Assembly (NCBI GenBank): GCA_018699415.1
Contig: JABIQM010000052.1
Location: 1 to 32,010, forward strand
Direction of reading: 5' to 3'
From: Acidimicrobiaceae bacterium
Lineage (GTDB): Bacteria > Actinomycetota > Acidimicrobiia > Acidimicrobiales > Aldehydirespiratoraceae
Length of the DNA stretch: 32,010 bases
The notes beneath the pieces were generated by a model. The model searched no databases and was not told the origin of the DNA. It saw nothing but the letters and a program-made list of their open reading frames with translations. This document shows positions 1-32,010 of the stretch, piece by piece (the first letter of the stretch is position 1; every line of letters starts with the position of its first letter). A program made the translations under genes and the position numbers.

Positions 1-2
1 GA

Positions 3-1547
3 CTCCACTTTCTTGAAATGGGGGGTACCCGACCGACCCAGGATGGCCTTTTCGGCACAGCACTTCGGGCTGGGCTGCAGGTTCTGGGTATCGACGTTTT
101 CGGCCTTATTGACTATGCCGACCCAGAACTGGTAGCGGTTGCCCTGAGTGACTTTATTGAGCCTCTCCGCGATCGTGATTGCAGCCCGGAATCGGTTGTC
201 GTGCTGCCGCCGCCAGAACGGCGGATCGCCCTGGTGGTCGATGGGCTCAATAGTTCGAGCGCCAGAGCCGGAACAATGTCGACACTCGATCTCGAAGACC
301 ATGGGTATGTGGTCCCTGACGTCGTTCGGTTCAGCTATGCGGGTGGGATTGTTCCGCCGGTAGACCCGGGGTGGTCGTCGGCGCTCGAGACGTCGCACTA
401 TGAGGGGCCGGACACCTTTAGAGGTGTGGCTTCGATGGCTGACTCGCTCAGTCGGTTGTTGGCTGACATCGCGACAGTCCAGCCCCATGTACCGATCGAT
501 ATCTACGCACATAGTCTCGGCGGACTGGTGACGCGAGTTTCCCTGGCCGAGATCGACTCCGAGGCGATTCCGATCGGTATCGTCGTGACGTTTGCCAGCC
601 CCCACCAAGGAACTCCGAGTGCCGACATACTTGGTGCAGTAGGTGAACGCGACCTCGGGACGAGAGCTCACAAATTCGCGGAACTCGTCGGTGCCGGTGG
701 GTTTTTCCGTGCACGGGTGATCGATGATCTGAGCACGGACGGCTTCGCCGCTCATTTCGCTGACGTGGCATTTCCCGACGGCATCCACGCGGTGACGATT
801 GGTGCTCGCGGTGATGTCGTGGTGCCTGCCAACAGGGCATGGGCGCCCGGAGCGCGCCATGTCGTCCTCGGTGGCGGGTCACCATTCACAGCTCATAGTG
901 ATGTCGTCGGTCTTGACACTGCCTCTCGAGAAGTCGCCCTCGCTCTCGCCGCAGCCCCACCTGCGTGCGAAGGATTGATCAACCGCTTCTTTGACTGGGT
1001 AATACCGAGTGTGATCGATGCCTCAGAGGAGGGGGTCGCGGCCGTGCTGGACGCCGGTACACTGCTCAACGGCTCATCTGGGCCCGATTCGTCACGACCG
1101 GTGACGATGGCGATTGATTCGGTTCGTGTGATACCCGGTCGCTTCGGCGTCCCGCGCGAACTCCGTAACCGGGAGAAAATCCATGGCAGTTATTTCCATG
1201 AAGCAGTTGCTGGAAGCCGGCGTCCACTTCGGTCATCAGACCCGTCGCTGGAACCCCAAGATGAAGCGATTCATCCACGGCGAGCGATCCGGTATCCACA
1301 TCGTCGATCTACACCAGACGCTCAACCATCTCGAGTCGTCCTACGTGTTTATCCGCGATCTCGTCGCAGATGGCGGCACCGTGCTATTCATCGGCACGAA
1401 GAAGCAGGCTCAGGACTCGATCCAGTCCTATGCCGAGCGCTGCAACATGCCGTACATCAACGAGCGTTGGCTCGGCGGCATGCTTACCAACTTCCAGACG
1501 ATCTCCAAGCGCGTCAGCAAGATGCAGGACTACCGCCGCATGCGTGA
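3..1547 (+). CDS. Alpha/beta-hydrolase (lipase/PGAP1-like), 5' partial, anomalous 3' end
   Basis: The frame is open to the left edge, so the N-terminus may lie outside the window; the first internal ATG is at 18. Counting from that ATG, the nucleophile elbow is AHSLGG with Ser166. Asp266 (in GARGDVVVP) and His293 (in FTAHSDVV) are candidates to complete a Ser-Asp-His triad. The strand [12 protein letters not shown] before it fits the oxyanion strand of a lipase-like fold. The substrate cannot be told. The end is odd: this frame has no stop until 1545-1547, which is 365 nt inside rpsB on the same strand, and the residues encoded there look like out-of-frame translation. The other two frames stop at 1102-1104 and 1115-1117, so a frameshift or a lost stop near 1030-1100 is likely. 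The real C-terminus is therefore uncertain. Confidence 0.6.
1171..1178 (+). promoter_or_regulatory. Ribosome-binding site of rpsB
   Basis: GGGAGAAA ends 4 nt before the ATG at 1183. It supports this start and shows that rpsB has a leader, unlike many other genes in the window. A hexamer TGATAC at 1129-1134 could be the -10 box, but no convincing -35 was found. Confidence 0.6.
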
Positions 1548-2166
1548 TTCGGGTGAATTCGAAGCCATGCCGAAGAAAGAAGCCCTTCTCATCGGCCGTG
1601 AGCTGGTCAAGCTCGAGCGCAATCTCGGCGGTATCCGCGACATGGCGAAACTGCCAAGTGCTGTTTTCGTGCTTGACACGAAGAAGGAGCACATCGCAGT
1701 GACCGAGGCCCGCAAGATCGGTATTCCGATCGTTGCCGTGGTCGACACCAACTGTGACCCTGATCTTGTTGACTACGCCATCCCCGGCAACGACGACGCA
1801 ATCCGCGCCGGCGAACTCATGAGTCGGGTCATCTCCGATGCAGTTCTCGAGGGCCGCTTCATCAATTCGAAGCGCCAAGGTGCTGAGGCTGTGAAGCGAA
1901 ACGCGCTTCAGGAATCTGAAGTTGCCGCGCAGCAGGTCCAGGCCCGCGCTGCTGCGGCCACTGAAGCCGCTGAGCGTGATGCTCGCGTTGCCGCTGCCCA
2001 GGCTGCTCCTGCTGAGGAAGCTGCTGCTCCTGTCGAGGAAGCTGCTGCTCCTGTTGAGGAAGCTGCTGCTCCTGTTGAGGAAGCTGCTGCTCCTGTTGAG
2101 GAAGCTGCTGCGCCTGTCGAAGAGACCCTCCCAGCTGCTGGCGACGACAGCACGCCAGCGGCCTGA
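1183..2166 (+). CDS. rpsB: 30S ribosomal protein S2
   Basis: S2 is a small-subunit ribosomal protein that joins late at the neck of the 30S subunit. The N-terminus carries the family signature [19 protein letters not shown], followed by [20 protein letters not shown] and [12 protein letters not shown], all typical of S2. The conserved core ends near residue 235. The remaining 90 or so residues are a low-complexity Ala/Glu/Pro tail that includes five perfect EEAAAPV heptads (residues 278-312). The protein has 327 residues against about 240-260 for a standard S2. It is the first gene of the rpsB-tsf pair, as in most bacteria, with tsf starting 38 nt later. The identification is secure; only the function of the tail is unknown. 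Confidence 0.98.
2014..2118 (+). repeat. 21-nt tandem repeat, 5 copies, inside rpsB
   Basis: Five head-to-tail copies of a 21-nt unit (consensus GAGGAAGCTGCTGCTCCTGT plus T or C) begin at 2014, 2035, 2056, 2077 and 2098. They encode EEAAAPV five times. The copies differ only at a few silent positions, so the array probably arose by recent slippage or unequal crossing-over. Confidence 0.95.
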
Positions 2167-2204
2167 CCGCACTTTCACCCAACTGCACGCAAGGAACATC
2201 GAGA

Positions 2205-4329
<2,125 letters not shown>

Positions 4330-4357
4330 CCTCAAGTAGCACTGGAAGGGCGAATCC

Positions 4358-5659
4358 GTGACCGACGATTCCAACGACTTTGTGGGTGAATCCACCCCAG
4401 ACGATGATTTTGCGGCCCCTGGCCGGAGCGTCTTCGGCGACGACGACATGTCGTTCGACAACGACGACGATGCTATTCCGCACTGGAGTGAACCCGCCAC
4501 CGGCGCGGTACCTCAGATCGGTGCTAACACCGGAACTGCCGAATCCATCACCTTTGACCCGTCGCCCGAGCCGTCATTGGCCGAGGCCGATGTTGACGAG
4601 TTGGCCGCATGGGCTGGTGCGTCGACTAATCCGGTGTGGGCCGAAGCATCTTCGCCAGGCGTTCAGGAACCGACTCAGATCGGTCAGGCGGAAACTGCCG
4701 ACGACTTCTTTAGCTTCGATGATCAGCAGCGCCCATCACGTCGTGCTTCGGCAGCGATGGGCGAGTCCGAGGCGGCGCCAGAAGAATCCGTTGGAGATCG
4801 GTTTGGTGTCACGACCGGTAACTCCGGTGATCGTGACATGCCTATGGCGATCACGGTCGGTGTCGGACTCGCCGCGCTCGTCTTGGCGGCTATGGCAGTC
4901 GGCCCAGTAGCCGCCCTCGTGGTGGTCACCATTGCGCTTGGTCTTGCTGCCGTCGAGTACTACAACGCTGTGCGAGTGGCCGGCTACCAGCCCGCCGTGC
5001 TGCTCGGTCTCACCGCCACGATTGCTATGCCACTCGCCGTCTACTGGCGAGGCGAAGCTGCTATCACCATGGTGCTGGTGCTTGCCTTCATCTTTGGAGC
5101 TCTCTGGTATCTCCTTGGCGTCGCACACGATGGTGCGATGCGAGGGCTTGGCTCGACGATGCTCGGCATCATGCACATTGGCGTGCTGGGCTCGTTCGCT
5201 GCGTTGCTGTTGGCGACCGATGAGACCCACGGAACTGGTCTACTCACCGTTGCGATCATCATTACCGTTGCCTACGACGTGGGTGGTCTGGCGATTGGCA
5301 AAACGATCGGCCGCCGTGCACTGTCGCCGGCGAGCCCCAACAAGACGATCGAGGGTCTTATCGGCGGCTTCGTTGTCGCTTTCGGCGCCGCCATCATCAT
5401 GGGCGTGTTGGGTAAGCCAGCCCCGCTCGCTAGCTCGGATCTCGGCGGCGGTATGACCTCGATGATCATCCTGGGCGTCTTCGCAGCAGCGGCTGCCCCG
5501 GTCGGTGATCTGGTTGAGTCGCTCATCAAGCGAGACCTGGGTATCAAGGACATGGGTTCGATCCTTCCCGGGCACGGTGGTCTTCTCGATCGCTTCGACG
5601 GCTTGTTGTTTGTGCTTCCCGTCACCTGGTACGTCTCGCAGTACGTGCTCTTTACCTGA
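4358..5659 (+). CDS. cdsA: Phosphatidate cytidylyltransferase with long acidic N-terminal extension
   Basis: The enzyme makes CDP-diacylglycerol from phosphatidate and CTP in the membrane, the branch point of phospholipid synthesis. The family signature occupies residues 388-414, including SLIKRDLGIKD and PGHGGLLDRFD. About eight hydrophobic segments fill residues 165-433. The first 160 or so residues are extra: acidic, Gly/Pro/Ser-rich and without a hydrophobic segment, so probably disordered and cytosolic. That part contains IPHWSEPATGAVPQI and a weaker echo, NPVWAEASSPGVQEP. GGAAGGG at 4344-4350 lies 7 nt before the GTG and supports the start. The gene follows frr after 28 nt. Confidence 0.93.
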   Translation: MTDDSNDFVGESTPDDDFAAPGRSVFGDDDMSFDNDDDAIPHWSEPATGAVPQIGANTGTAESITFDPSPEPSLAEADVDELAAWAGASTNPVWAEASSPGVQEPTQIGQAETADDFFSFDDQQRPSRRASAAMGESEAAPEESVGDRFGVTTGNSGDRDMPMAITVGVGLAALVLAAMAVGPVAALVVVTIALGLAAVEYYNAVRVAGYQPAVLLGLTATIAMPLAVYWRGEAAITMVLVLAFIFGALWYLLGVAHDGAMRGLGSTMLGIMHIGVLGSFAALLLATDETHGTGLLTVAIIITVAYDVGGLAIGKTIGRRALSPASPNKTIEGLIGGFVVAFGAAIIMGVLGKPAPLASSDLGGGMTSMIILGVFAAAAAPVGDLVESLIKRDLGIKDMGSILPGHGGLLDRFDGLLFVLPVTWYVSQYVLFT

Positions 5660-5676
5660 GCCGCGTGCCATGGGCC

Positions 5677-5688
5677 GGCCGATCGGCC
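5677..5688. promoter_or_regulatory. 12-bp perfect palindrome abutting the dxr -10 box
   Basis: GGCCGATCGGCC is a perfect inverted repeat that ends exactly where the putative -10 hexamer begins (5689). An operator is possible from this position. GC-rich palindromes of this size also occur by chance. Confidence 0.35.
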
Positions 5689-5694
5689 TAGCGT
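5689..5694 (+). promoter_or_regulatory. Putative -10 box of a leaderless dxr promoter
   Basis: TAGCGT (form TANNNT) lies 7 nt before the GTG start of dxr, so transcription would begin at about the first base of the start codon. No Shine-Dalgarno sequence precedes the GTG. No -35 box is visible. Confidence 0.5.
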
Positions 5695-5701
5695 CGACTC
5701 C

Positions 5702-6880
5702 GTGACCACCACGATTGCCGTCCTCGGGTCTTCAGGTTCCATAGGCACGCAAACTCTCGACGTCGTACGGGCCTTGCCGGCGGACTATCGCGTTGTCGCT
5801 CTCGGTGTTGCAACGTCGGTCGACACGCTTGTCGAGCAGGCCAAGGAGTTCCGCCCCGATGTCGTGGCCATCGGCGACGAGGTGGCCGCTGCTGGACTCG
5901 CTGAACGCCTTCCGGCAGGCACAGAACTTCTTGTCGGCGCAGATGCCATGGCCGAGGCCGCGGTTGCCGGCGATGTTGTCATCAATGGTGTGGTCGGGTT
6001 CGCGGGGTTGTCCGTCACCATGGCCACGTTGGAGGCAGGCAAACGACTCGGCTTGGCGAATAAGGAATCCTTGATCGCTGCCGGTCCGGTGGTGCAGCGC
6101 GCGTGGGCAACGCCGGGAGCCGAGCTCGTCCCAGTTGACAGCGAGCACTGTGCGGTGCACCAATGTCTTCGGGCCAACGAAATCACCGGCAAAATCGGGG
6201 ATGCTGACCGTGTCCGCAAGGTCGTGCTGACAGCAAGTGGTGGCCCTTTCAGGGGTCGATCTCGCGCCGATCTTGAGGGAGTCACTATCGACCACGCTCT
6301 GGCGCATCCGACCTGGTCGATGGGCCCGAAGATCACCATCGATTCGAGCACCCTGATCAATAAGGGACTTGAGGTCATCGAAGCTCACGGGTTGTTTGGC
6401 ATTGGTTTTGACGATATCGATGTGGTCGTACACCCCCAGTCGATCATTCACTCAATGGTGACCTTCACCGATGGGGCCACCATCGCCCAGCTATCAAAAC
6501 CGGATATGAGGTTGTGCATTGGCTACGCATTGGCCTTTCCTGACCGACTGGATGTGCCGTATGGCGACATCGACTGGTCGGAGCTCTCCCGACTCGACTT
6601 CCAGCCACCCGATCTTGATGCCTTCCCCGGCCTTGGACTGGCGTACGACGCAGGCCGAGCGGGCGAAACCGCGCCCGCCTGGTTCAGTGCGGCCAACGAA
6701 GTTGCCGTGGATGCATTCCTCAAGGGCCAGATCCGCTGGGTCGATATCGCAGATGTCGTGGATGGTGCCCTTCAGCGCTGGCCGGGCACAATTGCCACCG
6801 ATGTCGGGGTTGTACTCGACATCGACCGCCGAGCCAGAGATGAGGCTGCCGCAGTGATCCAGGAGCTTGTCGTACTATGA
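5702..6880 (+). CDS. dxr: 1-deoxy-D-xylulose 5-phosphate reductoisomerase
   Basis: This is the second enzyme of the MEP isoprenoid pathway. It converts DXP to 2-C-methyl-D-erythritol 4-phosphate with NADPH. The Rossmann loop GSSGSIG is at residues 9-15. NKES (120-123) and the metal-binding PVDSEH (144-149) are intact. Further conserved parts are TASGGPFRG, HPTWSMGPKITIDSSTLINKGLE and VHPQSIIHSMV. The length (392) is normal. The GTG start lacks a ribosome-binding site but has a -10-like TAGCGT 7 nt upstream. The stop overlaps the next ATG (ATGA), which ties the gene to the site-2 protease downstream. Confidence 0.97.
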   Translation: MTTTIAVLGSSGSIGTQTLDVVRALPADYRVVALGVATSVDTLVEQAKEFRPDVVAIGDEVAAAGLAERLPAGTELLVGADAMAEAAVAGDVVINGVVGFAGLSVTMATLEAGKRLGLANKESLIAAGPVVQRAWATPGAELVPVDSEHCAVHQCLRANEITGKIGDADRVRKVVLTASGGPFRGRSRADLEGVTIDHALAHPTWSMGPKITIDSSTLINKGLEVIEAHGLFGIGFDDIDVVVHPQSIIHSMVTFTDGATIAQLSKPDMRLCIGYALAFPDRLDVPYGDIDWSELSRLDFQPPDLDAFPGLGLAYDAGRAGETAPAWFSAANEVAVDAFLKGQIRWVDIADVVDGALQRWPGTIATDVGVVLDIDRRARDEAAAVIQELVVL

Positions 6881-8364
6881 CCGAAGCACTCACGCATCGA
6901 GAGCCAAAAGGCGACATCACCGGTGTGTTGTTGTTGTCTGGGCTCCTTCTCGCGCTCGGCTTCTTGGCCAGCTGGACGTGGTTCTTTATCGTTGTCGCCA
7001 TCATCTTCATGATCTTCATGCATGAGATGGGCCACTACCTGACGGCTCGTTGGACAGGCATGAAGACCACAGAGTTCTTCATCGGCTTTGGTCCGCGGCT
7101 TTGGTCTTTTCGTCGCGGCGAGACTGAGTACGGCGTGAAAGCGATCCCTGCTGGCGCCTATGTGCGCATCGAGGGAATGAACAATCTCGAAGAAGTGCCC
7201 GAAGAGGACGAACCACGGACCTACCGGGCAAAGTCATTCCCACGGAAGCTGCTTGTCGTCTCTGCCGGGTCGATCATGCACTTCCTTATGGCGCTGGTAC
7301 TTCTCTACGCCTTCTTTGTCGGTTGGGGTGACCCAAGCGACCCGAGGGCGTGGGAGGTTGGATCAGTATCGAGCCAGAGCGCCGCCCTCGACCTTGGTAC
7401 TGAAACCGGCGATGTGATTGTGTCCCTCGATGGCGTAAAGATCGATGACTTTGATCAGTTTGGCGGTCTCGTACGGTCACGTGGCGGCGAGACCGTCGAC
7501 ATTTCGTATCTTCGTGACGGCGAGAGCATTCTCGACACCGTGGTACTCGGTGGCCGACTCAGCGATGCAGGTGCGGACGCATTCGGTGGGCTCCTGGAGA
7601 ACGACCGAATTCTTCAGATCGATGGGGTAGATGTGTCGAGCTGGGACGACGTGCTCGCGCAACTCGATGGCAAGATTGGCAAGACCATCTCGGTGGTTGT
7701 TGATCCGGTCGATGGTGTTGAACTCCAACTATTCGACGACATTGAAGTCAATGCAATTCTTCCAGCCAATGAGGCTGTCGTCGGATTCTTCGGGATCTCT
7801 CAGAAACGAATCGCACAGGACGTGGGTGCAATTGAGGGCATCGGCCGGTCGGTTACCGGGCTCGGCCAGTACACAAAGCTCGCGTTCGAGAACATGTGGG
7901 AGCTCATCACCGGTGGCGGACTCAGTAACTTTGTCTCCGACACGGTGACCGGAAATACCGAGAGTGCTCAAGAGCAACTCGAAGAGGCGGCCAACAGCGC
8001 GGAGCGCGAGTCGGCAGGACGGTTACTCGATACCGACAATCCTGACGAGGACCGCATCCTGTCGATCTACGGCGCCGCCCGTGCCGGCACAATCCTGTCG
8101 GGGGAGGGTTTCGAGAATGCCCTGGTGTTCCTGGCCGGTCTGAACATCTTTATCGGCATCTTCAACATGTTCCCGTTCCCGCCGCTCGACGGCGGCCACG
8201 TTGTCGTGGCTGTGTACGAGCGCATCCGCTCAGTCGGTGGTCGCCAACATCGAGTCGACTACAACAAACTCCTTCCGCTGACCTACGCAGTCTTCTTGGT
8301 CCTTGTCGGCTTCGGCCTGCTGGCGCTATTCCGCGACATCATCGACCCAATTAACCTCGGCTAA
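6877..8364 (+). CDS. Site-2 protease (RseP/Rip1 family zinc metalloprotease)
   Basis: This is an intramembrane protease that cleaves membrane anchors such as anti-sigma factors. HEMGH (residues 49-53) supplies two zinc-binding histidines and the catalytic glutamate. The third ligand region is NMFPFPPLDGGH, with Asp438. A hydrophobic helix precedes HEMGH and two more flank the C-terminal motif. Between them lie two PDZ-like stretches, one around VIVSLDGVKIDDFDQ and one around ILQIDGVDVSSWDDV, so a tandem PDZ pair is likely. At 495 residues it is longer than many homologues. It sits between dxr and ispG, as in mycobacteria (rip1). Substrates cannot be inferred from this window. Confidence 0.93.
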   Translation: MTEALTHREPKGDITGVLLLSGLLLALGFLASWTWFFIVVAIIFMIFMHEMGHYLTARWTGMKTTEFFIGFGPRLWSFRRGETEYGVKAIPAGAYVRIEGMNNLEEVPEEDEPRTYRAKSFPRKLLVVSAGSIMHFLMALVLLYAFFVGWGDPSDPRAWEVGSVSSQSAALDLGTETGDVIVSLDGVKIDDFDQFGGLVRSRGGETVDISYLRDGESILDTVVLGGRLSDAGADAFGGLLENDRILQIDGVDVSSWDDVLAQLDGKIGKTISVVVDPVDGVELQLFDDIEVNAILPANEAVVGFFGISQKRIAQDVGAIEGIGRSVTGLGQYTKLAFENMWELITGGGLSNFVSDTVTGNTESAQEQLEEAANSAERESAGRLLDTDNPDEDRILSIYGAARAGTILSGEGFENALVFLAGLNIFIGIFNMFPFPPLDGGHVVVAVYERIRSVGGRQHRVDYNKLLPLTYAVFLVLVGFGLLALFRDIIDPINLG

Positions 8365-8373
8365 ACAACGCAC

Positions 8374-8391
8374 GTCTGGGGACAGACCCCC
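8374..8391. repeat. Short REP-like inverted repeat
   Basis: GTCTGGGGACAGACCCCC can fold as GTCTG/CAGAC with loop GGGA, or as GGGG/CCCC. It lies between the site-2 protease stop and the ispG promoter. GGGGACAGAC-type elements resemble dispersed extragenic palindromes in other genomes, but only one copy was noticed here. It may also serve as a weak terminator. Confidence 0.35.
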
Positions 8392-8410
8392 TTCGTGCTT
8401 TGTTCATCGG

Positions 8411-8416
8411 TAGATT
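8411..8416 (+). promoter_or_regulatory. Putative -10 box of a leaderless ispG promoter
   Basis: TAGATT lies 6 nt before the GTG at 8423. No Shine-Dalgarno sequence is present in the gap. The geometry predicts transcription starting at the start codon. Confidence 0.5.
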
Positions 8417-8422
8417 CACAGT

Positions 8423-9652
8423 GTGGAATTCACGCAGAGCTTCCCTCGTCACGAGACCAAGCAGATCATGGTGGGCGATGTCCCCGTGGGTGGGGGAGCG
8501 CCAATAACGGTCCAGTCGATGACGGTGACCAAGACCGCGGACCACGAAGCCACTCTCCAACAGATCTACGCACTTGCCGCTGCCGGCTGCGACATCGTGC
8601 GCTGCACGTGCAATGAACCGGAAGCTGCAGAAGGACTAGCCCGAATCGTGCCCCGGTCCCCGGTGCCGATCGTGGCCGACATTCATCACCAGTACCGTCG
8701 GGCGCTTGAAGCGCTCGAGGCCGGTGTCCACTGCCTGCGCTTGAACCCAGGCAACATTCGGAATCCTGAACACATCAAACTCGTGGCTCGTGAGGCCAAG
8801 GATCGCAACGTGCCGATCCGAATTGGGGTCAACGGCGGCTCGCTCCACCCAGATCTTTATAAGAAGTACGGTGGCAAGGTCACCCCTGAGGCGATGGTCG
8901 AGTCGGCACTCGACGAAATCCGTTACTTCGACGATGTCGGCTTCGACCTGATCAAAATCTCGGTCAAGGCATCGAGCGTGCCACTGATGATCGAGGCATA
9001 TCGCCAACTCGCGGCGGTCACTGACTATCCGCTGCACCTCGGCGTGACTGAAGCTGGCCCTCCTCCAATCGGGACACTCAAGGCCACCGCTGGGATGGCA
9101 ACACTGCTCGCCGAGGGCATCGGCGACACAATCCGCTACTCGCTCACGGCCGACCCGGTGGAGGAAGCCAAAGCTGGTCGTCAACTCCTCGAGACACTTG
9201 GCCTTCGGGAACGAAAGAACATCGACCTGATCTCGTGCCCTAGTTGTGGCCGAGCAGAGGTCGATGTCGTGGGCATCGCCAATGAAGCCATGGAGGCGTT
9301 TGGTGAGCGCGAGATTCCGCTGCAGGTCGCGGTGATGGGCTGTGTGGTGAATGGTCCTGGAGAGGCGCGTGACGCCGACCTTGGAATCGCTGCGGGCAAT
9401 CAGCGCGGTCATCTATTTGTCAAGGGTCAGAACGTGATGGTCGTGCCAGAAGACGAGATGGTCGGCACCCTCGTCGAATGGGCCGAGTTCATTCACGAAC
9501 ACGGTGCTGATGCCGCGTTGGTGAAAGCAGCCACTACCAAGGACGCAGCCAAACGTGCCGCGGAGGAAGATCGCGCTCGCAACCTGAACGATCGTGGTGA
9601 TGACGCGAACGACTCCGAATCGGTGATTGCCGAGATTCGCCGTAGTCACTGA
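8423..9652 (+). CDS. ispG: 4-hydroxy-3-methylbut-2-en-1-yl diphosphate synthase
   Basis: This iron-sulfur enzyme of the MEP pathway converts the cyclic diphosphate MEcPP to HMBPP. Cys272 and Cys275 (CPSCG) and Cys307 (MGCVVNGPGE) are the expected [4Fe-4S] ligands, with Glu314 following. The N-terminal TIM-barrel motifs PITVQSMTVTKT and ADIHH are present. The 409 residues include a charged C-terminal tail of about 35 residues beyond the usual end. The GTG start at 8423 has no ribosome-binding site, only a -10-like hexamer 6 nt upstream. The gene is third in a dxr-protease-ispG cluster that is typical of Actinomycetota. Confidence 0.97.
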   Translation: MEFTQSFPRHETKQIMVGDVPVGGGAPITVQSMTVTKTADHEATLQQIYALAAAGCDIVRCTCNEPEAAEGLARIVPRSPVPIVADIHHQYRRALEALEAGVHCLRLNPGNIRNPEHIKLVAREAKDRNVPIRIGVNGGSLHPDLYKKYGGKVTPEAMVESALDEIRYFDDVGFDLIKISVKASSVPLMIEAYRQLAAVTDYPLHLGVTEAGPPPIGTLKATAGMATLLAEGIGDTIRYSLTADPVEEAKAGRQLLETLGLRERKNIDLISCPSCGRAEVDVVGIANEAMEAFGEREIPLQVAVMGCVVNGPGEARDADLGIAAGNQRGHLFVKGQNVMVVPEDEMVGTLVEWAEFIHEHGADAALVKAATTKDAAKRAAEEDRARNLNDRGDDANDSESVIAEIRRSH

Positions 9653-9653
9653 C

Positions 9654-10070
9654 ATGGCCAAGGTTGAGGTCGACCGACGCGCTGCCGTCGAACGTCGCCT
9701 GCCGCCGGTTTCAGTGAAATCGGGTGCACCGGCAGACGGTTACGCTCCGGCTGGCAAAGCTGGTGAGCATGTGTTCGTCCCACTTACACAGGCCGAGTTC
9801 AATCAGGCTCAATACCTTCGGCGACGCCAAAAGTCAGCCATCTACGGCGGGGTTGCATGCTTCGTTCTAGGCGCAGCACTGAGCCGGTTCACCCTGCTGC
9901 TTCCCCTCGGGGCCATCATCGGGGTGCTGTCGGTGGTGCTGTGGGTTCTTGCCACCATGACGCTCAAACGGTTTCTGCCGGGGGTCGACATCAGCACAAA
10001 TGGACGGCGCGTAGAGCTCAGTCGAGTTCATCGGGACTTTGTCGCGGCCGTAAGCGACGCCAAGGCCTGA
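9654..10070 (+). CDS. Small membrane protein with two hydrophobic segments, function unknown
   Basis: I do not recognise a family. The start is placed at the ATG 1 nt after the ispG stop (protein begins MAKVEVDRRAAVERR, 138 residues). An earlier in-frame start at 9627 would overlap ispG by 26 nt. The N-terminal 60 residues are charged and soluble. Two hydrophobic stretches follow (SAIYGGVACFVLGAAL and a longer one around LLLPLGAIIGVLSVVLWVLA). A short polar tail ends the protein. The proximity suggests co-transcription with ispG, but no link to isoprenoid synthesis is shown. Confidence 0.75.
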   Translation: MAKVEVDRRAAVERRLPPVSVKSGAPADGYAPAGKAGEHVFVPLTQAEFNQAQYLRRRQKSAIYGGVACFVLGAALSRFTLLLPLGAIIGVLSVVLWVLATMTLKRFLPGVDISTNGRRVELSRVHRDFVAAVSDAKA

Positions 10071-10076
10071 TATCCT
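10071..10076 (+). promoter_or_regulatory. Candidate -10 box for the rimP-nusA-infB operon
   Basis: TATCCT starts directly after the stop of the preceding gene. With a start site near 10083 it would give a leader of about 105 nt that includes the hairpin at 10111-10131. No good -35 was found, so this is tentative. Confidence 0.35.
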
Positions 10077-10110
10077 TACGGCCGACGTTCACACCCGGGT
10101 TTTTGGTTGA

Positions 10111-10131
10111 GGCGTGGCCCTAGGCCACGCC
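10111..10131 (+). terminator. Strong hairpin in the rimP leader, terminator or attenuator
   Basis: GGCGTGGCC and GGCCACGCC form a perfect 9-bp stem with a CTA loop, followed by TTTCTCGATT. The T-run is short and broken, so termination may be partial. It could end the ispG transcript, attenuate the operon, or both. Confidence 0.6.
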
Positions 10132-10174
10132 TTTCTCGATTCACGGGAATTACCAGCAGAATCATCACAGCGAA

Positions 10175-10180
10175 GGGAGG
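10175..10180 (+). promoter_or_regulatory. Ribosome-binding site that sets the rimP start
   Basis: GGGAGG lies 7 nt before the ATG at 10188. The in-frame upstream start at 10107 would run through the leader hairpin and add 27 residues not seen in RimP, so 10188 is preferred. Confidence 0.8.
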
Positions 10181-10187
10181 CAATGAG

Positions 10188-10691
10188 ATGTCAGTAATCG
10201 ACCGCGTTCGAGAGCTCGTTGCCCCGATTGTGGACGATGCTGGTGCAGATCTGTACGACATCGAGTTCGCCGGTGGAATCCTACGCATCCTCATCGATCA
10301 TGAGGACGGCATCGGCATCGATGACATCAAACGCATCAGCCGAACCACGAGCCACATGCTTGACGAGGTTGATCCGATTCCCGGCCGATTCACCCTCGAA
10401 GTGTCTAGTCCTGGTCTCGAACGGCCTCTTCGCACCGAAGATCATTATCAGCGAGCGATAGGTGAAAAGGTCAAGATCAAGACCTTTAACGAAATTGATG
10501 GTGCTCGCCGTTTCGAAGGCAAAGTTGTCACCGTTGACGCCGATGGTGTGGATCTCAGCACACGGTCTGGCTCGCGCCGCTTCGCCTATACCGATATCTC
10601 GAAGGCTCGCACTGTCTTCGAGTGGGGTCCCACGCCCAAGCTGGGTGGACCCAAGAAAAATCGCCCCAACTCCGAGGAGGCCATGTCATGA
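10188..10691 (+). CDS. rimP: Ribosome maturation factor RimP
   Basis: RimP assists assembly of the 30S subunit. The 167-residue protein starts MSVIDRVRELVAPIV and shows the family pattern: DLYDIEFAGGILRILIDHEDGI, then DEVDPIPGRFTLEVSSPGLERPL. The latter is the most conserved RimP stretch. A C-terminal Sm-like barrel (FEGKVVTVDADGV) follows. It is the first gene of the operon, and its stop overlaps the nusA start (ATGA). Confidence 0.95.
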   Translation: MSVIDRVRELVAPIVDDAGADLYDIEFAGGILRILIDHEDGIGIDDIKRISRTTSHMLDEVDPIPGRFTLEVSSPGLERPLRTEDHYQRAIGEKVKIKTFNEIDGARRFEGKVVTVDADGVDLSTRSGSRRFAYTDISKARTVFEWGPTPKLGGPKKNRPNSEEAMS

Positions 10692-11965
10692 ACCAGGAGA
10701 TGATGGAAGCGCTGCAGGCGCTTGCTATCGAACGAGGCATCAGCGTTGATGCACTCTTTGCTGCGCTCGCCGATGCGCTGGAGTCCGCCTACAAGCGGAT
10801 GCCTGATGCAAAAGAGTACGCCTGGGTCACAATTGACCCTGACACGCTCGAGTTTCTGGTCTTCGCCCAGGATCTCGACGAAGATGGTGAGCCCGTTGGC
10901 GAAGAATACGACGTCACGCCCGACAACTTCGGTCGCATCGCTGCCCAGACCGCTCGTCAGGTGATGACGCAGCGAATTCGTGAGGCTGAGCGAGAACTGA
11001 AGTACGAAGAGTACGCGGGCAGAGAGGGCGACATCGTCACGGGCATGATCCAGCAGACCGATGCGCGCTACACGCTGCTCGACCTTGGTCGAGTTGAGGC
11101 GTTGTTACCTCAGGCTGAGCAAGTTCCGTATGAGCGTCCCGACAACACGGCCCGTATTAAGGCCTACATCGTTGAGGTTCGCAAGACTGCCAAAGGCCCA
11201 CAGATCGTAGTGAGTCGTACGCACCCGGGTCTGGTGAAACGTCTGTTTGAACTTGAGGTTCCCGAGATCGCCGACGGCGTTGTCGAGATCAAGGCATGCG
11301 CTCGTGAACCTGGCCACCGCACCAAGATTGCTGTTTGGTCCAATGACACCAATGTCGACCCAGTCGGCGCGTGTGTGGGTGCGCGTGGCGCTCGTGTGCG
11401 TCAGGTCGTGAACGAGTTGCGTGGCGAGAAGATCGACATCGTGCCGTTCATTGAGGATCTCGAAGAGTTCGTCACTCGAGCACTGTCGCCGGCCAAGGTC
11501 ACGCAGGTTCGCCCTGATGAGTTGACTGGCGATTGCGACGTGATCGTTCCCGACTATCAGTTGTCGCTGGCGATCGGGAAGGAAGGTCAGAACGCCCGTC
11601 TCGCTTCTCGTCTGACTGGCTGGGGCATCAATATCAAGTCTGAGACTCAGCTCGCTGAAGAGCAGGCGTATGGCGATGTTGAGTGGGCTGACGGCGAGTG
11701 GATTGTTGACGCCGACTCCGGTGAGCAGTTGTGGCAGCCGGCCGACGGCAGTCAGGCGATGAGCATTGCCCAGTGGGAAGCCGCCTCCGACGCTGAAGCA
11801 GACGATGCTGTAGCCGTCGATAGCGATGGAAATGCTGAGGCGGAAGTCCTGAGCGAAGATGCAAACGCAGGTGATGCGGTCGCCGATCCTTCCGAAGACG
11901 CCGTCGTGGGCGAATCTGCCGACAGCGACGATGAAGGTGCTGATGACGCCGGGGAAGAAGAGTAG
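10688..11965 (+). CDS. nusA: Transcription termination/antitermination protein NusA
   Basis: NusA binds RNA polymerase and nascent RNA and modulates pausing, termination and antitermination. The start is the ATG at 10688, which overlaps the rimP stop, with GAGGAGG about 6 nt upstream. The N-terminal polymerase-binding domain is followed by an S1 domain (REGDIVTGMIQQTDARYTLL). Two KH domains come next: one with GACVGARGARVRQV, the other with LAIGKEGQNARLASRLTGW. The last 75 residues or so are highly acidic (Asp/Glu/Ala), which is unusual in length. The protein has 425 residues. The gene ends with TAG, and the next gene begins in the same frame 3 nt later. Confidence 0.96.
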   Translation: MNQEMMEALQALAIERGISVDALFAALADALESAYKRMPDAKEYAWVTIDPDTLEFLVFAQDLDEDGEPVGEEYDVTPDNFGRIAAQTARQVMTQRIREAERELKYEEYAGREGDIVTGMIQQTDARYTLLDLGRVEALLPQAEQVPYERPDNTARIKAYIVEVRKTAKGPQIVVSRTHPGLVKRLFELEVPEIADGVVEIKACAREPGHRTKIAVWSNDTNVDPVGACVGARGARVRQVVNELRGEKIDIVPFIEDLEEFVTRALSPAKVTQVRPDELTGDCDVIVPDYQLSLAIGKEGQNARLASRLTGWGINIKSETQLAEEQAYGDVEWADGEWIVDADSGEQLWQPADGSQAMSIAQWEAASDAEADDAVAVDSDGNAEAEVLSEDANAGDAVADPSEDAVVGESADSDDEGADDAGEEE

Positions 11966-11968
11966 ATC

Positions 11969-12235
11969 TTGCCCGAGCGTTCATGTGTCGGGTGCCGGCA
12001 GGTACTCGATGCGGGTTCGCTCGTGCGGGTTCGAGTCGGTTCTGACGGTCTGATTGTCGGGGCAGGTCCTGGTCGGGGGGCTTGGGTGGGCCCGAGTCAG
12101 GATTGTGTTGCATTGGCTGGGAAGCGCCGTGCTTTCGGGCGGTCTCTCCGAGTCGAGGTGAACGCCGACTGGGTCGCTAAGCTCATAAGCCAGTGGCCAA
12201 TGCAGCCTCCCGCGTGTCCGCACGGGGGCTGTTGA
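11969..12235 (+). CDS. ylxR: YlxR family RNA-binding protein (DUF448)
   Basis: The protein starts with TTG (MPERSCVGCRQVLDAGSLVRV). RSCVGCR and GRGAWVGPSQDC are the family's conserved segments, and the 88-residue length is normal. The purine-rich end of nusA (GGGGAAGAAGAG) serves as ribosome-binding site, about 6 nt before the TTG. YlxR lies between nusA and infB in many bacteria. It has been described as an RNA-binding or nucleoid-associated regulator, but its role here is not shown. Confidence 0.92.
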   Translation: MPERSCVGCRQVLDAGSLVRVRVGSDGLIVGAGPGRGAWVGPSQDCVALAGKRRAFGRSLRVEVNADWVAKLISQWPMQPPACPHGGC

Positions 12236-12244
12236 GACCACACC

Positions 12245-12266
12245 GATAGGCGAAAAACCGCCTGTC
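12245..12266 (+). promoter_or_regulatory. Hairpin 1 in the infB leader
   Basis: GATAGGCG and CGCCTGTC pair over 8 bp (one T-G wobble) around the loop AAAAAC. No T-run follows, so it is not a standard terminator. Confidence 0.45.
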
Positions 12267-12280
12267 GTGAAGTAGTGATC

Positions 12281-12311
12281 GGCTGAGGATCGTCCTTGGA
12301 GGTCTTCAGCC
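12281..12311 (+). promoter_or_regulatory. Hairpin 2 in the infB leader, next to the ribosome-binding site
   Basis: GGCTGAGGA (12281-12289) pairs with TCTTCAGCC (12303-12311), with one G-T wobble. The AGAAGGG ribosome-binding site begins immediately after the stem. The arrangement could modulate infB translation. Confidence 0.4.
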
Positions 12312-12330
12312 AGAAGGGCAATCGCCTCAC

Positions 12331-15108
12331 GTGCCAGCTAATATCCGCGTCTACGAACTCGCTCGCGAGTTGGGTCTTACCAATAAGGAGACCCTTGACC
12401 TCTCCGATGCCCTCGGTATCGGTGTAAAGAGTCACTCGTCGAGCATCGTCGATGCCCAGGCCGATCGCGTCCGCCGCAAGGCCGAACGCGAGGGCCTCAT
12501 TCGTGATGAGCAGCCACCTGAGCCAAAGTTGGCGAAGAAGACTGCTAAGAAGTCGACGAAGAAGGCTGCCAAGAAGGCAGCGAAGCAGACGGCTCCAGCA
12601 GCCGACGATAGTCCTGAGATCCCTGCGGCCCCTGAGGAACCAGCGACTCCTGAGGTCTCTGTCGAGGCGGAAGCCCCGGTTGAGGTTGTCGAAACCGTTC
12701 CTGAGGCCGTTGAGGCTCCTGAGCCTGATCCAGAACCTGCTGAGATCGAAGCTGAGGTAGCCCCGGTTGAGGCTCCTGTCGCGAAAGCGCCAGCGAAGCC
12801 GAAGCGTGTTATCTCCTCAAGTGGTAGTGCTGGTCCGACGAAGCGTGTGACCGAAGAAATTCCGTCTGTCGCTGCCCCGCTGGCCAAGAAGGTCGTCAAG
12901 AAGGTCGTCAAGAAGGTCATAAAGAAGCGTGTTGCTGTCGATCCGTCGAAGCGTCCGCCGACTTCAGGTTCTGGCAAGCCGATTCCGCCGCCACCGCCGC
13001 CTCGTGCTCAGAGCGGTCGTCCGGCTTCGCCATCGGCTAGTGGTCGTCCCCGTCCTGGTGGTGGATCTCCTGCCCCATCTCGCAGCGGTCCGGCTCCCAG
13101 CGGTAGTCGTCGGCCCGGTGGCCCGCGTGAGTCTGTTCCAGGCGCCGGCGCTCCCCCCGGGGGCGGTCGTGGTGGTCCTGGTGGCGGTCGTGGTGGTCCT
13201 GGCGGACGTCCCGGTGGTCCCGGGCAGCGGCCTCCGCGCCGAAAGGGTCGTCGTCGTCGTAACCGCGAAGAACTGCAGCCGATGGACGCGCCGTCGTACA
13301 CCCCGGAGAACGCACCCGTTCCTGCGGGAGAGATTGTCATCGAGCGTGCCTCAACCGCGCTTGATCTTGGTCCGAAGCTGAACCGCACCGCAGCCGATGT
13401 TGTCCGGTTTCTCATGCAGGCCGGCGAGATGGTTACGGCTACGCAGTCATTGTCAGACGAAATGATCGAGCTGTTCGCCGAGGAGATCGGGGCGGAGATT
13501 CGCCTCGTGAATATTGGTGAGGAGCAAGAGGTCGAGCTGCAGAAGATGCTCAATCTCGTGGAGGAAGATACCGGCGCGCCGACTCGGCCGCCGGTGATCA
13601 CCGTCATGGGTCACGTTGACCATGGCAAGACTCTGCTGCTCGATCGCATCCGCAAGGCCAATGTCGTAGAGAGTGAAGCCGGTGGCATCACCCAGCACAT
13701 CGGTGCGTACCAGATCGAGCGTGATGGTCAAGTGATCACGTTCATCGATACCCCGGGCCACGAGGCATTTACCGCCATGCGTGCCCGCGGTGCGAACTCG
13801 ACTGACATCGTGATCCTCATGGTCGCTGCCGATGACGGTGTCATGCCGCAAACCATCGAGGCGATTAACCACGCCAAGGCGGCCAAAGTGCCGATCGTGG
13901 TAGCGGTCAACAAGATCGATCGCGAAAACGCGGACGCTGACAAGGCCATTGCTGGCGTTGCCGAGCATGGTCTGGTGCCCGAGGAGTGGGGTGGTGAGAC
14001 GATCTTCAGTCGTGTCTCCGCCTTGCAGAACGTGGGTATCGATGAACTGCTCGACCAATTGTTGGTGGTCGCTGAGGTCGAAGACCTTCGAGCATCTGTA
14101 GACGGTCGGGCCAGCGGTGTTGTGCTTGAGGCGAACCTCGATATTGGCCGTGGCCCAGTCGCCACGATTCTGGTTCAGCGAGGCACCCTCAAGGTCGGCG
14201 ACCCGTTGGTCGCTGGCGCTGCGTGGGGTCGTGTTCGTGCCCTCATCAATGACAAGGGTGAACAGATCAAAGAAGCGGGTCCCTCGACTCCGGTTCAGGT
14301 GCTCGGTTTATCTGATGTTGCCTCCGCCGGCGATGACTTTGTGGTCGCTCCGAGCGAGAAGGTCGCCAGTCGTGTGGCCGATACTCGTGAGCACTGGCAG
14401 CGTCAGTCCAACATTGGTCGTGAATCCCACGCCCTGTCGGGCGGCGCCAAACTCGAAGACATCTTCGATCAGATCCAGCGCGGCGAAGCGGCGACACTCA
14501 ACATGGTTGTCAAGGCAGATGTGAACGGTTCTCTTGAAGCGGTCACCGAGAGCCTTCGAAAGCTCGAGCGCGACGAGGTCAAGATCGGTTTCGTTCATCG
14601 CGGTGTCGGTGGTATCACTGAAAACGACATCCAACTTGCCGCAGCGGCGAATGCCACGATCATCGGCTTCAACGTGCGCCCAGACCGCAAGGCTCGTGAT
14701 CTCGCTGAGAGCGAGCAGGTGGAGATCCGTACTTACGAGATCATCTACAAGCTGCTTGAGGACATCGAGTCGGCGATGGTCGGCATGCTGGCGCCTGAAT
14801 ACGAGGAAATCGTCACCGGCGACGCCGAGGTTCGCGAGATCTTCAGCGTTCCTCGTATCGGCAAGATCGCTGGTTGTTACGTCACAAATGGTGTCATCAC
14901 CCGAGGTTCGAAGGTTCGCTTCCTGCGCGAGGGCACGATCATCTGGAAGGGCTCGGTCAATTCGCTCAGGCGATTCAAGGACGATGCCCGAGAGGTTGCC
15001 GCTGGTTACGAATGCGGTATAGGTCTCTCCGATTTCCAGGATCTGAAGGATGGCGACATTATCGAAACCTTTGAGGAGCGCGAGATCGCGCGCACCCTCA
15101 ACAGCTGA
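12331..15108 (+). CDS. infB: Translation initiation factor IF-2
   Basis: IF-2 is the GTPase that places fMet-tRNA on the 30S subunit and promotes subunit joining. An IF2_N domain lies at residues 2-50 ([17 protein letters not shown]). A Lys/Ala/Pro/Glu-rich linker and a Gly/Arg-rich segment around residue 280 follow, then a second IF2_N-like domain at about 330-390. G-domain motifs are GHVDHGKT (427-434), DTPGHEAF (from 473) and NKID (527-530). The C-terminal domains are complete. The total of 925 residues is typical of actinobacterial IF-2. The start is GTG, with AGAAGGG at a rather long spacing of 12 nt. It follows ylxR after a 95-nt leader with two hairpins. Confidence 0.97.
13162..13224 (+). 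repeat. 21-nt tandem repeat in infB
   Basis: A 21-nt unit encoding GGRGGPG occurs twice almost exactly (13162-13182 and 13183-13203), followed by a degenerate third copy. It lies in the disordered linker of IF-2. Confidence 0.8.
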
Positions 15109-15125
15109 CCCTCTCGGCGGGTGGC

Positions 15126-15416
15126 ATGCACGTTCTGGCGCTCAAGATTGAGCTTCGGCTCACGGCGTGCCGCTCGCTAAAAGACAAGCGGGCCGTGCTA
15201 CGGCCCATCATCGATGGCATACGAAACCGGTTCACGGTTGCGGTTGCCGAGACGGATCGACAAGACGAGTGGCAGCGAGCCACGATCGGCCTAGCGGCCA
15301 TTTCGAACTCTCCTGGACACGCATCTGAAATGATCGACGAGGCGGAACGGTTCGTCTGGTCGTTCCCCGAGGTCGAAGTCCTAGAGACTTGGCAGCGATG
15401 GTTGGAGGAGGACTGA
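15126..15416 (+). CDS. ylxP: YlxP/DUF503 family protein
   Basis: The 96-residue protein begins MHVLALKIELRL and has the conserved segment SLKDKRAVLRPIIDGIRNRF of DUF503, followed by VAVAETDRQDEWQRATIGLA. Such proteins commonly lie between infB and rbfA; the biochemical role is not established. It starts 17 nt after infB. Its stop shares a base with the rbfA start (TGATG), so the two are likely translationally coupled. Confidence 0.9.
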   Translation: MHVLALKIELRLTACRSLKDKRAVLRPIIDGIRNRFTVAVAETDRQDEWQRATIGLAAISNSPGHASEMIDEAERFVWSFPEVEVLETWQRWLEED

Positions 15417-15826
15417 TGGCACGTCGAGATTCATCTGGTCGAGGACGGCGCGGTGGGCATGACCCAGCGGCCGGCAACCGTACGGCGAAGCTCGGTGGCA
15501 TTGTGCGTCGACTCGTTGCCGAGGGCATGGAGATTGTCGACGATGATCGTTTGGCCATGGTGTCGATCACCGGTGTCGATGTCGATCGTGATCTGTATCG
15601 AGCTGTGGTGTGGTTTACATCGCTTGATGACGATCACGATCCAGAAATCGCGGAAGCTTTTGATGAGCATGGTGGCAAGCTGCGCCACCATTTAGCCACC
15701 CAGTCGAAGCTGCGACGAGCCCCGATACTTGAGTTCCGTCCGGATCTTGCCCTTCGCTCAGCCGGCCGGATCGAGGACATCCTTCGTGCCTCACCTGTGA
15801 TCGAAGACCATGGCGAAGAAGAGTGA
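15416..15826 (+). CDS. rbfA: Ribosome-binding factor A
   Basis: RbfA is a KH-like 30S maturation factor. The preferred start is the ATG at 15416, which overlaps the ylxP stop and follows GGAGGAGG (15404-15411). An upstream start at 15389 is unlikely because it has no comparable site and overlaps ylxP more. The protein has 136 residues. VRRLVAEGMEIVDDDRLAMVSITGVDVDRDL, HHLATQSKLRRAPILEFRPD and SAGRIEDIL match the family. The first 20 residues are Arg/Gly-rich. The 3' end overlaps truB by 17 nt. Confidence 0.92.
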   Translation: MARRDSSGRGRRGGHDPAAGNRTAKLGGIVRRLVAEGMEIVDDDRLAMVSITGVDVDRDLYRAVVWFTSLDDDHDPEIAEAFDEHGGKLRHHLATQSKLRRAPILEFRPDLALRSAGRIEDILRASPVIEDHGEEE

Positions 15827-16685
15827 TCAGGGGCCTCACGGCATTGTCGTAATCGACAAGCCGGCTGAGTGGACAAGCCACGATGTGGTGGCGAAGTCCC
15901 GCGGTGTGTTGGGCACCCGAAAGGTTGGGCACAGCGGCACCCTTGACCCCGATGCCACTGGCGTGCTGGTGCTCGGTGTAGGCAAGGCCACTCGCCTCTT
16001 GCGTTTCCTGACGGAATTGGGCAAGTCGTACGTCGGGGAGATCGCCTTCGGTGTCGAGACGAGCACGCTTGATGCGGCAGGGGAGATTACTGCTACGTAT
16101 GACATGTCCGGTGTGACAGAGGAGCAAGTGCGGAACGCGGTTGTCGACCTGACCGGCCCGATCATGCAGATCCCGCCGATGGTCTCAGCCATCAAGATTG
16201 ATGGGAAACGCCTGCATGAGCTTGCTCGTGAAGGCATCGAGGTCGAGCGTCAGCCCCGACCGGTCAACGTGCATCGATTTGATATCGAGCCGACGGCTGA
16301 GTCAGGAGTGTGGCGGGCGGATATCGAATGCTCATCCGGCACCTATATTCGCACTATTGCGGCAGATCTCGGGATCGCGCTGGGGGGTGGAGCTCACCTT
16401 CGAAATCTTCGCCGAACTGCTGTTGGCGGGTTCACCTTGGATCAGGCCGGAACAATTGAGGAACCTACCCTCCTGCCTATTTCGGCGGCTGTCTCGCACC
16501 TGCCACAGTGCGTGGTGGACAACGAGATTGCTGTGCTTGTTAGTCATGGCCGAGTCCTGTCACTGGAGACGCTCAGGGTCGAAGGTGAAGGCCCGTGGGC
16601 AGTCCTCACCAAGTTTGGTGAACTGCTCGCCGTCTATGAGTCTCATCGTGACGGGGCGAAGCCCTCCGTGGTCATCCCCCAGTGA
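15810..16685 (+). CDS. truB: tRNA pseudouridine(55) synthase
   Basis: TruB makes pseudouridine 55 in the T-loop of tRNAs. GIVVIDKPAEWTSHDVV and GHSGTLDPDATGVLVLGVGKATR are the two signature regions. Asp46 in GTLDPDATG is the catalytic nucleophile. IPPMVSAIKIDGKRLHELAREG and CSSGTYIRTIAADLG complete the core. The protein has 291 residues. It overlaps rbfA directly; the DHH phosphoesterase gene often found between rbfA and truB is absent. Confidence 0.96.
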   Translation: MAKKSDQGPHGIVVIDKPAEWTSHDVVAKSRGVLGTRKVGHSGTLDPDATGVLVLGVGKATRLLRFLTELGKSYVGEIAFGVETSTLDAAGEITATYDMSGVTEEQVRNAVVDLTGPIMQIPPMVSAIKIDGKRLHELAREGIEVERQPRPVNVHRFDIEPTAESGVWRADIECSSGTYIRTIAADLGIALGGGAHLRNLRRTAVGGFTLDQAGTIEEPTLLPISAAVSHLPQCVVDNEIAVLVSHGRVLSLETLRVEGEGPWAVLTKFGELLAVYESHRDGAKPSVVIPQ

Positions 16686-16736
16686 GCGAACCGGCCTCAG
16701 CCGCCGATATCGTTCCGATGTCGCCGACTACTGCGA

Positions 16737-17693
16737 GTGAGCATGGAGCTTCTCTACGACCGTCAAGATCGTGTGCCCGATGGTGTGCGCGTTGCGTCAA
16801 CCATCGGCGTGTTCGATGGTGTGCATCTCGGCCATCAGCAGATATTTCGGACAGTTCAGTCGACGGCTGACCGGCTTGGCGTGGCCTCTGCGGTTGTCAC
16901 GTTTGATGGGCATCCGGCCCATGTCGTACGTCCTGAAAGCGCACCGCGTCTTCTCACCACCTTTGAGCAAAAGTTGGAGCTGATTGCAGCGCAAAATATC
17001 GACTATGTCTACGTGGTCTCCTTTGACGAGACGCGGGCCAAGACAGAGGCGGAGACCTTCGTGAAGGAGGCATTTGTCGATGCACTTCACGCGAAAGCAA
17101 TCGTGGTTGGGGAGGACTTTCATTTCGGAGCAGGTCGAGCGGGAAACGTTGATGGCCTAACGAAACTCGGCGAGTTGTGGGACTTCGAAGTCCATGCACT
17201 GGAGTTGATTCGCCACAGTGACGCAGCCCGCGAACCGGTCTCGTCGACCAAGATTCGTAGAGCGCTTGCGGGTGGTGACGTCACTCGAGCCGCTGAGATG
17301 CTCGGTCGCCCGTACGAGGTGCGTGGCGTGGTGGAGCTTGGTGACCAGCGTGGTCGCACGATCGGGTTCCCGACGGCCAATATCCCTGTTCCTAGCGTGA
17401 TGGCCTGGCCGGCTGATGCGGTGTACGCCGGCTGGTGCACGTTGGCGGACGGATCGCGAAACGAGTGTGCGATCAACATCGGTCGTCGCCCCACGTTCTA
17501 TGAACATGCTTCGCAATCGTTGCTCGAAGTTCACCTGATCGACTTTGAGGGTGACCTTTATGGACAAGAGGTCTCGGTCGAGTTTGTCGGCTTCCTCCGT
17601 AGTGAACGCAAGTTCGATGGCATCGATCAGTTGATTGTTCAGCTCAAAGGTGATGTTGACGACGCTCGCGCGCTTCTGCGAACGGACTCTTGA
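16737..17693 (+). CDS. ribF: Bifunctional riboflavin kinase/FAD synthetase
   Basis: The protein phosphorylates riboflavin to FMN and adenylylates FMN to FAD. The N-terminal adenylyltransferase has GVFDGVHLGHQ (residues 24-34). A segment near SSTKIRRALAGGDV follows. The C-terminal flavokinase has RGRTIGFPTANI and later NIGRRPTFYE. The length is 318 residues from GTG 16737, or 316 from ATG 16743; neither has a clear ribosome-binding site. It starts 51 nt after truB and ends the plus-strand run. Confidence 0.95.
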   Translation: MSMELLYDRQDRVPDGVRVASTIGVFDGVHLGHQQIFRTVQSTADRLGVASAVVTFDGHPAHVVRPESAPRLLTTFEQKLELIAAQNIDYVYVVSFDETRAKTEAETFVKEAFVDALHAKAIVVGEDFHFGAGRAGNVDGLTKLGELWDFEVHALELIRHSDAAREPVSSTKIRRALAGGDVTRAAEMLGRPYEVRGVVELGDQRGRTIGFPTANIPVPSVMAWPADAVYAGWCTLADGSRNECAINIGRRPTFYEHASQSLLEVHLIDFEGDLYGQEVSVEFVGFLRSERKFDGIDQLIVQLKGDVDDARALLRTDS

Positions 17694-17715
17694 CCGCGGA
17701 GTTCGATGTTTCCCG

Positions 17716-17731
17716 CCGGTGGTTGCACCGG
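17716..17731. terminator. Hairpin between convergent ribF and metallophosphoesterase genes
   Basis: CCGGTG and CACCGG form a perfect 6-bp stem with a GTTG loop. A second small hairpin, GTCGT/ACGAC, is at 17771-17783. Both lie in the 96-nt gap between converging genes, so a bidirectional terminator is plausible, although T-runs are poor. Confidence 0.4.
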
Positions 17732-17789
17732 TTCCCATCAAGATTGCGTTGAGCTGAGAGAACTGGCGTTGTCGTAAGACGACCTGCAC

Positions 17790-18980
17790 TCAGATTGGCC
17801 ACACCTCGGGTGGAGTCTGGGATTGAACCCTTGTGGGTGAAACCTTGTAGCTACGCGTCCACTCGTGGGCGAAGCTCCGCTGATCCAGTGGCCCGGGCGA
17901 CCATCGACCCCAAACCCCACCGACAGCGGCATGTGTGTGGTCAGTCCAGCGGATGCTGTCAGGGTCAGAGACCCGGCGAACCACCTGGCGAACACCCGTC
18001 GTTGAAAGGACGTATCCGGCCCACACGCCGGGATAATCTTTGGTTGATGAGACTTCGGTGATGACGGCGGAGCGGCGTCGCCGCATGCGGTTGCGATGTG
18101 TGTGGCCCGATGACAAGAAGAGATCTGGGTTTGCTTCAAGCAGCGAATCGACGATGCGGATGCCGTCGAGATAGCGAACCCCGAGCGGCCAGAAACACGG
18201 GATTGGACGCTCCTCGAGATGATGATGGGTAAACACCATGGCGGGTTGATCGGTGTCGACTGCTTCACGGATCTCGTTGTGCCAGCGGCCGATGTTGCCC
18301 CAACTACGGCCGGGCACGGTGGAGTCCACGGCAACAATACGGATACCGCCGATGTCTCGCTGCGTCACGGGCTGGGGGAAGAGGCTGCGCCGCTGGAGTT
18401 CCTCGGTGCAATCGCGTGACCCCAATTGGTTGACGACATCGTGGTTACCCGGGATCGCCATGATCGGGATTGAGACATCAGCAAGGAAATCATCGAACAT
18501 TTCCCACTCTTCAGGTCGGCTGTCGCAGGTGATATCGCCCTTGATGATCAAGAGTTCGGCACCCCATTCCACGGCATCGCGCGCTGCGCTTCGGGCGCAT
18601 CGCAGCGGATAGGGATCGGGTCCGGCACCGTGGTCGCGGAGTTGCTTGATGAGACCGAAGCCGGTCTCACCGAAGTGGAGGTCGCTGATGGTGGCAATCT
18701 TGGTCGATGAGGCTGAGGTCGCCGGAAGGGTACAGACCGAGGTTTGTGCAGTGATGAGTCCATTAACGAGGAGATCAACGGATTGTGTGACTCCGGGCTG
18801 AAGACCGCGGAGTTCGGCGGCACCCGGGCGGCCGGACGCGCCGAGGTCCTGCTCGTTGTTCTCGACGAGTGCGGTCAGATGCCCATCGGGGAGACGCCGC
18901 CAGGTCACCTGTGCTGAATCGTCTTCAACGGCAAAGACATCGATCAGTGGAAGCTGCGTAGTTGGCAAGATCAAAGTCAT
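17790..18980 (-). CDS. Metallophosphoesterase (calcineurin-like)
   Basis: The protein carries the metal-binding motifs of the calcineurin-like phosphoesterase fold in order. Counting from TTG 18986 they are SDLHFGE (Asp102, His104), GDIT (150-153), GNHD (180-183), then THHHLEE and SGHTHRN. About 95 residues before the catalytic domain look like a small beta domain. No signal peptide is seen. The start is ambiguous: ATG at 18980 has GGAAAG 10 nt upstream, TTG at 18986 has it only 4 nt away; I chose the ATG. It follows the aminopeptidase gene after about 50 nt on the same strand. The substrate is unknown; cyclic nucleotides or other phosphodiesters are possible. Confidence 0.85.
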   Translation of the reverse strand: MTLILPTTQLPLIDVFAVEDDSAQVTWRRLPDGHLTALVENNEQDLGASGRPGAAELRGLQPGVTQSVDLLVNGLITAQTSVCTLPATSASSTKIATISDLHFGETGFGLIKQLRDHGAGPDPYPLRCARSAARDAVEWGAELLIIKGDITCDSRPEEWEMFDDFLADVSIPIMAIPGNHDVVNQLGSRDCTEELQRRSLFPQPVTQRDIGGIRIVAVDSTVPGRSWGNIGRWHNEIREAVDTDQPAMVFTHHHLEERPIPCFWPLGVRYLDGIRIVDSLLEANPDLFLSSGHTHRNRMRRRRSAVITEVSSTKDYPGVWAGYVLSTTGVRQVVRRVSDPDSIRWTDHTHAAVGGVWGRWSPGPLDQRSFAHEWTRSYKVSPTRVQSQTPPEVWPI

Positions 18981-19031
18981 GGTCAACTATCTTTCCGAGG
19001 GCACCAGGCCATGAGCGCTGTGGGTCGATGT

Positions 19032-21572
19032 TCAGGTGAGTGTTTGGCCGAGTCGGTCAGCTTCTCGAGCGCGCAATGCAGCGTTGACCCGTTGGCGTTC
19101 CTGGAGTTGTTCGACTTGTTTCGCACCCTGGGGGAGAGGGTGCTCGGCGAGGAACGCCGCCACGTCTGCGACACCGTCGTCAGTGTCGAGGGCAGTGATG
19201 CCTTCAAGCATTCGAGAGAGAGAGTTGCTGGGGAATCGTTCGTTGATGACATCCCAGTTGTCCTTGATCCGCTGCCACACGCGTTCGCCGGCCTCACGGT
19301 TATGGAGGGCATTTCGCAGAACGTAGGGGCCGTCCTGTGTGCGTACGGTGCCGTCGAGGATCTCATCGACGAGCCAGTCGATGAGAGTGGTCGAGGGGAA
19401 GTTAGCGAGGGCGCGGAGGTTTCGGACCTCGGCTTGCGGTGTGTCGGCCATTTGCCACGCGGCATGGACCCTCTGGTACATCGATTCGTCACCATGGTGT
19501 GTCGCGACAGTAAGGGCTGCTGCTCCAAGCGATGCGTCAGCATGATCGAACATGCCGGCTGAGGCCTCGATGATCGCCTCGTCCGCGCCTGTAACGCCCA
19601 ACAGGCGAACGAGGGTCGCCCTACGCTCGCGAGTGCGGTCGTCGTCGTTGGCTCCGGGTTCAATCCCGACTCGGTCAAAGGCAGGGCGAGCGATGCCTCT
19701 GACGTCGGACTGGAAGGCCGCAAGGGCGTCGCCGTCGAGGATGTGAGCGATGTTGGAGAGACCTGCGCTCACGGCTTGCCACACGTTGAGGTCGTCGTCA
19801 CCAGCGCAGGCTCTGGCGACGTCGATGAAGTCAGCAGCATCCCAGCGGCCCGCAACGGTGAGCGCCCAAGCATCATCGACCAATGTGTGGCGGTCGGCGG
19901 GACTCGCTGTGGCGAAGTCTGATGCGAGCGTGCTGACGGTGGTCTCGGGGGAGAGTTGCGTCCGAAAGAAGCCAGCACCACCGGCGTTGGCCGTCTTGGC
20001 CTCGCTGATCCCGGTGAGCACGGTTTCGTTTCCGGTGAGGAGGACCCGCGTCGTGCCTTCGTCATGAGCGATTGCCAGGGGGACACTCCAGGTGCGATCG
20101 TCGGCGCCGGTGGGATCGAGTGTGAATTGGGACTGTGCCACACGGACCCCATGAGGCGTGTCCTCGATATCGATCACGGGGTGACCGCCTTGGTAGATCC
20201 AGCCGTCCATCATCGTGCGGACGGGTTCACCACTGGCGGCCTCGAGTGCGTCCCAGAGGTCTGTGGTTTTGGTGTTTTTGTATGCGTGGGTCTTGAGATA
20301 GCGTCGCACGCCATCTCGGAAGACCTCTGGGCCGATGTGCTGCTCAAGCATGCGCAACACCGATGCACCCTTTTCGTAGGTGAGGATGTCGAACATCCCT
20401 TCGGCCTCTTCGGGAGAGTGCACTGGATACTCGATGGCACGGGTGGCACAGAGCGAGTCGACGTCAAAGGCCATTGAACGCATGCGTCCGAAGGTGTCCC
20501 ACACGCGCCAGTCCGGACGGTAGGCGTCGGAGCAGGCGATCTCCATGAACGTGGCGAAGGCCTCGTTCAACCAGATGCCTTCCCACCATTGCATGGTGAC
20601 CAGGTCTCCGAACCACATGTGAGCGAGCTCATGATTGATGACGTCAGCGGCTCGTTGAAGTTCGGGTTGGCTGGCGGTGTCGGGATCGATCACGAGGAGC
20701 ACGTCGCGGAATGTAACGCAACCAAGATTTTCCATCGCCCCGAAGGCGAAGTCAGGTACGGCGATCAGGTCGACCTTGTCGCCGGGGTAGGGGATGTCGT
20801 AGTACTCCTGGAACCATGTGAGGGCATGGACAGCGACGTCGAGCGCAAACGAGGTCAGATGTCCTTGGCCTGGTCGGTGTACGACTCGAACGGGCACACC
20901 GCCGGCATCGACAGGCTCGGTGGCTTCAAGCGGTCCGACAACGAACGCTACGAGATAGGTCGACATCTTCATTGTCTTAGCGAACTTCACACGGCGCAGG
21001 CCGTTATCAAGCATGGTCTCATCAACGATCGCCGCGTTTGAAACAGCCAGATGTTGAGCATCGACGTCGAGGGTGGTGGAGTACGTCGCCTTCCATTCGG
21101 GTTCGTCCCAGCAGGGGAAGGCGCGACGGGCATCGGTCGATTGCATCTGGGACGTGGCGATGGTGCGTTCAACGCCATCATCATCGATGTACGTGGAGAG
21201 ATAGAAGCCGCGGAGTTGGTCGTTCAAAATGCCAGCGAACGTGATGTCGATTGTGGCGGACCCTGCGGCGAGGAGCGAGTCCAGATGGAGGTGCATCCGT
21301 TCGGTATCGCTGTCGAGTCGCCACGTCGGATCGATAGTTTCGTCGCCGCGACGAATGCTGACTGAGGCAATGGTCAACTCGGCTGCGTTGAGAACAATCT
21401 CCGATGTGGATTCGGTGATTTGGACGTCGATCGTGACAGAGCCCGTGAACGTGGCATCCTCAATCAGTGGAACGAGATGGATGCCGTAGTTGTTCGGGAC
21501 GACATGGCGGGGCAGTCGAGGATCGAGCGCTGGGGTGTCGTTTCCGGTCACTGATGGGTCAGAGGCAGTCAT
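19032..21572 (-). CDS. pepN: M1 family aminopeptidase N
   Basis: This zinc aminopeptidase removes N-terminal residues from peptides. GAMEN (residues 278-282) binds the substrate amino terminus. HELAH (314-318) with Glu337 (in WLNEAFA) forms the HExxH-x18-E zinc site. An N-terminal beta domain and a long C-terminal helical domain complete the 846 residues, close to the usual length for actinobacterial members. No signal peptide is seen, so it is probably cytosolic. The ATG has no ribosome-binding site but a -10-like TAACCT 6 nt upstream. Confidence 0.95.
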   Translation of the reverse strand: MTASDPSVTGNDTPALDPRLPRHVVPNNYGIHLVPLIEDATFTGSVTIDVQITESTSEIVLNAAELTIASVSIRRGDETIDPTWRLDSDTERMHLHLDSLLAAGSATIDITFAGILNDQLRGFYLSTYIDDDGVERTIATSQMQSTDARRAFPCWDEPEWKATYSTTLDVDAQHLAVSNAAIVDETMLDNGLRRVKFAKTMKMSTYLVAFVVGPLEATEPVDAGGVPVRVVHRPGQGHLTSFALDVAVHALTWFQEYYDIPYPGDKVDLIAVPDFAFGAMENLGCVTFRDVLLVIDPDTASQPELQRAADVINHELAHMWFGDLVTMQWWEGIWLNEAFATFMEIACSDAYRPDWRVWDTFGRMRSMAFDVDSLCATRAIEYPVHSPEEAEGMFDILTYEKGASVLRMLEQHIGPEVFRDGVRRYLKTHAYKNTKTTDLWDALEAASGEPVRTMMDGWIYQGGHPVIDIEDTPHGVRVAQSQFTLDPTGADDRTWSVPLAIAHDEGTTRVLLTGNETVLTGISEAKTANAGGAGFFRTQLSPETTVSTLASDFATASPADRHTLVDDAWALTVAGRWDAADFIDVARACAGDDDLNVWQAVSAGLSNIAHILDGDALAAFQSDVRGIARPAFDRVGIEPGANDDDRTRERRATLVRLLGVTGADEAIIEASAGMFDHADASLGAAALTVATHHGDESMYQRVHAAWQMADTPQAEVRNLRALANFPSTTLIDWLVDEILDGTVRTQDGPYVLRNALHNREAGERVWQRIKDNWDVINERFPSNSLSRMLEGITALDTDDGVADVAAFLAEHPLPQGAKQVEQLQERQRVNAALRAREADRLGQTLT

Positions 21573-21578
21573 TGTGCG

Positions 21579-21584
21579 AGGTTA
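21579..21584 (-). promoter_or_regulatory. Putative -10 box of a leaderless pepN promoter
   Basis: On the minus strand TAACCT ends 6 nt before the pepN ATG. No Shine-Dalgarno sequence is present. The geometry matches the other leaderless candidates in the window. Confidence 0.45.
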
Positions 21585-21684
21585 CTCAACCACTGATTGA
21601 CACGGGACCGTAAAACGATCGACACCCGTGTAATACGCCCATGCGCTTCACTGGAAGCAGCGGGAGAGAGAAAGTGGGTTCGTT

Positions 21685-21837
21685 ATGCGGAGCGATACTA
21701 AAGAAAATCAAGGGGAGCAGTTCTTGGTTGAGTCAACGTCGGAATGGGCTGAATGGCCTGAACCCGACGTTGACGTCGACGATGAGGCGTTCGCGGCGGC
21801 AATCACTCGGGGACGTGAGTTAGAAGCTGCTGCCTGA
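21685..21837 (+). CDS. Small acidic ORF, 50 residues, function unknown
   Basis: The frame encodes a 50-residue protein beginning MRSDTKENQGEQFLVE, with an acidic middle (EWAEWPEPDVDVDDE) and an Ala-rich helical end (AFAAAITRGRELEAAA). It ends 52 nt before the kinase gene. No good ribosome-binding site is seen, so the call rests on protein-like composition. An overlapping ORF in another frame (21641-21823) is basic and Ser/Arg-rich and looks spurious. The family is unknown. Confidence 0.45.
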   Translation: MRSDTKENQGEQFLVESTSEWAEWPEPDVDVDDEAFAAAITRGRELEAAA

Positions 21838-21850
21838 TCGTGATACCCGG

Positions 21851-21856
21851 TAGGGT
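21851..21856 (+). promoter_or_regulatory. Candidate -10 box upstream of the PfkB kinase
   Basis: TAGGGT lies inside a small inverted repeat (TACCC...GGGTA). A start site near 21863 would give a short leader that still includes the GGAG ribosome-binding site. Confidence 0.3.
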
Positions 21857-21889
21857 ACAGCCCGTTCTTTGACGCGTTCGGAGCCTCTG

Positions 21890-22873
21890 GTGGAACCTAC
21901 TTTGGATGTGGTGGGCGTGGGCAACGCCATCGTTGACGTAATCGCCACAGTCCCAGAATCCTTTATTGATGAGCACGATCTCGTCAAGGGAGCGATGACG
22001 CTCATTGATGCCGAGCGCGCTACGAGTCTCTATGCTGCGATGCCGCCAGGGATCGAAGCTTCCGGCGGATCGGCGGCCAACACAGCAGTTGGCGTGGCGA
22101 GCCTCGGCGGATCCGCCGCCTATCTTGGCAAAGTCCGCAATGATCAACTCGGTGACGTGTTCGCCCGTGACCTGCGCGCCGCCGGAGTGGCGTTCGATGT
22201 CAGGCCTGCGTTGATCGGTGATCCGACTGCTCGGTGCCTGATCCAAGTCACCCCCGATGCCGAGCGCACGATGAATACGTTCCTTGGGATCTCGGCGTTC
22301 CTTGACCCGACGGATATCGACGACGCTGTGGTGGAGTCGGGGCGGATCACATACTGCGAGGGCTATCTCTACGACACTGACGAGGCCAAGGCCGCTATTC
22401 GTCACGCCATGGACGTTGCCATTGCTGCCGGTCGGACTGTGGCGATTACGCTGTCCGACTCGTTCTGCGTCGATCGCCATCGTGATGAGTGGCTCGAGCT
22501 GCTGGCTGACAAGGTTGATCTGGTGTTCGCCAACGAGGCGGAGGTCGGTTCCCTGTTTCTCACTGATGATTTCGAGGCGGCTAGTCGCCGGATCACCGAC
22601 CTTGTCCCGATGGCGGCGCTTACTCGCTCGGCCAAGGGCTCGGTGATCGTCACGGCTGATGAACGGATTGAGGTGAGTGCTTCGCCCGTCGAACGGGTAG
22701 TCGATGCCACCGGCGCTGGTGATCTCTACGCCTCGGGGTTCCTGTACGGCCTGGCGCGTGGCGCTTCGCTCGAACATTGTGCGGATCTGGGCAGTATCGC
22801 GGCGGGCGAGATCATCTGCCACATCGGGGCTCGTCCACTCGTGTCTTTGGCGGAGCTCGTTGTCGGTCAGTAA
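21890..22873 (+). CDS. PfkB-family sugar/nucleoside kinase (adenosine-kinase-like)
   Basis: The protein belongs to the ribokinase/PfkB fold. It begins with the strand DVVGVGNAIVDVIA, has the substrate loop GGSAANTAVGVASLGG, and ends with the anion-hole motif GAGD (275-278; Asp278 is the catalytic base). The start GTG at 21890 is preferred because GGAG lies 6 nt upstream; a TTG at 21869 would add seven residues. The length is 327 residues. The GIGNAIVDVI-like start resembles the adenosine kinase group, but ribokinase or another sugar kinase cannot be excluded. Adenosine deaminase and upp lie further along, which suits a nucleoside-salvage role. Confidence 0.85.
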   Translation: MEPTLDVVGVGNAIVDVIATVPESFIDEHDLVKGAMTLIDAERATSLYAAMPPGIEASGGSAANTAVGVASLGGSAAYLGKVRNDQLGDVFARDLRAAGVAFDVRPALIGDPTARCLIQVTPDAERTMNTFLGISAFLDPTDIDDAVVESGRITYCEGYLYDTDEAKAAIRHAMDVAIAAGRTVAITLSDSFCVDRHRDEWLELLADKVDLVFANEAEVGSLFLTDDFEAASRRITDLVPMAALTRSAKGSVIVTADERIEVSASPVERVVDATGAGDLYASGFLYGLARGASLEHCADLGSIAAGEIICHIGARPLVSLAELVVGQ

Positions 22874-22980
22874 AGCTGCGTAGCTCCGAGGCGGATGCCG
22901 TCGGGTCACAGCAGGGTGGGGGATCGGTTCGGTCTGGCATCGTCGCGGGGTTCGTCGCGCTTTGCGTCATCGGGAACCGC

Positions 22981-22986
22981 TACCTT
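22981..22986 (+). promoter_or_regulatory. Putative -10 box upstream of a chain of mini-ORFs
   Basis: TACCTT lies 6 nt before an ATG (22993), the same geometry as at ispG, the crotonase and the MFS gene. It probably drives the locus that includes the amber-interrupted gene. Confidence 0.4.
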
Positions 22987-22992
22987 CAATCG

Positions 22993-23060
22993 ATGAGTGC
23001 AAGACGGTGATGCACCTGCCGACGACCGCAGCTTTGCCGATTACCCCGCCAGTCTTCTGA
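22993..23060 (+). other. Two overlapping mini-ORFs (candidate leader peptides)
   Basis: The first ORF (22993-23010) encodes MSARR. Its stop overlaps the ATG of the second (23010-23060; TGATG), which encodes MHLPTTAALPITPPVF. The second stop overlaps the GAGGAA ribosome-binding site of the next gene. Coupling or translational attenuation is possible from this layout. ORFs this short also occur by chance. Confidence 0.3.
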
Positions 23061-23072
23061 GGAACTTTCGCC

Positions 23073-23612
23073 ATGTCCATGACAGATCCGACGATGTCTG
23101 ATGCGAATAGCCTTGACCGGATCATGGAGATCGCCGAGGCCAACACCGACGTTCATGGGGTCATCCCCGCCGTTTAGGACAATGCCGACGCGATTTTCCG
23201 GCAGATCTGCGGCGAAGTTGACCTTTGTGAAGTGCTCGATCTCCAAGCCGAACTGCAACCCAACACGATCCTTGAGGATGACCCCACATCTCCGGTTTGC
23301 AAATGGGGTGACAAGGAGTGGCGTGAGTTCGGCTACCAGTCGACCAAGTGGCGGCTCTCTCAGTTCGTGCACGGCGAGTAGGGCGCCATGCTCTGTACGG
23401 TCAAGATCGTGGAGACGGTTGCCTGGATCGACGCCGACCAGGGTTGGTTGCGCGAGAAGTTCACCGAGATCGGCGTCATTGAGTTCGGGCACATGCCCGA
23501 AACTGGTGCGGTGCTCATCGATTACGGCATCAACGAAGATGGCTTCGAACAGCGATCTGCCGATATGCATTCCGCCGCAGCCGATGTTGCAATGGGGGCC
23601 GGCGAAAGCTGA
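23073..23612 (+). pseudogene. Gene of unknown function interrupted by two in-frame TAG codons
   Basis: The ATG at 23073 has a strong ribosome-binding site, GAGGAA at 23059-23064, with 8 nt spacing. The frame then runs 180 codons to a TGA at 23610-23612 with only two interruptions, both TAG: codon 35 (23175-23177) and codon 103 (23379-23381). No frameshift is needed. By hand count, 74 of the first 103 codons end in G or C and 62 begin with G or C, as expected for coding in this frame. The three pieces are acidic and soluble, with fragments such as RIMEIAEANTDVHGVIPAV and CKWGDKEWREFGYQSTKWRL; I recognise no family. The last part (23388-23612, 74 residues) could be translated alone from an ATG. 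A recent pseudogene is the plainest reading; amber recoding is the alternative. Confidence 0.6.
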
Positions 23613-23617
23613 CCACG

Positions 23618-23623
23618 TACGCT
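23618..23623 (+). promoter_or_regulatory. Putative -10 box of a leaderless crotonase promoter
   Basis: TACGCT lies 6 nt before the ATG at 23630, in the 17-nt gap after the amber-interrupted gene. No Shine-Dalgarno sequence is present. Confidence 0.45.
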
Positions 23624-23629
23624 TGATGC

Positions 23630-24469
23630 ATGGGATACACCTGTTTTGAGGTCGAAGAAGCCGACAACGTGACGCACATCCGCCTCAACCGTCCTGAACA
23701 ACTCAACTCCATGATTCCAGCGTTTTGGGCCGAACTACCCGAGATCGTCGACGGCTTGTCCGACGGTGGCCGAACCCGCGCAGTCGTCTTGAGTTCCACC
23801 GGCAAGCATTTCTGTGCTGGCATGGATCTGAGCGTCTTTGGCGGTGCGGGCCTCGAGGGTGAGGAGACTCTAAGTGCAGGTCGTCGCCACGCGAACTTCC
23901 GGTATAGCGTCCTGCATCTCCAGCGTGCGCTCACCGCACTCGAAGAGGCTCGAATGCCGGTCCTGGCCGCTATCCAGGGTGGCGCCGTCGGGGGTGCCGT
24001 CGATCTGATCACCGCCGCTGACTGTCGCTATGCCACCAAGGACGCCTGGTTCTGCATCCAGGAGATCAATATCGGCATGACAGCCGATGCCGGCACCCTG
24101 CAGCGCCTCCCCAAGCTCATCCCTGAGGGAATTGTACGTGAGTTGGCCTACACCGGTCGACGGATGTCAGCGACTCGGGCCGCCGAGGTTGGTCTTGTCA
24201 ACGAGGTGTTCGCTGATCATGACGCGATGCTTTCGGGCGTACATGAGATCGCTGCGGAGATCGCCAGCAAGACGCCGCTGGCTGTCCATGGCACCAAAGA
24301 GATGATCAACTTCACTCGTGACCACTCCGTCCAAGAGGGTCTGAAGTACATGGCTCTTTGGCAGACCGGCATGTTTCAGCCTTCCGACATGGCCGAGGCG
24401 TTCACCGCCATGAAGGAAAAGCGCGACGCGACATTCGAAGACCTCGGAGAAGTTCGCCGCGGCCTCTAG
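23630..24469 (+). CDS. Crotonase-fold enzyme, delta(3,5)-delta(2,4)-dienoyl-CoA isomerase-like
   Basis: The protein has the enoyl-CoA hydratase fold: oxyanion-hole segments HFCAGMDL (60-67) and AAIQGGAVGGAVDL (113-126). It resembles eukaryotic ECH1 more than a hydratase. Asp125, Glu145 and Asp153 have the same spacing (20 and 8) as the catalytic Asp176, Glu196 and Asp204 of rat dienoyl-CoA isomerase. TADAGTLQRLPKLI and RDHSVQEGLKYMALW also match that family. It would shift double bonds of dienoyl-CoAs in oxidation of unsaturated fatty acids. The length is 279 residues, without an obvious targeting sequence. The ATG lacks a ribosome-binding site. The gene stops with TAG. Confidence 0.88.
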   Translation: MGYTCFEVEEADNVTHIRLNRPEQLNSMIPAFWAELPEIVDGLSDGGRTRAVVLSSTGKHFCAGMDLSVFGGAGLEGEETLSAGRRHANFRYSVLHLQRALTALEEARMPVLAAIQGGAVGGAVDLITAADCRYATKDAWFCIQEINIGMTADAGTLQRLPKLIPEGIVRELAYTGRRMSATRAAEVGLVNEVFADHDAMLSGVHEIAAEIASKTPLAVHGTKEMINFTRDHSVQEGLKYMALWQTGMFQPSDMAEAFTAMKEKRDATFEDLGEVRRGL

Positions 24470-24532
24470 CGAATACGGGTACGGACGTTGGTCGGATGTA
24501 TGAACGTCATTCGACGTCCAGCAACCGCAGGG

Positions 24533-25108
24533 TCAGGTGTAGGGGAGGTCGCCGACGGTGACCAGAGTGGCTGCGATCCAGCCACCGAGAGAGCCGAAGT
24601 GCTGGTCGAGGATTGAGCCATCTGCCAGGCCATCTTCGTCCAGTTCGTAGCCGCCCTCGTAACTCACCTCGATCGCGTATTCGGCGTCGGTGAGGTCGGA
24701 GCCGTAGATCGATTCGACCGTTGGTCCGCTGCGGGTGAGCGCTTCGATGCCGATCCGCGGTGAGTCCAGTGGTAGCGCACCGATGACCACGGCTGGGTCA
24801 GGAAACGTTGTGAGCTGTTGGCGTCGAAACACAATCTCGATCTCGATTCGCGGTGCCTCGCTGAGTTCCTCCTCCACATACCAACTCCGGTAGGCGGTCT
24901 GCGACCAGGTTGGCCAAGCGCAGGAGATGTCGGCCTGGACCCGCGGTGGGAGTCCCTCTCCCGGGAGGCCGTACGAGGTCTGCCAGGTGAGGTCTCCGAG
25001 GAGAACGTCGCTCTGGAAGTGCTCTTCGAACGCCTGTCGCTCAAGGCGCGCTGTTTCAAAGGCGTCGCGGAGAGCGCCGATGGCGTCGGTGAAGACGTGG
25101 TCAAGCAT
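24533..25108 (-). CDS. Uncharacterised soluble protein, 191 residues
   Basis: I recognise no family. The protein begins MLDHVFTDAIGALRDAFETA and has a helical N-terminus rich in charged residues. Strand-like segments follow (RIEIEIVFRRQQL and EYAIEVSYEGGYELDEDGL), then a hydrophobic C-terminus. No signal peptide or clear transmembrane helix is seen. It starts 31 nt downstream of the dehydrogenase on the same strand, so it may be the last gene of that run. A TAGCCT hexamer at 25118-25123 (minus strand) lies 9 nt before the ATG and may provide its own promoter. Confidence 0.7.
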   Translation of the reverse strand: MLDHVFTDAIGALRDAFETARLERQAFEEHFQSDVLLGDLTWQTSYGLPGEGLPPRVQADISCAWPTWSQTAYRSWYVEEELSEAPRIEIEIVFRRQQLTTFPDPAVVIGALPLDSPRIGIEALTRSGPTVESIYGSDLTDAEYAIEVSYEGGYELDEDGLADGSILDQHFGSLGGWIAATLVTVGDLPYT

Positions 25109-25139
25109 GGTTGGCTCAGGCTAGCGCCCGACTGTTGCG

Positions 25140-26069
25140 TCAGTAACCAAGCCCGACGTCGACGGGGCCGACGAGTGGTTCATTGGCGATCCATCGAGCT
25201 ACGTTTTCTCGGACCCGATCAGCGATCAGGGGGAGTCCCATGGCAGGTGTGTTGCCGACATGGGGTGTGATCAGACAGTTATCAAGCGTCCATAGTGGAT
25301 GGCCGTCAGGAAGTGGCTCTGGATCGGTGACATCGAGGACGGCGCCCGCAATGTCATTGTTGCGCAGCGCGTTGACAAGATCGTCGGTGACGACATGGCC
25401 ACCTCGACCGACATTGAGTAGCCAGGCGTCGTTGCGCATGGCCTGGAGTCGGCGCGCATCGATAATGCCCCGCGTCTGCGAGGTGAGGGCAAGCGCGATG
25501 ATCACGGCATCGACGCGTCCGAGCACATCATCGAGTTGGTCGGTGGTGACGGTGCGGGTTGCTCCCACAACGTGGGCGGCCTGACGGCGGACCACCGTGG
25601 TGTCGCAGTCCCAGGGTTTGATCAGTGACAGGAACGATTCGGTGATCCCACCACCTCCGAGAATGGCCAGTCGTGCCCCCAGCAGGTTTCGGCCTGCTTG
25701 GGCTGGCCAACTTTTGGCGCGGGCGAAGGTGGGGATGTCTCGAAATGCCGCAAGCAGCGCGGTCATGATCCACTCGGCGACGGGTGGCGCGTACACGCCC
25801 TTACCGCACGTCCACGTGTAGGAAGCGTCGAGATGCTGGACGAAGGTCTCCACGCCGGCGTACGGGAGTTGGACCCACTCGACGTTGGTGGCCTGAGCGA
25901 TCAGGTCGGGGAATGAGTCAGCCGCCATTGGATCGGCGAACATCAGCCCGCTGGCCTCGCTGATTGGCACAATCGTGCCACCGCCCTCCTCCACCGCCGA
26001 CGCCATTGCCAGATGCATTTCTGGCCGACTCGTTGGTTCGACAGCGATCAGGTTGCGTGCGGCCGTCAT
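25140..26069 (-). CDS. D-isomer-specific 2-hydroxyacid dehydrogenase
   Basis: The enzyme family reduces 2-keto acids to D-2-hydroxy acids with NAD(P)H, or the reverse. The nucleotide-binding loop is LAILGGGGI (135-143). The catalytic set Arg222 (NVGRGG), Glu251 (DPEPLP) and His270 (TPHVGN) is complete. The protein has 309 residues, typical of the short members. It starts 3 nt after the upp stop, so the two genes are probably co-transcribed. The substrate cannot be told; glyoxylate/hydroxypyruvate reductase is one candidate. Confidence 0.88.
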   Translation of the reverse strand: MTAARNLIAVEPTSRPEMHLAMASAVEEGGGTIVPISEASGLMFADPMAADSFPDLIAQATNVEWVQLPYAGVETFVQHLDASYTWTCGKGVYAPPVAEWIMTALLAAFRDIPTFARAKSWPAQAGRNLLGARLAILGGGGITESFLSLIKPWDCDTTVVRRQAAHVVGATRTVTTDQLDDVLGRVDAVIIALALTSQTRGIIDARRLQAMRNDAWLLNVGRGGHVVTDDLVNALRNNDIAGAVLDVTDPEPLPDGHPLWTLDNCLITPHVGNTPAMGLPLIADRVRENVARWIANEPLVGPVDVGLGY

Positions 26070-26072
26070 CGG

Positions 26073-26696
26073 TCAGTTGAGACCGAACTGGCGGTCTCCG
26101 GCGTCGCCGAGACCTGGCAAAATGAAGCCAGCGTCATTGAGTCGCTCATCGATCGCTCCGGTGACGAGTAGATCGGCAGTCTCAGACTCTCGCAGAGCCT
26201 CTACCCCCTCAGGGGCAGCGAGGACACAAACAAGGGTGATACGTCCGGCGCTGGATTGTCGGAGCGTCGTGCAGGTCTGGATCGCCGAACCTCCAGTGGC
26301 CAACATGGGGTCGAGGACGAATACGTCGCGCCCATCGAGTTGGTCGGGGACGGTGTTGACGTAGGCATGGGGGAGGAGGGTTTGCTCATCGCGTTTCATG
26401 CCCACGAAACCTGTCCGCGCTTCCGGCAGCAGGTCGAGGGCGGCGCTGAGCATCCCGAGACCGGCTCGCATGACGGGAACGAGGATCGGCAGGTCGGTGA
26501 TGTGGGCACCGACTGAGGGACCCATCGGAGTGTCAATATCGATTGGAGTACTGGCGTGATCACGTGTGGCCTCGTAGACGAGAAAGCCGCTGAGTTCAGT
26601 AAGGCAACGGCGGAACCCGGCCCGGTCGGTTTCGCGTGCTCGCATACGGGTGAGTCGATCGGTAACGAGCGGATGGTTAGCAACAGTGACGCGCAT
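26073..26696 (-). CDS. upp: Uracil phosphoribosyltransferase
   Basis: The enzyme converts uracil and PRPP to UMP in pyrimidine salvage. The PRPP-binding motif DPMLATGGS is at residues 129-137. The uracil-binding C-terminus ILPGLGDAGDRQFG is intact, as are PILVPVMRAGLGM and VGMKRDEQT. The 207-residue length is normal. No ribosome-binding site is seen; CATGCT lies 6 nt before the ATG as a weak -10-like hexamer. The gene lies between the M16 peptidase and the dehydrogenase and, with adenosine deaminase upstream, belongs to a salvage-related run. Confidence 0.96.
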   Translation of the reverse strand: MRVTVANHPLVTDRLTRMRARETDRAGFRRCLTELSGFLVYEATRDHASTPIDIDTPMGPSVGAHITDLPILVPVMRAGLGMLSAALDLLPEARTGFVGMKRDEQTLLPHAYVNTVPDQLDGRDVFVLDPMLATGGSAIQTCTTLRQSSAGRITLVCVLAAPEGVEALRESETADLLVTGAIDERLNDAGFILPGLGDAGDRQFGLN

Positions 26697-26730
26697 GACC
26701 TGAGCATGCCACGAGGCTGGCCTTGGCGCC

Positions 26731-29604
26731 CTACGCGGGGACGCGTGCTACCTCGCCATATGTCTCGAAGTTAATCAGCCTGGCAGCAAGCCGTCTGACG
26801 TCAGCGGGACTGACTTGATCGAGTTCGCGATTGCGGTTGATGGTGGTGATGGCACCGCCGCCGAATCCGCTGACCGCTTCGGCATTCTGCGCAGTGAAGG
26901 TGTAGTTGCTTACAAAGTCGTAATCGGCGCGTAGCACTGCAACTGCCCGGTCGAAGGCACTCTGGCTTGGTCCATTTTCAGTGAGGTCGGTTAGCCCGAC
27001 AAATATGGCTGTACGGATCTCGTCGAGGCGCTCTGGATCACCGTTAATTTGGATGGTGAGATCCATTCGCTCGATTGGGACGGACCAGGGTGTGACGACT
27101 ACGGACCCGCCATAGGAGGCACCAAGGTCCTCACGAGGCGAGTCGATTATCAACGTCTGAATGAGCGTCTCCAAGACCCGACCGGTCATTGCGTCATTGA
27201 GATCCCAGTCGGCTCTCAAATCGAAGTGCCATGCGATCCCACCATTTTCTGCGTCGCCTCGGAGCGGAACTTCGATGGTGACGACTTCGGTGCGCGCTGG
27301 CGCGAGTTGGTTGGTGAAGCTGTCGTCGGGTCCGGGAGGCAGTGTGCCGACGTATGCGGCCGCGAGTTTGCCGACGACATCCGCATCGGCATCGCCGGCA
27401 ATCGAAAGTACGAGATCGTCGACGGTGCCGAACCGGGATACGAATATCTCGAGCAGCGAGTCTGGTGTGGCCGAATCCACTTCGCCCTGTGTTGGCACCC
27501 GACTGTTGAGCTCACGGCGATAGGTCATGTACCGCAGTTCAAGCTCCGCGGCAATAGCGGCATCCGCTGCGAGCTGATCGAGCAGGACTTGACCGCTCGA
27601 GATAGCACTGCGGAATGCGGTCTCGTGGATGCTGGGGGCGGTCATCAGGAGGTGATAGATCTGGAATAGTGTTTCGATGTCATTGGTGTCAGCGTTGCCG
27701 CTCAATCCCTCTCCTTCGCAGAAGATGACCGGGCTGATGCCGATGCTCTTGTCCGAGAGGAACTGATCGAGTTGGGTAGGCGAGTGGGGGCCCACGCCCG
27801 ACCCAATGACGGCATTCGATGCCAGTGCCGCCTCCGCGTACGAGACGTCATCGAGCGCGCTGTAGCCGCCCATTGAGGTAGCTTCGAAAGAGATCGAGCC
27901 GTCGACGATGTCCGTCTGTTGGAACACGACGGTGGCGCCGTTGTCGAACTCCCAGACGTGGGCATCCTGAAGCACTGTGTATGAGTTCGTGGGCTCCGCG
28001 GGTTCGGGGGAATCCATGAGTCGGTCGATCGTTTCGAAGTCGCTGGTAGGAGCACTACCGACCGTGGTCTCGGCAATCTCCAGCAGCTCCGTGATCGTGG
28101 GCAGGGTGGTTGCGTCGGCACCGACTGCGGCCATGATCGGGCCGCCGGTGGCGAGCGACCAGCGCCAGTGGTCCGATAGTTGATTGGAAGTGACCGATTT
28201 AATCACCTCGCGTTCTCGATCGATCCATGCCTGCTCAGGTTCGCCCCAAATACCTGTGAGAAAATGGTTGGTGTACCACCAGGCGTAGTCGGCATCCTGG
28301 GTCGAACCGAGCGATGCCTCCCAGGAATCAATGCCTGCACCGAACTCGGCAACAGCATCGGCGACTTCTTCTTCGGTAAAGCCGAAGTCGGCGGCTCCGC
28401 GTAGAATTGCCAGGTATTGCTTGAGCGTTGCACCGAGGTCGCTGCTTTCCAGATTGCTGCCGTAGTAGCGAAGGCCTCGGTTCAGGGAGAACTCGGCGAG
28501 GTATGGCTCATTGTCTGAGTTCAGCGTTTCATCGAACCAGGCATTGGTGAGACGGCGCGTCAGCATTTTGGCGATCAGGGTCTCCCAAACGATCAGTTTC
28601 GAGCCGCCTACTGTGCCCTGATCCCACGTGGTAAATGGGAAATCGACTGAGAGGTTGTCTGCAACGTTCTCGGGGTGGGTGATGATTTCAGCGACAGGAT
28701 TCGGTGAAATTGCCGGTGTCACCACGGTACGGGTGGGGTGGTCGTCACCACGTGCGGAGATCTCGCTAAACGCGTCGATCAGCTTTTCCTCAAGGACGTC
28801 AACGGGCACATCTCCGACGATGATGACCGCCATGTTGTCGGGGCGATACCAGCGGTCGTAGAAGGCCCGCAGCGGCGCTTCCTCCATGGTGTCGGCCCAC
28901 TCTGCGGTACCGATTGGTGACGAACCCTCGTAGCCGGTGCCGTCGGTGTACAGCTCTATGAAGTCGACGAAGATACGGCCATCAGCAGATTCGGTGCGTT
29001 GCCGAAGTTCGTCTCGGACGACACCGCGCTCGGCCGCGACTTCAGCTGGGTCGATCGTGGCCGCCGATGCCCACTGCGCGAGCACCTGAATAGCGGTATC
29101 GACAGTTGCCTCGTCATCTGTCTGAGCCCAGAGCTCGTAGACGGTTTCGTCGTATGACGTGAACGCGTTGAGTTCGGGGCCGAACTGAATCCCGAGGCTT
29201 TCGAGTGTGTCCTTCAGGTCATTGCCCGGGAAATCATCGGTGCCGTTGAACAACATGTGCTCAAGGAAGTGGGCAACGCCGCTGTCAGCCACCTCCTGTT
29301 GGACTGACCCAGCGTGCACGACGAGCCGTAGTTGGATCGACGAACCAGGGCTGTCGTTGTCGCGAAGGTAGTAGGTGAGTCCGTTGTCCAGCGCGCCGAT
29401 GACGGTATCCGAATCGAAGTCAAGGGGCGTGGGGTCCGGGTTCGGCGCATAGTTGAGCGAGTCATCGTCGTCGCTGGTTGCCTCGTCGGTCGCTTGGCTG
29501 AGGTCATACTCCTCTGCCAACTCTTCAGGTGTCGTTGTTGAACAGGCAGCGGCCAAGACCGCTGTCGTGAGGGTCACAGTGGCCCACCATTGCTTGTTCC
29601 GCAT
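26731..29604 (-). CDS. M16 (pitrilysin/insulinase-like) zinc peptidase, predicted lipoprotein
   Basis: The N-terminus has a hydrophobic signal with a lipobox (LAAAC, Cys21), so the protein is predicted to be exported and lipid-anchored. The inverted zinc motif HFLEH spans residues 112-116, and Glu192 in AAERGVVRDEL is the third ligand. An Asp/Glu-rich linker (residues 30-66) follows the lipid anchor. A second, non-catalytic M16 half fills the C-terminal part, giving 957 residues, like two-domain members such as PqqL-type proteins. It would degrade peptides outside the membrane. The -10-like TAGGGT lies 6 nt before the ATG and includes the TAG stop of the adenosine deaminase gene. The gene itself also ends in TAG. 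Confidence 0.9.
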   Translation of the reverse strand: MRNKQWWATVTLTTAVLAAACSTTTPEELAEEYDLSQATDEATSDDDDSLNYAPNPDPTPLDFDSDTVIGALDNGLTYYLRDNDSPGSSIQLRLVVHAGSVQQEVADSGVAHFLEHMLFNGTDDFPGNDLKDTLESLGIQFGPELNAFTSYDETVYELWAQTDDEATVDTAIQVLAQWASAATIDPAEVAAERGVVRDELRQRTESADGRIFVDFIELYTDGTGYEGSSPIGTAEWADTMEEAPLRAFYDRWYRPDNMAVIIVGDVPVDVLEEKLIDAFSEISARGDDHPTRTVVTPAISPNPVAEIITHPENVADNLSVDFPFTTWDQGTVGGSKLIVWETLIAKMLTRRLTNAWFDETLNSDNEPYLAEFSLNRGLRYYGSNLESSDLGATLKQYLAILRGAADFGFTEEEVADAVAEFGAGIDSWEASLGSTQDADYAWWYTNHFLTGIWGEPEQAWIDREREVIKSVTSNQLSDHWRWSLATGGPIMAAVGADATTLPTITELLEIAETTVGSAPTSDFETIDRLMDSPEPAEPTNSYTVLQDAHVWEFDNGATVVFQQTDIVDGSISFEATSMGGYSALDDVSYAEAALASNAVIGSGVGPHSPTQLDQFLSDKSIGISPVIFCEGEGLSGNADTNDIETLFQIYHLLMTAPSIHETAFRSAISSGQVLLDQLAADAAIAAELELRYMTYRRELNSRVPTQGEVDSATPDSLLEIFVSRFGTVDDLVLSIAGDADADVVGKLAAAYVGTLPPGPDDSFTNQLAPARTEVVTIEVPLRGDAENGGIAWHFDLRADWDLNDAMTGRVLETLIQTLIIDSPREDLGASYGGSVVVTPWSVPIERMDLTIQINGDPERLDEIRTAIFVGLTDLTENGPSQSAFDRAVAVLRADYDFVSNYTFTAQNAEAVSGFGGGAITTINRNRELDQVSPADVRRLAARLINFETYGEVARVPA

Positions 29605-29610
29605 GGTGGA

Positions 29611-29616
29611 ACCCTA
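29611..29616 (-). promoter_or_regulatory. Putative -10 box of a leaderless promoter for the M16 peptidase
   Basis: On the minus strand TAGGGT ends 6 nt before the ATG. Its first three bases are the stop codon of the adenosine deaminase gene. Confidence 0.5.
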
Positions 29617-30732
29617 GATGGGTGGCTCCAACTCTGAGGCTTCGAGGGGTGCGTATCCGGGTTTGATGACTTGTTCGATGAGTTGGAGACGCTCGCGGAA
29701 CGGAAGAAAGCTCGACTTCATGGCGTTGACGGTGAGCCAGCGCAGGCGGTCCCAGCCGTAGCCGAAGGTTTCGCTCAGGGCAGCCATCTCCGACGACATG
29801 GTGACGCCTGACATCAGGCGATTATCGGTGTTTACCGTGACGCGGAATCGGAGCTGGACCAGTTCGTCGATTGGGTGATCGGCCAGCCGCTCCACGACGC
29901 CGGTGTTGACGTTGCTCGTCGGGCAAACTTCCAGTGGGATACGGGCGTCGCGCAGATAATGGGCGAGTCGGCCCAGCGTTCGATCACCATCGGCGTCGCG
30001 ACCCATGTCCTCCATGATCCGGATGCCGTGCCCGAGCCGTTCCGCGCCGCAGAACTGTAGGGCTTTCCAGATGGAACGAGGGCCGTACGCCTCACCGGCG
30101 TGGATCGTGATGTGGAAGTTTTCACGTTGACAGAACTGAAAGGCGACGAGATGGTCGTCGGGTGGAAAACCATCCTCGGGGCCGGCGATGTCGAAGGCCA
30201 CGACACCATGGTCTCGATACCGGACGGCGACTTGGGCAACGTCGAGCCCGTTGTTTTGGTGACGCATGGCCGAGCAGATCACGCGGATGGTGAGATCAGT
30301 GCTGGTGGATCCAGCATCGAATCCAGCGAGTACGGCCTCAATCACAGCATCGAGGCTTAGTCCGCGCTCGGTGTGGAGTTCGGGTGCGAACCGGATCTCG
30401 GCGTAGACGACGCCATCGGCGGCGAGGTCTTCGGCGCACTCTCGGGCTACACGATGGAGAGCGGCCTCAGTCTGCATGACGCCAACGGTGTGGGCGAACG
30501 TCTCGAGATAGAGCGTCAAGTTTTTACGGTTCGCGCCTCGCAACATCCATTGCGATAGCTCGGCCGCGTCTGTTGTCGGAAGATCTCGATAGCCGAGTTC
30601 GTCGGCGAGTTCGATGATCGACGTAGGACGTAGGCCACCATCGAGATGGTCGTGAAGCAGCACCTTCGGGGCTTGGCGGATGCGCTCAAGCGTGGGTGGC
30701 CCAACGGATGGACCCGTGATGCGGGTTTTCAT
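29614..30732 (-). CDS. add: Adenosine deaminase
   Basis: The enzyme deaminates adenosine to inosine with a zinc ion. HDHLDGG supplies two zinc histidines. HAGE carries the third region with its catalytic glutamate, RLGHGI supplies another histidine, and NTDN stands where many homologues have NTDD. Actinobacterial deaminases often read NTDN, so the enzyme is probably active. The start is placed at the ATG at 30732 (372 residues); a TTG at 30738 would overlap the -10 box. The gene is first in the minus-strand run and diverges from the MFS gene across only 32 bp. It ends with TAG. Confidence 0.93.
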   Translation of the reverse strand: MKTRITGPSVGPPTLERIRQAPKVLLHDHLDGGLRPTSIIELADELGYRDLPTTDAAELSQWMLRGANRKNLTLYLETFAHTVGVMQTEAALHRVARECAEDLAADGVVYAEIRFAPELHTERGLSLDAVIEAVLAGFDAGSTSTDLTIRVICSAMRHQNNGLDVAQVAVRYRDHGVVAFDIAGPEDGFPPDDHLVAFQFCQRENFHITIHAGEAYGPRSIWKALQFCGAERLGHGIRIMEDMGRDADGDRTLGRLAHYLRDARIPLEVCPTSNVNTGVVERLADHPIDELVQLRFRVTVNTDNRLMSGVTMSSEMAALSETFGYGWDRLRWLTVNAMKSSFLPFRERLQLIEQVIKPGYAPLEASELEPPI

Positions 30733-30737
30733 ACTCA

Positions 30738-30758
30738 AGGCTAGCCCGAGGGTAGCGT
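30738..30758. promoter_or_regulatory. Back-to-back divergent -10 boxes for adenosine deaminase and MFS genes
   Basis: TAGCCT on the minus strand (30743 to 30738) lies 5 nt before the deaminase ATG. TAGCGT on the plus strand (30753-30758) lies 6 nt before the MFS ATG. Only 9 bp separate the two boxes, so each polymerase would cover the other's start. Confidence 0.5.
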
Positions 30759-30764
30759 GCTCAG

Positions 30765-31943
30765 ATGTCTGCCCGTAGAGGCCTTATCTCAGCGATGATG
30801 ATCGCAGCGATGGTCATGTCGACCTTCAGCCTGTTTGCCATGGCGGTTCTGGCATCGGCAATGATCGACGACTTGGAGATCAGTCGGGCCACCCTTGGGT
30901 TGGTAGGCGCGTTGAATACTGGACTCGGGGCCTTGACTGCTCCAGTAACTGGTCGGCTTGCTGATGTCGTTGGACCGCGCCGCGCCGTTCTCGGCACGAT
31001 GGCTTTCGGATCTGTCGGCATGCTCGTCATGGGCGTGGCGAACAACATCTGGGTCGTTGCGGTGGCGTTGCTGATCGCGGGAATTGCTCAGGGGTGGGGA
31101 AACCCGGCGTGCAACGCGTACATTGCCGCGGCTGTTTCGCCTGGTAAGCGGGGAATCACCATGGGCCTGAAACAGTCGGGTGTGACCTTGGCAATCGTGA
31201 TCTCGGGCTTGGCGCTGCCACCGCTTGAGAACGCCTCGACGTGGCAAGGAGCCTGCCTCGTCGCTGGTCTTGTGTTCGTTTGCCTATCGCTCCTCGCCAC
31301 CCGCATCCTTCCCCACCTTGAGCACCAGGGACGGCCTAATGGTTCAGACGCTTCCACGGTGGACAGGTCGCCGCTTCCCCCGCTTATCCGCCGACTCTCG
31401 ATCTATGCCCTGCTGATGGGAATGGCAAGCGGGGCCATCGGTCGATTTCTGCCGCTTTTCCTCGAAGAAGAGTTGTCGGTTTCTGCCCTATGGGCCGGGC
31501 GAACCATAGCGGTGTCCGGCCTCGTCGGGATGGTGGCGCGAATCGTGGCGGCCTATTTGGCGGAGCGTGGCCGGCCGACTCGAATGCTTGCTCAGTTGGC
31601 GCTGATGGGGGCATGTTCTAGCGTCATGCTGGCATTGTCCACCACTGTGGGCGTGTGGTTGATTGTCCCGATGGTGCTGTTCTATGGCGTGGGGTACACC
31701 GCTTGGAACGCCGTGATCAATCTTGCCGTCGTGATCAGCATGCCGAGCGAAGACGCTGGCCGAGCTTCGGGTCCTGTGATTTTTGGGTTCCTCGGAGGTG
31801 TCACAGTCGTGAGTCCGCTCGCCGGATGGATCGTGGATACCTGGGGCACCTACGGCCCGGTGTGGTGGGGTGGTGTTGTGCTTGCGTCGGCGTCAATATT
31901 TCTTGTGTATCGGCTACCGATGCCGCGATCAGAAGCCTCGTAG
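30765..31943 (+). CDS. Major facilitator superfamily transporter
   Basis: The 392-residue protein has about 12 hydrophobic segments, beginning near residue 10. After the second segment is GRLADVVGPRRAVLG, the MFS loop 2-3 signature. The central loop is around residues 190-205 (HLEHQGRPNGSDAST) and a second six-helix half follows. The substrate cannot be inferred; being divergent from adenosine deaminase, a nucleoside is possible but unsupported. The start ATG lacks a ribosome-binding site. The gene ends with TAG, and its last 15 nt overlap the convergent gene at the right edge. Confidence 0.88.
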   Translation: MSARRGLISAMMIAAMVMSTFSLFAMAVLASAMIDDLEISRATLGLVGALNTGLGALTAPVTGRLADVVGPRRAVLGTMAFGSVGMLVMGVANNIWVVAVALLIAGIAQGWGNPACNAYIAAAVSPGKRGITMGLKQSGVTLAIVISGLALPPLENASTWQGACLVAGLVFVCLSLLATRILPHLEHQGRPNGSDASTVDRSPLPPLIRRLSIYALLMGMASGAIGRFLPLFLEEELSVSALWAGRTIAVSGLVGMVARIVAAYLAERGRPTRMLAQLALMGACSSVMLALSTTVGVWLIVPMVLFYGVGYTAWNAVINLAVVISMPSEDAGRASGPVIFGFLGGVTVVSPLAGWIVDTWGTYGPVWWGGVVLASASIFLVYRLPMPRSEAS

Positions 31944-32010
31944 GGGCATCTCTGGTCGACGTTGGAGCCAGTTGTTGGCCAAGTACTCGGCCTCACCGTC
32001 GATCACATGC
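31929..32010 (-). CDS. C-terminal fragment of a convergent gene (partial)
   Basis: On the minus strand the frame is open from the right edge to a TGA at 31929-31931. It encodes VIDGEAEYLANNWLQRRPEM followed by PLRGF. The residue mix looks protein-like, and no stop occurs before the window ends. It overlaps the MFS 3' end by 15 nt. The family cannot be determined from 26 codons. Confidence 0.5.
   Translation of the reverse strand, partial: HVIDGEAEYLANNWLQRRPEMPLRGF

Follow-up and report, generated by a model that had tools for sequence, protein, structure and literature searches.

The described systems closest to this locus are, among proteins, the AurF family (PF11583, p-aminobenzoate N-oxygenase) and the R2-like ligand-binding oxidases (R2lox, NF006200). 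Among interrupted reading frames they are the ordinary bacterial pseudogenes made by nonsense change and deletion, and the genes for which readthrough of in-frame stops has been proposed in some bacteria (PMC7918605). Our study concerns a window of 32,010 nucleotides from an Acidimicrobiaceae bacterium (contig JABIQM010000052.1, analysed as one stretch), in which a forward-strand frame at 23073-23612 is broken by two TAG codons. We conclude that this frame is almost certainly what is left of a ferritin-like diiron oxidase gene of the AurF/R2lox-like type: a pseudogene in decay, in an uncultured actinobacterium of the Acidimicrobiales. This reading is directly supported by homology, synteny, deletions, stops, an excess of amino-acid change and the complete loss of the gene from the same site in two congeners. 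The frame resembles ordinary bacterial pseudogenes in its stops, in short-repeat internal deletion, in raised amino-acid change and in loss from sister species, and it differs from them in nothing essential, except that its in-frame deletions hide themselves when no homologues are at hand.

Family and chromosomal place of the frame

A search of whole genomes with the conceptual product of the frame gave matches in 91 of 149 genomes (the window's own counted); the best are to the congener G002, with 75% identity across residues 47-123, and to members of the same family. The matched targets are intact proteins of about 374-423 amino acids, not 179, found in both the genus and the family, and this homology to real proteins indicates that the frame is more than a chance opening in the sequence. 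Against PF11583, whose curated cut-off is 29.6 bits, intact orthologues score 35 and 31.5 bits, and the intact proteins carry two DEARH metal-site motifs, as would suit an AurF/R2lox-like oxidase. Their match to NF006200 is weak (40 bits vs an equivalog cut-off of 194), and their exact function is thus putative. The remnant itself has lost both DEARH motifs and, in a direct search of Pfam and NCBIfam, matched neither PF11583 nor the R2lox profiles, because the part that these profiles recognise has been deleted. A first pattern scan of genome contigs with the remnant as query also found nothing. With the intact congener protein as query, the scan returned hundreds of relatives, and those listed come nearly all from Acidimicrobiales/Acidimicrobiia or other actinobacterial records. 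Our literature search turned up no work devoted to this particular diiron group.

The frame lies between two intact, conserved neighbours on the same strand. From general knowledge of such families, we take the upstream one (21869-22873) to be a PfkB-type kinase gene; the downstream one (23630-24469) is presumably a crotonase-type gene, a name given by the earlier note and in keeping with our own general knowledge. Across the family, many genomes have an intact diiron gene between this pair, as do most of the close relatives in which the gene is present, and G002 has its intact copy between the same two neighbours. In G001 and G003 the kinase and crotonase genes are joined with a gap of less than 100 bp and the diiron gene has gone from the site, with just its last few bases left in G001; the site has therefore lost the gene in two of the three congeners. 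Across the taxonomic family, a relative of the diiron gene was found in 25 of 51 sampled genomes, one of these being the remnant.

The G002 locus (L083, contig C41) also holds about 1.2 kb of extra DNA upstream of the intact diiron gene, between it and the kinase gene. By appearance, the frames in this DNA encode a putative TetR-type regulator and, on the opposite strand, a putative LysE-type exporter.

Stops, deletions and relaxed selection

The frame starts with ATG at 23073 and ends with TGA at 23610-23612. It is preceded at 23059-23063 by the purine-rich ribosome-binding site GAGGA, which DNA alignment with G002 shows to be inherited; the intact congener gene has it too, at a spacing 3 nt shorter. 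The earlier note had remarked on this ribosome-binding site, on the TAG triplets at codons 35 and 103 as the sole in-frame stops and on the coding-like composition of the frame, and all three observations hold: GC content by codon position is 0.61/0.40/0.72, compared with about 0.67/0.45/0.68 in the real genes of the window. At codon 35 (23175-23177), protein alignment places mostly E in the homologues (Q, K, V, A or T in the others), while at codon 103 (23379-23381) Q is present in all intact homologues aligned, as leave-one-out conservation also indicates. The suggestion that the stops arose from CAG or GAG codons is in good agreement with these residues. None of the intact homologues aligned has TAG at either position, and among the best relatives listed (roughly 150, from 298 genomes of the order) no internal stop was seen. 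Translated from its original start, the remnant would yield at most a 34-residue peptide.

The two stops are not the only damage. Alignments with intact orthologues revealed a first deletion after codon 42 (junction at 23199-23213), where the window copy has five codons and the intact congener gene 34, a net loss of 29 codons. After codon 121, a second deletion joins the WIDA codons straight to the region that follows LLDA and omits 182 codons (546 bp). The lost codons include the two DEARH motifs as well as the region recognised by the AurF profile. The junction of this second deletion (23428-23435) is a single TCGACGCC, whereas in the intact genes each end of the missing stretch has a nearly identical copy of this 8-mer, ATCGACGCC-like at the left and CTCGACGCC-like at the right, so the stretch was probably lost by deletion between short repeats. 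Neither the missing core nor a second copy of the gene is present elsewhere in the genome, which is an estimated 98.7% complete; a rearrangement that moved the missing middle to another place was considered and rejected, since no such part exists in the genome. The view that, apart from two amber codons, there was nothing else wrong with the gene is thus contradicted. The accompanying argument, that a decayed gene usually shows further damage, fails as counter-evidence because the two deletions are that damage; being in frame, they are invisible to a reader without homologues.

To compare selection on the remnant and on its closest intact relative, changes were polarised, and the count was restricted to sites with the same state in the other intact genes. 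For codon positions 1, 2 and 3, respectively, 8/106, 11/120 and 15/60 sites have changed on the remnant branch and 2/100, 1/110 and 13/58 on the intact congener branch. At positions 1 and 2 together, the remnant has changed about six times as often (19/226 vs 3/210; Fisher P = 0.0008), as expected under relaxed selection, while third positions do not differ (P = 0.83). Seven of 46 otherwise invariant residues are altered in the remnant (the change of Q103 to a stop included), compared with 0-4 per intact homologue, most having 0 or 1. The tree groups the remnant with the G002 gene (support 96/91) and gives it a branch of 0.45, about four times that of the congener (0.12). Overall dN/dS between the remnant and the congener is still low (0.117/1.37), which is to be expected if the branch was mostly under selection before the loss. 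This pattern of change fits a gene that would have stayed under selection along most of its branch and been freed from it afterwards.

Two other interrupted copies were noted in the course of the analysis. L079 (G027:C2:115579-116625), which belongs to another genus, carries a single TAG at a position occupied by Q, T, S or E in relatives; it also has a small deletion near the N-terminus and several changes of its own, and the kinase and crotonase genes still lie on either side. This copy would seem to be a separate case of decay in the same gene. L080 (G022:C99:207299-208396) is a paralogue of the diiron family in which a single TAG replaces the glutamate of the first DEARH motif, likely a metal ligand, in a frame that is otherwise full-length; it may be a null allele of very recent origin, or else the result of a base error.

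Readthrough, assembly error, amber suppression and other frames

Homology to an intact gene in the orthologous position, disabling lesions that the intact relatives lack and relaxed selection on the lineage together identify a pseudogene, and all three are seen here. Besides the low overall dN/dS, two points run against this reading. Firstly, both deletions are in frame and the sequence has no TAA, TGA or frameshift; two deletions would both fall in frame by chance about once in nine cases, if independent. The in-frame deletions, together with the preserved start, ribosome-binding site and terminal stop, could suggest that programmed or low-level readthrough maintains a short functional derivative. 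We consider this very unlikely, since TAG at these sites is conserved in no homologue, amino-acid change is raised on the remnant branch, ribosomes would have to pass two stops in series, and the diiron core is gone. Programmed readthrough is recognised by a stop conserved among relatives and by constraint downstream of it, a pairing that is not seen at this locus, and programmed readthrough as offered by the earlier note is accordingly disfavoured. The bacterial genes for which readthrough has been proposed (PMC7918605) resemble the remnant in having in-frame stops within a coding-like frame. They differ in that the remnant, with unconserved stops and relaxed selection, shows the opposite of the criteria on which that proposal is based. 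A more specific version, in which a core-less diiron derivative with a new role would be made at low level through two ambers, is more improbable still.

Secondly, the genome is in 333 contigs and its bin has 5.6% estimated contamination, so that the TAG codons or the deletions might be artefacts of a mixed metagenome bin. This too is very improbable: the contig is syntenic with the congeners on both sides of the frame, the flanks agreeing with all three, and decay is consistent with both stops, both deletions and the private amino-acid changes at conserved positions alike. An assembly error at two bases would, moreover, leave the loss of the core and the excess of amino-acid change unexplained.

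A suppressor tRNA or pyrrolysine system that inserts residues at both TAG codons and so produces a 179-residue protein would account for both stops being TAG and for the remainder of the frame being open. We regard this as exceedingly improbable. None of the 42 tRNA genes found in the genome has a CUA anticodon, and a loose CUA-tRNA pattern gave five matches, none of them a tRNA. The PylS profile TIGR02367 gave no match above 19 bits, against a cut-off of 178, and at the same loose E-value it also matches in 14 of 14 control genomes. The check for a suppressor tRNA, pylT and pylS that the earlier note proposed thus yielded no CUA tRNA and no convincing pylS, which removes the footing of its amber-suppression option. 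That note had also held that at least five genes here stop at TAG, in conflict with recoding. Judged from the genes of the window only, five open reading frames do so (10622-11965, 23630-24469, 26731-29604, 29614-30738 and 30765-31943), the second being the crotonase-type gene, which we also see as a conserved neighbour. Nor would a read-through product have either of the DEARH motifs. Of the single-base changes that would create a stop in the intact genes, 59-77% are expected to give TAG, and two TAG codons are therefore expected and carry no signal. We also looked at TAG enrichment among broken copies in the taxonomic family and set it aside: all four internal stops are TAG, which has a chance probability of about 0.12-0.35 given the same 59-77%.

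That the true gene lies instead in the +2 frame at 23101-23649 (182 amino acids) or on the minus strand at 22986-23570 (194 amino acids), both open and longer than the pieces of the frame at 23073-23612, is likewise scarcely credible: neither has a Pfam match, the homology of the locus falls on the frame at 23073-23612, codon-position GC in the +2 frame is out of phase (0.40/0.69/0.63), and a comparable long antisense open frame is present in intact relatives (L002 1021-2523, plus strand).

Course and significance of the decay

With the active site deleted and two stops present, while relatives are intact in the same place, the locus is best read as a gene being lost in the ordinary way, with no recoding involved. 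The pseudogene option is borne out by intact homologues at the same position, deletions, stops and excess change, and what the earlier note had said would reveal a pseudogene, namely ordinary residues at the two sites in intact homologues together with the absence of a suppressor tRNA, is what we found. In the proposed course of events, the gene between the PfkB-type kinase and crotonase genes lost its function in the lineage of the window. A 546-bp deletion, probably a slipped or illegitimate event between TCGACGCC-like short repeats, took out the diiron core, 29 net codons close to the N-terminus went in a separate event, two sense codons turned into TAG and other codons drifted; the order of these steps is our own supposition. 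The codons that are left still look coding-like because decay would have set in late on the branch, and so far no indel has shifted the frame.

The importance of this finding is small beyond annotation. The overlapping open frames at 22986-23570 (minus strand) and 23101-23649 (plus strand) mean that automatic annotation may report false genes at this locus, and in-frame deletions can give a pseudogene the look of a recoded gene. For the genus itself, the remnant would represent a middle stage of gene loss, of which the start (the intact gene of G002) and the end (the empty site of G001 and G003) are found among its congeners.
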